Assembly (NCBI RefSeq): GCF_900172325.1
Contig: NZ_FWFR01000002.1
Coordinates: 806,001 to 870,000 of the forward strand
Direction of reading: 5' to 3'
Source of the DNA: Oceanibacterium hippocampi
Lineage (GTDB): Bacteria > Pseudomonadota > Alphaproteobacteria > Sneathiellales > Sneathiellaceae
DNA: 64,000 nucleotides
Positions 1-64,000 of the stretch are shown here, piece after piece. Numbering within the stretch: the first letter of the stretch is position 1; every line of letters starts with the position of its first letter. A program made the translations under genes and the position numbers. Under the pieces are notes generated by a model. That model did not search any database. It was not told where the DNA came from and saw nothing but the letters and a program-made list of their open reading frames with translations.

Positions 1-2
1 GG

Positions 3-1592
3 GGCATGCCGATTTTCGTCGGCTGCATGCAGTTCTCGACCCAGGCGGCCCTGGCCTATATCCAGGAGCGCGGCATCGAGGTGCGCCCCGGCGACGTGTT
101 CATGTTCAACGATCCCTACATGGGCGGGACGCATGTCATGGACGTGAAGTTCCTGCGCCCGTTCTTCTACAAGGGGCAGATCTTCGCGTGGTTCAGCAAC
201 ACCGGGCATTGGCCCGACTGCGGCGGGATGGTGCCATCGGGGTTCTCCTCGACCGCCACCGAGATCGAGCAGGAAGGCCTTCGCCTGCCGCCCGTCAAGA
301 TCTTCAAGGAAGACGAGATCGACGAGGAGATACTGTCGATCGTCTTGTCGAACGTTCGCGTCTCCGAGGAGCGGATCGGTGACATCAAGGCACAGATCGG
401 CGCGCTCACGATCGGGGATCGGCGGCTGACCGAACTTCTCGACCGCTACGGCGCCGACACGGTCGATTCAGCGATGGCCGAGTTTCGCACCCGGGCAGCG
501 CAGCTGATGCGCGCGCGAATTGGCACCATTCCCGACGGGACCTACGAAGGGGAAGCGTTCGTCGATTCGGATGGAATCGACGACAGGCCCTTGCGCATCC
601 ACGTGACGATGCGCAAGACCGGGACCGAGCTCCACTTCGACCTGTCGCAGTCGAGCCCGCCCTGCGCCGGCCCCATGAACAGCGTGCTGGCGACGACGAA
701 ATCAGCGATCTACCTGGCCGTGAAGCACATCTTCCCCGACGTGCCGATCAACGCCGGCACGTTCGAACCGATTCACATTGCCGATCCGGACGGGACCTTC
801 CTCTACGCCGAGTATCCGCGACCGGTTTCCGGCTGTGCCGCCGAGGTCAGCCAGCGCGTGTGCGAGGCCGTCTTCGACGCCCTGGTCAAGGCGGTGCCGG
901 ATCTTTGCTGGGCCGCACCGGCCGGAACGGTGGGCAACCTTTCGCTCGGCGGCAGGGACCCGCGCCGGGACCGGCACTATGTCATGTACAACCTGAGCGG
1001 CGGCGGATACGGCGGCAGTCTCTACGGCGATGGCATGAGCAACGGCTGTTCGACGACCGGGAACGCGGCAACCGCACCGGTCGAGGTGCTGGAACAATAT
1101 TATCCAATCCTGTTCGAACATTATCGCCTGCACGAGCGATCCGGCGGACCGGGCAAGCGCCGCGGCGGCCTGGGCGTGAACTATCGTGTCAGGCTGCGCG
1201 GCGGGAATGCCAAGCTCTCGTTCATCATGGACCATGGGCGTAGCGGACCGCTTGGCGCGGCGGGCGGCGCCGATGGCGCGGTCAACCGTATCGTCCTGTC
1301 CTACAAGGACGGCCGCCAGTACATCCCCAGGCATCTCAGCAAGGATCAGGGCATCTCGATGACCGAGGGGGATTCCGTCGAGGTCTGGACGCCGGGAGGC
1401 GGCGGCTACGGGAATCCGCTGGAACGCGATCCCGCCTCCGTCACCAGGGACGTCTTTCTCGAGTATTACACGATCGAGGATGCGGCGAAGGATTACGGGG
1501 TCGTGATCGATCCGGAGAGCGGAACAGCCGACCTCGCCGGGACCGCGGCGCTCAGGGCGCAAATGATGAAAGAGCGGGCAGCCTCGGCCTGA
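3..1592 (+). CDS. Hydantoinase B/oxoprolinase family protein (HyuB-like), 5' end outside window
   Basis: This is the B subunit of the ATP-dependent N-methylhydantoinase/5-oxoprolinase family, which normally pairs with a HyuA subunit to open cyclic amides such as hydantoins or 5-oxoproline. About 530 residues are visible. Family hallmarks are DPYMGGTH near the start, PGKRRGGLG around residue 385 and a Gly-rich TPGGGGYGNP near the C-terminus. The frame is open to the window edge, and an ATG at base 6 falls in conserved sequence. Family members usually have a further N-terminal segment, so the true start is probably upstream, with hyuA likely before it. The exact substrate cannot be read from sequence. 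Confidence 0.9.
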   Translation, partial: GMPIFVGCMQFSTQAALAYIQERGIEVRPGDVFMFNDPYMGGTHVMDVKFLRPFFYKGQIFAWFSNTGHWPDCGGMVPSGFSSTATEIEQEGLRLPPVKIFKEDEIDEEILSIVLSNVRVSEERIGDIKAQIGALTIGDRRLTELLDRYGADTVDSAMAEFRTRAAQLMRARIGTIPDGTYEGEAFVDSDGIDDRPLRIHVTMRKTGTELHFDLSQSSPPCAGPMNSVLATTKSAIYLAVKHIFPDVPINAGTFEPIHIADPDGTFLYAEYPRPVSGCAAEVSQRVCEAVFDALVKAVPDLCWAAPAGTVGNLSLGGRDPRRDRHYVMYNLSGGGYGGSLYGDGMSNGCSTTGNAATAPVEVLEQYYPILFEHYRLHERSGGPGKRRGGLGVNYRVRLRGGNAKLSFIMDHGRSGPLGAAGGADGAVNRIVLSYKDGRQYIPRHLSKDQGISMTEGDSVEVWTPGGGGYGNPLERDPASVTRDVFLEYYTIEDAAKDYGVVIDPESGTADLAGTAALRAQMMKERAASA

Positions 1593-1656
1593 CGAAACCG
1601 ATCGCCGATCTGCCGGGCCATCGCCGACCCGGCAGATCCGGCCGTATCGTGTGCCC

Positions 1657-2769
1657 TCAGCTCGCCGGCTTGCCGATCAGTTCTCCACGGATGGCATCGA
1701 GTCGTGTGCAGGCGATTTCCAGGTCCTCGAGGCTCGCGACCGGATAGCCCTCCGCGAGATCGAATTTTCGCGACGCCATGGCTTCATGGGCATGGCCTGT
1801 CAACGTGACCCGGCGGGCCGCTTCGTCGAGGACGATGCCCTCCATCTGTTCGAACCCCTTGTTGAACGCGATCGCGTCTTCCCGCGAAATGCCGTCCGGG
1901 AGGTTCAGCGATACCTCGCCGTTGTCGATTCTGACGGGGTACCCGCCCGGCAGCCCGAACGGGCCCGCCGCGTGCCCCACGTAGGTCTGGCCGGTGAGAA
2001 ACGCGTGCGCCATCGGCACCACGGTGGTGCCGGTGATCTGGTTGAGTGAATCGTCCGATGCCGGCGGGAACTTCAGATCGCGGAACCGGGCCATGAAGTC
2101 CGCGACCTCCTCACCGTCGATCCACGCTTTCGGGTTGATGTTGCGGCGTTTCTCCGGCGGCTCCCTGAAGTCGGCGACATGCGGCTCCCACTGCGCCAGC
2201 ATGCGGACCTTTCCGGGTTCGCGCGACCCCAGCATGGCCGCGGCCGACGTGGCGACGATGTCGACATTGCCGAAACCGAGCGGCACCGTCAGCCCCATGG
2301 CCTTGATGATCGAATTGGCAAGGTCGGGATAGGCACCGTTGATGACGACCGATCCGGTGCCGGCGCGCTCGATCGCGCGAACCAGCCTCGCCGTCAGGAT
2401 CGTGTGAAAGGGCGTGGCAAGACCATAGCCACCGTCGCGGATCAGTTGCGACCACGCGCTGCTCTCGGCGAGCGCCCAGGGCGACTGCATCGATGCCGTC
2501 TGGACGACCACCTTCGGCTGCAATTGCCTCATCGCGCCCTCGAGCGCCTCCGGGCTGGACCAGTCGAGGATCGCCGGTTCAACGAAATTCGGGACCGAGA
2601 GCGCGGCCGCCCGGGCATTCGCGGCCAGCGCCAGCCACCGGCACCGCTCGGCATTGCGCCCGCCTATGGAGATCCTGAGCGGCCTCCCAACTCCGGTCGT
2701 GGCGAAGGAAAACAGCGCCGCCTCCGCAAGCGAGCCCGTCCCGGCCAGCAAAAGATCACAAGGATTCAT
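1657..2769 (-). CDS. Saccharopine dehydrogenase-like NAD(P)-binding protein
   Basis: This 370-residue protein opens with a Rossmann nucleotide-binding loop (LLLAGTGSLAEAALF). Its layout resembles saccharopine-dehydrogenase-type oxidoreductases: an N-terminal dinucleotide fold, then a substrate domain with an NGAYPDLAN stretch near the middle. The ATG at 2769 has a GGGAG ribosome site about 8 nt upstream. It is convergent with the hydantoinase B gene and divergent from the SDR gene at 2970, with about 200 bp between the two starts. Function is not established. Its place beside hydantoinase and SDR genes suggests a role in the same catabolic region, which is inference. Confidence 0.7.
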   Translation of the reverse strand: MNPCDLLLAGTGSLAEAALFSFATTGVGRPLRISIGGRNAERCRWLALAANARAAALSVPNFVEPAILDWSSPEALEGAMRQLQPKVVVQTASMQSPWALAESSAWSQLIRDGGYGLATPFHTILTARLVRAIERAGTGSVVINGAYPDLANSIIKAMGLTVPLGFGNVDIVATSAAAMLGSREPGKVRMLAQWEPHVADFREPPEKRRNINPKAWIDGEEVADFMARFRDLKFPPASDDSLNQITGTTVVPMAHAFLTGQTYVGHAAGPFGLPGGYPVRIDNGEVSLNLPDGISREDAIAFNKGFEQMEGIVLDEAARRVTLTGHAHEAMASRKFDLAEGYPVASLEDLEIACTRLDAIRGELIGKPAS

Positions 2770-2859
2770 CCACTATCTCCCAACCTCGATAGAATCGGCG
2801 TGCATTGCCGTATAGTCAGCCATCTTCCGGATCTGACACAGAGCATTTCAAGAGAATTC

Positions 2860-2874
2860 GTGACCGGTGGTCAC
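2860..2874. promoter_or_regulatory. Candidate operator: perfect inverted repeat GTGACC-N3-GGTCAC
   Basis: A perfect 6-bp inverted repeat with a 3-nt centre lies in the 200-bp gap between the divergent genes starting at 2769 (minus) and 2970 (plus). The position and symmetry suit a dimeric repressor or activator site. No adjacent regulator gene is an obvious reader. Confidence 0.35.
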
Positions 2875-2969
2875 TTGATTTACCCGCAGTGAACAGATGG
2901 CCATTTCGATTGTTCGAATGAATACTTAACGGGCGATTCCCGCGCGCTAAGGTGTGACAGGAGGAACTC

Positions 2970-3752
2970 ATGAAACTTCGAGACCAGGTTGCCATCGTGA
3001 CCGGTGGCGCAAAGGGTATGGGCCGGGAGATCACCCTGGCGCTGGCATCCGAAGGCGCGCATGTCCTGCTGGCGGCACGGGACGCGACGGCAATCGAGGC
3101 GGTCGCAGACAAAGTGCGCGCGATGGGCAGACACGCCGCGTCCGCCGTCGTCGACGTGACGAACCCGGAACAGGTGCGCGCCATGGCGGACGAGGCGCTC
3201 GGGCTTCCGGGCGGCCGCATCGACATCCTCGTCAATGTCGCGGGCATTCCGGGCCCCATCGAGACACCGGTTCAGGATGTCGATCCGGCGGCGTTCGACG
3301 AGGTCATGCAGGTCAACGTGACCGGCACCTTCCTTCCCATCAAGTATGTCGTCCCGACGATGATCGCGCAGCGCTACGGGAAGATCGTGAACATCGGCAG
3401 CAATTCCGGGACCGCGGGTTACCCGAACCGGGTCGGCTACGCCGCAAGCAAATGGGCGGTGCGAGGCATCACGCGGACGATTGCGATCGAACTCGGGCCG
3501 CACAACGTCAATGTCAACTGCATCAACCCCGGCATCGTCGACGGCCCGCGGATGCAGCGGCTGTGTCACGACCGGGCGGCGGCGCGCGGCGTCAGCGAGG
3601 AGCAGATCCGAGAAGAATACGCGGCAGCCCAGGCCATTCGGCGGATCACGACCGCCCGGGACGTGGCGAATGCCGTCCTGTTCCTGGTCGGCAAGGAAGG
3701 GCAGAACATCACCGGGCAGGATATCGACATCGACGGAGGCTGGGGGATCTGA
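2970..3752 (+). CDS. Short-chain dehydrogenase/reductase (SDR)
   Basis: A classical SDR of 260 residues. It carries the cofactor loop TGGAKGMG (11-18), NVAG (89-92), Asn116, Ser144 and the catalytic YAASK (Tyr157, Lys161), so the full Asn-Ser-Tyr-Lys set is present. The C-terminus DIDIDGGWGI is typical of the 3-oxoacyl-ACP-reductase-like SDR group. The start has a strong site, GGAGG 5 nt before the ATG. The likely reaction is NAD(P)-dependent alcohol/ketone interconversion on an unknown substrate. It stands alone on the plus strand, facing the convergent response-regulator gene 27 bp downstream. Confidence 0.9.
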   Translation: MKLRDQVAIVTGGAKGMGREITLALASEGAHVLLAARDATAIEAVADKVRAMGRHAASAVVDVTNPEQVRAMADEALGLPGGRIDILVNVAGIPGPIETPVQDVDPAAFDEVMQVNVTGTFLPIKYVVPTMIAQRYGKIVNIGSNSGTAGYPNRVGYAASKWAVRGITRTIAIELGPHNVNVNCINPGIVDGPRMQRLCHDRAAARGVSEEQIREEYAAAQAIRRITTARDVANAVLFLVGKEGQNITGQDIDIDGGWGI

Positions 3753-3779
3753 AACCCGGTCGAACGACCTGAACCTGCT

Positions 3780-4418
3780 TCAGGGAAGGCCGCGCTCGCT
3801 CGCGATCATCACGGCCTGCGTCCGGTTCTTGGCCCCGAGTTTCCGGAACAGTCCCCGCATGTGATACTTGACCGTGTACTCCTCGGTATCAAGAGATCGC
3901 GCGATCTCCTTGTTCGAATTGCCTTTCTTCAGGAGGCCGAGAATGGTCGCTTCGTCTGAATTCAGGGGCTCTTCGAGTTTCCTGGCGGCCACCTCGGCCG
4001 CCGCCGCCAGCTGCTCTTCGATCTGATCGACCAGCTTCGACGGCACATAGCGATCGCCGGCCAGGATGAGCTGGATCGCGCCGACCATCGCGCGGGCCCC
4101 CATGGACTTTGGGATGAAGCCCGACGCGCCCGTTTTCAAGGCCTTGACGATATTGTCGGGGGTGCTGAGTCCGGACAGGATCGCGACCGGCACGTCGGGC
4201 ACTTTCTGCCGCATCACATCGAGGCCCTCGAGCCCGTTCATGCCCGGCATATCGATATCTAGCAGGATCAGGTCGAGCGACTCCGCCGCTTCCGCCGACG
4301 CGAGCGCCTCCTGAAAGGTCCGGACCGAAATGACCGACAGGTTCAGATCGAGGCCTTCGAGGTAGGACGTCACGGTGTCCCGTACCAGGTCGTGATCGTC
4401 GGCGAACAGTATTCTCAT
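3780..4418 (-). CDS. LuxR/NarL-type response regulator
   Basis: 212 residues. The N-terminal receiver domain (about 1-120) has acidic residues at the start (FADDHD) and a phospho-acceptor Asp54 in LLDIDMPGMNG. The C-terminal LuxR helix-turn-helix (about 150-210) contains SNKEIARSLDTEEYTVKYHM and ends with the usual KLGAKNRTQAV segment. It would be a phosphorylation-controlled DNA-binding protein. No sensor kinase is encoded next to it, so its partner must lie elsewhere. Targets are unknown. The inverted repeats at 4561-4580 and 4619-4634 lie upstream of its start. Confidence 0.88.
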   Translation of the reverse strand: MRILFADDHDLVRDTVTSYLEGLDLNLSVISVRTFQEALASAEAAESLDLILLDIDMPGMNGLEGLDVMRQKVPDVPVAILSGLSTPDNIVKALKTGASGFIPKSMGARAMVGAIQLILAGDRYVPSKLVDQIEEQLAAAAEVAARKLEEPLNSDEATILGLLKKGNSNKEIARSLDTEEYTVKYHMRGLFRKLGAKNRTQAVMIASERGLP

Positions 4419-4560
4419 CTGGAGCGCCTGTCGCCAGAGCGCCGCGCAGGATCGTGCCCCGCGCGGGCGTGCCCCATGGATACAGGGCCATGCGGCGGCC
4501 TGTTGCTGCCCTGACGCGTGAGAAAAGCTGTTCCCATGGGATATCCGGCCGCTCCAGATG

Positions 4561-4580
4561 GCGCTCAGTATGCTCAGCGC
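4561..4580. promoter_or_regulatory. Imperfect 20-bp palindrome upstream of the response-regulator gene
   Basis: GCGCTCAG-TATG-CTCAGCGC reads as an inverted repeat with one mismatch (C opposite C) in each arm. It lies about 145 bp upstream of the response-regulator start at 4418. It could be a LuxR-type binding site or part of a transcript end for the gene at 4663. Function is inferred only from symmetry and position. Confidence 0.25.
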
Positions 4581-4618
4581 AGTTTCCCGAAAGTCTATCT
4601 CCCGGGAGGATTATGTCA

Positions 4619-4634
4619 AAGGTATCATTACCTT
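4619..4634. promoter_or_regulatory. Inverted repeat AAGGTA-N4-TACCTT
   Basis: A perfect 6-bp inverted repeat with a 4-nt loop, about 30 bp beyond the stop of the minus-strand Crp/Fnr gene and upstream of the response-regulator gene. There is no T-tract on the expected side, so an operator is as likely as a weak terminator. Confidence 0.25.
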
Positions 4635-4662
4635 AACGCGGTCGAAGCCGGATGGTCGGGCG

Positions 4663-5385
4663 TTACAGCAAATCAGGGCGACGGATCAGCAGCGACCTGT
4701 TGCCGACCTTGACGATCCCCTTCGTCTGCAACCGGTCCAGCGAGATCGTGACCCACTGGCGGGAGCAACCGAGCATTTGCGCAAGAGCCTCGTGCGTGAA
4801 GGGGGCGCCCAGAACGATACCGTTCTTCTGCTCCACCCCGTGGATCGCCACCAGATTCCGCAGCAGGAGGCAGAGCCTCTCGGGCACCGAATTGGTACCG
4901 AGCATGTGGATCAGCGTGGAGAAGCACTTACCCTTGAATTCAAGCGCCTCGATCATGGCGACGGCGAAACGCGGAATCTCGCTGATCAGCTGCCGCATGT
5001 TCTCGCCGGAAAAGAAGTACACCTCGGTGGGACCGACCGCCGTCCCCGACCAGACATGCACGCTCTTGCTGAGCACTTCCGGCGTTCCGACGAGATTGCC
5101 GGGCCCCCAGTAGGCGAGCGTGATTTCCCGACCGCTCGGCCCGGAATAGTACGTCCGGATCATCCCGGACTTGATCGCAAAGACCCCTTCATGGGTCGCT
5201 CCCTGGAGAAACAGCGTCTCGTCCGACGTCAGCTTTCTGAGGCGGGCCCGCGCGAGCACGGTGTCGAGTTCGATTTCCGTCAGTGACTTGAAGAGATCGG
5301 GTTGCCGAACATCGGCGGCCACGTCATCGTCGGTCACGACGGCATTTACCCAGGCATTCCGGTTACTTCGATCGATAACAGTCAC
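4663..5385 (-). CDS. Crp/Fnr-family transcriptional regulator
   Basis: 240 residues with the Crp/Fnr architecture: an N-terminal cyclic-nucleotide-binding-like beta-barrel (about 30-135), a long dimerisation helix (about 135-160) and a C-terminal winged helix-turn-helix (about 165-240). The recognition helix reads GCSRQWVTISLDRL, with Arg209, Gln210 and Thr213. CRP has Arg-Glu at the first two positions, while CooA, as I recall, has Arg-Gln. There is no Fnr-type N-terminal cysteine cluster, and the ligand is unknown. The gene is divergent from the operon beginning at 5813. It is the natural candidate to bind the repeats at 5710 and 9575. Confidence 0.88.
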   Translation of the reverse strand: MTVIDRSNRNAWVNAVVTDDDVAADVRQPDLFKSLTEIELDTVLARARLRKLTSDETLFLQGATHEGVFAIKSGMIRTYYSGPSGREITLAYWGPGNLVGTPEVLSKSVHVWSGTAVGPTEVYFFSGENMRQLISEIPRFAVAMIEALEFKGKCFSTLIHMLGTNSVPERLCLLLRNLVAIHGVEQKNGIVLGAPFTHEALAQMLGCSRQWVTISLDRLQTKGIVKVGNRSLLIRRPDLL

Positions 5386-5812
5386 AGCACAACTCCCCCC
5401 GTTGCGGCCGCAGACAATGATCGAAAATCTCGTTAAAATTGAAGATCACTGCTGCAATTATTCTTTTGTTTGTACTTTCGATTATTTTTCGTTTTCTCTT
5501 CTCGCGCCATTTGGGTAACGCGAACGACTCCTTTCACCATGTTTTTCTAAAGTGTGTCGGCAAACGGCGGGAATGACAATATCCGGATTTGATCCGCAGG
5601 CCGGCCGGTAGCAACCGGACAGCGACTTGAAACGATTTCGGCCACTTGCCGGGACGAACACCGGCTATCGCGCCTGATCAAAGATTATGCACATCCCCGC
5701 CGGGACGTTTGTCAATTGCTTGACAGACAGGCGCGCCGCCCTGGCCAAGAGTGCCGGTCAGATACGAACCGCATCCATCCGAGCCGATACCCGTACGAAA
5801 GGCGACGACACC
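5386..5812. other. 427-bp divergent regulatory region
   Basis: No convincing gene lies between the Crp/Fnr start (5385, minus) and the chosen GTG start of the acyl-CoA synthetase (5813, plus). The part around 5420-5520 is visibly AT-rich (runs such as TTCGATTATTTTTCG) and is the likely promoter zone for the regulator. The operator-like inverted repeat at 5710-5725 lies in the right-hand part. An ATG at 5687 opens the synthetase frame early. That would put the operator inside the coding region and add about 42 unconserved residues. Confidence 0.6.
5710..5729. promoter_or_regulatory. Candidate operator 1: TGTCA-N6-TGACA, shared with 9575
   Basis: Perfect inverted repeat with 6-bp arms TGTCAA and TTGACA around a 4-nt centre (5710-5725), followed by GACA. 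The 19-nt string starting at 5711 recurs at 9576 with a single mismatch. Half-sites of 5 bp separated by 6 bp are the geometry used by Crp/Fnr-family dimers. It lies about 90 bp before the synthetase start and next to a divergent Crp/Fnr gene. Function is inferred; the repeat and its recurrence are seen directly. Confidence 0.6.
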
Positions 5813-7945
5813 GTGTCCCTGTCCAACTCAGCCGACATAGAGTTGCGCGCGCTTCTGGAGCCGCGCTCGATCGCCATCATTGGCGCCTCCGCCGACCGAG
5901 GGAAAAACTCGGGCCGACCGGTGCATTTCCTGCACGAGCACGGTTACGAGGGTGAGGTCTTTCCGGTCAATCCGAAGTACGACGAGATCCTCGGCTGGAC
6001 CTGCTATCCCGATATCCAGGCGGTCCCGAAACCCGTTGATCTGGCGGTCGTCGTCGTGCCGGCCGTTGCCGTTCCCGAAGTGGTCAGCGCGGCGGCGCGC
6101 TGCGGGGCGCGGAGCGCGCTGATCATTTCATCCGGTTTTGGCGAAATCGGTGGAGACGCGGCGGCAGCGGAGCGGGAGATGATCGCCATCGCCCGGCGCC
6201 ACGGCATGCGCGTATGCGGTCCGAACTCGACCGGCCTGATCAATACCGAGAACCATCTCGTCACCACCATCAGCCAGGCGGCGGACGGCATGGCGGCGAC
6301 CCCCGGCGGACTCGCGCTGGTCAGCCAGAGCGGCAATTTCGGAACCTTCATGATCGACCTCGCGATCGCCCGGCAGATCGGCGTCTCGCATTTCGTTTCC
6401 TCGGGCAACGAGGCCGATCTGGGCTTCCCGGACTATGCCGCGTTCCTGCTCAACAACCCGAAAGTCGATGTGATCGCCGGCTACATCGAATCGATCCGCG
6501 ATCCGTTCCGCCTGCGCGAAGTCGGACAGATGGGCCTGAATGCAGGCAAACCGATCGTCATCGTGAAAGTCGGTCGCACGGCCTCCGGCGCGCGCGCCGC
6601 TCTGTCCCACACCGGCGCGATCGTCGGCGACGACGCACTCTGCTCGGCAATGCTCGAACAGAGCCGGATCCTCCGCGTCGAGACCGAGGAAGAGCTGCTC
6701 GACGTTCTCCCGATGCTGTTGAACAAGCGATTGCCGTCGGGTCGACGGGTTGCCGTGCTGTCGGTTTCCGGTGGTGGCGCGACCATGGTCGCCGACGCCT
6801 GCGAGGCGATGGGCCTCGACGTGCCACCGCTGGGTGAGACGACAATGGCCCGGCTGCGTGAGGCTGTTCCCTATTACGGTGCCGTGACCAACCCGGTCGA
6901 TCTGACCGGACAGGTGATGACGACGCGCGGCAGCGTCGGCCATTGCCTGGACGCGGTCGCGAACGACGACGACATCGACGCGACCATCCTCTTCCTCGGC
7001 ATGATGCAGAAGAACGGCGAGCAGATCGCCGATGAAGTCATCGCCTGCGCGGAGCGCAATTCGAAAGCGTTGATCGTTTCCTGGGTCGATGGCCCGGCCG
7101 GGCCGATTGCCCGACTGCGCGAGGCCGGCATCTGCGTGACCACGGCGCCGGCGCGCGCCGGCGCGATCGCCCTGAGTCATGCTGTACGTTACGCGGAATG
7201 GGCCGGCCTGGCGGAGCCTCGCGCACGCCTGAAGACCGTGGTGCCAACCGAGACCGTACATCCCGGAACCGGGTCGACGGATCCGGCAAGGGGCCGTGAA
7301 CTCGTTGCCGCTCTCGGCATCCCCCAGCCGCGCAGCAGGACCGTCTCGACGGCGGAGGACGCCGTGCAAGCCGCGGAGGAAACCGGTTACCCCGTGGTCG
7401 CGAAGCTCGCCCATCCCGTTGTCGCGCACAAGACCGAGGCCGGCGCGGTCCGGATCGGCCTCCGAACCGCCGGAGCCGTCCGCGAGGCTTTCGAGCATAT
7501 GGCCGATGTCGGCCGCGGGCTCGGGGCCGAGAAAGTAGTCGTCACGGTGGAGCAGCAGATCGCCGCCGGCACCGAAGTGATCGTCAGCGTGCGGCGGGAT
7601 CCGCAATTCGGGCCGGTCCTCAGCGTCGGCCTCGGCGGCATCTGGACCGAACTGCTCCGGGACGTCGCCGTCGGCGTGCTCCCGATGACGACGGCCGATA
7701 TCGAGGCGATGTGCCGGCGCATACAGGGCGCCGCCATTTTCGACGGCTATCGGAGCCAGCCGGCGGTCGACCTGCCCTTCGTGGTCGATGTCCTGCAGCG
7801 GCTCGGCGACGCGGCCCTGGCCGAGCCGTCGCTGTCGCTTCTCGAGATCAATCCGTTGATCGTGCACGAAGCCGGGAACGGTGGCGTCGCCGTCGACGTG
7901 CTGATGGCGTCGGACGGGACCGCACCCGATGGAAGCGGCTCGTGA
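5813..7945 (+). CDS. NDP-forming acyl-CoA synthetase (acetate--CoA ligase family), fused alpha-beta type
   Basis: From the GTG at 5813 the protein has 710 residues. Order of domains: CoA-binding Rossmann domain (IAIIGAS near residue 20), succinyl-CoA-ligase-like domains, then a C-terminal ATP-grasp domain. ALSHTGAIVGDD carries the conserved phospho-histidine position of ADP-forming acetyl-CoA synthetases, and VVAHKTEAGAV carries the second conserved His of the ATP-grasp part. It would convert an organic acid to its CoA thioester with ATP or GTP. The GTG has AAAGG upstream. An ATG at 5687 gives a longer frame but overlaps the operator. It is the first gene of an operon with two MaoC-like proteins and overlaps the next gene by GTGA. 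Confidence 0.85.
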   Translation: MSLSNSADIELRALLEPRSIAIIGASADRGKNSGRPVHFLHEHGYEGEVFPVNPKYDEILGWTCYPDIQAVPKPVDLAVVVVPAVAVPEVVSAAARCGARSALIISSGFGEIGGDAAAAEREMIAIARRHGMRVCGPNSTGLINTENHLVTTISQAADGMAATPGGLALVSQSGNFGTFMIDLAIARQIGVSHFVSSGNEADLGFPDYAAFLLNNPKVDVIAGYIESIRDPFRLREVGQMGLNAGKPIVIVKVGRTASGARAALSHTGAIVGDDALCSAMLEQSRILRVETEEELLDVLPMLLNKRLPSGRRVAVLSVSGGGATMVADACEAMGLDVPPLGETTMARLREAVPYYGAVTNPVDLTGQVMTTRGSVGHCLDAVANDDDIDATILFLGMMQKNGEQIADEVIACAERNSKALIVSWVDGPAGPIARLREAGICVTTAPARAGAIALSHAVRYAEWAGLAEPRARLKTVVPTETVHPGTGSTDPARGRELVAALGIPQPRSRTVSTAEDAVQAAEETGYPVVAKLAHPVVAHKTEAGAVRIGLRTAGAVREAFEHMADVGRGLGAEKVVVTVEQQIAAGTEVIVSVRRDPQFGPVLSVGLGGIWTELLRDVAVGVLPMTTADIEAMCRRIQGAAIFDGYRSQPAVDLPFVVDVLQRLGDAALAEPSLSLLEINPLIVHEAGNGGVAVDVLMASDGTAPDGSGS

Positions 7946-8352
7946 CCGTCCCCCTGCTCGACTACGGGCGGATCGCGATCGGAGAAATCTACGCCGATCG
8001 GGAGATCGTCGCGACCGCCGAACAGGTTGCCGGATATGGCCACGCCGTGCGCGCGGCCGCCGGGTTGCCGGAACGGGACGACGACGGCATGTCATTTCTT
8101 CTCCCGGCGAGCTGGGCGATCCCGCGTGTCTCGTTCACCGACTGGCGCGTCCCCGGTGGCGGGATCCACGCCCGGCAGTCGTGGAGGAACAGGCTTCCGG
8201 TCCGGATCGGCGACCGCCTCCGGTTGCGCACGACCGCAATCGGCAAGTACGAACGGAACGGTCGCCGCTATGTCGAGTTCGCCGCCGATCTCCGGCGCGC
8301 AGACGGCCAGTCGGTCGGCGACGGCGTCCTGACCATCGCGTGGCCGGCATGA
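7942..8352 (+). CDS. MaoC/hotdog-fold protein
   Basis: 136 residues starting at a GTG that overlaps the synthetase stop (GTGA). The frame extends upstream, but that part is antisense-like shadow of the synthetase. Length and the pattern of a central helix (residues about 20-35) with beta-rich flanks (IPRVSFTDWRV, VRIGDRLRLRTTAIGKYERNGRRYVEF) fit a MaoC-like hotdog subunit. It lacks a clear hydratase Asp...His motif. It may therefore pair with the next protein as the non-catalytic half of a two-subunit enoyl-CoA hydratase, as in other paired small MaoC proteins. That pairing is inference. Confidence 0.6.
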   Translation: MTVPLLDYGRIAIGEIYADREIVATAEQVAGYGHAVRAAAGLPERDDDGMSFLLPASWAIPRVSFTDWRVPGGGIHARQSWRNRLPVRIGDRLRLRTTAIGKYERNGRRYVEFAADLRRADGQSVGDGVLTIAWPA

Positions 8353-8777
8353 CCTCGGCCCCGTCCCTCCCTCCCGCGCGGCTTGACCCGCATGCCTGGA
8401 TCATCACCCAAGCGCAGATCGAACTTTACGGCAAGGCGGCGGGCGCGGACGACCCGATCCACATGGACCCGGTTGCCGCGAAGGAGACGCCGCTTGGCGG
8501 GACCATTGCCCAGGGCATGCTGGTGCTGGCCGTCATGGGAGAATACGTGGCGGCCCGGATCGCAAGCCCCGCTGTCTGGATTGCCGGAGGTGAACTCGAT
8601 GTACGCTTTCGACGCCCCGTCCGTCCCGGAGATCGGCTGACCATTCACGCCACGAAGGCGGATCAGGCGTCGAACGGCGCCGCCGGTGCGGCGACATACG
8701 AGATCTGGTGCGAGAACCAGCATGGAGACCATGTCGTCGCGGGCCAGGCGCATATCCCGCTCGACGGATTCCGGTAG
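8349..8777 (+). CDS. MaoC-family (R)-specific enoyl-CoA hydratase-like protein
   Basis: 142 residues, ATG overlapping the previous stop (ATGA). It carries the hydratase-2 signature: YGKAAGADDPIHMDPVAA, with the catalytic Asp and His of the DxxxxH pair in place. The following segment reads IAQGM instead of the usual IAHGM. This is the catalytic partner expected beside the preceding small hotdog protein. It probably adds water to an enoyl-CoA made from the acid activated by the upstream synthetase. The overlaps across three genes indicate translational coupling. Confidence 0.82.
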   Translation: MTSAPSLPPARLDPHAWIITQAQIELYGKAAGADDPIHMDPVAAKETPLGGTIAQGMLVLAVMGEYVAARIASPAVWIAGGELDVRFRRPVRPGDRLTIHATKADQASNGAAGAATYEIWCENQHGDHVVAGQAHIPLDGFR

Positions 8778-8782
8778 TCCAG

Positions 8783-9553
8783 GTGCCCAACGAGATCATC
8801 GTCATTCTCGCCATGCAAGCGGCGATGCTGCTCGCCGCGTTTCTCCAGTCCGTGACTGGGATCGGCTTCGGCCTGATCGCGGTGCCGATCCTTCTGATCG
8901 CCCTGCAGGGAGGCTCGGCGGTGCAGGTCGCCATCGTGCTCAGCCTCCTGGTCTGCATCGTCATGTCGACGTCGCTGTACAAGCTGGCGGATCGTCCGGT
9001 TCTGCGCGATCTGGTCTATGGCTCGATCCTCGGTTTGCCGGTCGGCATCTGGCTTTTCTCGGCCATCGACATCCTGACCCTGAAGGCGGTGGCGGGGATC
9101 ACGACTGTGCTGATGGCGCTTCTCGTCGCCGTTCGAAGCTCGCTTCGGCCCTGGCATCTGCTTACCACCCTCGGGCGCCCCGGCTATGTGGGGGCCGGTA
9201 TCCTTTCCGGGGTCATGAGCGCGGTTCTCGCCATGCCGGGGCCGGCGGCGGTAACTCATCTCGCGGCCACCGGCTTCGACAAGGACGCGACGCGGGCAAC
9301 GAGCCTCTCGCTTCTTGTCCTCTCGCACGCAGCCGCCCTTGCCCTGCAGGCCGGCTTTGTCGGCATTTCCGCGGAAACGGCCATGACGTGCCTCTGGCTC
9401 GCGCCGGCGACCATCGCCGGAACCTTCATCGGGCGCAGCGTCGCGGCTTATGTGCCGACGCGGCAGTTCAGCTGGGCCCTGGTCGTCATTCTTCTCGTCA
9501 CCGGTTCCTCGATGCTGCTCGCCGTCACGCTCGGCGATCAACTGCCGCGTTAA
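8783..9553 (+). CDS. TauE/SafE-family membrane transporter
   Basis: 256 residues from a GTG start 5 bp after the previous stop. The protein is almost entirely hydrophobic, with about seven to eight predicted membrane segments, and has the family's opening pattern (MLLAAFLQSVTGIGFGLIAVPIL). Members export or import sulfonates, sulfite or small organic anions across the inner membrane. It is the last gene of operon A, so it may move the substrate or a product of the CoA pathway. Substrate is unknown. An upstream in-frame start near 8708 is less likely because it would overlap the MaoC gene widely. Confidence 0.85.
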   Translation: MPNEIIVILAMQAAMLLAAFLQSVTGIGFGLIAVPILLIALQGGSAVQVAIVLSLLVCIVMSTSLYKLADRPVLRDLVYGSILGLPVGIWLFSAIDILTLKAVAGITTVLMALLVAVRSSLRPWHLLTTLGRPGYVGAGILSGVMSAVLAMPGPAAVTHLAATGFDKDATRATSLSLLVLSHAAALALQAGFVGISAETAMTCLWLAPATIAGTFIGRSVAAYVPTRQFSWALVVILLVTGSSMLLAVTLGDQLPR

Positions 9554-9574
9554 AGCGGCGGGCGGGGCCCGGTT

Positions 9575-9594
9575 GGTCAATTGGTTGACAGACA
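9575..9594. promoter_or_regulatory. Candidate operator 2, overlapping a -35 box
   Basis: GTCAA-TTGG-TTGAC (9576-9589) followed by AGACA. This repeats the site at 5711 with one mismatch in 19 nt. The right arm contains TTGACA (9585-9590), a perfect -35 hexamer, with TATCCC 15 bp downstream (9606-9611) as a possible -10. Start codons of the next gene are at 9636 or 9642. The repeat centre would sit about 35-42 bp before the transcript start, which suits either class-II activation or repression by a Crp/Fnr-type dimer. Confidence 0.6.
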
Positions 9595-9635
9595 CTTGCA
9601 GTGCCTATCCCTAGCGTCACTCGCATGGGGACCTG

Positions 9636-10448
9636 GTGGAAATGAAACGGAACGGAACCTTGGCAAAATCGGATCTGTCGATCAGCGAGGAACATGACGG
9701 GCGGCTCGTCCGCGTCGTGATCGCGCGACCGGAGCGGCGTAATGCGCTCAGGGCACAGACCTTCCGCGAGTTGTTCGCGCTGTTCGACCGTCTGCGGTCG
9801 GATGCCCGATGCACCGTCCTGACGATCACCGGCGGCGGCGATCGGGCGTTCTGCGCCGGCGCCGACATCGAGGAAATCTCCGGGCTGGAACCGCATGAAT
9901 TTCGTGCCTTCTGCCAGAACACGATCGAGCTTTACCGCCGCATGCGTGCCCTTCGGCAAATCGTCGTCGCCTCGGTCAACGGCGCGGCATACGGGGCCGG
10001 CTGCGCCCTCGCCATGGCTTCGGACCTGGTCATCGCCGACGCGCGCGCGCGCTTCGCCCAGCCCGAGATAAGGGTCGGCATCCTTGGCGGCTCCGCGCTG
10101 CTGCCGCGACATCTTTCGAACCCGCGCCTCGCCGCCGAGATGGTCCTGACCGGACGGTCGATTTCGGCGGACGAGGCCGAACGATACGGCCTCGTCAACC
10201 GCGTCACATCAGCCGACGGGCTCACCGCCGAAACCGACGAGATGATCGCGACGCTGCTCGCCCTGCCTGCTGGCGCGCTCGCCCTGGCCAAACAGGCGCT
10301 GGTTCGCGGCGACGCCGTCCCCGATGCGATCGCGGCCTTCGAGATACAGCAGGACCTTGCCACGGCCGCTTTCGCGCTGCCGGAGCGGGCCGAGCGCATG
10401 CAGGCCTTCCTGTCACGAACCGACGACCGACCGAAGGCCCGCGGCTAG
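9636..10448 (+). CDS. Enoyl-CoA hydratase/isomerase (crotonase) family protein
   Basis: 270 residues from the GTG at 9636; an ATG at 9642 is equally possible. Crotonase landmarks are FCAGADIEEISG (CoA/oxyanion loop) and NGAAYGAGCALAMASDLVIAD, then FAQPEIRVGILGG. In classic hydratases two glutamates act, one in GGGCELA and one in the PEI segment. Here the first is Ala (GAGCALA) and only the second is kept, so simple hydration is doubtful and another crotonase reaction is possible. It is the first gene of operon B, directly behind the operator at 9575, and leads into an ABC importer. Confidence 0.87.
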   Translation: MEMKRNGTLAKSDLSISEEHDGRLVRVVIARPERRNALRAQTFRELFALFDRLRSDARCTVLTITGGGDRAFCAGADIEEISGLEPHEFRAFCQNTIELYRRMRALRQIVVASVNGAAYGAGCALAMASDLVIADARARFAQPEIRVGILGGSALLPRHLSNPRLAAEMVLTGRSISADEAERYGLVNRVTSADGLTAETDEMIATLLALPAGALALAKQALVRGDAVPDAIAAFEIQQDLATAAFALPERAERMQAFLSRTDDRPKARG

Positions 10449-10513
10449 AGCGGACGCCGGACGGACCGATGTTTCATCAACGCCACGACGTCAGTACAAA
10501 CCGGAGAAGCAAG

Positions 10514-11329
10514 ATGCCCTCCCCCAGCAGTGAAGCGGTCCATCGGAGCGCCAAACGGGACATCGTCGTCGATCGGGTGCACAAGGTATTCGGCGCCGGA
10601 GAATCCGCAACCACGGCCCTCGACGGGATATCCTTCCAGATCGAGGACGGCGAGTTCATCAGCCTGATCGGCCCGAGCGGCTGCGGCAAGACGACCCTGC
10701 TGTACATGATCGCGGGCTTCCACACGCCGAGCGCCGGCGAAGTGCTGGTAAGCGGACAACCGGTAACAAGCCCGGGCGCCGATCGCGGCATGATGTTTCA
10801 GGAATACTGCCTGTTCCCCTGGCTGACGGTTCAGGGAAACGTCGAATTCGGATTGCGGATCAAGGGGATCGCGAAATCCGAACGGCACGAGATCGCGAAC
10901 AGCCACATCCGTCGGGTCGGGCTCGACGGCTTCCAGAACCGCTACCCGCACCAGCTCTCGGGCGGCATGAAGCAGCGCTGCGCGCTCGCCCGCTGCTTCG
11001 CGAACGACGCGAACATCCTGTTGCTCGACGAACCGCTCGGCGCCGTCGACGCGATGACCCGGGAAGAGCTGCAGGACGAGATCCAGGATATCTGGTGGGA
11101 CGATGACAATCGCCGCCGCAAGACGGTCGTCAACGTCACCCATTCGATCGACGAGTCGGTATACCTGTCCGACCGGATCATCGTGATGTCGCCGCGCCCC
11201 GGGCGCGTCCGGGAGATCATCGAGATACCCTTCGAACGTCCGCGTCGCCCCGAACTCCGGTTCGAGCCGGAATACCAGCGCTTCGTCGCCTACGTTCACG
11301 ACCTGCTCAAGTCCTTCAAGGGGCACTGA
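10514..11329 (+). CDS. ABC importer ATPase (nitrate/sulfonate/taurine type)
   Basis: 271 residues from the ATG at 10514, which has GGAG 7 nt upstream; an in-frame ATG at 10469 is less supported. It has Walker A GPSGCGKTT, Q-loop MFQEYCLFPW, signature LSGGMKQRCALARC and Walker B ILLLDEPLGAVDA. The sequence resembles SsuB/TauB-type ATPases that energise uptake of sulfonates, nitrate, pyrimidine precursors or other small anions. Its permease (12157) and binding protein (13092) follow, separated by a hydrolase gene. All are on one strand and end at a shared terminator. Confidence 0.92.
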   Translation: MPSPSSEAVHRSAKRDIVVDRVHKVFGAGESATTALDGISFQIEDGEFISLIGPSGCGKTTLLYMIAGFHTPSAGEVLVSGQPVTSPGADRGMMFQEYCLFPWLTVQGNVEFGLRIKGIAKSERHEIANSHIRRVGLDGFQNRYPHQLSGGMKQRCALARCFANDANILLLDEPLGAVDAMTREELQDEIQDIWWDDDNRRRKTVVNVTHSIDESVYLSDRIIVMSPRPGRVREIIEIPFERPRRPELRFEPEYQRFVAYVHDLLKSFKGH

Positions 11330-11373
11330 GAAATGCCGGACCAGGACAGAAAACCGACAGCGCGAGGCCGTTC

Positions 11374-12120
11374 ATGAGCCGTTACACCATCCATCCCCTT
11401 TGCGTCGGCGCGATCCACAATTTCGAGAAATCGACTCTCACCTATCTTGGCAATGTCGGCACCAAGGTCTCGATCCCGCTGATCATCTGGGCCATCGTCG
11501 GTGAAAACCGCGTCATCCTGATGGATTCCGGCCCGGACGATCCCGCCTGGGTACGCGCGAATCTCGACCGGGTCGTCGAGCGCGAACCCGGCATGGATCC
11601 GGTGTCCGCGCTGGCGCGCATCGGGATCGCCGCGGACCAGATCGACACGGTCGTGATCAGCCATCTCCACTGGGACCACAGCGGCAGTCTCGAACTGTAT
11701 CCGAACGCCGAAATCCTGGTGCAGCGTGAGGAGCTGGCCTATGCCAACTGCCCCGCGCCCTGCTTCTGCCGGACCTACGCGGCGCCGATCGGCGGCCATT
11801 CGCCGAGCTGGCATCGGGTGGCCCGGCGCATTCGTCCGGTGACCGGCGATTTCACCCTCGCTCCTGGCATCGATGTCCTGCATCTGCCGGGCCATTCGCC
11901 CGGAATGCAGGGCCTGTCGGTCGCCACCGCGAACGGTCGCATCGTGCTCGGCTCGGACACCTTCAATCTTTTCGAGAATTTCGAACAGGGCGTGCCGCCG
12001 ACCATTCACACCGATATCGACGCATGGTTCCGGTCGCTCGAACGGGTGCGGGCGATCACCGATACCGTGCTTCCCGCCCACGACATGAAAGTGCTGGAGA
12101 GAGCCTCGTATGGGGCCTGA
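11374..12120 (+). CDS. Metallo-beta-lactamase-fold hydrolase, AHL-lactonase-like
   Basis: 248 residues with a complete dinuclear zinc set: HLHWDH (the HxHxDH motif), a His in LHLPGHSPGM, Asp in LGSDTF and a final His in PAHD. The closest recognisable architecture is the N-acyl-homoserine-lactone lactonase group. Embedding between ABC transporter genes suggests it opens a lactone, ester or similar bond in the imported compound rather than quenching quorum signals. No signal peptide is seen, so it is probably cytoplasmic. The exact substrate is unknown. Confidence 0.85.
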   Translation: MSRYTIHPLCVGAIHNFEKSTLTYLGNVGTKVSIPLIIWAIVGENRVILMDSGPDDPAWVRANLDRVVEREPGMDPVSALARIGIAADQIDTVVISHLHWDHSGSLELYPNAEILVQREELAYANCPAPCFCRTYAAPIGGHSPSWHRVARRIRPVTGDFTLAPGIDVLHLPGHSPGMQGLSVATANGRIVLGSDTFNLFENFEQGVPPTIHTDIDAWFRSLERVRAITDTVLPAHDMKVLERASYGA

Positions 12121-12156
12121 AGAATCGGCCACACGGGGATTTACAGGAGGCGTGCG

Positions 12157-13029
12157 ATGTCGTCAGCGACCAACGAGGCAGACATGACAAGACCGGAACG
12201 CGACGAGATAGCCGGACCGAAGGGGTCCGGAAAGGACGCCACCGGTCTGTTTGCCCGGCTGATGCGCCAGCAGGTCTATCTCTACCTGGTTCTGCCGCTC
12301 AGCGTGCTGCTTCTCTGGCATGTCACGGCTGCCCACACGGACCTGTTTCCACCGGTTCTGCTGCCGACGCCCTGGAAGGTCGTCGTGTCCGGCATGGCGA
12401 TGATCGAAAGCGGCGAACTGCTGAGTCACATCCGGATCAGCCTCGGCCGCATCCTGACAGGCATGGCATTCTCGGTCTGCCTGGCCCTGCCGCTTGGCGT
12501 GTTCATGGGCCTGTCGCGCAGGTTCGAGAAGATCGCCGACGGCCTGATCTCGCTGATCCGCCCGATCCCGCCGTTGGCCTGGCTGCCGCTCGCGGTCCTG
12601 TGGCTTGGCATCGGCAACGCGACGGTCGTCTTCATCACCTCGGTCGCCGGTTTCTTCGTGATCCTCGTGAATACGATCGCCGGCGTGAAAGGGGTCGACC
12701 AGGTGCTGATGCGGGCGGCGATGTCGCTTGGCGCGAAGGGCAGCGCGCTGATATTTCGCGTCGTCCTGCCGGCCGCGATCCCGGCCGTCATCACCGCGGT
12801 TCGGGTCGCCGTCGGCATTTCCTGGATGAGCATCGTGGCGGCCGAATTCGTCGCCGCCTCCGATGGCCTCGGCTACCTGATCACCTTCTACCAGGACGTG
12901 CTCCGGACCGACATCGTCATCGTCGGCATGTTCACCATCGGCGCGCTCGGCATCTCCATGGATGTGCTGCTGCGTCGCCTGGAACACTTCCTCGTGCCCT
13001 GGCACGAGGGTGTGAAGGTCGGTCGTTAG
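12157..13029 (+). CDS. ABC importer permease (SsuC/TauC-like)
   Basis: 290 residues. A polar N-terminus of about 40 residues is followed by about six membrane segments. The EAA-type loop that contacts the ATPase is seen as AAMSLGAKGSALIFRVVLPAAIPAVIT-like sequence around residues 187-212. The start has AGGAGG 7 nt before the ATG. It would form the membrane channel for the ATPase at 10514 and the binding protein at 13092. Together they make a complete importer interrupted only by the MBL-fold gene. Confidence 0.92.
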   Translation: MSSATNEADMTRPERDEIAGPKGSGKDATGLFARLMRQQVYLYLVLPLSVLLLWHVTAAHTDLFPPVLLPTPWKVVVSGMAMIESGELLSHIRISLGRILTGMAFSVCLALPLGVFMGLSRRFEKIADGLISLIRPIPPLAWLPLAVLWLGIGNATVVFITSVAGFFVILVNTIAGVKGVDQVLMRAAMSLGAKGSALIFRVVLPAAIPAVITAVRVAVGISWMSIVAAEFVAASDGLGYLITFYQDVLRTDIVIVGMFTIGALGISMDVLLRRLEHFLVPWHEGVKVGR

Positions 13030-13091
13030 AGGCCTCTCACACGCGATCGCGACTTCAACCAGAAACGAGCATCAGAGGGAGGAAACGAACG

Positions 13092-14354
13092 ATGAGAATG
13101 GGAACGAAACTTGGAAGCCGCTTCGGGCAGGTCCTGAGAACCGTCGGCGTGCTGGGGCTGATCGCCGCCGCGCTGCCGGCCCAGGCTGCCACCGAAGTGC
13201 GGGTCGCCTGGCTGGTCGGCCCGAACACCCCGCTGAGCGTGACGCTCGTCGAGGAGAAACTCTTCGAGAAATATGCCAAGGAGGCCGGCTACGACGTCAC
13301 CGTCGAATGGCACAAGGGGATGAGCGGTCCGCCGGTGAGCCAGGCGCTCGCGGCCGACCGCCTGGATTTCGAGATGGGGACGTCGGCGATGCCGCTTTCG
13401 TCGCGTCTCCAGGCCGGTATCGCGGCCATTCCGATCGGCATTGCGGCGACCCACATCAGCAACGCGGTGCTGGTCAGGCCGAAGGGCAAGACCGACGTGA
13501 CGTCGATCGCCAAGCTCGAGGGCAAGACCGTCGGCACCTTCATCGGGACCGCCGCGCATTACGTGCTGGCCGCCGGCGTGATGCTCGAAACCGGCAAGTC
13601 GCTCGATGAGGCCGGGATCAAGCTGATCAACGTCAAGCCCGCCGAATGCGTCAAGATGCCGGAGATCATCGACGCCTGCGCCACCTGGCCGCCGTTCCGC
13701 TATTTCGGCCCGCAGACCGGCCTGTCCTCGCTGCTGTTCGATGCGGATGGCCGCTACGGCGAAGGCCACGAGAACGCCGGCGGACGTTCGGCCGATGTCG
13801 CCAAGTCCTGGGCCGCCCCGTCCGGCTTCATCGCCGACTCGCTGCATCTCTCGGTTCGCGAGGCCTTCATGGACGAGCATCCGGATCTCGTCGTGGCCAT
13901 GCTGCTCGCCGTCTGGGAGGCGGTCGACCGCATTTCCACCGACCGGGAACGGTCGATCGAGCTGGCCGGTCCCCATTGGGGCCTGCCGCGCGAGGTCGCG
14001 GAAAAGGTCATGGACACCGCCGGCGAGCCCGCCGGCGTCCGCAACGCGCCGATCATGCTGGAAAGCGATGCGCTGGCAATCATCAAGGCGTCCGAGTTCA
14101 TGGAGCACGCCAAGATCGTCGACAAGGCGATCACCTGGGAGGAGTTGATCACGATCCTCCGAAAGGGCGCCGCGATGCAGAAGCTCGCCTGGGAGAAACG
14201 CGGCGGCAAGCCCTCGGTCGACGAGCTGCTGGCCGGGTTCAAGGGTGAATCCGCGACCTTCGGTACCATCGAGCTGCAAGGCGGCGCGCCGATCTGGATG
14301 ATCGACGACGTTGCCGACTGGGGCCGGCGCATGTACAAGCCCGGTCCCTTCTAG
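13092..14354 (+). CDS. ABC importer substrate-binding protein (NrtA/SsuA/TauA type)
   Basis: 420 residues from the ATG at 13092; a much longer in-frame extension upstream overlaps the permease and is rejected. A signal peptide is clear (basic MRMGTKLGSR, hydrophobic VLGLIAAALP, cleavage after AQA). The body has the periplasmic-binding fold of aliphatic sulfonate/nitrate binding proteins. GTFIGTAAHYVL and a strip of Ala/Gly around 130-170 fit the ligand domain. It is the last gene of operon B, 23 bp before the terminator hairpin. It would capture the compound handled by the operon enzymes. Confidence 0.88.
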   Translation: MRMGTKLGSRFGQVLRTVGVLGLIAAALPAQAATEVRVAWLVGPNTPLSVTLVEEKLFEKYAKEAGYDVTVEWHKGMSGPPVSQALAADRLDFEMGTSAMPLSSRLQAGIAAIPIGIAATHISNAVLVRPKGKTDVTSIAKLEGKTVGTFIGTAAHYVLAAGVMLETGKSLDEAGIKLINVKPAECVKMPEIIDACATWPPFRYFGPQTGLSSLLFDADGRYGEGHENAGGRSADVAKSWAAPSGFIADSLHLSVREAFMDEHPDLVVAMLLAVWEAVDRISTDRERSIELAGPHWGLPREVAEKVMDTAGEPAGVRNAPIMLESDALAIIKASEFMEHAKIVDKAITWEELITILRKGAAMQKLAWEKRGGKPSVDELLAGFKGESATFGTIELQGGAPIWMIDDVADWGRRMYKPGPF

Positions 14355-14377
14355 GGGGCCGACCACGGACGAATACG

Positions 14378-14411
14378 GACGCGCCGGGGGATCTCCCCGG
14401 CGCGTCTTTTT
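14378..14411 (+). terminator. Rho-independent terminator of operon B
   Basis: GACGCGCCGGGG (14378-14389) pairs perfectly with CCCCGGCGCGTC (14395-14406) around a 5-nt loop and runs into TTTTT (14407-14411). It follows the binding-protein stop by 23 bp. It is the clearest intrinsic terminator in the window and marks the 3' end of operon B, before the convergent amidase operon. Confidence 0.93.
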
Positions 14412-14540
14412 CCATCCGCCGAACGCGCACGTTCGGGGCTCCCGGACAGGACGCGCTCGGGATGAACGGGTGGTTCAGCGTTATCGGACCCTGCGAGTCG
14501 GATTCACCCCCGCAGGCCCGACCGAAGCCGTATACCAGAG

Positions 14541-15974
14541 TCAGCGATCCAGGGATTTCTCACTCGCCGACCGGTCGCCGGCGACATTCGCCGGGAAGCC
14601 GACGAGCCTTTCCACGAGCGATGCGATCATCAGCAGGCGGCGGTCCTCGTACATCCGCGCAACAAGCTGAATGCCTATGGGCAATCCGGATGCGCTCGTG
14701 CCGGCGGGCAGCGAGAGGGCCGGCTGGCGCGTGAGGTTGAAGAGGAACGTGTAGGGGTTCCAATCGAGCCAGTCTTCTTCCGCGCGGGCACCCGGACCGA
14801 GTCGCCCGGCGGCAAAGGGAAGGATAGGAAGACACGGCGTCAGCAGGACGTCGTAAGTCTCGAGTTGCCGCTGAAGGCTTTCCCCCAGTTTCTGGCGGCT
14901 CATCATCGCTTCGTAATACGCCATGAGCGACAGTCCCTCGCCCCGTTCGGCAACCTTCCTGAAGCCCTCGTCGAGCAGATCGTGCCGTTCGGCCGGGATG
15001 GTCCGGGCCAGCCAGCAGGTACCCGCCTGCCAGTGCGGATCGAGGATCCGACGCGCCTCTTCCAGGGGAAGGACCAGTTCCGTGAGTTCCGCCCCCGCGT
15101 CCGCAAGGCGCCCGATTACGTCCCGCATCACAAGCGAGACGTCGGGATCACACCGCGCCTCGTCCGGAACGAATGCCACCCTCAGGCCGCTCAGTTCCGT
15201 GACCGGCGGGCGGGAGGCGACTGTTTCCGGTACGGCGTTCCAGTCTCTCGGATCCGGCCGGGCGATCGTGTCCAGCATCAGGCCGAGATCGTCGACAGTC
15301 CGGGCGATCGGCCCCACGTTGGAGAGGGTGAACATCGGACCCGACGGCCAGGCCGGAACGCGGCCGAAGGTGGCCTTCATCCCGACCACGCCGCAGAAAC
15401 TCGCGGGAATGCGCAACGAACCGCCGCCATCGGTGCCGATCTGGAAATGCCCCATCCCCGTCGCCGCGGCGCACGCGGCCCCGCCGCTGCTGCCACCACT
15501 GGTCAGGGCGGGGTTCCAGGGATTCCGGGTGATCCCGGTCAGCGGACTGTCAGCGGTACCTTTCCAACCGAACTCGGAAGTCGTTGTCTTGCCGAGAAAG
15601 ACCGCCCCAGCCTCGCGAAGGCGGGCGACCGCCGGCGCGTCTTCGGCCACCGGCGTGTCCGCCGCGAGAGCCACCGAGCCGAACCGGGTCGGAATCCCGC
15701 GCACCCCGACCATGTCCTTCACCCCGTAAGGAACGCCATCGACCGGCGACAGGGGTGTGCCCCTCCGCCATCGTGCCTCCGACGCGGCGGCTTCCCGCAT
15801 CGTCGTGTCGGGATCCAGGTGGCAATAGGCGTTGAGACGATCGTTGAGCCCGTCGATCCGGGCGACAACCTCCTTCGCCGCCTCGACCGGCGAGGCATCG
15901 CCCGAGCGGTAGCACCGCACGAGGTCCGAGACGGGCATCGTGGCGAGGCTCTGTCGATCTCCTGGCAGCGTCAT
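14541..15974 (-). CDS. Amidase (amidase-signature family)
   Basis: 477 residues with the amidase-signature Ser-cisSer-Lys triad: the Lys in YGVKDMVGV (about residue 77), the Gly/Ser-rich TSGGSSGGAA (about 150-160) and the nucleophile region GTDGGGSLRIPASFCG (about 173-190). The family hydrolyses amides to acid plus ammonia, and GatA is a relative. This copy stands at the end of a cupin-TRAP operon, not beside gatB/gatC, so a catabolic amidase acting on the TRAP-imported compound is more likely. It starts 22 bp after the DctM stop. Confidence 0.9.
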   Translation of the reverse strand: MTLPGDRQSLATMPVSDLVRCYRSGDASPVEAAKEVVARIDGLNDRLNAYCHLDPDTTMREAAASEARWRRGTPLSPVDGVPYGVKDMVGVRGIPTRFGSVALAADTPVAEDAPAVARLREAGAVFLGKTTTSEFGWKGTADSPLTGITRNPWNPALTSGGSSGGAACAAATGMGHFQIGTDGGGSLRIPASFCGVVGMKATFGRVPAWPSGPMFTLSNVGPIARTVDDLGLMLDTIARPDPRDWNAVPETVASRPPVTELSGLRVAFVPDEARCDPDVSLVMRDVIGRLADAGAELTELVLPLEEARRILDPHWQAGTCWLARTIPAERHDLLDEGFRKVAERGEGLSLMAYYEAMMSRQKLGESLQRQLETYDVLLTPCLPILPFAAGRLGPGARAEEDWLDWNPYTFLFNLTRQPALSLPAGTSASGLPIGIQLVARMYEDRRLLMIASLVERLVGFPANVAGDRSASEKSLDR

Positions 15975-15996
15975 ATCGATCCTCCCGGCCGCCGGC

Positions 15997-17280
15997 CTAC
16001 ATGAGTTTCGTGAGCCCGAGCGAGAGCATCGGGAGAAAGGCTATCGCCAACAGAGCCAGGATGGCGGCGGCGACATAGGGAAGAACGCCGCGGACGACCA
16101 CGCTGTATGGCATCCCGGAGACCGAGGCGGCCGTGAAAAGATTCAACCCGAAGGGCGGCGTGAAGAAGCCGACCACGAGGTTCACGCAGAAGACCACCCC
16201 GAGGTGAATCGGGTCGAGCCCGAGGGCAAGCCCTATGGGCACGAGGATCGGTGCGAGAATGATGATGCTCGCGCCCGCATCCATGATGCAGCCGACGATC
16301 AGGAGGAAAACCGTGAGGATGACGAGATAGAGTTCCGGCGAATCCAGCATCGGCGCCAGACCGTTGGCGAGCATGCTCGGAATGCGGGCCGCCGCGAGGA
16401 TCCAGCCGAAGATGCCGGCCGCACCGAGGATGAAGCCGACCAGTGCCGAGGTACAGACGGACTCCTCCAGCACCTTCCAGAGCGCCCGCGGCGATAGTGC
16501 GCGGTAGCAGATCCCGAGCAGGAAACTGAAGAGCACGCCGATCGCGGCCGCTTCCGTGGGCGTGAAGATGCCGCCATAGATGCCGCCGAGGATTACCACC
16601 GGCATCGTCAGCGCCGGGAGAGAGCGGAGGACGACCTGGAACCGCTGATCGGGCACCCCATCGTTTCCGGTGGTCGCTTGCCCCAGCCCGAGCCGCCGCG
16701 CCTGAATGAGAACCGTGATCACGAAGACGATGCAGAGCAGAATGCCCGGAGCGACATTGGCGATGAACAGCTTCGGTATCGAGACGTTCATCGTCGCGCC
16801 GTAAAGGATCAGCGCGATGCTGGGCGGAATGATATTGCCGAGCGCACCCGACGCTGCGGTCACGCCGGTCGCCATTCGGGGCGGATAGCCCTGCTTCAGC
16901 ATCGCCGGAATCATGATGCTTCCGATGGCGGCAACGGTCGCGGGCGCGGACCCGGTCAGGGCGCCGAACATCGCGCAGGACACCACCGTCGCGACCCCGA
17001 GCGAGCCCCTCACATGGCCCACCAGCATGTTGATAAGGGCGATCAATCTGCCCGAGAGTCCCGCGGCACCCATCAGGTTTCCCATCAGGATGAACAGGGG
17101 AATCGCCAGCAGCGGAAAGGAATCGATACCCCCGACGACCTGCTGCGGGACCACGATCAACGGGCGCATATCGGTGATCAGAAGGAAGATCGTACTGCAC
17201 GTGAGCAGCGAGAAGCCGATCGGAACGCCCGCCAGGAAGAGGAAGATCATCAGGGAGAACAAGAGGATCATCTCCTGCAT
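15997..17280 (-). CDS. TRAP transporter large permease (DctM)
   Basis: 427 residues, typical for the 12-segment DctM subunit and highly hydrophobic throughout. Conserved DctM features are PIGFSLL near the N-terminus, GNIIPPSIALILYG in the middle and NLVVGFFTPPFGLNLF near the C-terminus. It forms the sodium-driven channel of a TRAP importer with the DctQ gene 4 bp upstream and the DctP gene at 17891. GGAG lies 7 nt before its ATG, inside the end of dctQ. Confidence 0.95.
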   Translation of the reverse strand: MQEMILLFSLMIFLFLAGVPIGFSLLTCSTIFLLITDMRPLIVVPQQVVGGIDSFPLLAIPLFILMGNLMGAAGLSGRLIALINMLVGHVRGSLGVATVVSCAMFGALTGSAPATVAAIGSIMIPAMLKQGYPPRMATGVTAASGALGNIIPPSIALILYGATMNVSIPKLFIANVAPGILLCIVFVITVLIQARRLGLGQATTGNDGVPDQRFQVVLRSLPALTMPVVILGGIYGGIFTPTEAAAIGVLFSFLLGICYRALSPRALWKVLEESVCTSALVGFILGAAGIFGWILAAARIPSMLANGLAPMLDSPELYLVILTVFLLIVGCIMDAGASIIILAPILVPIGLALGLDPIHLGVVFCVNLVVGFFTPPFGLNLFTAASVSGMPYSVVVRGVLPYVAAAILALLAIAFLPMLSLGLTKLM

Positions 17281-17284
17281 GAAG

Positions 17285-17776
17285 CTACTCCTCCCCCCGG
17301 CGCCATTCCGCGAGAATGCCGACCACGCAATGAACGGTGATGATCGCGCCGCTTACCGGCACCGCGAGATAGACGTAGGCCATCGACAGGCGCAGGGCGG
17401 GGCTCAACTGCTTCCCGACGATGCCGACGATCTTGATGCCGTAAAAGATCAGGACGGCGGAGGTCGCGATGATGACCGTCAGCACCAGGGCGGTGTGAAT
17501 CGACTTCAGGGACCTGGGCAGCGCGGACACGAGCACGTCGATGACAGCATGTTCCCCGCGCTTCACGAGGACACAGGCGCCGAGCAGCGTCATCCAGATG
17601 AAGCAATAGCGGGTCATTTCCTCGATCCAGACGGGTGACCAGCCGATGAAGTACCGTCCGCCGACCTGGGCTGCGGCAAGCAACGCGATGATCGCGATCA
17701 GGCACGACGCGATGATCCGGCAGAGTATATCGAGGTAGTCGCTCGCGCGTTCGAGCGCGAAGCCGGCGGCCTTCAT
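17285..17776 (-). CDS. TRAP transporter small permease (DctQ)
   Basis: 163 residues with four membrane segments, the usual DctQ layout, and the conserved stretch WIEEMTRYCFIWMTLLGA in the middle. It bridges the binding protein and DctM in the inner membrane. GGGGAG stands about 7 nt before the ATG. The gap to the upstream binding-protein gene (17777-17890) contains a strong hairpin. Confidence 0.92.
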   Translation of the reverse strand: MKAAGFALERASDYLDILCRIIASCLIAIIALLAAAQVGGRYFIGWSPVWIEEMTRYCFIWMTLLGACVLVKRGEHAVIDVLVSALPRSLKSIHTALVLTVIIATSAVLIFYGIKIVGIVGKQLSPALRLSMAYVYLAVPVSGAIITVHCVVGILAEWRRGEE

Positions 17777-17842
17777 GGCGTCTCCCCCTTCTTCTCAATC
17801 GTCAGGCAAGGCCCTTTCCCAGACAATGCCATGCAAACGAGA

Positions 17843-17879
17843 CTCAGGCCCCGCAGGTCGGAACCATGCCGGGCCTGAG
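17843..17879 (-). other. Intercistronic hairpin between dctP and dctQ
   Basis: CTCAGGCCC (17843-17851) pairs perfectly with GGGCCTGAG (17871-17879) across 19 nt that can form a small inner stem. It starts 11 nt after the dctP stop on the transcript and has no T-run. Such hairpins commonly stabilise or partially terminate the message, giving more binding protein than membrane subunits. That role is inference. Confidence 0.5.
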
Positions 17880-17890
17880 CCGGAAGACGC

Positions 17891-18886
17891 TTACTTCGAG
17901 AACTGTTTCGCCTGTTCGATCAGGTCGGCGCCGAGCGCATCCGCATAGCGATCATAGACAGGGGCCACTGCCTTCTTGAACTCAGCCTTGTCGACGTCGC
18001 TGACAATGGTGACCCCGGCTTCCGCAAGCCGCTTCTCGGCCTCGCCCTCGCCGGAAACGAGGAACTTGCGCTGTGCCGCGACCGCCTGGTCGGCGGCCGC
18101 CTGGAGAATGGCCTTCTCCTTGTCGGACAGGCTGCTCCAGACGCTGCCGGACACGACCAGCGGGATCGAGACATAAACGTGTTCGGTCTTGGACAGGTAC
18201 TTTGCGGCCTCGTAGAAATGACTGGAGAGATACAGCAGCGTCGGGTTTTCCCCACCGTCGATGGTGCCCTGCTGCAGTCCGGTGAAGACTTCCGGGTATG
18301 CCATCGAGGTCGCGTTCACTCCCAGTGCGCGCCAGGTATCCACATAGACCGGCGTTTCGGGGATACGGACTTTCATGCTCGCCATGTCGGCCAACGAACG
18401 GACCGGGCCCTTGGAGTTGTAGAGGTTACGGAAACCGCCATGGCCCCAGCCCAGGACCTTCAGGCCCATGCCCTCGAGGTTATCCTCGATCGGCGCGGTG
18501 AATTCAGAATCCATCGCCTTGAAGGCGGCATCATAGGTGGGGAAAAGATAGGGCAGGTCGAACACCATCGCCTTGGGCTCGAAGTTGCCGAGGGTGAAGC
18601 TGCCGAGCAGGCTCATGTCGATGGTACCGAGCTGGAGCCCCTCGGCCACCTGTCGCTCGCCGCCGAGCTGCGCTCCGCCCAGCACGTCGATGGCGATCGC
18701 GCCCCCGCTCTGCTCCTTGACCCCGGCCGCGAACGCGACCGCAAGATAGTGGTACATGTCGTCGGGCTTCTCCACCGAGACATGGGCAAGCTGAAGCGTT
18801 CTGGTTTCGGCATTGGAAATGCCGGCCCACACGAAGCTTCCGGCCAATGCGGCCAGCGTAGCCGTGAGCAATTTCTTCTTGTTCAT
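17891..18886 (-). CDS. TRAP transporter substrate-binding protein (DctP)
   Basis: 331 residues with a signal peptide (MNKKKLLTATLAALAGSFVWAGISNA, cleaved near 26). DctP signatures include VRIPETPVYVDTWRALG, whose Arg usually binds the ligand carboxylate, followed by FTGLQQGTIDGGENP. It delivers an acidic solute from the periplasm to DctQM. With the cupin upstream and amidase downstream, the ligand could be an amide-containing organic acid. That is inference from neighbourhood only. Confidence 0.94.
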   Translation of the reverse strand: MNKKKLLTATLAALAGSFVWAGISNAETRTLQLAHVSVEKPDDMYHYLAVAFAAGVKEQSGGAIAIDVLGGAQLGGERQVAEGLQLGTIDMSLLGSFTLGNFEPKAMVFDLPYLFPTYDAAFKAMDSEFTAPIEDNLEGMGLKVLGWGHGGFRNLYNSKGPVRSLADMASMKVRIPETPVYVDTWRALGVNATSMAYPEVFTGLQQGTIDGGENPTLLYLSSHFYEAAKYLSKTEHVYVSIPLVVSGSVWSSLSDKEKAILQAAADQAVAAQRKFLVSGEGEAEKRLAEAGVTIVSDVDKAEFKKAVAPVYDRYADALGADLIEQAKQFSK

Positions 18887-19028
18887 GGATCAGTTCCTCC
18901 TCTTTCGATTTTCTTTCCGGACCGGCCATTCGTCGGTCCCGGAATGGGCCGCGACCGAATGGTGTCCTGATTCCAATTTTCCTGATCTGGCCGGCACGAT
19001 CTGCCTGCCCTTGCCTGCCCGTCAGCCC

Positions 19029-19511
19029 TCAGATTTCAGCTGACTCTTCCTCCAGCGGACGCCGCTTCTTCACATTGAAGCGCCCGTCATAGATCGGCCC
19101 CTCCCCGGTCGTCGGGCCCACGTACTGGACATAGAGGATCTCGCCTGCCTCGATTGTCTCGAGCTTGTATTCGAAGTGCGGATCGGGGTGGAAGATCATG
19201 GTTCCGGCCGAGTATTCCGCACCGTTGATTCTGAAAGTCCCGCTCAGGAAGTACCAGATCTGCGCGAAGTAATGGCTGTGCAGGGGATGGGTCGAGCCCT
19301 TCTCGTACCTGACGACCCCGGCGTTGGGAATCGTCCGGTCCTCCGACGTCGGGTGGAACATCATCTTCGTGAACTGCCCCTCGTAGCGGAGATTCTCCCA
19401 CTCCAGATCGTCACGATGGGCGACGCGCATTTCCTGATGGGCCTCCGTCAATGGACCGTCACGCCCCCCCGGATTGATGATCTTCTTCCCCGTGATCTTG
19501 TCTATCTTCAT
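19029..19511 (-). CDS. Cupin-domain protein
   Basis: 160 residues with a single cupin barrel. Metal-ligand-type histidines are in THPLHSHYFAQIWYF (motif 1, about residues 74-88) and HPDPHFEY (motif 2 region, about 107-114). Function is not defined; single cupins act as isomerases, dioxygenases or sensors. AGAGGA lies about 8 nt before the ATG. It leads the TRAP-amidase operon 142 bp before dctP and sits behind a good promoter at 19554-19582. Confidence 0.8.
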   Translation of the reverse strand: MKIDKITGKKIINPGGRDGPLTEAHQEMRVAHRDDLEWENLRYEGQFTKMMFHPTSEDRTIPNAGVVRYEKGSTHPLHSHYFAQIWYFLSGTFRINGAEYSAGTMIFHPDPHFEYKLETIEAGEILYVQYVGPTTGEGPIYDGRFNVKKRRPLEEESAEI

Positions 19512-19553
19512 CTCGCATCCTCTCGACGATCAACTGGATCCCGTTTAGATGTT

Positions 19554-19582
19554 TTTGTATCCATAACGAATTTCGCTGTCAA
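19554..19582 (-). promoter_or_regulatory. Candidate sigma-70 promoter of the cupin-TRAP-amidase operon
   Basis: On the minus strand TTGACA (19582-19577) and TACAAA (19559-19554) are separated by 17 bp, with a predicted transcript start about 35 nt before the cupin ATG. ATGGATACAA overlaps the -10 and resembles half of the TGTATACA-type operators of FCD-class GntR proteins. The GntR gene at 19762 is therefore a candidate repressor. Confidence 0.55.
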
Positions 19583-19761
19583 TACCGCCCGGGCGACATG
19601 ATGCCGTAACCGGTTGCCGCCGGCGGACAGATCCGACGCACAATTCAAGGCGGAATCCGGGAGATATGTGAGAAAGACAGGCAGCAGCGGCGGGGGGGCG
19701 GTCCGATCCGGCTCGGTGGAAACCCGGATGTACGGTTGCGCTCAGTCCCGCTCGGGCAGGT

Positions 19762-20445
19762 TCAGCTTCCGGCGCCGACCCATTCGATCACCAGTGCGCG
19801 TGTGCGCAGAACATGATCCTTCATCGCCTTGCCGGCGCGTTCGTGATCGCGCGCTGAAAGAGCGGCGATGATATCCTCATGCTGCTGGACGTTCTCGTCG
19901 AGCAGGCGCGGCGGCATCCGGGACGCCAAAGACATCACCCGCGAAACCACGTTGCCCTGCATCTCCGAGACGAGATCCTTCAGCATCTCATTGTGACAAG
20001 CGTCGCAGATGACATCGTGAAATCGCGCGTTGTGGAGGACCCAATCGATGTCCTTGGCATCCGGGTCATGGACGATCAGGGTGCGCGCATAATTCTTCTG
20101 GTGAAACCGCAAGGCCGTCAGGTCCTCGTCGGTGATCCAGTCGACGGCCAGACGTGCGGCCAGCCCCTCAAGTTCGGCCCGTATCTCGAAAGCCTCCTTG
20201 ATCTCCCTCAGGTTCGGGACGACGATCTTGGCGCGACCGGATGAAGTGACAGAGATCGCGCGCTTCGCCTCGAGGAAACGCAATGCCTCGCGGACCGGCG
20301 TCCGGCTGATGCTGAACTCTTTCGCGAGGGAGTTCTGACTGAGCGTATCGCCGGGCCGGTAATGACCGCTCTTGATCCGTCGGAGGATCTCGTCGGCGAT
20401 CTCGGTTGACGATCGGAAACCAGTATCTTCGCCGTGAGTCTTCAT
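19762..20445 (-). CDS. GntR-family regulator, FCD class
   Basis: 227 residues from the ATG at 20445, which has AAGGA 7 nt upstream; a longer frame to 20676 lacks conserved sequence. An N-terminal winged helix (about 8-75, NSLAKEFSISRTPVREALRFLE) is followed by an all-helical FCD ligand domain (about 85-220) with metal/ligand-type residues in DWVLHNARFHDVICDACHN. It lies upstream of and on the same strand as the cupin-TRAP-amidase operon, 250 bp away, and probably controls it. FCD regulators usually respond to the organic acid being catabolised. Confidence 0.9.
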   Translation of the reverse strand: MKTHGEDTGFRSSTEIADEILRRIKSGHYRPGDTLSQNSLAKEFSISRTPVREALRFLEAKRAISVTSSGRAKIVVPNLREIKEAFEIRAELEGLAARLAVDWITDEDLTALRFHQKNYARTLIVHDPDAKDIDWVLHNARFHDVICDACHNEMLKDLVSEMQGNVVSRVMSLASRMPPRLLDENVQQHEDIIAALSARDHERAGKAMKDHVLRTRALVIEWVGAGS

Positions 20446-20641
20446 GTGCACGTCCTTATTTGCGGCGAAACCGGTTGCGCACCCTACGCCTTGACTGTCC
20501 GCATGAACAGTTCTTCCATGGCTCGCGATATAGTACGCCCCGGTCCGGAGGCACAAGGCCCGGCCGACAACCGCAAATTGGTGCACCCTCGATATCGCCC
20601 GGGTACGATTGGCGAGCGATCGAACCTGGTGGAGACACAGC

Positions 20642-21034
20642 ATGGACCGATTCACCGGCGGTTGCCTGTGCGGCAACGTCCGTTTCGTGGCGACGGGACT
20701 GCCTTACCGGGTCGGCCTCTGTCACTGTCTCGACTGTCGCAAGCATCATGGCGCGCTGTTCCACGCTTCCGCGATATTCCCCGAGGATGCGGTGACGATC
20801 ACGGGCGACGTGCACGACTACCGCGGTCGGTTCTTCTGTCCCCGCTGCGGCTCGTCCGTCTTCGCCCGCAGCGCCGACGAGATCGAAGTCAACCTGGGCT
20901 CGCTCGACGCGCCCGACCAGTTGACGCCCACCTATGAAAGCTGGATCGTCCGCCGCGAATCCTGGTTGCCGCCGTTTCCGCTCACGAGACGATACGACCG
21001 GGATCGCGACGCATCGGGTCGCTCCGAGACATAG
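20642..21034 (+). CDS. GFA-family (glutathione-dependent formaldehyde-activating enzyme-like) zinc protein
   Basis: 130 residues with the family's zinc ligands: GGCLCGNV at the N-terminus, CHCLDCRK around residue 33 and CPRCGS around residue 72. The name comes from formaldehyde-glutathione adduct enzymes, but most members have no proven activity. It starts at an ATG with GGTGGAG upstream and is divergent from the GntR gene, about 200 bp between starts. Substrate and role are unknown. Confidence 0.88.
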   Translation: MDRFTGGCLCGNVRFVATGLPYRVGLCHCLDCRKHHGALFHASAIFPEDAVTITGDVHDYRGRFFCPRCGSSVFARSADEIEVNLGSLDAPDQLTPTYESWIVRRESWLPPFPLTRRYDRDRDASGRSET

Positions 21035-21105
21035 GCCGCAGGAGGGGCCGATTCGAGCTCGGCCTCATCAACGGCGACGCGCCACGCGGGGCACCGCGCT
21101 CCCGG

Positions 21106-21924
21106 CTAGATGATGCGTTTCCTGATCTCGGTCACGACCAGTTCCGCGATGATGACCACGGCGAAGATGCTGAGCAGCACTGTCGACACCTTGTCCCAGT
21201 AGAAGGTGTTCAGCGCGTTGTTGAGGGCGACCCCGATGCCCCCCGCGCCCACCAGGCCGAGGACCGCGGATTCCCGTACGTTGATGTCCCAGCGGAAAAG
21301 CGCGATCGACCACAGCGCCGGCTTCACCTGCGGCCAGTAGCCCTTCAGCAGGATGCTGAGCCGTGGCGCACCGGTCGCGGACAGGGCCTCGATGGTGCCC
21401 ATGTTCGCCTCCTCCAGGGCCTCGCCCAGCAACTTGCCGACGAACCCGACGGAGCGGAACGCAATGGCCAGCACGCCAGCCAGTGTGCCGGGGCCGAAAA
21501 TCGCCACGAAAAGCAGCGCCCAAACCAGAGAGTTGACCGAGCGCGACGACACGAGGATGAACTTCGCGAGAACCTGCAGAACCGGGTTCGAGGTGATGTT
21601 CCGCGCCGAGAAGAGCGCCACGGGGAGGGCCAGGATCAGCGCCAGGATGGTGCCGAGACTGGCGATGTGCAGCGTCTCGACAAGCGCTTCGTGGACGCCG
21701 ATCTGATAATAGGAGAGATCCGGTGGCCACAGCCGTTGCAGGAGGTCGAGCATCTGCTCCGGCGCGTCGTACAGGAATTCCGGGATGATCTGCACATGCC
21801 GGGTCGAGACCACGATCGCGGACACGACCAGCAGCAGGACCAGCCAGCGGGAAAACCGTTCGACCGGCGTGAAGCGTTGCAGCCGCCGATGCGTCCCCTG
21901 CACGGGATCGGCCGCATTCGTCAT
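21106..21924 (-). CDS. phnE: Phosphonate-type ABC permease (PhnE-like), second copy
   Basis: 272 residues with about six membrane segments and the PhnE loop GTIEALSATGAPRLSILLKGYWPQV, equivalent to the EAA motif. NVRESAVLGLVGAGGIG is a strongly conserved PhnE segment. It overlaps the upstream permease by 4 bp. Paired PhnE permeases are common in alphaproteobacteria and form a heterodimeric channel. It is last in the phnD-phnC-phnE-phnE operon. Confidence 0.93.
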   Translation of the reverse strand: MTNAADPVQGTHRRLQRFTPVERFSRWLVLLLVVSAIVVSTRHVQIIPEFLYDAPEQMLDLLQRLWPPDLSYYQIGVHEALVETLHIASLGTILALILALPVALFSARNITSNPVLQVLAKFILVSSRSVNSLVWALLFVAIFGPGTLAGVLAIAFRSVGFVGKLLGEALEEANMGTIEALSATGAPRLSILLKGYWPQVKPALWSIALFRWDINVRESAVLGLVGAGGIGVALNNALNTFYWDKVSTVLLSIFAVVIIAELVVTEIRKRII

Positions 21925-22715
21925 TTGAAGACCTCTTTGACCCAGATGCTGAGGTACTCGCCCGCCATGATCACCGCGATCAGCGAGATCAGGATCGCCG
22001 CGACGAAGTCATAGTCGAACCGCTGGAACGCCGAGAACAGCGTCCCGCCGATCCCGCCGGCGCCGACGATGCCGACCATCGTCGAGTTGCGGAGGTTGGA
22101 ATCGATCTGATAGGTCGCGAAACCGACGAACCGGGCAAGCACCTGCGGCACGACACTGAAGATGATCACGTTGCCGAACGACGCGCCGGTCGCCCGCACG
22201 GCTTCGACCTGCTTGAGGGAGATTTCCTCGATGGCCTCGGCGAACAGCTTGGCGATGAAGCCGATGGACGCCACGATCAGCGCGAGGATGCCGGCGAGCG
22301 CGCCGAAACCGACCGCCTTGACGAAAATGATCGCGACGATCACCGGATGGAACGACCGACAGATGGCTATCAGTGCCCGCGCCGGCCATGTGATCCACGG
22401 CGGCATCATGTTGCGCGCCGCGAGGAAGCCGATGGGTAGTGACAGAAGGATGCCGACCGCCGAGGCAAGGACCGCGATCTCCAGGCTTTCGAGCATCCCC
22501 TCGAGGAGCAGGCTCCAGCGCGAGAAGTTCGGCGGAACCATGCGGGCCAGCATGTCGCCACCATGGCCCATGCCCGCCACCATGCGGTCCCAGTTGAGGT
22601 CGAGGAGCCCGAAAGCATAGACGACGTAGGCCAACGCGACGGCCCAGAGCGCGCGCGTCCACCAGTTCACCGGAAACGGGTCGCGCTTTGCGGCGGATGT
22701 GCTGGACGGGGTCAA
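21921..22715 (-). CDS. phnE: Phosphonate-type ABC permease (PhnE-like), first copy
   Basis: 264 residues, membrane-spanning, with [25 protein letters not shown] as the ATPase-contact loop and [17 protein letters not shown] matching the second copy. It overlaps phnC by 4 bp upstream and the second permease by 4 bp downstream, so all four genes should be translated together. Transported compound is a phosphonate, phosphite or phosphate ester by family. No C-P lyase or phosphonatase gene is visible in this window. Confidence 0.93.
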
Positions 22716-23545
22716 TTCAGCCAGTCCTCACCGCCGTAGATCTCCTTGAGATGCGCGTCGGTCAGGCCGCCCGGCGGGCCGTCGTAGACGATCGTGCCCT
22801 CCGACATGCCGACGACGCGTTGCGCGAAGCGACGGCCGAGCGCGACGTCGTGGATATTCACGACAACGGGGATGTCGCGCTCACCGGCAAGCTTCGCCAT
22901 CAGTTCCATGATCTCGACCGATGTCTTCGGATCGAGCGACGACGTCGGCTCGTCGGCAAGAAGGATGTGCGGCGCCTGCATCAGGGCGCGCGCGATACCG
23001 ACCCGCTGACGCTGGCCACCGGACAGGTTGTCCGCCCGCTGCTGGGCGAACTCGCCAAGACCGACGGCGTCGAGCAGTTCGAACGCGCGGTCGATGTCCT
23101 CGGCCGGGAAACGCCTGAGCCAGGCCTTGAACGGCGAGACGTACCCGAGACGCCCGCACAGCAGGTTCTCGATCACCGAAAGCCGTTCGACCAGATTGTA
23201 TTCCTGGAACACCATCCCGACCTTGCGGCGCAACCGCCTGAGGCCGGCTCGATTCAGGCTGACGATGTCCTGGCCTTCGAAAATGATCTCGCCCCGGGTC
23301 GGCTCGACCAGGCGGTTCATGCAGCGAAGGAGCGTGCTCTTGCCCGTCCCCGATGGCCCGATGATCGCCGTTACGCCCTGGCCCTCGAGGTCGAGGTCGA
23401 TCCCCTTCAGGACCGGAACGCCCGGACGATACTCCTTGAACAGGCCACGAATACGCATCGATTTGGCGACACCGGCGGCGGCGTCCGCGGGGCCGAGGCC
23501 CCGCGGATCACTGGCAGACGTCGTACCGTTCCCGGTCACCGACAT
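22712..23545 (-). CDS. phnC: Phosphonate-type ABC ATPase (PhnC-like)
   Basis: 277 residues with Walker [11 protein letters not shown]-loop [14 protein letters not shown], signature [15 protein letters not shown] and Walker [13 protein letters not shown]. The phrase [15 protein letters not shown] is diagnostic of PhnC. An N-terminal extension of about 30 residues precedes the domain. Its ATG shares a base with the phnD stop (TGATG). Confidence 0.94.
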
Positions 23546-24576
23546 CAGTTCGCCTTCTTCTTGGCGGCCTTCTCTGCTTCCTTCTTGGCCATGTCGTCGA
23601 GGCCCTTGCGGTCGTACTCCTCGCCGATCGATTTCGCGATCTGACGAATGACGCCCCAGTCTTCCTTGTAGGTCACGGGGAAGAAACGGTCGGCGCCGCC
23701 AAACGTGTTCTGCATCTCAGGGGGGAAGCGGAAATCGCGGAACGCTTCGCGGATTTTCGCGACAAGATCCGGATGCAGATCATGGGCATAGGCGAAGGAC
23801 GACGTCGGGAATTTCGGGCTCGTGTAGATGATCCTGAAATCGTCGGCATTGACCACACCGCGTTCGGCCATGCGCTTGAAGACGTCGGAGGCGACCGGCG
23901 CGGCATCGTAGTCGCCGCTGTTGACGCCCAGAACCGACTGGTCGTGCTTGCCCGAGTAGAGAACCTCGTAGTCATCGCCCGGGACGAGGCCCTGGTCCGG
24001 GAACAAGGCGCGCGGCGCCAGGTTGCCCGAGTTCGACGAGGGCGAGGTATGCGCGACCTTCTTGCCCTTGAGGTCCGCAAGGGTCTGGAACGGGCTGTCC
24101 TTCTTGACGATGACGATCAGGTTGTAGCCCTGGAATTCCTGCTCGGTACCCTTCACCGCGAGCGGCACGGCGCCGGCGAGGTTGACCGCGAATCCGGTCG
24201 GACCCGTCGAGAAGCCCGCGACATGAAGACGGCCGGAGCGCATCGCTTCGATCTCGGCCGCGTTCGACTGCACGGTGTAATAGATCACTTTCTTGCCGGT
24301 CTTTTCCGTCAGGTAATCCTGGAACGGTTTGAAGGCATCGCGATAGACAGCCGGGTCTTCGACCGGCGTATAGGTAAACACCAGTGTCGACGGATCACGC
24401 CACTTCGACGGGTCCGTCGGCGCATCGGCGACGAGATCGCCGTCCGCGTCGCAGTAGATGACGTCCAGGCTTCCGCGGCTCTGGCAATCGTCCGCGAAGG
24501 TCGGTGTCACCGACGCCAGGGCCGCGGCCAGAACCAGGCCGAACCCGGCGGTCAGTCCAGTCAGTCTGAGTTTCAT
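23545..24576 (-). CDS. phnD: Phosphonate-type ABC substrate-binding protein (PhnD-like)
   Basis: 343 residues from the ATG at 24576, preceded by GGGAGG 6 nt away; an upstream in-frame start is rejected because the signal peptide begins here ([28 protein letters not shown]). The PhnD/PtxB fold is shown by YFTVQSN-like [19 protein letters not shown] and by [15 protein letters not shown], the ligand loop that holds the phosphonate group. The C-terminus is an unusual Lys/Ala-rich tail ([13 protein letters not shown]). It heads the operon and sits after a 390-bp leader region. Confidence 0.92.
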
Positions 24577-24966
24577 TGTTTCCTCCCAAGGACAGCCGAC
24601 ATGCCGCGTTGTCGTTCTTCGAGACCGGTCCATTCAACCGACCCGTTCTCAATGGCGAAGACCGGCTGGCTGCCCCCGCCCGGGGGATTCTCCAGCTTTC
24701 GGGTTTCCGGATTGGTCAACTCGAACGACACACGGCACATTCACCCTCCGTTCCGGCAGGGCGTCATCGAAGTGTAATATTTCTGTCATAATTTGAGCAA
24801 CGGCGATTGTTTGCATGCGTACGGTCCCTGCCATGCAAACAGAGGGTTTGGTATGGCGTCCCGGCCCCCTGCCCCGGCATCTCCCGGCGCAGCACGAGCG
24901 GGAGACGGATGGCAGCTGTTGCCTGTCACGGATGCGGGACACCGCCGGCGTGCTCCCACTATGCGC
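24577..24966. other. 390-bp non-coding region upstream of phnD with a 9-bp inverted repeat
   Basis: No credible gene is seen; the frame at 24649-24942 has no family features and poor composition. GTTTGCATG (24809-24817) and CATGCAAAC (24832-24840) are perfect inverted arms, 14 nt apart. To their left on the minus strand is a possible promoter with TTGCTC, 18 bp and TACACT, ending near 24770. This would give phnD a leader of about 190 nt. No known riboswitch class was recognised in it. Confidence 0.5.
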
Positions 24967-25635
24967 TCACCTGTTCCGATCCGGAATGTAACCCACCGCC
25001 GCGGCCGCCGCGGCGAAGCTCTCGCCGGCGCGCAGACGGCTTTCAAGCTGCTCGTCGAGACCCCTGATGCGCTCGGCGATGGCCAGTGCCTCGCCGGTTC
25101 GCGCGCGGGGGACGACGACGATGCCCGTGTCGTCACCGACGACCAGATCGCCCTGCGACACGGAGACACCCCCGATCGAAACATCGCACCCGGGCGGGAG
25201 AAGCTTCAGTCTGGTTTTCCCTGTCGTGGGCACAACCCATCGGCTGGAAAGCCACAATCCCGTCTCTCGAATCTCTTCAATGTCGCGACAGGCGCCGTCG
25301 ATCACGACGCCGGCTACGCCCTGGTTGCGTGTCGCGAGTGCCGCGAGACCTCCCATGGTCGAGATGCGCGCGCCGCCCATGTCGACCATCAGGACCTTGC
25401 CGGGGCCGGCGGCGGCGATCAACTGACCGACCGCGAAGTCGTGCTTCTCGAAATCCCCCAGATGCCCGGTCAACTCCCGGGCCGTCACGGCGAAACCGGT
25501 CATCCGGCCACTGCCGCTCTGCCTCGGGATACCTTCGATCGTCCCGAATATTCCCAGTTCGTCCAACGCGTCCGACCAGGTGCTCGCGCCGATCGCCGCC
25601 GCGCGCTCCAGGATGTCCTGTTCTTCGATGGTCAT
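24967..25635 (-). CDS. RraA/HMG-aldolase family protein
   Basis: 222 residues of the RraA-like fold, shared by 4-hydroxy-4-methyl-2-oxoglutarate/4-carboxy-4-hydroxy-2-oxoadipate aldolases, oxaloacetate decarboxylases and RraA proteins. The metal/substrate residues are present: GGARISTMGGLAALAT and VVIDGACRDIEEIRE, where the Arg-Asp pair of this motif is typical of the enzymatic members. Its ATG overlaps the stop of the 2-oxoglutarate-dehydrogenase-E1-like gene (ATGA), so the two are coupled. An aldolase or decarboxylase acting on a 2-oxo acid fits this neighbour best. Confidence 0.85.
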   Translation of the reverse strand: MTIEEQDILERAAAIGASTWSDALDELGIFGTIEGIPRQSGSGRMTGFAVTARELTGHLGDFEKHDFAVGQLIAAAGPGKVLMVDMGGARISTMGGLAALATRNQGVAGVVIDGACRDIEEIRETGLWLSSRWVVPTTGKTRLKLLPPGCDVSIGGVSVSQGDLVVGDDTGIVVVPRARTGEALAIAERIRGLDEQLESRLRAGESFAAAAAAVGYIPDRNR

Positions 25636-28199
25636 TTGGTCGTCTCCCGGTTCCCGGTTGCGCGAAGAGCCGGCGCATCGAGGCGGTCCTGACAGGTTCC
25701 CGATGATCTGCCCGTGGAATCAGCCCCTTCTTGCCGGGAAAGCGCGGTGTCAATGACCGTCTTCAGATGGCGGTCGTCCCAACTTTTCGGGCCGGACGAC
25801 GCTGCCGGGTTGGCCGGTCGCGTCACCAGGCGCCACGGGCGCCCGGCAATCCTTTCAAGCTGCGGGGCGAGCCATTGGAAATACCCCATGTTCTCGGGTT
25901 CTTCCTGGGCCCAGATCAGCTCGGCGTCCGGGTAGAGGGCCAGCAGGGCGGCAAGCGCGGCTTCGGGAAAGGGATAGAACTGCTCGAGCCGCAGCAGCGT
26001 GACATCGCTGTCCTCGGCCTCGAGCAGGACCGCGAGTTTGCCGCTGGACATGACAACATGCTTGCCATCGCCCTTCCGCTCGATGACGGGCGCAAACCCG
26101 GCGCTGAACTCCGACAACTCGGACCTGGCGGCGGGATGGCGCAGAAGGGCTTTCGGAGCGAGTACGACCAGGGGCTTCCGCCAATCGGCGAGAACCTGCC
26201 GCCGCAGCGCATGAAAGAAATTGGCCGGAGTCGACGGGTTCATTACCTGGATGTTGTTGCGCGCGCAGGCCATCAGCAGACGCTCCGGATGGGCCGTCGC
26301 GTGATCGGGACCTCCGCCGTCGATGCCGTGCGGCAGCAACATGACCAGGTTGCTTTCCAGCAACCAGCGATCTTCACCGCAGACGATGAACTGATCGAAG
26401 ATCGCCTGACAGACGTTCAGGAAATCCCCGAACTGCGCCTCCCAGATCGTGAGTCCGGAAGGCTTGCCGGTGCTGTAGCCATACTCGAAGCCAAGCACCG
26501 CATTCTCGATCAGGGGCGTGTTGTGGATCTGCGGACGCGTGCCGATACCATCGAAGACGAAGTGGACGTCGTCGCTTCGATTGCAGTGGATATACAGGTT
26601 CCGTTGCGAGAACGCGCCGCGCGCCGTGTCCTGCCCGCCGAAGCGGACGGCGCAGCCTTCGGCCGCCAGGGACGCGATGGCCAAAGCCTCGGCCGTGGCC
26701 CAGTCGATGCCGCTGCCACTCGCCAACGCCTCACGACGCTGGTGCAGGAAACGCCCGGTCTTGGGATGCAGCGCGATATGCCCGGGCACACGGGTCAGTC
26801 GCAACCCCAAATCGCGCAGCACGTCGGCCGGCAGGCCTGTTCGGACCGAGGCCGACATGCGCCGGTTGATGTCCGCGCGCAGGCCGACAGGCGCCGGCGG
26901 CACGTTGGGACGCCACGCTTTCGCCCGGTCGAATGCCTTGTCGAGCGCGCTCTCGAGGTCGCCCAGGTCGGGTTCCAACCCGTGCGCGATCGCCAGCCGT
27001 CGCGACAGCGGCGTCATCTCGTCGATTCGCCGATACATGCGCGGCTGCGTGAACCTCGGCTCGTCGATCTCGTTGTGCCCGCGCCGACGGTAGGCGATGC
27101 ATTCCACCACCACATCGGCCTTGAAGCGGTTGCGATATGCAGCCGCGACCCTTGCCGCCCGGCACAATGCGTCGGGGTCCTCGCCGTTCACGTGCAGGAT
27201 CGGCGCCTCGACCAGCTTGGCGTAATCCGTGCAACTCCGCGACGTGCGCGCATCGCGCATGTCGGTGGTGAAACCGATCTGGTTGTTCAGAACCAGATGC
27301 ACCGTGCCCCCGACCGAGAAGGCCGGCAGCTCGGAGAGTTGGAGCAGCTCGCCATTCACCCCCTGCCCCGCGAAGGCTGCGTCCGTGTGCAGCGCGACCG
27401 ACAGTATTTCCCGACCGTTCTCCATGGCCGCCCTTGCCCGACCGAGGGCCACGGGTGCGACGATGGAAAGATGCGACGGATGCGGCGCGATCCAGACCCG
27501 GGGCCCGATCGGTGACAGGCCGTGCCAGCCGAGGTGATAGGGGCTGTCCGACGACGCGCCATAGTCGTGCGGGAATTCCGGCACGCCCTGGGCATCAGCG
27601 ATCACCTGGGCCAGCGGCTTGCCGAACAGAAGCGCCATCTGGGTCAGGCGTCCGCGATGCATGCCGCCGACATAGACGTCGGACTGGCCGGCCTCGTGCG
27701 CCGCTCGCAGGACTTCGCCTGCCAGCACCAGGAGCCCTTCGGCGCCGGCAAGGCCGAAGGTCTTGGCTGTCGGCATACGCCTGTAGCAGGTATCCTCGAA
27801 CAGTTCCGCCTGCGCGATCAGGTCGATAGCCCGCTGGAGATCGGCGGGCGGGTGCGCCGTTTCAGCCTGGCTCACCAGCCAGTCGCGCCGTTCGGCATTC
27901 TGGATATGGCCGATTTCCCAGCCGATCCTGCGGCAATAGGTCTGCCGCAGGGGCTCGGCGTCCTCGGGCAGGAAGCCATAGCCGCCGGGGGAAAGCTGCG
28001 GCGGCTGGCCGCGCGGAGCCAACGAAAGCGGGTCAAGATCCGCGGCCAGCCAGCCCCAGCGGCGGTAGGCTTCGGCCATCGCCTCAAATGCCGCGCGGCG
28101 CGAGATCTCGTTCATCGCCGCCTCGACCGCCGACGGGTCGCCCGCGCCAAGCGGGGCACTGGAATAATACGACTTCCTGCCTGTTCTCATCTCGCGCAA
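25632..28199 (-). CDS. Divergent 2-oxoglutarate dehydrogenase E1-like thiamine-diphosphate enzyme
   Basis: 855 residues, shorter than the usual 930-980 of SucA/OdhA E1. Conserved E1 features are HRGRL (His181), HLSIV (His243), HTDAAFAGQG with the diphosphate-binding Asp273, NNQIGFTT (Asn306), RRRGHNEIDEP (His375) and EAQFGDFLN in the second half. The missing part is the N-terminal tail that, in known E1 proteins, contacts the E2 core. The protein begins almost directly at the helix holding NLDPLSL-like DLDPLSL. No E2 or E3 gene is adjacent. It may be a free 2-oxo-acid decarboxylase or carboligase rather than the TCA-cycle subunit. Confidence 0.85.
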   Translation of the reverse strand: MREMRTGRKSYYSSAPLGAGDPSAVEAAMNEISRRAAFEAMAEAYRRWGWLAADLDPLSLAPRGQPPQLSPGGYGFLPEDAEPLRQTYCRRIGWEIGHIQNAERRDWLVSQAETAHPPADLQRAIDLIAQAELFEDTCYRRMPTAKTFGLAGAEGLLVLAGEVLRAAHEAGQSDVYVGGMHRGRLTQMALLFGKPLAQVIADAQGVPEFPHDYGASSDSPYHLGWHGLSPIGPRVWIAPHPSHLSIVAPVALGRARAAMENGREILSVALHTDAAFAGQGVNGELLQLSELPAFSVGGTVHLVLNNQIGFTTDMRDARTSRSCTDYAKLVEAPILHVNGEDPDALCRAARVAAAYRNRFKADVVVECIAYRRRGHNEIDEPRFTQPRMYRRIDEMTPLSRRLAIAHGLEPDLGDLESALDKAFDRAKAWRPNVPPAPVGLRADINRRMSASVRTGLPADVLRDLGLRLTRVPGHIALHPKTGRFLHQRREALASGSGIDWATAEALAIASLAAEGCAVRFGGQDTARGAFSQRNLYIHCNRSDDVHFVFDGIGTRPQIHNTPLIENAVLGFEYGYSTGKPSGLTIWEAQFGDFLNVCQAIFDQFIVCGEDRWLLESNLVMLLPHGIDGGGPDHATAHPERLLMACARNNIQVMNPSTPANFFHALRRQVLADWRKPLVVLAPKALLRHPAARSELSEFSAGFAPVIERKGDGKHVVMSSGKLAVLLEAEDSDVTLLRLEQFYPFPEAALAALLALYPDAELIWAQEEPENMGYFQWLAPQLERIAGRPWRLVTRPANPAASSGPKSWDDRHLKTVIDTALSRQEGADSTGRSSGTCQDRLDAPALRATGNRETTK

Positions 28200-28364
28200 T
28201 CTTGTCCCGCCCGGCCGGGCTGCGTACGGCAGGCAAGCTTATGCATCCAACCGCCCGGTCACCAAAAGGTTTCTGGAACGTTCGGGTCGGCCTGGATTCC
28301 TACCTGAGCGCTTGCCTGGGCTGCGACGGGCTCGACCATCCCGCCTGACGGCGCGATCCGGCAT

Positions 28365-29747
28365 TCATTCCGTCAACGCGTCGGCCCCGGCGAGACGGCC
28401 CATGACGATCGCCGACAGGAGCCCGTTCCCGGAAAGGTAGCCCGCGTCGCCGGAACCCGAGACGCCGCAGGCCGCGCCGCCGGCGGCCCAGAGATTGGGC
28501 AGGAACGTGCCCTCGGCCGCCCGCACCCTGCCCGCGACATTGGTCTCGAGCCCGCCCTGCGTATGGAACAGCGCGCCGGTGACCTGTACCGCACAGTAGG
28601 GGGCGGCGAGTTGCGCGACACCCGCCAACCGGCGGCCGAACGGATCCGGCCCGTCACCGCGCTTTCCCGCCTCGAACGTCCGCATCGTTTCCGCCAGCGC
28701 GTCGGCCGGCAAGTGAAGGCGCGCCGCCAGGTCCGCCGGACTGTCCGCCCGATGCACGGCGCCCTGCCCCTCCGCGTCGCGGAAATCGGCAAACTGCCGG
28801 GCAATGCCGGCGATACGCTCGTCGAAGATCGCGAACGCCCGGCCTTCCGGTTGCGCGAGCACGGCGCAGGCCGCCTCCGAATAGCCCAGTGCCTCGTTCC
28901 AGAAACGGTGGCCTTCGATATTGACCTGGCAGCCGCCCTGCGTGATGACCGCCCAGGTGATCAGGATCCCGTGTGGATGGGCAACATTGCCGTGGCCCTG
29001 GAAGGCGCCGGGATAACGGATCCGGGCACCGATCTGCTCGCCCCAGAGCATCGCGTCGCCCTGGTTCCCGGCGTGCCCGAAATAGAGCGCATCGGCAATC
29101 GCCGGCAGGTGGCGGCGAACCATGCCCGCGTTGCCACCGAACCCGTTGCAGGCGAGGATCAGCCTCCCGCAACCGATCGCCTCGACCGTTCCGTCCGGCC
29201 GGGTGATCTCGACCCCGTGCACCCGGCGCCCGGCATCGACATGCAGCCCGGTTACCGGCGCGGAGCAGACGATATCGATCCCGCGGGACTGGGCGGCATT
29301 GCGCAGACCGTCGACCAGTTCCTGTCCGGTTCGCCCCGGCAGTCCATGCATGCGGCGCCGCGAATGACCGGGATAGTCGAAGTCATGGACCAGGCTGAAT
29401 TCGAGTCCGAAGGTTTCGTGCAGCCATTCGATGCTCGGTCCGGCCGCCTCGGCCAGTCCGGCGACCAGTTCGGGATCGTTCTCACCGGCAGCCTTGCGCT
29501 GGATGTCGGCGGCGAACAGCGCGGCACTGTCCCTGATCCCGGCCGCTTTCTGGAAATGCGTGGCCGGCGCCGGGATCAGGCCCGCCGATAGCGCGGTCGA
29601 CCCGGACGGCACCGCATCGCGCTCCAGCACCAGCACTTCCTGGCCTGCCTCGGCGGCTGCCAGGGCCGCCGTCATGCCGCAGGCGCCGGCTCCCACGATC
29701 AGCGTTTCAACGGTCAAATCGTATCGCTCTGCCGGTGTCCGGATCAT
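28365..29747 (-). CDS. FAD-dependent oxidoreductase (fumarate reductase/ketosteroid dehydrogenase-like flavoprotein)
   Basis: 460 residues with an N-terminal FAD Rossmann motif (GAGACGMTAALAAAEAGQEVLVLERD-type, quoted here only in part: GAGACGMTAA). A C-terminal FAD segment (NLWAAGGAACGVSGSG, GYLSGNGL) matches the fumarate-reductase/succinate-dehydrogenase flavoprotein family. No signal peptide or haem motif is seen, so it is a soluble cytoplasmic enzyme. It lies 165 bp upstream of the E1-like gene on the same strand and may belong to one catabolic unit. Substrate is unknown. Confidence 0.88.
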   Translation of the reverse strand: MIRTPAERYDLTVETLIVGAGACGMTAALAAAEAGQEVLVLERDAVPSGSTALSAGLIPAPATHFQKAAGIRDSAALFAADIQRKAAGENDPELVAGLAEAAGPSIEWLHETFGLEFSLVHDFDYPGHSRRRMHGLPGRTGQELVDGLRNAAQSRGIDIVCSAPVTGLHVDAGRRVHGVEITRPDGTVEAIGCGRLILACNGFGGNAGMVRRHLPAIADALYFGHAGNQGDAMLWGEQIGARIRYPGAFQGHGNVAHPHGILITWAVITQGGCQVNIEGHRFWNEALGYSEAACAVLAQPEGRAFAIFDERIAGIARQFADFRDAEGQGAVHRADSPADLAARLHLPADALAETMRTFEAGKRGDGPDPFGRRLAGVAQLAAPYCAVQVTGALFHTQGGLETNVAGRVRAAEGTFLPNLWAAGGAACGVSGSGDAGYLSGNGLLSAIVMGRLAGADALTE

Positions 29748-29839
29748 TGTCGCACTCGCTCTTCGGGAACACCCCGGGCTCGCGGGCAGACCACAACGGC
29801 CACTTCATGCCCGGACCCTGTCTATTCCAGCACATTCAT

Positions 29840-29867
29840 TTGTCTGAAAAATATACACATATATGAT
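29840..29867 (+). promoter_or_regulatory. Candidate sigma-70 promoter of the GntR/UTRA gene
   Basis: TTGTCT (29840-29845) and TATGAT (29862-29867) are separated by 16 bp in an AT-rich island between divergent genes. The predicted start lies about 45 bp before the GTG at 29921. Alternating TATACACATATATG inside the spacer could hold the regulator's own operator. Confidence 0.55.
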
Positions 29868-29920
29868 CGACTTATGATAGGTATGGTTTCAGGCAATCGC
29901 CGGGATGCAGGAGAGTAGCA

Positions 29921-30721
29921 GTGGCTGCGGGGGCGACCATTTCAACGACGGGTGCGAAGGTCCAGCGCGTTTATCTTGTCCTGCAGGACGAGATCATGCG
30001 CGGCGCACGCCCCGTCGGCTCGCTTCTGCCCGGTGAACCGCGTCTTGCCGAGATTTATGGCGTGTCACGGGTGACCGTTCGCGGGGCGCTGGAACGACTT
30101 TCCCATGAAGGACTGATCAAGAGGCGCGTGGGCGCCGGCACCGTTGTCTGCGGTCCGGCCGTTCCGCAAACGGACATTTCCGCGGATTTCGCGACACTCA
30201 TGCCGCAGATCGTCCAGATGGGGAAGGAGACCCAGGCGCGCCTGCTGACATTCGCCTATATCGAGGCGCCCAACATCATCGCCGAGGCGCTTCGGATCGA
30301 TCCCGGCGCCATGGTCCAGAAAGCGGTGCGGCTTCGCCTGATATCCGGGCAGCCTTTCTCGCATCTGACCACCCATGTCGCGGAAGACATCGCTCGCCGT
30401 TATTCCGAGGCGGATCTCGCGACGACGCCCCTCTTCCGCCTGATCGAGCGGTCCGGGGTTGTCGTCGATCATGCCAGCCAGTCCATATCGGCGACACTTG
30501 CCGGCCCGGATGTCGCGCAAGCCCTCGATGTCGTCGTTGGCGCGCCCCTGATCTCCCTGGTCCGCATCGTTTACGACAGTTCGGGTCGGGGTATCGAGCA
30601 TCTGAGCGCCCTCTACCGCCCGGATCGGTTCCGCCTGGAAATGACGCTGAACCGGATCGGCAAGAGCGATGCGAGGGAATGGGCGCCGGCCATCTCGAAC
30701 ACGGGGAGCGGCGCGCGGTGA
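29921..30721 (+). CDS. GntR-family regulator, HutC/UTRA class
   Basis: 266 residues from a GTG with AGGAG 8 nt upstream. An N-terminal winged helix (about 14-80: RLAEIYGVSRVTVRGALERLSHEGLIKRR) is joined to a C-terminal UTRA ligand-binding domain (about 100-245: LEIDPGAMVQKAVRLRL-like and HLSALYRPDRFRLEM). UTRA regulators usually repress genes for uptake and breakdown of their ligand. It lies between the divergent flavoprotein gene and the downstream spermidine/putrescine-type importer, both possible targets. Confidence 0.92.
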   Translation: MAAGATISTTGAKVQRVYLVLQDEIMRGARPVGSLLPGEPRLAEIYGVSRVTVRGALERLSHEGLIKRRVGAGTVVCGPAVPQTDISADFATLMPQIVQMGKETQARLLTFAYIEAPNIIAEALRIDPGAMVQKAVRLRLISGQPFSHLTTHVAEDIARRYSEADLATTPLFRLIERSGVVVDHASQSISATLAGPDVAQALDVVVGAPLISLVRIVYDSSGRGIEHLSALYRPDRFRLEMTLNRIGKSDAREWAPAISNTGSGAR

Positions 30722-30904
30722 AGATGCTTTCGCGCGCAGCGTCACCCGTGACACGCAATTCCCTCCTCGTCCCACCCGATGACGGGGGAACCGGCAAGGA
30801 CCGCCGGACGCATCTCGAAGCCATGAAATCGCGGCTTTGAGCCCCGCCCCCGATCAATCGGGAACATCGACAATGAAATCACCCGCACCGAACAGGAGAG
30901 AGCA

Positions 30905-31963
30905 ATGGAGGAAAAATTGAAATTATTTCAACGTATGGTGGTCGGTTGTGCCGCGGCACTGCTGGCAGGAACGGCGACAATTGCCCCCGCGGCGGCCGAG
31001 GGCGAGGTCATCATCGCGGTCGGCGGCGGCCTGTTCGAGCGTGGCCTGAGCGAGAACATCGCGACGGCCTTCACGCGCGAAACCGGCATCAATGTCCGTT
31101 TCGTCGCCGCGAGCCCGGGCGAGCGTTCCGCGCGGGTCAAGGCCATGGCCGAGGCCGACCGCTTCGAGTGGGACATCGTGCTGTCCTCCGAACGCCACGC
31201 GCGGCTGCTGTCCGAACATCTGATGGAGGATGTCTGCGAAAAGGCGGACGTCGCCGGCAAGGTCGTCGATGGCGGCTGCAAGAGCTTCGGCGTGCTCGGA
31301 ATCGTCGGCGGCTTGCCGCTGGTGTACCGCGCCGACAAGTTCGACGGCAAGAAGATGACCGGGTGGGCCGACTTCTTCGATCCGGAAGGCTTCCCCGGAC
31401 CGCGCGGCCTGCCCAACTACGGCAGCCCTCTCGTGGTCATCGCGCCGGCCCTGCTGGCCGATGGCGTCCCGGCCGACAAGCTCTATCCGATCGACTTCGA
31501 CCGGGCCTTCGCCGTGCTCGACCGCATCAAGCCGGAAATCGCGGTCTGGTGGCGTTCGGGCGACCAGAGCCAGCAGATCTTCCGTTCGGAGGAGGCGATC
31601 GCGGGTCAGCTCTGGGGCGGTCGTGCCCTCGGCCTGGTCGGTGAAGGCATGCCGCTTGAGGTGATCTGGGACGGCGCTCCCGCCGATGAAGCCTACTGGG
31701 TCGTCCTGAAGAAGGGCCCGAACCAGGCCAATGCGGTGAAGTTCCTGAACCACTATTTCAGCAGCACCGACGGCCATTCCGAGTTCTACGCCATGACCAA
31801 CTGGGACACCGCCAACCGGGCCTATCTCGAGGGCATTCCGGCCGGCGAGAGCAGCGGCCATCCCGGTCTCTTCGTCAGCAAGATGCTCAAGGAAGACTAC
31901 GACTGGAGCGTTCCCAACGCGGACGAGACCCTGACCCGCTGGAACGAGTGGCTGTCGCGTTGA
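30905..31963 (+). CDS. ABC importer substrate-binding protein (PotD/PotF-like)
   Basis: 352 residues with a signal peptide (MVVGCAAALLAGTATIAPAAA, cleavage near residue 31). The fold is that of family-1 extracellular solute-binding proteins for polyamines, iron or other small cations (VIIAVGGGLFERGLSENIATAF at the mature start). AGGAG is about 7 nt before the ATG. It is the first gene of a complete importer operon (binding protein, ATPase, two permeases) followed by an amidohydrolase. The ligand is unknown. Confidence 0.92.
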   Translation: MEEKLKLFQRMVVGCAAALLAGTATIAPAAAEGEVIIAVGGGLFERGLSENIATAFTRETGINVRFVAASPGERSARVKAMAEADRFEWDIVLSSERHARLLSEHLMEDVCEKADVAGKVVDGGCKSFGVLGIVGGLPLVYRADKFDGKKMTGWADFFDPEGFPGPRGLPNYGSPLVVIAPALLADGVPADKLYPIDFDRAFAVLDRIKPEIAVWWRSGDQSQQIFRSEEAIAGQLWGGRALGLVGEGMPLEVIWDGAPADEAYWVVLKKGPNQANAVKFLNHYFSSTDGHSEFYAMTNWDTANRAYLEGIPAGESSGHPGLFVSKMLKEDYDWSVPNADETLTRWNEWLSR

Positions 31964-31978
31964 TGCGCGCCTGAACGG

Positions 31979-32016
31979 CTGCCGGTCGTCGCGCAGGTCC
32001 GCGCGGCGGCCGGCAG
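31979..32016 (+). other. Intercistronic hairpin between binding-protein and ATPase genes
   Basis: Sixteen bases (31979-31994) pair with 32001-32016 around a 6-nt loop, with only two G-T wobbles. The stem begins 15 nt after the binding-protein stop and has no T-run. It probably protects or attenuates the transcript so that the binding protein is made in excess, a common arrangement in such operons. That role is inference. Confidence 0.6.
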
Positions 32017-32052
32017 GTCTCCCAATTCGAGGCTAGTTGTAAGGATCGAATC

Positions 32053-33171
32053 GTGCCCGATCTCGCCACGTCCCAGACCAGTCGCGGAGCGTCGCTCGAT
32101 GTCCGCGACGTCTCCAAATCCTATGGCGATGTCAAAGCCGTCCGCGACATCTCGCTGTTCGTGAAGGCCGGCGAATTCGTCTCGCTGCTCGGGCCATCGG
32201 GATCCGGCAAGACGACGCTGCTGATGATGATCGCGGGCTTCGAGTATCCCGACGCCGGTGTCATCGAGGTCGGCGGACAGGACATGACCTACGTCGAACC
32301 CAACCGCCGGAATATCGGCATGGTGTTCCAGCGCTATGCGCTGTTTCCGCACATGACCGTCGCGGGCAATGTCGCGTTCTCGCTGCGTATGCGGCGCGTG
32401 CCGCGCAACACGATCGATGAAAGGGTCCGTCAGGCGCTCGCCATGGTCCGGCTGAGCGACTACGGGCACCGCCGCCCAGACCAGCTTTCCGGCGGCCAGC
32501 AGCAGCGCGTCGCCGTCGCCCGGGCGACCGTCTTCGATCCGCCGATGATCCTCATGGACGAACCGCTCGGTGCGCTCGACAAGAAGCTCCGGGAACAGTT
32601 GCAGATCGAGATCAAGGCGCTGCAGCGCGAACTCGGCGCAACCGTGATCTACGTGACCCACGACCAGCAGGAAGCGCTCACGATGTCCGATCGTGTGGCG
32701 GTCATGAACAACGGCCGGATCGAGCAGCTGTCGTCGCCGAAGGAACTCTACGAGAAGCCGCAGAGCGTTTTCGTCGCCGACTTCGTGGGCGATACCAACC
32801 TTCTGACCGGGACCGTCGTCGACATCGGGAACGGCATCGCCTCCCTCGATATCGGCAACGGGAACCGCGTCCAGGGCGCGGTCGCGCGCGAATCCGGCGC
32901 GGGCATCGCGGTCGGCGATACCACGACCCTCTCCGTTCGCCCGGAACGCGCCTTTCTCGAGGCCGGAAGCCCGCAGGGTCTTTCGATCACCTGCGTCGAC
33001 GAGATCTATACCGGGCACGACCTGCTCATCGTCGGTCGCCTCGACACCGGAGCGACGTTCCGCATTCGCACCAAGACCCCCGATGCCGCACCGGCCAGCG
33101 GCGATCGCCTGCCCGTCGCCTGGCGCCCCGAGGACGCCGTGGTGTTCCCGGGCAAGGCGCCGGAGGCGTAA
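32053..33171 (+). CDS. ABC importer ATPase (PotA-like)
   Basis: 372 residues from a GTG. The ABC domain (about 1-240) has Walker [11 protein letters not shown]-loop [12 protein letters not shown], signature [12 protein letters not shown], Walker [12 protein letters not shown] and switch His in [12 protein letters not shown]-terminal TOBE domain (about 280-365) is usual for PotA/FbpC-type proteins. It energises import by the permeases encoded directly downstream. Confidence 0.95.
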
Positions 33172-33174
33172 GCG

Positions 33175-34023
33175 ATGAGCACCAACAGTTCCGCGCTGGG
33201 CCGGACGCCGGCCTTCCTGATGCTCCTGCCGTTGATCGCGGTCCTGTGCTTCGCTGTCTTCTGGCCAGTCGCAAACCTGCTGGGCCGGAGTTTCTTCGCG
33301 CCCGACTTCACGCTCCAGTATTACGAGACGATCGTTTCCGAGCCGCTTTACTGGCGCGTCTTCATCCGCACGTTCTGGATCAGCGCGCTTTGCTGCATCC
33401 TCTGCCTGCTGATCGGCTTTCCCATCGCCTATGCCATGGCCCGGACAAGCGCGTGGCGCGCCCTGCTGATCGCCGCCTGTGTCCTCGGCCCGCTGTGGAC
33501 GTCGATCCTGGTGCGCTCCTACGCGTGGATTTTCCTCCTTCAGCGCAACGGCGTCGTGAACGACCTGCTGATCGACATGGGCCTGATCGAAACACGCCTG
33601 CGCATGCTCTATACCGAAGGCGCCGTACTGGTCGCCATGACCCACGTCCTCCTGCCGTTCATGATCCTGCCGATCTTCTCGACGATCCGGGCGATCCCGA
33701 CGGACCTGGAGCGGTCGGCGCGGAACCTGGGGGCCGGCCGCTTCCGGGCCTTCCTGACGATAACGCTGCCGCTCAGCCTTCCGGGCGTCTCGGCCGGCGT
33801 ACTGTTCGTCTTCATCCTGGCGATCGGCTTCTACATCACGCCGGCGCTGGTCGGCGGCCCGCGAACGCTGATGATCGGCACCCTGATCGCGCAGCAGATA
33901 ACCGAGCTTCTGAACTGGCCTCTCGCCGGCGCGATCTCGCTGCTTCTGCTCGCCGTCAGTATCGCAACGGCGCTGATCTTCCAGCGCGCGCTTTCGGTCG
34001 GAAGGATCGTCGGCAATGACTAG
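33175..34023 (+). CDS. ABC importer permease (PotB-like)
   Basis: 282 residues with about six membrane segments. The EAA loop is ERSARNLGAGRFRAFLTITLPLSLPGV. It starts 3 bp after the ATPase stop and overlaps the next permease by 8 bp, so the genes are tightly coupled. It is one half of the heterodimeric channel. Confidence 0.94.
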   Translation: MSTNSSALGRTPAFLMLLPLIAVLCFAVFWPVANLLGRSFFAPDFTLQYYETIVSEPLYWRVFIRTFWISALCCILCLLIGFPIAYAMARTSAWRALLIAACVLGPLWTSILVRSYAWIFLLQRNGVVNDLLIDMGLIETRLRMLYTEGAVLVAMTHVLLPFMILPIFSTIRAIPTDLERSARNLGAGRFRAFLTITLPLSLPGVSAGVLFVFILAIGFYITPALVGGPRTLMIGTLIAQQITELLNWPLAGAISLLLLAVSIATALIFQRALSVGRIVGND

Positions 34024-34846
34024 TGCCCCCCGAACCAGCCGGCCCGTCGATGTCGGCCGTATCGCCTGGGTCGCCCTGCTCGTTCTGCTACTCAGCTTCC
34101 TGATCGTGCCGATCTTCATCATCGTGCCGATCTCGTTCGGATCGGAACGGTTCCTGCAGTTCCCGCCGCGCGACCTGACACTCTACTGGTACGGGAAATT
34201 CTTCACCGATCCCGACTGGCAGGCGGCAACGCTGTTCAGCCTGAAAGTCGCGGCGATCACCATGCTCAGTGCCGTTGTCGTCGGCACGCTGGCGGCCGTC
34301 GCCATGGTGCGCGGCTTCAAGTCGGGCCAGCGCGCGGTGACCGCGCTCACCCTGACGCCGATCATCGTTCCGAACATCGTCCTCGGCGTCGCGCTCTATC
34401 TGAGCTATGCCCCGATCGGCCTGACCGGCACGCTCACGGGATTCGTCATCGCCCATACCTCGCTCGCGGTTCCCTTCGTCGTGCTGACGGTCTCCGCCGC
34501 GCTGCATCGGACGGACCCCGCCCTCGAACTCGCGGCGATCAACCTGGGCGCCAACAAGCTGACCGCGTTCGTGCTGATCACCTTGCCGCTGATCGCTCCG
34601 GCGATGGCGATCGCGGCGGTCTTCGCCTTCCTGGTCTCGTTCGACGAGGCGATCCTCTCGTTCTTCCTGTCCGGCGTTTCCAACAAGACGCTGCCACGCA
34701 TGCTCTTCGAGAATATCGATTTCGACATCTCGCCGCTGATCCCCGCGGTCGCAACGGTGCTGATGTCGGTGTCGCTCCTGCTGATGAGCAGCTCGCAGCT
34801 TCTGAAGCGGCGAAAGGGCAAGGTCGGGAACGGGGGCAGCGAATGA
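34016..34846 (+). CDS. ABC importer permease (PotC-like)
   Basis: 276 residues with about six membrane segments and the EAA loop LELAAINLGANKLTAFVLITLPLIAPAM. It is the second half of the channel. The C-terminus is basic (KRRKGKVGN) and cytoplasmic. The amidohydrolase gene follows after 82 bp and is likely in the same transcript. Confidence 0.94.
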   Translation: MTSAPRTSRPVDVGRIAWVALLVLLLSFLIVPIFIIVPISFGSERFLQFPPRDLTLYWYGKFFTDPDWQAATLFSLKVAAITMLSAVVVGTLAAVAMVRGFKSGQRAVTALTLTPIIVPNIVLGVALYLSYAPIGLTGTLTGFVIAHTSLAVPFVVLTVSAALHRTDPALELAAINLGANKLTAFVLITLPLIAPAMAIAAVFAFLVSFDEAILSFFLSGVSNKTLPRMLFENIDFDISPLIPAVATVLMSVSLLLMSSSQLLKRRKGKVGNGGSE

Positions 34847-34928
34847 CCGCGGGACGGAACCGCCGGCCTGTTTCCGAATATTATCGGCCGGCGTGCCCGA
34901 TGCCGCCGGCCCCGATGGGAGATGAACG

Positions 34929-36302
34929 ATGACCAGTGACACAGTCGGCTTGCGAGCGAAATGGGTTCTGGCGCGCACCACAGGCAAACCCGAACTCGTC
35001 CCGGACGGTACCGTCGTGGTCGAGAACGGCAGGATCGCGGATGTCCTGCGGCCCGGCGACGACGCGGGCGGCCTCGAGATCGTCGAGCTCGACTCGCACA
35101 TCCTGCTGCCGGGATTCGTCAACGCGCACACCCATTGCCTGAGCACGCCACTGTTCCGCGGCATCTTCGAGGATCGCGCCGGCAGGCAGGACAATGGCGA
35201 GGTCATCGCGAAGGTCATGATGCCGCTCGGCGAGATCATCAGCGAGATCGGCGACGACGATATGGTCGAGGCGATCACCAGCCTCGGCATGCTGGAGGCG
35301 ATCAAGGCCGGATCGACCACGATCGTCGACATGCCGCGCTCCGACCATGATGCGTTCGGTGTCGCGGCCGGCAAGATGGGGCTTCGGGCCTATATCCACC
35401 CCTATCTGATTTCCGGATCCGATGGCACCTGGACCCTGGAGCAGTCCGACGGGCAGGACGCCATCGCCGAAGCCGGCATGGCGACCTTCCATCGCTGGCG
35501 CGAGCGATTCGACGAAGGGCCGGATGGCCGCGTGCGGATCGGCCTCGGCCCGCATGCGAGCGATACGGTAACCCCCGCCCTGATGCGGGCAATCGCCCGG
35601 GCGCGCGACGAGTATGATGCGCCGGTGACCATTCATCTGGCCCAGAGCGCCCGCGAAGGCGAACTGTCCCGCCAGCGCCTTGGGCTGTCGCCGACCGCCT
35701 ATCTGGAGGCCGTCGGTCTGCTGAAGCAGGAACTCGTCGCGGCGCATTGCCTGTTCGCCGCCGACGACGAACTGACCCTGATGGCCGACCGCGGCGTGAC
35801 GATTGCGCATTGCCCGCTGTCCTACGCCCGCTCCGGCAAGCTCGCCTCGCGCGCCCGCTTCACCGGCAGCGGCGTGAACACCGTCGTGGCCTGCGACGCG
35901 CATGCGCTGGACATCCTGACCGACCTCCGGCTGGCGGCGATCAATTCCAAGTATGACAGCGGGGACCCCGGCGTCGGAACGGCTTGGGAGCTGGTCGAGT
36001 GCGCGACCCATGGCGCCGCCGAAGCCCTCGGACGCTCCGATCTCGGTCGGATCCAGAGCGGCGCGACCGCCGACCTGGTCGCGGTCCGGCTAGACCGGGC
36101 GCATATCCAGCCGGTCTACGACCCGATCAAGAGCCTCGTGTGGTACTGCACCGGCCGCGATGTCGACATGGTCATGGTCGGCGGCGAGACCCTGGTCCGA
36201 GACGGCACCTTCATCCGGACGCAGGAAACCCGCGTCATCGACGCGGCGGCGGACGCCCTCGGGAAAGTGTGGGACCTGGCACGCGAACGCGCGATCATCT
36301 GA
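34929..36302 (+). CDS. Metal-dependent amidohydrolase, aminohydrolase/chlorohydrolase (AtzB/TrzN/MtaD-like) class
   Basis: 457 residues. Metal ligands of the superfamily are seen: HTHC (HxH, about residue 66), a His in VTIHLAQS, a His in AAHCLFA and an Asp in ACDAHALDIL. GFVNAHTHC at strand 1 places it with deaminases and triazine hydrolases that act on amino or halo groups of N-heterocycles. With a cation-type importer upstream and a UTRA regulator, it may deaminate or hydrolyse an imported nitrogen compound. Specific substrate cannot be inferred. Confidence 0.9.
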   Translation: MTSDTVGLRAKWVLARTTGKPELVPDGTVVVENGRIADVLRPGDDAGGLEIVELDSHILLPGFVNAHTHCLSTPLFRGIFEDRAGRQDNGEVIAKVMMPLGEIISEIGDDDMVEAITSLGMLEAIKAGSTTIVDMPRSDHDAFGVAAGKMGLRAYIHPYLISGSDGTWTLEQSDGQDAIAEAGMATFHRWRERFDEGPDGRVRIGLGPHASDTVTPALMRAIARARDEYDAPVTIHLAQSAREGELSRQRLGLSPTAYLEAVGLLKQELVAAHCLFAADDELTLMADRGVTIAHCPLSYARSGKLASRARFTGSGVNTVVACDAHALDILTDLRLAAINSKYDSGDPGVGTAWELVECATHGAAEALGRSDLGRIQSGATADLVAVRLDRAHIQPVYDPIKSLVWYCTGRDVDMVMVGGETLVRDGTFIRTQETRVIDAAADALGKVWDLARERAII

Positions 36303-36435
36303 ACCGGGGCGTTCCGCGGGAACGTCCATCGGGGGCGAGCGGTCCCCCGGGAGTCTCACCGCCAATGCGATGCGGCGCGCGCTCCGGCCTGGCAGGCCGT
36401 GCCCTGCCCTGTCGGATGCCGGCGGTCGGCGACGA

Positions 36436-37104
36436 TCAGCTGCTCTGCCTGCGATTGCGCCGCATCACTTCGCGCGCCGAAGAAATGTGACATTGCATGA
36501 CCGCGCGCGCCCAATCCGGATTGCGGGCCCGGAAGGCATCGATCAGTTCCCTGTGATGGTGATGGCTGCGCTGCAATTCTGACGCGGTGTAGCGGCTGAA
36601 CGTGCTCTGCACGATGGGCACCTTCACCGCGTCCTCCAGCATCCTGACCAGCCGCGGACGGCGGCTCGCCTGCGAAATCAGCTTGTGAAACTCCCTGTTG
36701 AAGCGGCTCGTCTCGGACACGCTCCGCTCTTCGAGCTTCACCCCGAGCCGCTCCATGGCAGCCTGGTATTTCTCCATCTCGGCCAGCTCTTCGGGCAGGA
36801 TGTTCCGCGCGGCGCTCTCGGCGATGCTGCTTTCCACCAGCAACCGGATATCGAAGATCTCCTCGATCTCCTCGCCGCTCCAGCTTCGCACGAATGAACC
36901 GCTGTTCGGCTTGAACGACAGGAACCCTTCGGCGACCAGAAGGCGCATCGCCTCGCGAACGGGCGTGCGCGAGGTGCCGAACGTTTCCGCCAGTCCGGTT
37001 TCGGTCACGCGTGCGTTCGGCGGCAGGACGCCGGCAGATATCTGCTCCCGCAAGACGGCACAGATGTCATCCGCGGTTGTTCCCACGCCGTTCGACTTTG
37101 TCAT
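36436..37104 (-). CDS. GntR-family regulator, FCD class
   Basis: 222 residues from the ATG at 37104, which has a GGTGA site 6-7 nt upstream; a GTG at 37128 would add eight residues. The winged helix is at about 12-78 (GLAETFGTSRTPVREAMRLLVAEG) and the helical FCD domain at about 90-215 with SETSRFNREFHKLISQAS. It is divergent from the ten-gene cluster starting at 37366 and presumably controls it, possibly through the TGTATACA site at 37228. Confidence 0.92.
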   Translation of the reverse strand: MTKSNGVGTTADDICAVLREQISAGVLPPNARVTETGLAETFGTSRTPVREAMRLLVAEGFLSFKPNSGSFVRSWSGEEIEEIFDIRLLVESSIAESAARNILPEELAEMEKYQAAMERLGVKLEERSVSETSRFNREFHKLISQASRRPRLVRMLEDAVKVPIVQSTFSRYTASELQRSHHHHRELIDAFRARNPDWARAVMQCHISSAREVMRRNRRQSS

Positions 37105-37227
37105 CGTCTTCACCCTGATCCGACCCACGCCGATCTAACTCACCGCAGCGAATTTTCCCTCTGGGAATTCGCGATTGAACACAATTGAAGAATTCTGCCC
37201 GCCATTTTTCGCATAAATTGCCTTGAC

Positions 37228-37235
37228 TGTATACA
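37228..37235. promoter_or_regulatory. Candidate GntR/FCD operator TGTATACA
   Basis: A perfect 8-bp palindrome in the 261-bp gap between the divergent GntR gene (start 37104) and the cupin gene (start 37366), directly after TTGACT, which could be a -35. TGTATACA cores are known for several FCD-class GntR operators. It is the best-placed regulatory site for the catabolic cluster. Confidence 0.5.
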
Positions 37236-37365
37236 TTTTATCAGGGATCGTTCGAGAAGCTGCCGGCAAGGAAAGCGAGACTTCACCCTAAAGATCATTT
37301 CTCCGCGGTCAGGCTGACGCCCCTGGCGAATGGCGCACCCCGCGCGACGGACAGAAGGAAACAGG

Positions 37366-37764
37366 ATGAACGACATGTCACGGGGACTCGAGAAGACGCC
37401 CGGCCTCTTCGTTCAGCGCGACGACGTGCAGGCAGAGAAGCTGGACACCGTCGAAGGGGTGAAGGAGCAGGGGCACGTCGAGGTCCGCAAGCTCATGGTC
37501 GGCGACGAGATCCTGATGCTGCACGTCTATCGCAAGAAGGGCCTGATCGACCCGGTGCACAAGCACATGGATCACGAATCCACGGGCTATCTGATCAAGG
37601 GCAAGCTGAAGCTGGTGATCGACGGCAAGGAGTTCATCGCTACACCTGGCACCGCGTGGCGGCATCCGGTGGGCGTCGATCACTACAGCGAGGCCCTGGA
37701 GGATGTCGAGCAGCTCGAGATCAAGTCGCCGCCGCGCAAGACCTGGACGACACTCGAAGACTGA
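37366..37764 (+). CDS. Cupin-domain protein
   Basis: 132 residues from the ATG at 37366 (AAGGA upstream); an in-frame ATG at 37330 lacks such a site. Cupin motif 1 is VHKHMDHESTGYLIKGKL, with His-rich ligands, and motif 2 is TPGTAWRHPVGVDHYSEA. This single-barrel cupin opens the cluster; its reaction, if any, is unknown. Two bases separate its stop from an alternative start of the next gene. Confidence 0.82.
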   Translation: MNDMSRGLEKTPGLFVQRDDVQAEKLDTVEGVKEQGHVEVRKLMVGDEILMLHVYRKKGLIDPVHKHMDHESTGYLIKGKLKLVIDGKEFIATPGTAWRHPVGVDHYSEALEDVEQLEIKSPPRKTWTTLED

Positions 37765-37799
37765 TCATGCCGGCCACCAACTCCTACAGGAAGCCAACC

Positions 37800-38588
37800 A
37801 TGGCGACGTGGAAAGACTTGCAGGAACAGTCATTGACCAGGGAAAGCCTGAGTGCCCTGCTCGGCAATGAAATCCCTGCGATCCGCATCCGGAACTTCGC
37901 GACCGCGGCGGAATGCGAACTCTTCTCGCGGGCGGCCAAGACCGGGAATGTGAAGTATTACAGCGTCAAGAAGAAGATCGGCTACATCGGCCAGGCGCAG
38001 TACGAGTATCGGTGGAATCCCGACAAGTCGGAATATTTCGAGGCGGTGCGCGAGGCGCGCAAGGATCTGCATGACGTGCTGTCACGCAGCTTCGATCCCG
38101 TACAACGGTTGATGGACAGACTGCGCGCGGTCTACCCGGCCGATGTGGACGTGGCCCGCGAACCCGGGCTCGGCGAATATTATGCGGGCATCATACGGCT
38201 GGCCTCGCAAGGGGTCGACCTGCACGCGGATTTCGCTCCGATCAACACGATCGACTATTCGATCAGCAGCATCGACTCCCAGCTCGGCTGGAACTTCTTC
38301 GCCGAGGATCCGGGCGCCGGCGGTCTGACGACCGTCCACAACGCGCCCTGGAACCCCGAACGCAAGCCAGGCGAGATCCCGCAGAGCTATGGTCTGGACC
38401 ATGCCATCGTGGCCGGGGCGCCGACATTCACCTATGCGCCCACTGCCGGTGACGTGGTGATCTTCAACACCCGCAACCCGCACGAAGTCAGTGCCGGCGA
38501 ACCCGGGGCCGACGAGACGAAAGACCGCGTCTCCATCGGCTCGTTCATCGGTCGACTGCCCGACCGTTCCCTCGTGCTCTGGGCCTGA
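37800..38588 (+). CDS. 2-oxoglutarate/Fe(II) oxygenase-like protein
   Basis: 262 residues from the ATG at 37800 (AGGA 8 nt upstream); an ATG at 37767 adds eleven residues. A facial-triad-type pattern is visible: His and Asp in GVDLHADFAPIN (about residues 141-152), a distal His in TRNPHEVSAG and an Arg in KDRVSIGSF that would hold 2-oxoglutarate. The spacing fits the 2OG-Fe(II) dioxygenase superfamily. It may hydroxylate a cluster intermediate. Assignment is by motif pattern, not by close family recognition. Confidence 0.65.
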   Translation: MATWKDLQEQSLTRESLSALLGNEIPAIRIRNFATAAECELFSRAAKTGNVKYYSVKKKIGYIGQAQYEYRWNPDKSEYFEAVREARKDLHDVLSRSFDPVQRLMDRLRAVYPADVDVAREPGLGEYYAGIIRLASQGVDLHADFAPINTIDYSISSIDSQLGWNFFAEDPGAGGLTTVHNAPWNPERKPGEIPQSYGLDHAIVAGAPTFTYAPTAGDVVIFNTRNPHEVSAGEPGADETKDRVSIGSFIGRLPDRSLVLWA

Positions 38589-38592
38589 TCCG

Positions 38593-38919
38593 ATGATCGT
38601 GGAACAGCGAACCTACACGCTCCGCACTGGCTGCGTGCCCGATTTTGTCGCGTTGGTGCGCGACGAGGGGCTGGCCATCCAGAAGCCCCATCTGGGCTCC
38701 CCGCTCGGGTATTTCACCAGCGAGTCCGGCACCCTGAACCAGGTCGTCCACCTGTGGGGCTACGCCAGCGCCGCAGACCGCGAGACGCGCCGCGCGGCGT
38801 TGGCCGCCGACCCGGCCTGGCAGGGCTTCGCGCCCCGCGTGCTGCCCCTGATCGAACGCATGGAGAGCCGGATCCTCATTCCAACGGAATTTTCCGCCAT
38901 CGGGGGAGCAGGCACATGA
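38593..38919 (+). CDS. NIPSNAP-family protein
   Basis: 108 residues with the NIPSNAP ferredoxin-like pattern: an N-terminal EQRTYTLRTGCVPDF strand-turn, a central HLWGYASAADRETRRAALAADPAWQGF and a C-terminal strand. Such small proteins occur in many catabolic operons, but biochemical roles are mostly unknown. It starts 4 bp after the oxygenase stop and overlaps the next gene by ATGA. Confidence 0.82.
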   Translation: MIVEQRTYTLRTGCVPDFVALVRDEGLAIQKPHLGSPLGYFTSESGTLNQVVHLWGYASAADRETRRAALAADPAWQGFAPRVLPLIERMESRILIPTEFSAIGGAGT

Positions 38920-39662
38920 CCGACGCACTGGGCTGGCGCAAGAAATTCGCAGTGCTTGTCCCCTCGACCAACACCTCGGTCCAGCCGGAATTCGACGCGA
39001 TGCGTCCGGACGGGGTGACCAACCACATCTCGCGTATCCGCATTCCCAACATCCCGCTGACGGACGACGCCGATTTCGAGAAGCTGATCGCGCTGATCGA
39101 GACCGCGCAGATGGAAGCGGTTGACAGCGTCATGTCCTGCGAGCCCGACGTGCTGGTGCTAGGAATCTCGGCCGAAACCTTCTGGGACGGCTACGCGGCC
39201 AGCAAGCGGCTCAAGGCCGAGCTGGAACAGCATACCGGCCTGCCCGTCGCCATGGGCTCCGACGCCTGCCAGGCGGCGCTGGCCCTCTTCGGAGTGAAGC
39301 GGATCGGGGTCATCACCCCCTACCAGCCGGTCGGCGACCGCAATGTAGTGCGCTTCTTCGAGGAGGCCGGTTTCGAAGTGCCCCGTATCGTCGGGCTGAA
39401 GTGCCCAAGTCCGGTCGCCATTGCCCATGTCAGCGGCGACCAGCTGAAACGGGCGGCGCATGAGGTCGGCGCGCATGACGACGTGGATGCCGTGGTCCAG
39501 GTCGGCACCAACCTGGCGATGGCCGCCCTTGCCCCGGGATTCGAGGCGGAACTCGGCAAGCCCGTCATCGCGATCAACACGGCGATCTACTGGAACGCCC
39601 TCCGGCACAACGGAATCAGCGACCGGATGGCGGGCTTCGGGCCGCTTCTGGAACGGCATTGA
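38916..39662 (+). CDS. Maleate isomerase/Asp-Glu racemase superfamily protein lacking both usual cysteines
   Basis: 248 residues. The fold is recognised by VPSTNTSVQPEFDAM near the start and by GVKRIGVITPYQPVGD in the middle. Maleate isomerases and racemases carry one Cys in each domain. Here the first position lies in VLGISAETFWDG (Ser) and the second in VVQVGTNLAMAAL (Gly in place of the CTNL Cys). The reaction may thus differ from normal isomerisation. It is coupled to the NIPSNAP gene (ATGA) and followed by the CoA-transferase gene. Confidence 0.8.
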   Translation: MTDALGWRKKFAVLVPSTNTSVQPEFDAMRPDGVTNHISRIRIPNIPLTDDADFEKLIALIETAQMEAVDSVMSCEPDVLVLGISAETFWDGYAASKRLKAELEQHTGLPVAMGSDACQAALALFGVKRIGVITPYQPVGDRNVVRFFEEAGFEVPRIVGLKCPSPVAIAHVSGDQLKRAAHEVGAHDDVDAVVQVGTNLAMAALAPGFEAELGKPVIAINTAIYWNALRHNGISDRMAGFGPLLERH

Positions 39663-39675
39663 GGAGACAGAGACG

Positions 39676-40890
39676 ATGAGCGCGCTTTCCGACCTTAGGG
39701 TGATCGAAATGGGACAGCTCCTCGCTGGCCCCTTCTGCGGCCAGCTGCTGGCCGATTTCGGCGCCGAGGTGATCAAGATCGAACAGCCGGGAAAGGGCGA
39801 CCCGATGCGCGACTGGGGCCGCGAGAAGCCGCATGGCAAATCGCTCTGGTGGCCCGTGGTCGCGCGCGGCAAGAAATCGATCGAACTGAACGCGCGGGTG
39901 CCTGAAGGGCAGCAGATCATCAAGGACCTGGTCGCCAAGTCCGACATCCTGATCGAGAATTTCCGCCCCGGCACGATGGAGAAATGGGGCCTGGGCTATG
40001 ACGTCCTCTCCAGGATCAACCCGCGCCTGATCATGATCCGCGTCTCGGGCTACGGCCAGACCGGACCCTATGCGCACAAGGCCGGCTACGGCTCGATCGG
40101 CGAAGCGATGGGCGGGCTTCGTCACGTCGTCGGCGATCCCGATCGTGCGCCTTCCCGCACCGGGATCTCCATCGGCGATACCCTCGCCGCGACCTTTGCC
40201 TGCCTTGGCGGCATGATGGCGCTGCATGCGCGCGAACGCACCGGCCGTGGCCAGGTCGTGGACAGCGCCATCTACGAGGCGGTGCTGGCGGTGATGGAAA
40301 GCCTGGTCACCGAGTACGACAAGACGGGCTATATCCGCGAACGCACCGGGGCAATCCTGCCCAATGTGGCGCCGTCGAACGTCTATCCGACCAAGAGCGG
40401 TGTCGACGTGCTGATCGCGGCCAATCAGGACAGCGTCTTCAAGCGCCTCGCCGACGCGATGCAGCGCCCGCAACTGGCCTCCGACCCGCGCTACGCCACC
40501 CATGCGGCGCGCGGGCAAAACCAGGAAGAACTGGATGCCCTGATCGCCGACTGGACCGCAACGCTCGAGCGCGAGGAGCTTGCCGCCCTGCTGGACAAGC
40601 ATGGCGTGCCCAGCGGCGACATCTTCCGTGCCCCGGAAATGCTGGAAGACGCCCATTTCAAGGCGCGCGAGGCGATTGTCCAGATCGTGCATCCGACCTT
40701 CGGCAACCTGCGAATGCAGAATGTCGCGCCGAAGCTCTCCGAGACGCCGGGCGGAATTCGCGCCAGCGACCCCGAGCTTGGCCAGCACAATGCCGAGGTC
40801 TATGGCGGCCTGCTGGGGCTCGATGCCAAGCGCCTCGCCGACCTCGCCGAACGCGGCATCGTCGGACCGATCGAGGCGGCAGCGGCATGA
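39676..40890 (+). CDS. CaiB/BaiF (type III) CoA-transferase
   Basis: 404 residues from the ATG at 39676 with GAGGAG upstream; the upstream extension overlaps the racemase gene and is rejected. Family features are MGQLLAGPFCGQLLADFGAEVIKIE at the start, ENFRPGTMEKWGLGYD with the catalytic Asp region near residue 170 (SIGDTLAATFA), and ILPNVAPSNVYPT later. It moves CoA from a donor thioester to a carboxylic acid. It overlaps the next gene by ATGA, linking CoA activation to C-C cleavage by the lyase. Confidence 0.92.
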   Translation: MSALSDLRVIEMGQLLAGPFCGQLLADFGAEVIKIEQPGKGDPMRDWGREKPHGKSLWWPVVARGKKSIELNARVPEGQQIIKDLVAKSDILIENFRPGTMEKWGLGYDVLSRINPRLIMIRVSGYGQTGPYAHKAGYGSIGEAMGGLRHVVGDPDRAPSRTGISIGDTLAATFACLGGMMALHARERTGRGQVVDSAIYEAVLAVMESLVTEYDKTGYIRERTGAILPNVAPSNVYPTKSGVDVLIAANQDSVFKRLADAMQRPQLASDPRYATHAARGQNQEELDALIADWTATLEREELAALLDKHGVPSGDIFRAPEMLEDAHFKAREAIVQIVHPTFGNLRMQNVAPKLSETPGGIRASDPELGQHNAEVYGGLLGLDAKRLADLAERGIVGPIEAAAA

Positions 40891-41810
40891 CCATACCTCG
40901 CCCCGATACGGTTGAAATCGTCGATGTCAGCGCCCGCGACGGGCTGCAGAGCGACAAGGTGACGGTCTCAACCGAGCAGAAGGTGGAACTGATCCGCCGA
41001 CTGGCCGACGCCGGCCTTCGCCGGATAGAGGCGACCAGCTTCGTCAACCCGAAGCGCGTGCCGCAGATGGCCGACGCGAGTGCCCTGCTCGAAAGGCTGA
41101 GCGGGCTGGAGGGCCTGCGGCTCTCGGCTCTGGTGCTGAACGAGAAAGGTTTCGAGCGGGCGCTGGCCCACGATCTGCACGAGATCACCTACGTGATCCC
41201 CCTCACCCGGACCATGGCCGAGCGGAACCAGAATGCCACGCCCGAGGCACTGGTCGAAGGCTGGCGTTCCATTTCCGGACGGGCCGCGGAAGCGAAGCTG
41301 TTCCGTTCCGTGACCATTGCCGTCGCCTTCGGATGTCCGTTCGAAGGCCGCGTCGCTTCGCGACAGATAGCCGAACTCGCCGCGCGTATCGCGGATGCCG
41401 GGGTCGACGAGATCTCGCTGGCGGACACGATCGGCGTTGCCGTGCCGGCCGAGATCGAGGAGGGCTTCGCCCGCCTGTCCGAGGCTGCACCCGGCCTGCC
41501 GATGCGCGCCCATCTGCACAATACCCGGAACACGGGATATGCAAATGCCGACGCCGCGATCCGGACCGGGGTGCGGACGCTGGACGCCAGCCTCGGCGGC
41601 CTGGGTGGCTGCCCCTTTGCCCCGGGTGCAACCGGGAACATCGCCATCGAAGACCTTGCCTACATGCTTGACCGGTCGGGCATCCGCAGCGGTCTCGACG
41701 CCGCCGCGCTGAGCGCCGCCACGCTCTGGTTCGAGGGTGTGATGGGTCGTCGACTGCCCGGCCATCTCGCGCATGTCGGCCCCGCGCCGACGCCGCGACA
41801 GGCCGCCTGA
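40887..41810 (+). CDS. Hydroxymethylglutaryl-CoA lyase family protein
   Basis: 307 residues with HMG-CoA-lyase active-site segments. These are VSARDGLQ (catalytic Arg-Asp), MRAHLHNTRNTGYANA (metal His-x-His) and the flexible loop GLGGCPFAPGATGN with the conserved Cys. The family splits 3-hydroxy-3-methyl-acyl-CoA thioesters into acetyl-CoA and a 3-oxo acid. Directly downstream of a CoA-transferase, it probably cleaves the CoA ester made there. Whether the ester is HMG-CoA or a relative is unknown. Confidence 0.92.
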   Translation: MTIPRPDTVEIVDVSARDGLQSDKVTVSTEQKVELIRRLADAGLRRIEATSFVNPKRVPQMADASALLERLSGLEGLRLSALVLNEKGFERALAHDLHEITYVIPLTRTMAERNQNATPEALVEGWRSISGRAAEAKLFRSVTIAVAFGCPFEGRVASRQIAELAARIADAGVDEISLADTIGVAVPAEIEEGFARLSEAAPGLPMRAHLHNTRNTGYANADAAIRTGVRTLDASLGGLGGCPFAPGATGNIAIEDLAYMLDRSGIRSGLDAAALSAATLWFEGVMGRRLPGHLAHVGPAPTPRQAA

Positions 41811-41827
41811 GAGGAGGAGAACCCGCA

Positions 41828-42457
41828 ATGAACGACCGCGATGACAACTACAGCGGAGTCTTCGACGGGGTCGTCGGGTTCGGGACACGCCCGGCCGTCC
41901 TGGTGATCGATTTCATCAAGGCCTACACCACCCCCGGCGCACCGCTTTACGCCGCCGACGTGCAACCCGCCGCCGAAGCGACCGCCCCCCTGCTGGAAGA
42001 GGCGCGCCGGACCGGGGTTCCGGTGATCTATACCAGGGTCCTCTACCATCCCACCCTTCTCGACGGCGGGCTCTTCGTCCGCAAGGTTCCCGCGCTTCAG
42101 GCCCTGGTCCCGGGCGAGCCCCTTGCCGACATCGTCGAGGCCGTCACGCCGAAGGCGGGTGACGTGGTGCTGGTCAAGAATTACGCCAGCGCCTTCTTCG
42201 GCACCTCTCTCGCCGCGACCCTGACGACGCTCGGGATCGACACGCTGATTCTGACCGGCTGTTCGACCAGCGGCTGCGTGCGCGCCACGGCGGTAGACGG
42301 ACTGCAGCACGGCTACCGCGTGGTGGTGCCGCGCGAATGCGTGGCTGACCGGCACCCTGACCCCCATGAAGCCAACCTTTTCGACATCAACGCGAAATAC
42401 GGCGACGTGATGTCGCTCACGGACGTACTGGCCCAGGTAAGGAACGCAGCGGCCTAG
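41828..42457 (+). CDS. Isochorismatase-family amidase (N-carbamoylsarcosine amidase/maleamate amidase-like)
   Basis: 209 residues with the cysteine-hydrolase triad: Asp in VLVIDFIKAYT, Lys in VVLVKNYASAFFGTSL and nucleophilic Cys in TGCSTSGCVRATAVDG. The HEANLFDINAKYGDV segment is shared by N-carbamoylsarcosine and maleamate amidohydrolases. It would release ammonia from an amide or carbamoyl compound. Beside a maleate-isomerase-like protein it recalls nicotinate catabolism (maleamate to maleate to fumarate), but no other nicotinate genes are present. Confidence 0.9.
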   Translation: MNDRDDNYSGVFDGVVGFGTRPAVLVIDFIKAYTTPGAPLYAADVQPAAEATAPLLEEARRTGVPVIYTRVLYHPTLLDGGLFVRKVPALQALVPGEPLADIVEAVTPKAGDVVLVKNYASAFFGTSLAATLTTLGIDTLILTGCSTSGCVRATAVDGLQHGYRVVVPRECVADRHPDPHEANLFDINAKYGDVMSLTDVLAQVRNAAA

Positions 42458-42492
42458 ACGTACCGACAAGCCCAAGCGGAGGCACAAGCAGC

Positions 42493-43083
42493 ATGACAGC
42501 ACCGCGGTTCGAGCAGCGAATACAGAGCAGCACCTCCTTGGTGGCCCGGGCCGGCGGGGGCATAGTCTTCGTGATCGCGCTCCTGGTCTGCGGCGACATC
42601 TTCTCCCGCAACATCCTGAACAGGATCGTCTTTCACTCCTTCGAGCTCGCCAATTACCTTTTTGCCATTTCGGCCGCATTCGGCATGGCCTATGCGCTGG
42701 TGAAGCGGGTCCACATCAGGATCGACGTGCTGCATGGCCGCTTCCCGGGCCCGTTGCGACGCGCGATCGACTTCCTGGCGCTTCTGAGCACCACCGCCGT
42801 CGCGGCGCTCTTCGCCTACAAGGGCTGGGACCTGGCTGTCGGCAACATCGCCCGGGGCGTGACGGCGAATTCGACGCTCGGCATGCCGATCGGCTATCCG
42901 CAGGCCGCATGGGCGCTCGGTCTCAGTTTCTTCGCACTCATCGCCTTCGCACTCACCATCCGCCACCTGCTGCTCCTGATCGCACGCCAGACGGCCCGGG
43001 CCGACGTCATCGGCAGCATCGGCAGCGACATGCCGACGGAAGCACGGCGCGAGAAGCCCGCCAATGCCGAGGTAACACCTTGA
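42493..43083 (+). CDS. TRAP transporter small permease (DctQ)
   Basis: 196 residues with four membrane segments and a polar C-terminal tail. It is the small bridging subunit of the second TRAP system in the window. It lies 35 bp after the amidase gene. Its stop overlaps the TTG start of dctM. Confidence 0.9.
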   Translation: MTAPRFEQRIQSSTSLVARAGGGIVFVIALLVCGDIFSRNILNRIVFHSFELANYLFAISAAFGMAYALVKRVHIRIDVLHGRFPGPLRRAIDFLALLSTTAVAALFAYKGWDLAVGNIARGVTANSTLGMPIGYPQAAWALGLSFFALIAFALTIRHLLLLIARQTARADVIGSIGSDMPTEARREKPANAEVTP

Positions 43084-44369
43084 TTGTCGCGACGACGGGA
43101 ATTCTCTTCGGACTGATCGCGATCGGGCTTCCGGTGGCGGTGGTGCTGGTCGTCACGGCGCTGTCCCTGGATCATTTCTATTCCTTCTTCCCGCTCCTGC
43201 CGGGCATGGGGGACATCCTCTGGGGGGCCTTCAGCAATTTCACCCTGATCGCCGTACCGCTTTTCATCATGACCGGCGAAATCCTGCTGCGATCGGGTAT
43301 CGCGCAGGACATGTTCGCGGGCGTAGACCTCTGGGTGCGCCGCATTCCCGGCGGACTCCTGCACACCAATATCGCCTCCTCCGCCCTCTTCGCCGCCACC
43401 TCGGGCTCGAGCGTGGCAACGGCGGCGACGATCGGCACCGTGGCGATGCTCCAGATGGAACGCGGCGGTTACAAGCCACCGCTTTTCCTGGGCTCGATCG
43501 CTGCCGGCGGGACACTCGGCATCCTGATCCCGCCTTCGATCAACATGATCATCTACGGGGTGCTGGCCGAAGTCTCGATCACCCGGCTCTACCTTGCCGG
43601 ACTGGTCCCCGGAGTGCTTCTCGCGCTGCTCTTTTCGGGCATGATCTTTGTCGCCTTCCTGGCATTCCCGTCGCTCGGCCGTGGCGAACACGGCAGGGTC
43701 AGCTGGGCGAAACGGCTGGCGGGCCTGCGCGGCCTGCTGCCTCCGGCAGTGCTTTTCCTGCTGATGGTCGGGTCCATCTATGTCGGTATCGCCACGCCGA
43801 CCGAGGCCGCGGCCATGGGTGTCCTCGGCGCCGTCGCCATGGTCGCGATCAAGGGGCGGCTGACCTGGCAACTGCTGGGCGAGGTCTTCGAAAGCACCAT
43901 GCGGGTAACCTGCATGGTCATGTTCATTGTCGCCGCCGCCGTGTTGCTGAACTTCGTTCTGGTCGGCATCGGGATGACCGGAGAACTGGCCAGGTTCGTC
44001 GCCGGTCTCGACGTGTCTCCATTGACGGTCATGCTGGCCCTGGTCGCCATCTACCTGCTGCTCGGCTGTTTCATGGAAACGCTGTCACTGATGATCGCGA
44101 CGACACCCATTGTCGTGCCGATCATCACCCAGCTGGGATACGACCCGCTGTGGTTCGGTGTGCTGTTCATGATCCTGATCGAGGCGGCCCTGATCACCCC
44201 GCCGATCGGGGTGAACCTCTTCGTCGTCCAGTCGGTCCGCAGCAGCGGCTCCTTCAGCGACGTGGCGCTCGGCGCGCTGCCCTTCCTGCTCATGATGATC
44301 GTCATGATCGGTTTGCTTTTGGCCTTCCCGACCCTGGCAACCTGGTTGCCGGGTGTGATGCGTAACTAA
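43080..44369 (+). CDS. TRAP transporter large permease (DctM)
   Basis: 429 residues from a TTG that overlaps the dctQ stop (TTGA) and has GAGGT about 8 nt upstream; the longer frame upstream is a shadow of dctQ. It is hydrophobic throughout, with DctM segments GTLGILIPPSINMIIYGVL in the middle and EAALITPPIGVNLFVVQSV near the end. Length matches the family. It is the sodium-coupled channel subunit. Confidence 0.93.
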   Translation: MIVATTGILFGLIAIGLPVAVVLVVTALSLDHFYSFFPLLPGMGDILWGAFSNFTLIAVPLFIMTGEILLRSGIAQDMFAGVDLWVRRIPGGLLHTNIASSALFAATSGSSVATAATIGTVAMLQMERGGYKPPLFLGSIAAGGTLGILIPPSINMIIYGVLAEVSITRLYLAGLVPGVLLALLFSGMIFVAFLAFPSLGRGEHGRVSWAKRLAGLRGLLPPAVLFLLMVGSIYVGIATPTEAAAMGVLGAVAMVAIKGRLTWQLLGEVFESTMRVTCMVMFIVAAAVLLNFVLVGIGMTGELARFVAGLDVSPLTVMLALVAIYLLLGCFMETLSLMIATTPIVVPIITQLGYDPLWFGVLFMILIEAALITPPIGVNLFVVQSVRSSGSFSDVALGALPFLLMMIVMIGLLLAFPTLATWLPGVMRN

Positions 44370-44404
44370 CGAGAAACGAACCCAACCAACAAGGAGAGAA
44401 GCAG

Positions 44405-45451
44405 ATGCCCAGACACACAGCCTTGCTGATGGCCGCCGCCGGCTATCTCGTCATGAGCGGGACCGCCTATGCCGCGGACCTGCCGAAAACCACCATCAAT
44501 GTCGTCGGCAACCTCGGCATCACCACACAGAGCAAGAAGCTCGAAGCACCTTTCTGGAACAAGGAGGTGACCGAGAAGTCCAACGGCGCGATCACCGCGA
44601 ACTTCCGGCCCTGGAACGAGATGGGTCTGAAGGGATCGGAGGTGTTCAAGCTGCTCTCCCAGGGTGTGATGAACATCGCCACGGCCCAGCTTGGCCATCA
44701 CAGCGGTGCGGACCCGATCATCGACGGCAACGATCTCGCCGGCCTTTCGGACAACTTCGAACAATTCCATGCCGTGTCGGACGCCTATTTTCCGGTTCTT
44801 CAGAAATATTATCGCGAGAACCTCGGTTTGCATCTGATCACCATGCAATCGTTCCAGGACCAGGTGCTCTACTGCCGCGACGACATCACCAGTCTCAAGG
44901 ACCTTGCCGGCCGTCGAATCCGCGGCTCGGGGGCGTCCCAGGCCGATTTCGTCGGCTATTTCGGCGCGACTCCGGTCGATGTTTCCTTCGGCGAGGTGCA
45001 GCCCGCGCTGGAGCAGGGTGTGCTTGATTGTGCGATCACCGGCACGCTCGGCGGCTACACCGCCAAATGGCACGAATCCGCCAAGTATCTCTACACCCTG
45101 CCGCTGAACTTCGGCGCCGGCGCGACCATTGCGAACGCCGAGTGGTGGGACGGTCTCGCACCCGAGGTGCGCGACTTCCTGACCACCGAGATCGAGGCAC
45201 TCTCCGACAGAATGTGGGCACAGAACGCCGAGGAAGACATCATCGGAACCCAATGCAACACCAGCGGACCCTGCCCCTTCGGCGATCCCGCGGGCATGGC
45301 CCTCGTGGAGCCCAGCGAGCAGGACGTCGCATTGCGGCGTGAAGCCCTGAACAACGCCGTACTGCCCGGATGGATCAAGCGTTGCGGCGACATCTGCAAG
45401 ACCGCCTTCAACGACAATCTCTCGTCCCTGACGGGTCTGACCATCAAGTAG
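44405..45451 (+). CDS. TRAP transporter substrate-binding protein (DctP-like)
   Basis: 348 residues with a signal peptide (MPRHTALLMAAAGYLVMSGTAYA). The central DLAGRRIRGSGASQADFV holds the ligand-binding Arg position, and VQPALEQGVLDCAITG matches the family loop. Four Cys occur toward the C-terminus (IGTQCNTSGPCPFGD, KRCGDICKT), suggesting disulfides, which is unusual for DctP. Gene order here is Q-M-P, unlike P-Q-M at 17 kb. It is the last gene of the cluster. Confidence 0.9.
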   Translation: MPRHTALLMAAAGYLVMSGTAYAADLPKTTINVVGNLGITTQSKKLEAPFWNKEVTEKSNGAITANFRPWNEMGLKGSEVFKLLSQGVMNIATAQLGHHSGADPIIDGNDLAGLSDNFEQFHAVSDAYFPVLQKYYRENLGLHLITMQSFQDQVLYCRDDITSLKDLAGRRIRGSGASQADFVGYFGATPVDVSFGEVQPALEQGVLDCAITGTLGGYTAKWHESAKYLYTLPLNFGAGATIANAEWWDGLAPEVRDFLTTEIEALSDRMWAQNAEEDIIGTQCNTSGPCPFGDPAGMALVEPSEQDVALRREALNNAVLPGWIKRCGDICKTAFNDNLSSLTGLTIK

Positions 45452-45715
45452 GGCCATCCGGTCCCGCGACAGCACAAGGACACGTCCTTTCACGGACGGG
45501 TCCCCGAGACGACAGGGCGTGCGCCGGCCAGGCGGGCGCCCTGTTCGTTCCAGGCTTTCAATTTCGACGCCAACGCACCGATCCTTGGCGACCGCCACGT
45601 CGTCCACGACGTCGCCGGTCCTCTGAACTTCTTAGGTCCGCTACATGTCTGGCGCAATTGCTTGAGCACGACCCCATATGCTGGGAATATCGGGTTCACT
45701 CAGATGGGATAGCAG

Positions 45716-46579
45716 ATGCAGCGCATTCTCCTGGCGACGGACTTTTCCGAGCGCTCCGATCGAGCGGCCCGGCGGGCGACGCTCCTGGCGAAGACGACCG
45801 GCGCTTCCCTGGCTCTCGTGCATGTCGTCGATGACGACAGGCCAAAGCGGATCTTCGAGGCAGAACAACGGGCCGCCGAGGCCCTGCTCGCGGAACAGGC
45901 GCGGTCCTTCCGGGAAATCGACGGACTGTCCTGCACCTCCCGGATCGTCATGGGCGATCCGTTCGAGGGCATAGCAGCGGCAGTGCGCGAGACCGATGCC
46001 GACCTCCTGGTTGTCGGGCCACACCGTCGGCAGGTGCTGAGAGACGTGTTTATCGGCACCACCGCGGAGCGCACCATTCGTGCCAGCGAACGGCCTGTCC
46101 TGATGGCGAACGGGGTCCCCGCGGGCCCCTACCGGCATGTACTTGTCGCCGTCGACCTGTCCGAATGCTCAGCCACAGCGATACGCGCGCTGCAGAAACT
46201 CGGGCTTGGATCGAAATGCGTCGTTTCCGTGGTTCATATTTTCGATGCTCCCGCGGCCAGCCTGATGGTCCGTGCGTCCTCGACCAAGGAGGGGATCAGG
46301 AACTATCTGGAAGACGAGAAAGAACGGGTTTCCGGCGAACTGGCGGCATTCCTGAATGACATCGGCCTGAAGCCTAAGCGGCGGATCCTGAAGCACAACG
46401 AAACGTCGATTGCGCACACCATCGCCGCGACGGTTCGCGAGGCAAATGCCGACCTTGTGGTTGTCGGCACGGTCGGCCGCACGGGCGTCGCAAAGGTGCT
46501 GTTGGGCAGTGTGGCGGAAAAGGTCTTGCGACGGGCAGACTTCGACATACTGGCAGTACCGCCCGTTCGCGAAACCTAG
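45716..46579 (+). CDS. Universal stress protein with two Usp domains
   Basis: 287 residues made of two tandem Usp domains (about 1-140 and 141-285). The second has a complete G-2x-G-9x-GS ATP-binding pattern (VVGTVGRTGVAKVLLGS). The first has Arg in place of the second Gly (VVGPHRRQVLRDVFIGT), so it may not bind ATP. It is a cytoplasmic stress-tolerance protein by family. It has its own 264-bp upstream gap after the TRAP operon. Confidence 0.92.
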   Translation: MQRILLATDFSERSDRAARRATLLAKTTGASLALVHVVDDDRPKRIFEAEQRAAEALLAEQARSFREIDGLSCTSRIVMGDPFEGIAAAVRETDADLLVVGPHRRQVLRDVFIGTTAERTIRASERPVLMANGVPAGPYRHVLVAVDLSECSATAIRALQKLGLGSKCVVSVVHIFDAPAASLMVRASSTKEGIRNYLEDEKERVSGELAAFLNDIGLKPKRRILKHNETSIAHTIAATVREANADLVVVGTVGRTGVAKVLLGSVAEKVLRRADFDILAVPPVRET

Positions 46580-46602
46580 AACCGATGAAACGATATCGGT
46601 TC
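46579..46602. terminator. Hairpin after the universal stress gene
   Basis: GAACCGAT (46579-46586) pairs with ATCGGTTC (46595-46602) around 8 nt, beginning at the Usp stop codon. It lacks a clear T-run, so it is only a possible transcript end or barrier between this gene and the convergent esterase gene. Confidence 0.35.
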
Positions 46603-46670
46603 CTCATTCAGAGCGCCGAGATCGAGTTGCCGATACCCGCCCCTTCCCGGATCGCCGCGATGTCCCGGCG

Positions 46671-47510
46671 TCAGCCGGTCAGATGCTGGCTGTGAAACCG
46701 CAGGTGATCGTCGATGAAGCTGGCGATAAAGTAATAGCTGTGGTCGTAGCCATCGCGGTAGTTGATCGTCAATGGATGGCCGCTTGACCGCGCCGCCATC
46801 TCGAGTGCTTCCGGCCTCAGCTGCTTCTCCAGGAATTCGTCGGCCTTGCCCTGGTCCACAAGTGCCGGAACAAACGCTGTTGCCTTGCGCATCAGCATGC
46901 TCGCGTCATAGTCGGCCCATGCGCGCGTATCCTTTCCCAGATAGGCAGCGAACGCTTTCTCGCCCCAAGGGCAGTCGACCGGATTGCTGATCGGGCTGAA
47001 GGCCGACACCGACCTGAAGCGGTCGGGATTGCGCAGGGCGAGGACCAGCGCCCCGTGGCCGCCCATCGAATGGCCCGCTATGGAGCGCTTGTCACTGACC
47101 GGGAAACTCGCCTCGACAAGCTGCGGCAGTTCCGTCAGCACGTAGTCGTACATCCGGTAGTGGCGATCCCAGGGTGCCTGCGTTGCGTTGACGTAGAACC
47201 CCGCCCCCTGGCCGAGATCGTAACCGTCGGCATCGGCCACGCCTTCGCCGCGCGGGCTGGTGTCCGGGGCCACGATCGCAATTCCAAGCGCGGCCGCCGT
47301 GCGTTGCGCCCCGGCCTTGTGCATGAAATTCTCGTCGGTGCAGGTCAGCCCGGACAGCCAGTAGAGCACTGGCACCCTTTGTCCCTTATCGGTCTGCGGC
47401 GGCAGATAGATCGCAAACCGCATGTCGCAGTTCAGCGTGGTTGAACGGTGGACGAAGTGCTTGGTCCAGCCGTCAAAGCTCTTGTTCACCGTCGTGTTTT
47501 CGAGCGACAT
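46671..47510 (-). CDS. fghA: S-formylglutathione hydrolase
   Basis: 279 residues from the ATG at 47510; an upstream in-frame extension is unconserved. The esterase-D alpha/beta-hydrolase fold is shown by [15 protein letters not shown], the nucleophile elbow [11 protein letters not shown], the acidic residue region DQGKADEFL and the catalytic His in GYDHSYYFI. It completes glutathione-dependent formaldehyde oxidation by hydrolysing S-formylglutathione to formate and glutathione. The partner dehydrogenase is not in this window. Confidence 0.93.
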
Positions 47511-47617
47511 GCCCCTGCCTTTGGTTCGTATGCGTTGGATATGCCGCGCCGGGCGCGGCCTCATGGTCAGTTTAACCGAGGATGCGGGACGCTGCGCGCA
47601 CGCTTTCGCCTTGGCAA

Positions 47618-47920
47618 TCAGCTTTCCAGCAATCGGCGGGACAGGGACAGAACGGCTGCCGCCCCACCGAGGACCGCCACGGCAGGCGTCAGGGACAGGA
47701 GAACGCCCGGCGCCAGGGAGGAAGCCATCCGCCGGCCCGGCGCGGCATTCCTCCGCGTCGGCCCCTCGCCCCGCGACGGTTCCGGGACCCACCCACCGTC
47801 GTCCTCCCAGCGCGCAATGCAGGCCGCGCTCGGCCGCGGCACGGCCCGATCGGGCCGGCGGCCGGATACGGATTCCGCCATCGCGGGAAAAAGGTCGGCA
47901 AAGTCGGCGGCACTCAACAT
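47618..47920 (-). CDS. Small hypothetical protein with C-terminal membrane segment
   Basis: 100 residues, not assigned to a family. The middle is Arg/Pro-rich; the C-terminus (residues about 69-92, [23 protein letters not shown]) would span the membrane once. AGGAG lies about 10 nt upstream of the ATG. It follows the DUF1127-type gene on the same strand, 69 bp away. Coding status is moderate, because the region is GC-rich and other frames are also open. Confidence 0.45.
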
Positions 47921-47989
47921 GTCACATGGTCTCCTGTCAGTTCGGAAAGAAGTGCGTCGGCAAAGGCGTCGGGCTCTCGGACGCGGTTG

Positions 47990-48235
47990 TCACGAGCCGG
48001 CATCGCTCACGCCACGGGAGTTGAAACTCGCGGCGATTGTCGGAATCCGCCGGCGCGGGATTCCGACATGGGCGAGCAACTGCTCATCGAGCCTCTCGAG
48101 CGCCGCGACGATCCGGCGGCGCTGCCAGCGCGCGAGCGGCGTCAGGATCGCCCTGTCGAGCCATCCCCTGCCTCGCCGGGCTCTATCCAGACCCGATCCG
48201 CAAAGCGGCTTTCGCCGGTCGAGATAACTCACCAC
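47990..48235 (-). CDS. DUF1127-domain small protein
   Basis: 81 residues. The segment RWQRRRIVAALERLDEQLLAHVGIPRRRI matches the DUF1127 signature (Arg-rich helix, LDDRLLKDIG-like turn), a family of small basic proteins common in alphaproteobacteria. Some members bind RNA or affect phosphate and stress responses; the role here is unknown. It is slightly longer than typical 45-70-residue members, so an internal start is possible. Confidence 0.72.
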   Translation of the reverse strand: MVSYLDRRKPLCGSGLDRARRGRGWLDRAILTPLARWQRRRIVAALERLDEQLLAHVGIPRRRIPTIAASFNSRGVSDAGS

Positions 48236-48983
48236 GTCATCCTCCTGTGCCGGAACGCCCGCCCCTTCGGCATCCGCGCCCGGCGGGCTGAAGGACCATC
48301 AACGCCCGCGCCACGAAAGCACGATACCTGGGCAGCGCAGTCGACTGGCCCAACGCCATTGCCCGAATGGCAACGACAGGTTGTCCAGTTCAATCGAGTC
48401 GGAAAGTTGCGATCCCCGGGCAAGGGCGGGCGCATGCGCCGCCGGCCCTCCGGGGCCTAGAGGCGGTTCAGCAGGGCTCCGGCTGTGAGCACGAATCTCT
48501 TGGAAGGGCTGAACTTGATCATGCAACCGATATGGCTATCGGTACCCGGGAAAGCAATCCGGCGACGTCCTGCTGCGACCATTTGTCGGGTCCCTCCACC
48601 GGCCTCGCACATAGGCCCCGAACGCGGATCGGACGCCGGAGACCTGGCGATTGACAAACACGCTGGATCGCCTACTTGGAGAGGCATGTTCGCGCAACTG
48701 ACTGCCTTCCCCTCTCGTTCGCTCGACCGCCCGTAGCCCCGGGCGGTCCGGGTGCGTCGGCGCCCGCCATACTTCCCGGGGCTTCCCCACATTCCTGGCT
48801 TGAACGCGTGACGACATCGTCGTCCGGAGGGAATTCTTGCGCGGGATCCACCGCCGCCACCCCCTGCCACAAACGATCACGTCGTCTCCCGTCGGGCCGG
48901 TCGCCCGAATACCCGTTTCGTGGTTCGGACGGATACGTCTTCCGAGGCGGTTCGGTTCAACCGACCTATCAGCAGGCCTACTC
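48236..48983. other. 748-bp region without a recognised gene
   Basis: Frames up to about 138 codons exist on both strands, but their translations are Arg/Gly/Pro-rich, lack domains and conflict with one another, so none is called. No tRNA, rRNA or clear hairpin terminator was found. It could hold small RNAs, a long leader for the Rnk-like gene or remnants of deleted sequence. Confidence 0.4.
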
Positions 48984-49433
48984 ATGGTGAGCAACATGAC
49001 CGAAGCCGGTAAGCTGCGCCCTCCGGGCGCACCGGAGATCGCCATTTCCGAGGACGATATCGCCCATATCGAGGCACTGGCGGAACGCGCCCTGCAACGC
49101 AACCCGGCGCTGGCCGCCCGCCTGCTGGACGAGATCGGGCGCGCCCGTGTCGTCCCAGCCGGCGAGTTGCCGAAGAATGTCGTGTCGATCGGCAGCACCG
49201 TCATCTACCGGGACGATACGACCGGATACGGGAAGACCGTGACCCTGGTGTATCCGGAGGATGCCGACATGACGCGCCGGAGGGTATCGGTCGTGTCACC
49301 GATCGGCGTGGCCCTTCTCGGGCTTGCCGAGGGGGAAGCCTTCTACTGGAACACCCGCGACAACCGACGCCGGATGCTGACCGTGATCAGCGTGCATCAG
49401 CCGTCGGAAACGGTGGAGGATGAAGAATGGTGA
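48984..49433 (+). CDS. GreA/GreB-like C-terminal domain protein (Rnk-type)
   Basis: 149 residues from the ATG at 48984; an ATG at 48996 is equally plausible. The C-terminal half (about 60-140: VVSIGSTVIYRD, VTLVYPEDADMTRRRVSVVSPIGVALLGLAEGE) is the FKBP-like domain of GreA/GreB and of Rnk, the nucleoside diphosphate kinase regulator. The short N-terminus (AHIEALAERALQ) suits Rnk rather than the long coiled coil of GreA. It probably binds RNA polymerase. Confidence 0.85.
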   Translation: MVSNMTEAGKLRPPGAPEIAISEDDIAHIEALAERALQRNPALAARLLDEIGRARVVPAGELPKNVVSIGSTVIYRDDTTGYGKTVTLVYPEDADMTRRRVSVVSPIGVALLGLAEGEAFYWNTRDNRRRMLTVISVHQPSETVEDEEW

Positions 49434-49577
49434 TCGGAACCCGGCCGGCGAAGGTTGATCCCTCCGCACATGGCAAACCCGGAGGGAGCATTCTCGTGAC
49501 GTAATCCCGCCAGCGGCTCTCTCCGGGCAAACCACCTTTACCACCCCATCACTTGCCTGATCTCCGGAGCGAGCCCC

Positions 49578-49817
49578 GTGTTACGCATGCCCCCCCGCCA
49601 GTCCTGCCCGAACTGCAACAGGATACCGCCCCGCGCCGCCTTCAGCCGCTGCCCGCATTGTCTTCAGCCGATCGCCCGGGCGCCGGACAGGATCTTTGCC
49701 GCCTGCCGTGACTGCAACGCCAGGATCCCACGCGCCTACGCGGGAACATGCCCGCCCTGCCGCGTCTCGTCCCGGACAGCGGCGGGCGCGGAGCGCACAG
49801 GGCGGGCCGGAAGATGA
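49578..49817 (+). CDS. Small CxxC zinc-ribbon-like protein coupled to mscS
   Basis: 79 residues from a GTG with GGAG upstream. Six cysteines are arranged as CPNC, CPHC, CRDC and CPPC-type pairs (CPNCN, RCPHCL, ACRDCN, TCPPCR) within residues 10-61, indicating zinc binding. Its stop overlaps the ATG of the mechanosensitive channel gene (ATGA), which supports real translation. No family was recognised. Confidence 0.55.
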   Translation: MLRMPPRQSCPNCNRIPPRAAFSRCPHCLQPIARAPDRIFAACRDCNARIPRAYAGTCPPCRVSSRTAAGAERTGRAGR

Positions 49818-50755
49818 CGGCAAGACATTACGCGAGGCGTCTGGCCTGGCCGGCAATCCTGCTGTTTCTGAGCTTCGGGCTGGTTCTCTTCCGCGCCGAT
49901 CTCGCCGACCTGTCCGGGCAGGGCGAGTTGGTGTCTCTGGCCGGGCGGACGCTGATCTATTTCGCCATCGCGTGGTTCGTCAGCCGGGTGCTGGCGATGA
50001 CCCTCGACCGGGCGGCGGCCCGCCGGCGCCCCTATCCCCGGTTGCTGAAGGATCTCGTCACCGCGCTCCTGTTCACCGTCGCCTTCGCCGCCACGGTCGC
50101 TCTCTTCCTTGGCCAGGGCGCGGTCGGCGCGCTGGCCGGCTCGGGCCTGATCCTGGCCATGCTCGGCTTCGCCATCCGGAACGTGGTGGCCGACACGCTG
50201 TCCGGGATCGCGCTCGGTATCGAGGGACCGTTCCGCATCGGCGACTGGGTCGAGATCGACGGTGTCGCGCGCGGCCGGGTGATCGAGATCGGCTGGCGCA
50301 CGACACGGATCCTGACCCGCGGCGCGGCCTATATGATCCTCCCCAACAGCCAGATCGCGCGCCAGAGAATCACCAACTATTCCGCGCCCCGGCCACAGTA
50401 CAGGGCGCAGATATCGATCACGCTGGACCATGACCTGTCGATCGAAAGCGCCCGCGTCATACTGCTCGACGCCGTGCGGCAGGCGACGCTGATTCAACAG
50501 GATCCCGCCCCGGACGTCCGCGTTCTGGCCTACGAGGAAGGGGGCATCACCTACGCCGTCCGCTACTGGCTGTCGCGCTTCGAACGCGACATCGATTGCC
50601 GGGACGAGGTCTATGGAATCATCGACGAACGCTTGCGCAATGCCGGTATCCATGCGCCCCACCGGCGTATCCGGCTTGTACCGCCGGTCGATGGCCCTAT
50701 GTCACACACTTGTGATCGGGCGCCAGTGGAAATCAGGACGATAAGCCCTTTATAG
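49814..50755 (+). CDS. MscS-family mechanosensitive channel
   Basis: 313 residues from the ATG at 49814, overlapping the preceding small gene's stop. It has about four N-terminal membrane segments. The pore helix is Gly/Ala-rich (GAVGALAGSGLILAMLGFAIRNVVADTLSGIALG) and is followed by the beta domain (GPFRIGDWVEIDGVARGRVIEIGWRTTRI, then NSQIARQRITNYS). It opens under membrane tension to release osmolytes. The C-terminal tail after about 285 is unlike typical MscS. Confidence 0.9.
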   Translation: MTARHYARRLAWPAILLFLSFGLVLFRADLADLSGQGELVSLAGRTLIYFAIAWFVSRVLAMTLDRAAARRRPYPRLLKDLVTALLFTVAFAATVALFLGQGAVGALAGSGLILAMLGFAIRNVVADTLSGIALGIEGPFRIGDWVEIDGVARGRVIEIGWRTTRILTRGAAYMILPNSQIARQRITNYSAPRPQYRAQISITLDHDLSIESARVILLDAVRQATLIQQDPAPDVRVLAYEEGGITYAVRYWLSRFERDIDCRDEVYGIIDERLRNAGIHAPHRRIRLVPPVDGPMSHTCDRAPVEIRTISPL

Positions 50756-50864
50756 GAAACAGAAAATATCCGCGATCGAGAAGCAAAATCGCCCGTGACA
50801 TCCAATTTCCTGATTTGACGGTGTCAGGCTGTGCCAGTCAGCGACGAACCGATTCACGGTAGCC

Positions 50865-51230
50865 ATGCGTAGAGCCCGCCTCTTCACGCTACTGGTTTTG
50901 CTATGGGCCACCGTAGCGCCGTTTGCAACTGCTTGGGCCTCTGCTTGCGAATGGGGGGACAATCGTACATTCAGCGCCACCACCACCCTCGCAGCCGCCG
51001 ACGGGTCTCAGGGTGAGGTCGAACATCTCTGCTGTAATGACGGGCAATCTTTTGAAAACTGCGGCCCCAATCAATGGTGCGCGACCAGTTGCTTGAGTTT
51101 TGGCGCGCCAGACAATGCTACATTCACCTCAACTACTTTCTATTTTTCCGTAACATTCACCACATTATTCTCTTACAACGCAAACGTACGAGCTTTCCCA
51201 CCTGACGAGAGACCTCCGAGATTGATCTGA
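50865..51230 (+). CDS. Small exported Cys-containing protein next to a Cus-type efflux system
   Basis: 121 residues with an N-terminal signal peptide (MRRARLFTLLVLLWATVAPFATAWA). The mature part has six Cys (ACEWGD, HLCCNDG, NCGP, WCATSCLS) and many Thr/Phe, with no recognised family. It lies 63 bp upstream of the cusB-like gene in visibly less GC-rich DNA. A periplasmic metal-binding helper is a reasonable guess from position and cysteines, but nothing proves it. Confidence 0.55.
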   Translation: MRRARLFTLLVLLWATVAPFATAWASACEWGDNRTFSATTTLAAADGSQGEVEHLCCNDGQSFENCGPNQWCATSCLSFGAPDNATFTSTTFYFSVTFTTLFSYNANVRAFPPDERPPRLI

Positions 51231-51293
51231 CGACTTCATGCGGAATGCAGTTTCCGCGTTACTGAACGTCAACGATCACTCGAAGGAACTATT

Positions 51294-52841
51294 ATGTCTC
51301 GCAAGGTCGCCGTGCCTGCGGTGACGATCCTCGTCACCGCGCTGGTACTTCTCGGCAACTGGATTGCCGCCAGCGCCCAAGCACCATCATTTCGTTTCGA
51401 ACCCATATCCTCGGAAATCTCTGTCGGCAAGGCGGTACCGATCGCCGTGCGTCTTGTCGGAGCAGACGGGCAACCTGTATCGACCGCGTCTGCCACCCTG
51501 ACCTCCACTCGCCTCGACATGGGACCGGACGGCATGGCGATGATGGAGGCGCATCTCACGCCGATCGATACCGACGAACCCGGCGTCTTTGCATTCACGG
51601 CGGATATCGTCATGGCTGGGCGGTGGGCACTCACCGTCGAAGCGACACTGCGAGACGCAGGCAGAGCGGTTCGCGGCGAGGTAATCTTCACGGCTGCGGA
51701 AAAACAGTCGAATGCGGAGCCAGAATCCGGACAACGCCGAATTCTCTACTACCGAAACCCGATGGGTCTGCCCGATGTCTCGCCCGTGCCCAAGAAAGAC
51801 TGGATGGGGATGGACTACATCCCCGTCTACGAGGAGGAGATGTCCGGCCCTCCCGGAACCGTGCGGGTCAGCGTGGAGAAAGTGCAGCGTGCCGGTGTGC
51901 GCACATCGTCGGTGGAACACCACAGACTCATCCGCACCGTACGCGGCTCCGGCATCATCGCGGTGGACGAATCGCGCCTGACGGTCATCACGGCCAAGTT
52001 CGACGGTTTCGTGAATCGCCTGGACGTCCGTACGACCGGAGAGGCCGTCCGGGCCGGCCAGCCTCTTCTGACCGCATGGATCGAGAGTAGCCACCTGCTG
52101 CGCAGGATGAGTGATCTTGCAACAGCGCGCCCGAATACGGGACCGGACGCCGAAACGGCCGCGCGCAACCTGCGTCTGTTCGACGTCCCGGAGAGCGTGA
52201 TCACCGAGATCAAGCGTACGCGGTCGACCGTTCGCGCCATGGAGTTCGTCGCTCCATCGGATGGGACAGTGCTTGAGAAACCGGCAATCGATGGCATGCG
52301 CTTCAGTGCCGGCGACGAGTTGTTCCGCATTGCCGATCTTTCCCGCGTTTGGGTAGTGGTCGACGTAGCAGAGCAGGAACTCCCCTTCCTCCAGGTCGGA
52401 CAGGCTGCTTATCTGGCGTTGCCGTCACAGCCCGGGCGAACACTTGAGGGTCAGGTCGCTTTCATCTACCCGGAACTCAATGCGGCGACGCGGTCCGTCA
52501 GGGTCCGGATCTTGATCCCCAACCCTGACGGACGATTGAAGCTTGGCCTCTTCGTGCATGCGGAGATCAGAGCGCAGGTAAGTGACGAACCGGTCTTGGC
52601 TATCGCGTCTTCAGCGGTAGTCGATGACGGCTCACGGCGCGTCGCCTTCGTTGCCAGGGGCGATGGGCTGTTCGAGCCGCGGGACATAACATTGGGCGCC
52701 CGGGCCGGCTCTCTGGTCGAAGTCATTGAGGGCCTCTCCGCAGGTGAACAGGTCGTCGTGAACGGCACGTTCCTCATCGACGCCGAGAGCAACCTCCAGA
52801 CAGCACTGACGGCGTTCACGGCAGAAAGTGCTGACGAATGA
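51294..52841 (+). CDS. RND efflux periplasmic adaptor (CusB-like)
   Basis: 515 residues. After a signal/anchor peptide, residues about 30-130 form an immunoglobulin/FixH-like domain. Next comes a heavy-metal-binding motif (YYRNPMGLPDVSPVPKKDWMGMD, quoted in part: YYRNPMGLPD) rich in Met, as in CusB proteins. The rest is the barrel-sandwich and membrane-fusion body (LRTTGEAVRAGQPLLTAWIES-like hairpin, VWVVVDVAEQELPFLQVGQ). It links the inner-membrane pump to an outer-membrane channel. It overlaps the pump gene by 4 bp. Confidence 0.9.
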   Translation: MSRKVAVPAVTILVTALVLLGNWIAASAQAPSFRFEPISSEISVGKAVPIAVRLVGADGQPVSTASATLTSTRLDMGPDGMAMMEAHLTPIDTDEPGVFAFTADIVMAGRWALTVEATLRDAGRAVRGEVIFTAAEKQSNAEPESGQRRILYYRNPMGLPDVSPVPKKDWMGMDYIPVYEEEMSGPPGTVRVSVEKVQRAGVRTSSVEHHRLIRTVRGSGIIAVDESRLTVITAKFDGFVNRLDVRTTGEAVRAGQPLLTAWIESSHLLRRMSDLATARPNTGPDAETAARNLRLFDVPESVITEIKRTRSTVRAMEFVAPSDGTVLEKPAIDGMRFSAGDELFRIADLSRVWVVVDVAEQELPFLQVGQAAYLALPSQPGRTLEGQVAFIYPELNAATRSVRVRILIPNPDGRLKLGLFVHAEIRAQVSDEPVLAIASSAVVDDGSRRVAFVARGDGLFEPRDITLGARAGSLVEVIEGLSAGEQVVVNGTFLIDAESNLQTALTAFTAESADE

Positions 52842-55800
52842 TAACGCGTCTGATCGAATGGTCGGCGCGCAACGTCGGCCTGGTGCTCATCGCGTCCGTC
52901 CTTATGGTCTTGGTCGGGCTGTACTCCGTTTCACGCACTCCCCTGGACGCCATACCCGATCTTTCGGATACCCAGGTCATCGTTGTGACCAACTATGCGG
53001 GCCAGGCACCACAGGTGGTAGAAGACCAGGTCACCTTTCCGTTGACCACGACGATGCTGAACGTCCCACGCGCTCGTGTGGTACGCGGATTCTCCTTTTT
53101 CAGCGTTTCGTTCGTCTACGTCATTTTCGAGGACGGCGTGGATCTTTATTGGGCACGAAGCCGGGTGCTCGAGTACTTGAATACGGCGTCCGACCAGTTG
53201 CCGCCGGACGTGACCCCGGTACTGGGACCGGATGCAACGGGAGTTGGCTGGGTCTACCAATACGCACTGAAGTCGTCACGCCTGAATCTGGCGGAGTTGC
53301 GATCCTTGCAAGACTGGCAGGTGCGCTTCGCCGTCGCGCGAGCCGAGGGAGTGGCCGAAGTCGCCAGTGTCGGCGGTCATGTGCAGCAGTACGCCATCGT
53401 CGTGGACCCCCACCTCCTGAAGCACACCGGAATCACTCTGGGTCAGTTGCGTGATGCCGTGCGAACGAGCAATCGCGACGTCGGAGGCCGCACGGTGGAG
53501 CTTTCCGAAACCGAGTTCATGATCCGTGGGCGCGGCTACCTCAATGGCATTGAGGACATCGGCAATATCGTTCTGAAGGCTGACGGCGGCAGCCCGATCC
53601 GGGTCCGTGACGTGGCCCGAATTGAACTGGCGCCAGCCGAGCGACGCGGCATCGCCGAGATGGACGGTGAGGGCGAGATTGCCAGCGGGATCGCGTTGCA
53701 GCGTCACGGCGCCAACGCCCTCGACGTCATCGCGAACGTCAAGGCGGAACTCGCTTCGGTCGCATCGAGCTTGCCGAAAGGCACGGAAATCGTCGAGGTC
53801 TACGACCGATCTGACCTTATCCATCGGGCAATCCAAACACTGGTCACGACATTGACCGAGGAAAGCATCGCGGTCGCCCTCGTCTGTTTCCTTTTCCTCT
53901 GGCATGCGCGTAGCGCGCTGGTCGTGATCATAACCCTGCCGATCGGCGTCCTGATGGCGATCGCTATCACCTACCCGCTTGGCATCCCGTCGAACATCAT
54001 GAGTCTCGGCGGGATCGCGATCGCTATCGGCGCCATGGTCGATGCCGCGATTGTCATGGTCGAGAACGCACACAAGCGACTGGAGCGCGCGTTGCCGGAC
54101 GCCTCAAGAGTCGAAGTGCTCGTCAAGTCAGCGCAAGAGGTCGGTCCGGCACTATTCTTCAGCCTGCTCATCATCACTGTCTCGTTCCTGCCAATCTTCG
54201 CCCTGGAAGCGCAGGAAGGCCGGCTTTTCAAGCCGCTGGCCGCGACCAAATCCTTCGCCATGGCGGCAGCGGCTCTCCTGTCGATCACCCTGGTGCCGGC
54301 GCTGATGATCCTGTTCATCCGCGGCAAGATCGCGCCCGAGGCCAAGAACCCCATCAATCGGCTCCTGATCTGGTTGTACCGGCCTGTCATCCAATTGGTG
54401 CTCCGGGCGAAGGTGGTCACGATCATGCTGGCGGTCGCAGCGTTGGGGCTGTCCGTGATCCCGGCGCAGCGACTCGGCTCCGAGTTCATGCCCACTCTGA
54501 ACGAGGGCACGCTTTTCTATATGCCAACCACTCTGCCGGGCCTTTCGGTGACAAAGGCGGCCGAACTTCTTCAAACCCAGAACAAGATCATCAAGGGCTT
54601 TCCGGAAGTCGCCTCTGTCTGGGGCAAGGCAGGCCGGGCCGACACGGCGACCGACCCGGCGCCGATAGAGATGTTCGAGACGATCATCAATCTGAAGCCG
54701 GAGACCGAGTGGCGGCGCGGCATGACGGTCGACAAGCTGATCGCCGAGATGGACACCGCCTTGCAGTTTCCCGGTGTTTCCAACGCCTGGACGATGCCGA
54801 TCAAGGCGCGCATCGACATGCTGGCAACCGGCATCCGCACGCCCGTGGGTGTCAAGGTCTTCGGCCCCGATCTCGTCGAGCTGGAGCGGCTGGCGAAGGA
54901 AATCGAAGCCGCTCTCAAATCCGTCCCGGGAACATCCTCGGCCTTCGCGGAGCGCGTGAATGGGGGCTATTTCCTGGACATCCGGCCCGATCGGGACCGC
55001 ATTGCCCGATACGGCCTGACCATGGACGCGGTACAGGAAACCATCTCCATGGCTTTGGGCGCCCAAACCCTCACGACGACTATCGAGGGCCGAGAGCGCT
55101 ATGGCGTCGTCCTGCGATATCCGCAGGTGATCCGCGGCGATCCGGAGGCGATCGCCCGCGACGTCCTCGTCTCGCTTCCAAACGGCGCCACGGTCCCAAT
55201 GGGTGAACTCGCGACCATCGAAAGGACACGCGGGCCGACAATGGTCCGTACCGAGGACGGCAGGCCCGTCGTGTACGTGTTCGTAGACATTCGCGGACGT
55301 GATCTCGGCGGTTATGTGGAAGAAGCGAGAAACTTCGTGGGCGAGCGCGTTGTCTTGCCGTCCGGCTACATGCTGACATGGAGCGGTCAGTTCGAGCATC
55401 TGGCACGAGCGCAGGCACGTCTCTTGATCGTCGTTCCGGCAACCCTTCTGATCGTATTCCTGCTGCTTTACCTCAATTTCGGTCGCATCACCGAGTCGCT
55501 CATCGTGATGTTGTCACTGCCGTTCGCACTGGTCGGTGGGCTCTGGATGATGGACCTCATGGCCTTCAATATGAGCGTGGCGGCGGTGGTGGGATTCATC
55601 GCTCTGGCGGGCGTCGCCGCTGAAACCGGCGTGGTGATGCTGCTGTATCTGGACCAGGCGCTGGACGAGGCCAAGAAAGCAGCCACGGCGGCAGGAAAGC
55701 GCTTCGAGCGCGCCGATCTCCATACGGCGATCATGGAAGGCGCCGTCGGTCGAGTGCGACCGAAGATGATGACGGTTGTCACGGTCATGGCGGGCCTCCT

Positions 55801-55993
55801 GCCCATCCTCTGGTCGACAGGTACCGGTTCGGAAGTCATGCAGCGGATTGCCGTACCCATGATCGGCGGAATGGCCTCCTCGACCGTGCTCACCTTGGTC
55901 GTAATTCCCGCCATCTACGCGGCCATCCACGGCGCGCGCATCGCGTCTCGCAAAGACGAGTACCTGACAACCTCACCTGAACGGAGCGCTTAA
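52838..55993 (+). CDS. Heavy-metal RND efflux pump (CusA/CzcA-like)
   Basis: 1051 residues, full family length, with two sets of membrane helices around porter domains. GAMVDAAIVMVENAHKRLE contains the proton-relay Asp. Of the CusA metal-binding Met triad, two equivalents are seen (PIEMFETIINLKP and RIDMLATGIR). The third position reads ARYGLTMD where CusA has GMT, so Leu replaces Met. Copper/silver export is the likely role, with zinc/cobalt possible. No outer-membrane CusC gene follows, so a distant channel must be used. Confidence 0.94.
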   Translation: MITRLIEWSARNVGLVLIASVLMVLVGLYSVSRTPLDAIPDLSDTQVIVVTNYAGQAPQVVEDQVTFPLTTTMLNVPRARVVRGFSFFSVSFVYVIFEDGVDLYWARSRVLEYLNTASDQLPPDVTPVLGPDATGVGWVYQYALKSSRLNLAELRSLQDWQVRFAVARAEGVAEVASVGGHVQQYAIVVDPHLLKHTGITLGQLRDAVRTSNRDVGGRTVELSETEFMIRGRGYLNGIEDIGNIVLKADGGSPIRVRDVARIELAPAERRGIAEMDGEGEIASGIALQRHGANALDVIANVKAELASVASSLPKGTEIVEVYDRSDLIHRAIQTLVTTLTEESIAVALVCFLFLWHARSALVVIITLPIGVLMAIAITYPLGIPSNIMSLGGIAIAIGAMVDAAIVMVENAHKRLERALPDASRVEVLVKSAQEVGPALFFSLLIITVSFLPIFALEAQEGRLFKPLAATKSFAMAAAALLSITLVPALMILFIRGKIAPEAKNPINRLLIWLYRPVIQLVLRAKVVTIMLAVAALGLSVIPAQRLGSEFMPTLNEGTLFYMPTTLPGLSVTKAAELLQTQNKIIKGFPEVASVWGKAGRADTATDPAPIEMFETIINLKPETEWRRGMTVDKLIAEMDTALQFPGVSNAWTMPIKARIDMLATGIRTPVGVKVFGPDLVELERLAKEIEAALKSVPGTSSAFAERVNGGYFLDIRPDRDRIARYGLTMDAVQETISMALGAQTLTTTIEGRERYGVVLRYPQVIRGDPEAIARDVLVSLPNGATVPMGELATIERTRGPTMVRTEDGRPVVYVFVDIRGRDLGGYVEEARNFVGERVVLPSGYMLTWSGQFEHLARAQARLLIVVPATLLIVFLLLYLNFGRITESLIVMLSLPFALVGGLWMMDLMAFNMSVAAVVGFIALAGVAAETGVVMLLYLDQALDEAKKAATAAGKRFERADLHTAIMEGAVGRVRPKMMTVVTVMAGLLPILWSTGTGSEVMQRIAVPMIGGMASSTVLTLVVIPAIYAAIHGARIASRKDEYLTTSPERSA

Positions 55994-56174
55994 GGTGCAA
56001 TGGACGAACAGACCGTCGCCGCGCAGGTCTCCCCCTCGCCAAAGGGGGCTCGGGCTGGTGCGGGCCTTCACTAAAGAGCGTCGCCGAGCCGGTACAGCTC
56101 AAATGACGAAGGCGCTCTACGCCGGGACGAGTGAGAAAATGGACTCAGCCCCGGGATCAGCCGGTTTCGCCCGG

Positions 56175-57299
56175 TTATTTCGCGGACGCCAAGGCTGTCC
56201 GGAAGCGGACCAGCCCGAAGGCAAACAGAAGCAGTCCGATCGCCGTCGTTGCCAGCAATTGCGGCCAGACGATGCCGATCCCGGCACCGCGATAGAGCAC
56301 GGCCTGGGCAAACTTGACGAAATGGGTAGAGGGCAGCAACTGCACCACCTGCTGCAGCGTGGCGGGCATGCTTTCGAGTGGCGTAAGCCCGCCTGACAGC
56401 AGGTTCATCACGACGAAAACGGGGATCGACAGCAGGCCGAACTGCGGCATTGTCGTCGCCACGGTCGAGAGCGTGATCCCGAGTGCCGTCACGGCAAAGA
56501 GATAGACCGCCGCGCCGAGCGCGAAGAGCATCGTCGAGCCGACGACAGGAACCGCGAGCAACCCCTCCACGACAACATGCAGCGACAGCAGTGCCGCCAG
56601 GACGATGACCAGTCCGTTCGCCCAGATCTTCGCCAGCATGATCTCGCCGGACGTCACGGGCATTACCAGCAGATGCTCGAGGGTGCCGTGCTCGCGTTCG
56701 CGGATCACCGCCGCGCCGCTCAGGATGATCGCCAGGATCGTCAGGTTGTTGATGATCTGCATGACCGCCATGAACCAGGCGGATTCGAGGTTGGGGTTGT
56801 ATTTCGCCCGCACCCGGAGGTCGACGGGCAGCGCGACCGCGCCGCCTGCCCGGCCGACGAACTTCAGCAGCTCCGCGCCGACGATGCCGGTCACGTAGGT
56901 GGCGCCGTTTCCGGCGATCGTCATGGCCGTCGCGTCGACATTCAGCTGAATCGCGGGTGCCCGGCCGGCCAGCACATCCGCCTCGAACCGCGGCGGAATA
57001 TCCAGGACGAAGGTATAGCGGCCGGCATCCATCGCCGCGTCGACGGCGGCCAGGTCGATGATCTCCGGCGTCTTGAAATAGGGCGGCAGGAAAGCCCCGG
57101 CGAGCCGTGACGACAGGCCGGACCGGTCCTCGTCGACGATCGCGATGGAGGCATTGCGGAGCTCGGTCTGAACGCCGTTGGCGACGGTGTAGATGGCGAA
57201 GGTGAAGGTATAGAAGATCAGACCCAGCAGGACCGGATCGCACAGCAGGCTGTAGATCTCCTTCACGCCGAGTCGGTAGATGTTCGCGATCGCGCGCAC
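56175..57299 (-). CDS. ABC-2 type exporter permease (YhhJ/YbhR-like)
   Basis: 374 residues. One N-terminal membrane segment is followed by a large periplasmic domain (about 40-170), then five segments toward the C-terminus (ILAIILSGAAVIREREHGTLEHLLVMPVT is the conserved ABC-2 turn). It is the second membrane subunit of a tripartite exporter with the RbbA-like and HlyD-like proteins upstream. Only 4 bp separate it from the RbbA-like gene. Confidence 0.9.
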   Translation of the reverse strand: MRAIANIYRLGVKEIYSLLCDPVLLGLIFYTFTFAIYTVANGVQTELRNASIAIVDEDRSGLSSRLAGAFLPPYFKTPEIIDLAAVDAAMDAGRYTFVLDIPPRFEADVLAGRAPAIQLNVDATAMTIAGNGATYVTGIVGAELLKFVGRAGGAVALPVDLRVRAKYNPNLESAWFMAVMQIINNLTILAIILSGAAVIREREHGTLEHLLVMPVTSGEIMLAKIWANGLVIVLAALLSLHVVVEGLLAVPVVGSTMLFALGAAVYLFAVTALGITLSTVATTMPQFGLLSIPVFVVMNLLSGGLTPLESMPATLQQVVQLLPSTHFVKFAQAVLYRGAGIGIVWPQLLATTAIGLLLFAFGLVRFRTALASAK

Positions 57300-57303
57300 C
57301 GGT

Positions 57304-60039
57304 TCAGGCTTCCTGCTTGCGAAGCAGCATGGCCGCGAGGGCCCAGAAGAGCAGGCAGAATCCCGCCAGCACCAGGTGATTGGGATAGAGGGTGGCGAGA
57401 TCGAGACCCTTGTTGAAGACGCCGGCGCTGATCTGCTGGAAATAGAGCGCCGGAAAACTCTGCCCGGTCAGCGCCGCGCCACCCTCGAGAGTCGAGACCG
57501 GATACATCATCCCCGAGAGGTTGACCGTCGGCACCATGACCACAATCGCGGTCGCGAAGATCGCGGCAATCTGCGAGCGCACGAATGTCGAGACGACGAG
57601 GCCGAAAGCGGTGGCCGCGGTCGTGTAGAGCAACGCGCCGAGGCTTAGCGCGAGGAAGCTGCCCGGCATCCCGATCCCGAACACGGTCAGCATCAGGACG
57701 ACAAGACTGCCGAAGCTCGCCATCGCGACGGCGACATAGGGCAACTGCTTGCCGAGCAGGAATTCGATCTTGCGCACCGGAGCGGCGTACAGATTGAGGA
57801 TCGAACCCATTTCCTTCTCGCGAACCACGCCCAGCGCGGTCAGCATCGCCGGTATCATCATCAGCAGCATCATCAGCACGCCCGGCGGAATGGCATATTG
57901 GGAGCGGAAGGCCTGATTGTAGCGGAACCGGGGTTCGACGGTCGCCGGGTAGAGGCTCGGCACGACGCCCGATTCGCGCATCGATACATCGGAGAGATGG
58001 GATATCAGCGCGCCCTGAAGATAGCCGCGCCCTGTCTCGGCCCGGGTCGTGTTCGAACCGTCGAGCCATGCGCCGATCTCCGGCGCCCGTGCGGCCAGAA
58101 GATCGCGACCGTAATCCGGTGGAATGACAACCGCGAGCGAGATCTCACCCGCCTTCATGCGGCGATCCAGTTCGGCGAAATCGGCGATCGGCGGCTGTTC
58201 GTCGAAATAGCGGGAGCTCGACAATGCATCGAGGAACATCCGGCTTTCCCGCGAGCGATCCTGGTCCAGCGCCGCGTAGGTGAGATTCTCCACATCGAAG
58301 GTGATGCCATAGCCCATCGCCAGCATGAGGATCACCGGACCGACGAGCGCGAAGCCGAGGCGGATCGGGTCGCGCAGGATCTCCGTCGCCTCGCGGCGCG
58401 CGAAGGCCCAGACGCGCGGAGCCGACAGCAGGCCACCCCCGGACCGGCGGTCTAGCGCGGCCTCCGGCAACTCGAGCAAGCCGGGCGCGGTCGCATCGTC
58501 CGCGCTGGCCTCCGCCAGACGGGCGATGAAAGCCGCTTCGAGCGTCACTGCACCACCTTCCCGACGGAGCGCGTCCGGCGCGCCCTGGGCCAGGACTTTC
58601 CCCGCATGCATCAGCGAAATGCGGTCGCAGCGTTCCGCCTCGTTCATGAAGTGCGTCGAAATGAAGATCGTCACCCCGTCGTTTCTCGACAGGTCGATGA
58701 GCAGGGCCCAGAAGGCGTCACGGGCGATCGGGTCGACGCCGGAGGTCGGCTCGTCGAGAATCAGCATCTCGGGTTCGTGCAGGACCGCGACTGCGAGTTG
58801 CAGGCGCTGACGAACGCCAAGCGGCAGACTTTCCGGGGCCGCATCCGCCACATCGCGCAGATCGAACCGCTCGATCAGTTCCTCCACCCTGGCGGCGCGG
58901 CGTCCGCGTGGCAGATGAAAAAGGTCGGCGTGCAGCGCCAGGTTGCGGCGGACCGACAGCTCGGAATAGAGCGAGAAGGATTGCGACATGTAGCCCACGC
59001 GACGGCGTACAGCCATTGCATCGGCGCCGACCGGCTGGCCGAACAGCCATGCCTGCCCCTCGCTCGCCGTCAGCAGGCCGGTCAGCATCTTCATTGTCGT
59101 GGTCTTGCCGCAACCGTTGGAACCGAGGAAGCCAAATATCTCGCCGGGCTCGATGCGGAAGCTGACGTGATCGACGGCCGTGAACTTGCCGAAGCGCATG
59201 GTCAGCCCCTCGGCCTCGATCGCGGGCGGGCCATCCCGGGCGATGCGCGGCGGCAGCACGACGGGCTTGTGCCCCTCTCTCTCCGCTTCGGGCAGGAGGG
59301 CGATGAACGCCCCCTCGAGGCTATCGGTGCCAGCCTGCGCTTTCAGTTCTCCGGGCGTGCCGGTCGCGAGGACGCGGCCGGCGTTCATGGCGATGAGATG
59401 CTCGAACCGCTCGGCCTCGGACATGTAGGCGGTGGCGGTGATCACGCTCATGCCCGGGCGGCGCAGGCGGATGCGGTCGATCAGGTCCCAGAACTGCTGC
59501 CGGGAGAGTGGATCGACACCGGTCGTCGGCTCATCGAGAACGAGCAGGTCCGGATCGTGGATCAGCGCACAGCAGAGTGAAAGCTTCTGTTTCATCCCGC
59601 CGGACAACTTCCCGGCAGGTCGGTCGGCAAAGGGCGCCAGACCGGTGGAGTTCAGCAGGTCGGCGATACGCGCCGCCCGCTCCGCCGCCGACTGGCCGAA
59701 GAGACGGCCGAAGAAATCCACGTTCTCGCGCACCGACAGCGTCGGATAGAGATTCCGCCCCAGCCCCTGCGGCAGATAGGCAAGGCGGGCAGCGACCCGT
59801 TCCCGATGGCGTCGTTGGCCCATCGGGCCATCGAGCACGTCAACCGAGCCGGTCTGCAGGCGACGCACCCCGGCAATCAGACCGAGAAAGGTGGACTTCC
59901 CGACCCCGTCCGGGCCGATCAGGCCGACCATGCGCCCTGCGGGAATGACGACCGAGACGTCATCGAGGGCGGCACGCCCGCCGTAGCGATGGCTGACACC
60001 GCGCAGCGCGGCAACCGGATTGGCCGGCAGCGAAGTCAC
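57304..60039 (-). CDS. Double ABC ATPase-ABC-2 permease fusion (RbbA/YhiH-like)
   Basis: 911 residues from a GTG overlapping the HlyD stop (GTGA); a start at 60069 is less likely. ATPase domain 1 (about 1-230) has GPDGVGKST, LSGGMKQKLSLCC and LLVLDEPTTGVD. Domain 2 (about 270-500) has GSNGCGKTT and LILDEPTSGVD but the weak signature LPLGVRQRLQLA. The C-terminal part (about 540-911) is an ABC-2 permease with an N-terminal segment and five late segments. RbbA of E. coli, a ribosome-linked ATPase, has this layout, but with HlyD and YhhJ-like partners export of a drug or toxic compound is more likely. Confidence 0.9.
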   Translation of the reverse strand: MTSLPANPVAALRGVSHRYGGRAALDDVSVVIPAGRMVGLIGPDGVGKSTFLGLIAGVRRLQTGSVDVLDGPMGQRRHRERVAARLAYLPQGLGRNLYPTLSVRENVDFFGRLFGQSAAERAARIADLLNSTGLAPFADRPAGKLSGGMKQKLSLCCALIHDPDLLVLDEPTTGVDPLSRQQFWDLIDRIRLRRPGMSVITATAYMSEAERFEHLIAMNAGRVLATGTPGELKAQAGTDSLEGAFIALLPEAEREGHKPVVLPPRIARDGPPAIEAEGLTMRFGKFTAVDHVSFRIEPGEIFGFLGSNGCGKTTTMKMLTGLLTASEGQAWLFGQPVGADAMAVRRRVGYMSQSFSLYSELSVRRNLALHADLFHLPRGRRAARVEELIERFDLRDVADAAPESLPLGVRQRLQLAVAVLHEPEMLILDEPTSGVDPIARDAFWALLIDLSRNDGVTIFISTHFMNEAERCDRISLMHAGKVLAQGAPDALRREGGAVTLEAAFIARLAEASADDATAPGLLELPEAALDRRSGGGLLSAPRVWAFARREATEILRDPIRLGFALVGPVILMLAMGYGITFDVENLTYAALDQDRSRESRMFLDALSSSRYFDEQPPIADFAELDRRMKAGEISLAVVIPPDYGRDLLAARAPEIGAWLDGSNTTRAETGRGYLQGALISHLSDVSMRESGVVPSLYPATVEPRFRYNQAFRSQYAIPPGVLMMLLMMIPAMLTALGVVREKEMGSILNLYAAPVRKIEFLLGKQLPYVAVAMASFGSLVVLMLTVFGIGMPGSFLALSLGALLYTTAATAFGLVVSTFVRSQIAAIFATAIVVMVPTVNLSGMMYPVSTLEGGAALTGQSFPALYFQQISAGVFNKGLDLATLYPNHLVLAGFCLLFWALAAMLLRKQEA

Positions 60040-61016
60040 GGCAGGTTCACCGCCAGCGTCTCGGGCCACGGGACCTCGGGCGAGATGCGAACGATCGCCA
60101 CTCCCGGCACACCGGTCTTGATGACCTCCTGGTATCGGCCGAGGATCTCGGCGGGGATCTGCAGCTTGACGCGGAAGGTCAGTTTTTCCCGTTCGCTGGC
60201 GGTCTCAACATATTTCGGCGTGAACTGCGCCTCGGACGCGACGAACGCGACGGTCGCGGGAATCACATATTGCGGCGCCGCGTCGAGGATCAGCCGCGCC
60301 TCGGCGCCATAGCGCAGGCGACCGGCGTCATCGGTCGGCAGATAGACGTCCATGTAGACATCCGTCAGGTCGAGGAGCGTCACGACCTTGCCGCCGGCCG
60401 CCAGGACCTCGCCCGGCTCGGCCAGTCGATACTGCACCCGCCCGCCCCGCGGCGCGGTCAGGCTATAGTCCGCGAGATCGGCCCGGCGGGCGGCGACGCT
60501 CGCCTCCGATGCCTCGATCGCCGCCTCGGCGGCGGCAACCTGGGCGCGGGCGGTGTTCAGCGCGGCAGCGGCGGTGATTTCCTTGGAGCGCCTCTGGTCC
60601 AGCTTCTCACGCGTCGCATAACCACGCGCCGCAAGCGTCTCGGTGCGGTTCAGGTCGGCCTTGGCGAGTGCCAGCTCGCCTTCGCGCTGGACCACCAGTG
60701 CCCGGGCCTGCGCAAGTTCCTGCCGCGCCTGGCGCGTTGCCGCCTCGGCCGCGCGAATCTGCGCCTCCAGTTCCGTCGAATCGATCCGGGCGATCCGCTC
60801 GCCGGCGGCGACCATGGCCCCCTCGCGGACCAGCACTTCGGCAATCCGCCCACCGAATTTCAGCGCGATATCGACCCGCTCCGCCTCGATCCGGCCATTG
60901 GCGCGGGCGAAGCCGTCCGGCAGTTCGTTCCGTTGCTGCTGCCACCAGTAGAATCCGGCACCGCCCGCCGCCACACCCAGCACGACGACCACGGCAGCAA
61001 CCCTGAGGACGTTCAT
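60036..61016 (-). CDS. HlyD/YhiI-type membrane-fusion protein
   Basis: 326 residues. One N-terminal membrane anchor (VAAVVVVLGVAAGGAGFYWW) is followed by a lipoyl-like half (RIAEVLVREGAMVAAGERIARIDSTELEA), a long Ala/Arg coiled-coil hairpin (about 85-180) and the second half-barrel (RGGRVQYRLAEPGEVLAAGGKV). It connects the ABC exporter to an outer-membrane channel in the periplasm. First gene of a three-gene operon. Confidence 0.92.
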   Translation of the reverse strand: MNVLRVAAVVVVLGVAAGGAGFYWWQQQRNELPDGFARANGRIEAERVDIALKFGGRIAEVLVREGAMVAAGERIARIDSTELEAQIRAAEAATRQARQELAQARALVVQREGELALAKADLNRTETLAARGYATREKLDQRRSKEITAAAALNTARAQVAAAEAAIEASEASVAARRADLADYSLTAPRGGRVQYRLAEPGEVLAAGGKVVTLLDLTDVYMDVYLPTDDAGRLRYGAEARLILDAAPQYVIPATVAFVASEAQFTPKYVETASEREKLTFRVKLQIPAEILGRYQEVIKTGVPGVAIVRISPEVPWPETLAVNLP

Positions 61017-61055
61017 GCCGCGTGCTCCGGGTCGCCATGCCCGTTCCGGCCATTG

Positions 61056-62243
61056 TCAGGTCCCATCGGATGAAAGCCCTTTCCACAACCTACGCGTGTC
61101 GGATGCTATCACGCTCTCCTCGTCCGTCGGGATGACAAACGCGGCGATCGCGCTGCCGGGCGCCGAGATACGGATCGCGTTGGCATCGTTCGCATCATCG
61201 TCCAGTCGCAGTCCGAGCCAGCCGAGGCCGGCAGCGATCCGCTTTCTCACGGCGCCGGCCTTCTCCCCGATGCCGGCGGTGAAGACCAGCCCGTCGATCC
61301 CGCCCAGCACGGCAGCAAGCGCGCCGATCTCCGATATGGCCCGGTAGGCGAAGAGGTCGACGGCTTCCCGGGCGCGCGGATCGTCGGAGGCGAACAGATC
61401 CCGCATGTCGTCGGACAGCTCCGAAACGCCGAGCAGACCGGAGCGCAGGTTCAGCAGGTCGGAGACCTCGTCGAGGCTCATGCCGCGATCACGCAGGAGA
61501 TGCAGGACCACGCCGGGGTCGAGCGCACCGGGACGGCGCCCCATCATCAGGCCGTCGAGCGCGGTGAAGCCCATGGACGTCGCGACGCTCTTCCGCTTGC
61601 GCAGCGCGCACAGACTGGCGCCATGACCGAGATGCGCGACAATGATCCGGCCTTCGGCCCGGCGGCCGGCATGGTGCGGCAACTGCCCGGCGATGTACTG
61701 GTAGGAAAGACCGTGGAAGCCGTACCGGATGATACCGTCGTCGGACAGCGCCCGCGGAATGGCAAAAAGCTGGGCAAGACGCGGTTGCGTGCGGTGAAAG
61801 GCGGTATCGAAACAGGCAACCTGCGGCAGACCGGGCCGGGCCGCCGCAAGCGCGCGCATGCCGGCCAGGTTGTGCGGCTGATGTTGCGGCGCCAAGGCGG
61901 TCAGCGCGCCGAGTTTCTCCATGACGATGTCATCGACGAGCACGGGGGCGGCATATTCCCGCCCGCCGTGCACCACGCGATGCCCCGCCGCAACGAGCCG
62001 ATTGTCCCTCAGGCCCTTTCCGAGCCAGTCGACGAGCCGTTCGATCAGCACCGCATGGGGTTCGTCCGGCGCGAGTCGACCGAACTCCGCCACCGGCGCA
62101 CCACCCCTCGCCCAAATCTCGGGGCTCCGGCCGATACCGGTGATCTTGCCAGCGCACACCGGAGGTGCCTCGTCCTGCGCCGGATAGACCGCGAACTTGA
62201 TCGACGACGAACCGGAATTGAGAACCAGCACAGCCTCGGTCAT
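61056..62243 (-). CDS. ackA: Acetate kinase (short-chain acid kinase)
   Basis: 395 residues from the ATG at 62243, overlapping the phosphate acyltransferase stop (ATGA). ASKHA-fold motifs include VLNSGSSSIKFAVY at the start, HRVVHGG, FHGLSYQYIAG, AHLGHGASLCA, TSMGFTALDGLMMGRRPG and DGLVFTAGIGE. It interconverts acetate (or propionate/butyrate) plus ATP and the acyl phosphate. Together with the upstream MaoC-acyltransferase it forms a CoA-to-acid pathway. Confidence 0.95.
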   Translation of the reverse strand: MTEAVLVLNSGSSSIKFAVYPAQDEAPPVCAGKITGIGRSPEIWARGGAPVAEFGRLAPDEPHAVLIERLVDWLGKGLRDNRLVAAGHRVVHGGREYAAPVLVDDIVMEKLGALTALAPQHQPHNLAGMRALAAARPGLPQVACFDTAFHRTQPRLAQLFAIPRALSDDGIIRYGFHGLSYQYIAGQLPHHAGRRAEGRIIVAHLGHGASLCALRKRKSVATSMGFTALDGLMMGRRPGALDPGVVLHLLRDRGMSLDEVSDLLNLRSGLLGVSELSDDMRDLFASDDPRAREAVDLFAYRAISEIGALAAVLGGIDGLVFTAGIGEKAGAVRKRIAAGLGWLGLRLDDDANDANAIRISAPGSAIAAFVIPTDEESVIASDTRRLWKGLSSDGT

Positions 62244-63634
62244 GGCAGCACGTCCACCTGGCGCCGCACGTAAAGCTGAACGATGGCCGCCGACGCGAGA
62301 CGGCACAGCATGTCGTCGGCACGGCTGGTCAGCATGATCGGCACGCGGGCCCCGAGCACGACGCCGGCGGCGTCCGCCCCGGCCAGGTAAATCAGTTGCT
62401 TGGCGATCATGTTGCCGGCCTCGAGATCGGGGGCGACAAGGATATCGGCATCGCCGGCGACGGCCGAAACGATCCCCTTGGTCTCGGCTGCCGACTTCGA
62501 GATCGCGTTGTCGAAGGCCAGCGGCCCGTCGATCAGGGCCCCGGTGATCTGCCCGCGATCCGCCATCTTGCAGAGCGCCGCGGCTTCGACGGTCGAGGTG
62601 ATCTTCGCGGTCACGGTCTCGACGGCGGACAGCAACGCGACCTTCGGCACCGCGATGCCGAGCGCATGGACGAGGTCGATCGCGTTCTGAACGATATCCC
62701 GCTTGTCGTCGAGTGTCGGATAGATGTTGATCGCCGCGTCCGTAATGAACAACGGCTTGGGGTAATGCGGGACATCGAGGCCGTAGATATGGCTCATGCG
62801 CCGCTCGGTCCTGATGCCGCGCTCCTTCGCGACCACGGCGCTCATGAACTCGTCGGTATGCAGCTTGCCTTTCATCAGGGCCTCGACGCGGGCCTCCCGG
62901 GCCATGGCCACCGCGATCTCCGCCGCCGCGTGACTGTGCGGCGCATCGACGATCTCGGCATCGCCGAGTTCCCGTCCGGCCGCAACGGCTGCCGCCTCGA
63001 TCTTCGCGCGCGGGCCAACGAGAACGGGCATGATCAGACCCTGAGCCGCTGCCTCCAGTGCGCCCGAAAGCGTCAGCGCATCGCAGGGATGGACGACCGC
63101 CGTCCGGACCGGCGCATATTGCCGCGTCGCCTCGATGAGAGCCTTGTAGCGCGCGCCCCGTTCGTGGAGATGAACCTCGGGCAGGACCGCGCGCGGCCGT
63201 CGCACCTTCTCGGTCGGCGCCACCACTTCCGCCGTACCCTCGATCACCGTCTCGCCGTCCTGGTTGAGGCAGACACAGTCGAGCAGAAGGCGCTGCTTCT
63301 CCGGATTCTTCTCACGTACCGTGACCCGGGCAGTCACGGTATCGCCGAGCCCGACGGGGCGACGGAAACTCATCGACTGATTGAGGTAGATCGTTCCCGG
63401 TCCGGGCAGTTCGGTCCCGAGCACGGCGGAAATCAGGGCCCCGCCCCACATCCCGTGCGCGATCACCTTGTGGAACATGTCATTCCGGGCAAAGGCCTCG
63501 TCGACATGGGCCGGGTTCACGTCTCCCGACATCACCGCGAAAAGCTCGATGTCCTCACGGTTGAGCGTGCGGGACAGTTCGGCCGACTGTCCGACTTCGA
63601 TCTCGTCGAAGGTCTTGTTCTCGATATATTGCAA
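62240..63634 (-). CDS. Bifunctional MaoC-like hydratase/phosphate acyltransferase
   Basis: 464 residues from a TTG at 63634, which has GGAG 8 nt upstream; a GTG at 63643 is possible and the longer frame is unconserved. The N-terminal MaoC hotdog (about 1-140) has FAVMSGDVNPAHVDEAFA (Asp and His of the hydratase pair) and IAHGMWGG. The C-terminal phosphate acetyl/butyryltransferase domain (about 150-460) includes ALMKGKLHTDEFM and DGPLAFDNAIS. It turns acyl-CoA plus phosphate into acyl phosphate for AckA. Confidence 0.9.
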   Translation of the reverse strand: MQYIENKTFDEIEVGQSAELSRTLNREDIELFAVMSGDVNPAHVDEAFARNDMFHKVIAHGMWGGALISAVLGTELPGPGTIYLNQSMSFRRPVGLGDTVTARVTVREKNPEKQRLLLDCVCLNQDGETVIEGTAEVVAPTEKVRRPRAVLPEVHLHERGARYKALIEATRQYAPVRTAVVHPCDALTLSGALEAAAQGLIMPVLVGPRAKIEAAAVAAGRELGDAEIVDAPHSHAAAEIAVAMAREARVEALMKGKLHTDEFMSAVVAKERGIRTERRMSHIYGLDVPHYPKPLFITDAAINIYPTLDDKRDIVQNAIDLVHALGIAVPKVALLSAVETVTAKITSTVEAAALCKMADRGQITGALIDGPLAFDNAISKSAAETKGIVSAVAGDADILVAPDLEAGNMIAKQLIYLAGADAAGVVLGARVPIMLTSRADDMLCRLASAAIVQLYVRRQVDVLP

Positions 63635-63722
63635 GGGTTGCACTCCGGGCTTTTCCGCAAGACAGGGCACGCGACAGTCGCATCGATCATCTTCGGCGAT
63701 GGGGGCGGGCGCCGGACGCGGC

Positions 63723-64000
63723 TCAGGTTTTCGCGGGCCGCTTCCCCGGCTCCCCGCCCCTCGCCTTCGCATCCTCATATTCCTCGGCGAGCACTTCGAG
63801 ATCGCGGAATGCCTGACCGGCATCGCCGTCGTTCGTGACTTGCGCAACCACCGCCCGGTTGACCGTCAGGTTCCCGTCGCCCCACGGGGTCGTATCGATC
63901 TCGAGATCGTCCTGGCCTTCCCGCGACGTGAAACGCTGCTTCACCGCTCCCTTCCCGGTCGGCCGGGTCACATCTGCCTTCCAGTCGAGCTTTTTCCGGG
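63723..64000 (-). CDS. Unrecognised protein, 5' end beyond the window
   Basis: The frame is open from the window edge to its stop at 63723, giving at least 92 residues. An internal GTG at 63971 could be a start, but the sequence before it (RKKLDWKADV) reads as continuous protein. The visible part is acidic in the middle (REGQDDLEIDTTPWGDG, VLAEEYEDAKARG) and ends in a basic tail (GKRPAKT). No family was recognised. It lies 88 bp upstream of the MaoC-acyltransferase start on the same strand. Confidence 0.5.
   Translation of the reverse strand, partial: RKKLDWKADVTRPTGKGAVKQRFTSREGQDDLEIDTTPWGDGNLTVNRAVVAQVTNDGDAGQAFRDLEVLAEEYEDAKARGGEPGKRPAKT

Follow-up and report, generated by a model that had tools for sequence, protein, structure and literature searches.

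The question raised by this locus is whether two copies of a 19-nt sequence, each standing in front of a set of genes, are operators of the Crp/Fnr-family protein encoded beside them. The first-pass annotation, made from the letters alone, had answered that they define a two-operon regulon. In the window (the whole 64-kb stretch of DNA analysed), both copies of GTCAATTGsTTGACAGACA were found in place, as GTCAATTGCTTGACAGACA at 5711-5729 and GTCAATTGGTTGACAGACA at 9576-9594, and the middle of both is CAATTGsTTG. Operator 1 lies between the minus-strand regulator gene and gene set 1, with its centre about 95 bp 5′ of the GTG at which the CoA ligase probably starts; that ORF could also be read from an ATG at 5687, but the operator would then fall inside the gene. 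Operator 2 stands before gene set 2, within an 88-bp gap, separated by 22 bp from the preceding TauE stop and by about 60 bp from the crotonase start that follows. We consider it probable that both palindromes serve the adjacent Crp/Fnr protein as operators and form a predicted two-operator regulon, because of the sites and their positions, the nearly invariant TRQWVT helix of the family, the enrichment of related sites upstream of orthologous operons, the loci with mixed half-sites, the ranks given to both sites by a family matrix, and the Glu found in the helices of the other four regulators.

Table 1. Coordinates (window numbering) of the regulator, the predicted operators and the genes behind them.
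Feature	Coordinates	Strand	Remarks
Crp/Fnr-family regulator, 240 aa	4663..5385	-	GTG start as listed; true start could be further downstream
Operator 1 (predicted)	5710..5725	.	TGTCAATTGCTTGACA, perfect TGTCAA-N4-TTGACA; family matrix rank 4 in window
Operator 2 (predicted)	9575..9590	.	GGTCAATTGGTTGACA, TGTCAA-N4-TTGACA with one mismatch; family matrix rank 3 in window
NDP-forming acyl-CoA synthetase-like protein, first of gene set 1	5813..7945	+	Pfam ATP-grasp_5, Succ_CoA_lig, CoA_binding_2; acetate--CoA ligase models below cut-off
Small protein without Pfam or NCBIfam hit, gene set 1	7942..8352	+	
MaoC-like dehydratase, gene set 1	8349..8777	+	Pfam MaoC_dehydratas
TauE/SafE-family (TSUP) transporter, last of gene set 1	8783..9553	+	Pfam TauE
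Enoyl-CoA hydratase/isomerase (crotonase), first of gene set 2	9642..10448	+	Pfam ECH_1
Nitrate/taurine-type ABC transporter ATPase	10469..11329	+	Pfam ABC_tran; NCBIfam SaoA, taurine and nitrate ATPase models, all below cut-off
Metallo-beta-lactamase-fold hydrolase, lactonase-like	11374..12120	+	Pfam Lactamase_B; AiiA-type lactonase models below cut-off
Taurine/sulfonate-type ABC transporter permease	12157..13029	+	NCBIfam SaoP and TauC models, below cut-off
ABC substrate-binding protein	13095..14354	+	SsuA_fam model below cut-off; start estimated from signal-peptide-like N-terminus
Strong intrinsic terminator-like stem-loop, after last gene of set 2	14377..14407	+	14 pairs, then T run

A near-perfect inverted repeat with Crp-family spacing had been described at both places, and this is borne out: across the 4.83-Mb genome TGTCAA-N4-TTGACA has a single perfect occurrence, at 5710, and two with one mismatch, at 9575 and at C7:640396. 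The 19-mer itself is found perfectly at two places, both in the window, and once more with 2 mismatches, upstream of secA; a reversed control pattern of it gave 0 places in the same genome. When 2 mismatches are allowed in the palindrome, the count is at chance level (17 found against 13.5 expected), so that the evidence rests on the two window sites and their conservation and not on a genome-wide regulon. This GC-rich window also has a fair number of 19-nt near-repeats, with 12 direct and 17 inverted overlapping pairs at no more than one mismatch, among which the operator pair is, by our reading of the ORFs, the intergenic one. Since repeated 19-mers are not unusual and the loose palindrome occurs at chance level, other evidence is needed. 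The long leader that separates the regulator from operator 1 (5386-5709) is partly AT-rich; it contains no CAA-N4-TTG site, and autoregulation is not apparent.

The regulator carries an N-terminal cNMP-binding domain (PF00027, E 8e-16) and a C-terminal Crp-type helix-turn-helix (HTH_Crp_2, PF13545, E 6e-10), both above the Pfam gathering scores. These two domains, a full-length match to the CRP and FNR models and two half-sites with Crp-type spacing liken it to the Crp/Fnr superfamily, whereas its helix signature and its operator are its own and distinguish it from the known members; it scores below every NCBIfam equivalog cut-off. The recognition helix reads S208-R209-Q210-W211-V212-T213, in agreement with the Arg209-Gln210-x-x-Thr213 reported earlier. 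Five Crp/Fnr proteins were found in the genome, and the Arg-Gln helix is present only in the window regulator; the other four have Glu at the Gln210 position within FNR- or CRP-like helices. E. coli CRP shares the domain family and the Arg at the Arg180 equivalent, but its Glu181 is Gln here, and in an alignment with the CRP sequence Glu72 and Arg82 correspond to Thr and Trp while Ser83 is kept. With Thr and Trp at these positions, the usual cAMP contacts are missing. The haem ligands of CooA, the CO sensor of Rhodospirillum rubrum, are Pro2, Cys75 and His77; none is matched in the alignment with the CooA sequence, which agrees with the earlier caution that CooA-type haem sensing is not implied. 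No cysteine occurs among residues 1-150 of the translation, so the N-terminal Fe-S cysteines of the FNR type are absent. The protein sequence gives no support for cAMP, haem or FNR-type Fe-S sensing.

Searches of 60 relatives from the organism's own family returned no orthologue of the regulator, only distant Crp/Fnr paralogues with at best 28% identity. Other Alphaproteobacteria, rhizobial plasmids included, have scattered orthologues at 38-50% identity, and a Cupriavidus plasmid carries one at 36% identity. TRQWVT is found in most of 43 aligned sequences, the exceptions being SRQWVT in the window protein, TRQWVS (L068), TRQWIS (L112, L114), TRQGVS (L115) and TRQSIS (L116); Ser in place of Thr at the helix start occurs in the window protein only. 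The RQWVT subfamily, as delimited here, is recognised by the TRQWVT helix together with a conserved G-G-P-E...H-x-W-S in the sensor domain, and the window protein belongs with it by SRQWVT and GTPE...HVWSG. Uncharacterised orthologues from plasmids of Rhizobium, Sinorhizobium, Bradyrhizobium and Methylobacterium and from several other alphaproteobacterial genomes resemble the window in the TRQWVT-type helix and in having the operator core at two operons. They differ from it in their GCAA half-sites and in their target genes, the nitrate/taurine-type ABC transporter excepted.

The scan of genome and relatives proposed by the first-pass annotation gave a divided answer. The exact TGTCA-N6-TGACA palindrome has 0 perfect occurrences in ten orthologous loci and a single occurrence with one mismatch (L050 15778), which lies outside the regulator upstream region. 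When 5-base palindromic half-sites were counted without guidance in the regulator upstream regions, only GC-rich noise emerged. An early reading of the exact search, that conservation of the palindrome was refuted, was overturned by a CAA-N4-TTG core, first suggested by alignments of rhizobial upstream regions. In the orthologues the palindrome is mostly GCAA-N4-TTGC, often GCAA-YTAR-TTGC, upstream of operons for an ABC transporter and for a flavoprotein and ferredoxin: in the rhizobia the ABC operon is preceded by GCAATTACTTGC and the DUF971-flavoprotein-ferredoxin-HEAT operon by GCAATAAATTGC, and a Methylobacterium plasmid and several other genomes have GCAACTAATTGC or GCAATTAGTTGC. In 33 non-redundant orthologous loci, the window excluded and the upstream windows set by gene-family matches, there are 25 occurrences of GCAA-N4-TTGC in the 32.6 kb upstream against 18 in the remaining 509 kb (odds ratio 22; Fisher p 6e-20, an optimistic value as the loci are related and not independent, and partly post hoc, the core pattern having been spotted in the same loci where it was then counted). 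More reliable than the p value is the roughly 20-fold enrichment together with placement at two operons. The exact form is present in the scored upstream windows of 19 of the 33 loci and absent from 14, some of which have a one-base variant, and GCAA with N4 came top of 1792 exact half-site/spacing combinations by number of loci, the window being included in that count. The comparison of orthologous loci shows, by association of sequences, that the regulator family is linked to a CAA-N4-TTG palindrome at its target operons.

The window sites contain this core but have GTCAA-N4-TTGAC in place of the GCAA-N4-TTGC of the subfamily; the exact sequence GCAAYTARTTGC was not found in the organism's own genome. 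Outside the window, the double GTCAA form occurs at no orthologous locus examined, so that what is conserved is the core and not the exact site. The regulon proposal is supported in its geometry, its placement and its core palindrome, and fails for exact TGTCA sites in the orthologous loci examined. Two loci carry one GCAA and one GTCAA half-site (GCAATTAATTGAC in L070, GTCAATTAATTGC in L071) and so provide a link between the family form and the window form; in L072, GCAATTTCTTGAC stands in an upstream window and GCAACTAGTTGAC at another place in the locus. A rule that TCAA half-sites always follow G was rejected, as it held in 4 of 8 cases only, some of them probably chance sites. A partial literature search, made outside the regulon databases, found nothing on these operator words.

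A matrix trained on the orthologous sites alone, with the window left out, ranks the site at 9576 3rd and that at 5711 4th among about 64,000 window positions. Two positions score slightly higher, 57740 and 45653. The match at 57740 lies inside a 921-aa ORF; the second-best, GCAATTGCTTGA at 45654-45665, precedes an ORF at 45716 by about 50 bp, overlaps other ORFs, and is possibly a third target or possibly chance. The ORF at 45716 reads like a universal stress protein.

The earlier argument for these sites ran through CooA, which has Arg-Gln at the equivalent helix positions and an operator with TGTC...GACA outer bases. The published CooA consensus operator, TGTCGGCNNGCCGACA (PMC545781), however, lacks the CAA-N4-TTG core of the window sites, and the TRQWVT orthologues mostly have GCAA half-sites under nearly the same helix, so Arg-Gln alone is no predictor of TGTCA. 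The CooA argument is a case of a fitting answer, as far as the sequences go, reached by a route that the orthologues do not support.

A rather unlikely alternative is that the palindromes are owned by a different, unlinked regulator (another Crp/Fnr protein, or one of the MarR, TetR or GntR type, e.g. 19762-20676), the neighbouring Crp/Fnr protein controlling something else. This possibility draws on the restriction of the exact GTCAA-N4-TTGAC to the window among the loci examined and on the other regulators of the genome, including the GntR/FCD protein in the window, but the site spacing is of the Crp/Fnr type while GntR/FCD operators have shorter spacing, a matrix built from orthologous loci picks out both sites, and the other four Crp/Fnr proteins found have Glu helices. 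We give very little weight to a second alternative, that the shared sequence is mainly a promoter, a TTGACA -35 with shared flanks, and no operator. The first-pass annotation had placed the second copy on a perfect TTGACA -35; TTGACA is indeed present, though in both copies, and for neither of them did the promoter scan accept a -10 partner. TTGACA followed by GACA is common to both, and the secA upstream match (G000:C16:26151-26169, L003 1501-1519; GTCGATTCGTTGACAGACA) has TTGACAGACA too, but its two mismatches are both in the left half, whereas the window copies also share GTCAATTG, which flanks TTGACA on the opposite side, and the palindrome is perfect at 5710. That secA match has mainly the TTGACAGACA part in common with the 19-mer and looks like a plain promoter, TTGACA being followed 17 bases later by TATCTG. 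A chance repeat, which would fit the near-identical 19-mers and the chance-level loose palindrome described above, is hardly credible with both copies palindromic, placed before gene sets and picked out by a matrix from other loci.

On the preferred reading, that the two sites are operators of the adjacent protein, a dimer of the regulator, switched by a small ligand that may be the substrate taken up or one of its products, would bind both sites. It would thereby control gene set 1, with its acyl-CoA ligase, MaoC dehydratase and TauE-type transporter, and gene set 2, with its crotonase, ABC importer and lactonase-like hydrolase. Together the two sets look like genes for importing a small acid or lactone and degrading it in a CoA-dependent manner. 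Judging from its position, the product of 7942..8352 may be a hot-dog-fold protein that partners the product of the gene after it. Whether control is by activation or repression is a guess, leaning slightly to activation since many Crp/Fnr proteins are activators and neither site overlaps a complete promoter.

A recurrent module at L052, L050, L097, L100 and other loci comprises the regulator, a nitrate/taurine-type ABC transporter, an AprA-like flavoprotein (PRK08275), a small ferredoxin, a HEAT-repeat protein and DUF971; our literature search found no description of it, and the organism's own genome has no close flavoprotein orthologue (best match 26% identity). TauE/SafE-type transporters lie near the regulator in several loci (8783-9553 in the window, L052 3603-4352, L068 9253-9912 and L049 1099-1836, the last assigned by eye from its translation). 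At the orthologous loci examined, the window target genes did not turn up next to the regulator, and a search for their orthologues gave no plasmid matches at the thresholds used; one relative of the substrate-binding protein, at 44% identity (G391), lies in a stretch without regulator or site. As the targets differ from those of the orthologues, the nitrate/taurine-type ABC transporter excepted, the comparison suggests that the regulon has been rewired: in this lineage GTCAA would have replaced the GCAA half-site usual in the family, and other genes would have become the targets. We put at about even chances the fuller proposal that there is a so far undescribed Crp/Fnr subfamily, distinguished by a non-cAMP sensor pocket and by the helix Arg-Gln-Trp-Val-Thr, for which GCAA-YTAR-TTGC is the mark of two operons in many loci, and that here the regulator has been rewired to new catabolic genes with a change of half-site to GTCAA, perhaps helped by the change of Thr208 to Ser.

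The comparison turns a guess from one genome into a testable prediction at the level of the family, covering a Crp/Fnr subfamily, its operator and its recurrent targets. The occurrence of GCAA and GTCAA under almost the same helix would constitute a small natural experiment on specificity change in Crp/Fnr proteins, and the pair is a warning against reading half-sites from two helix residues.
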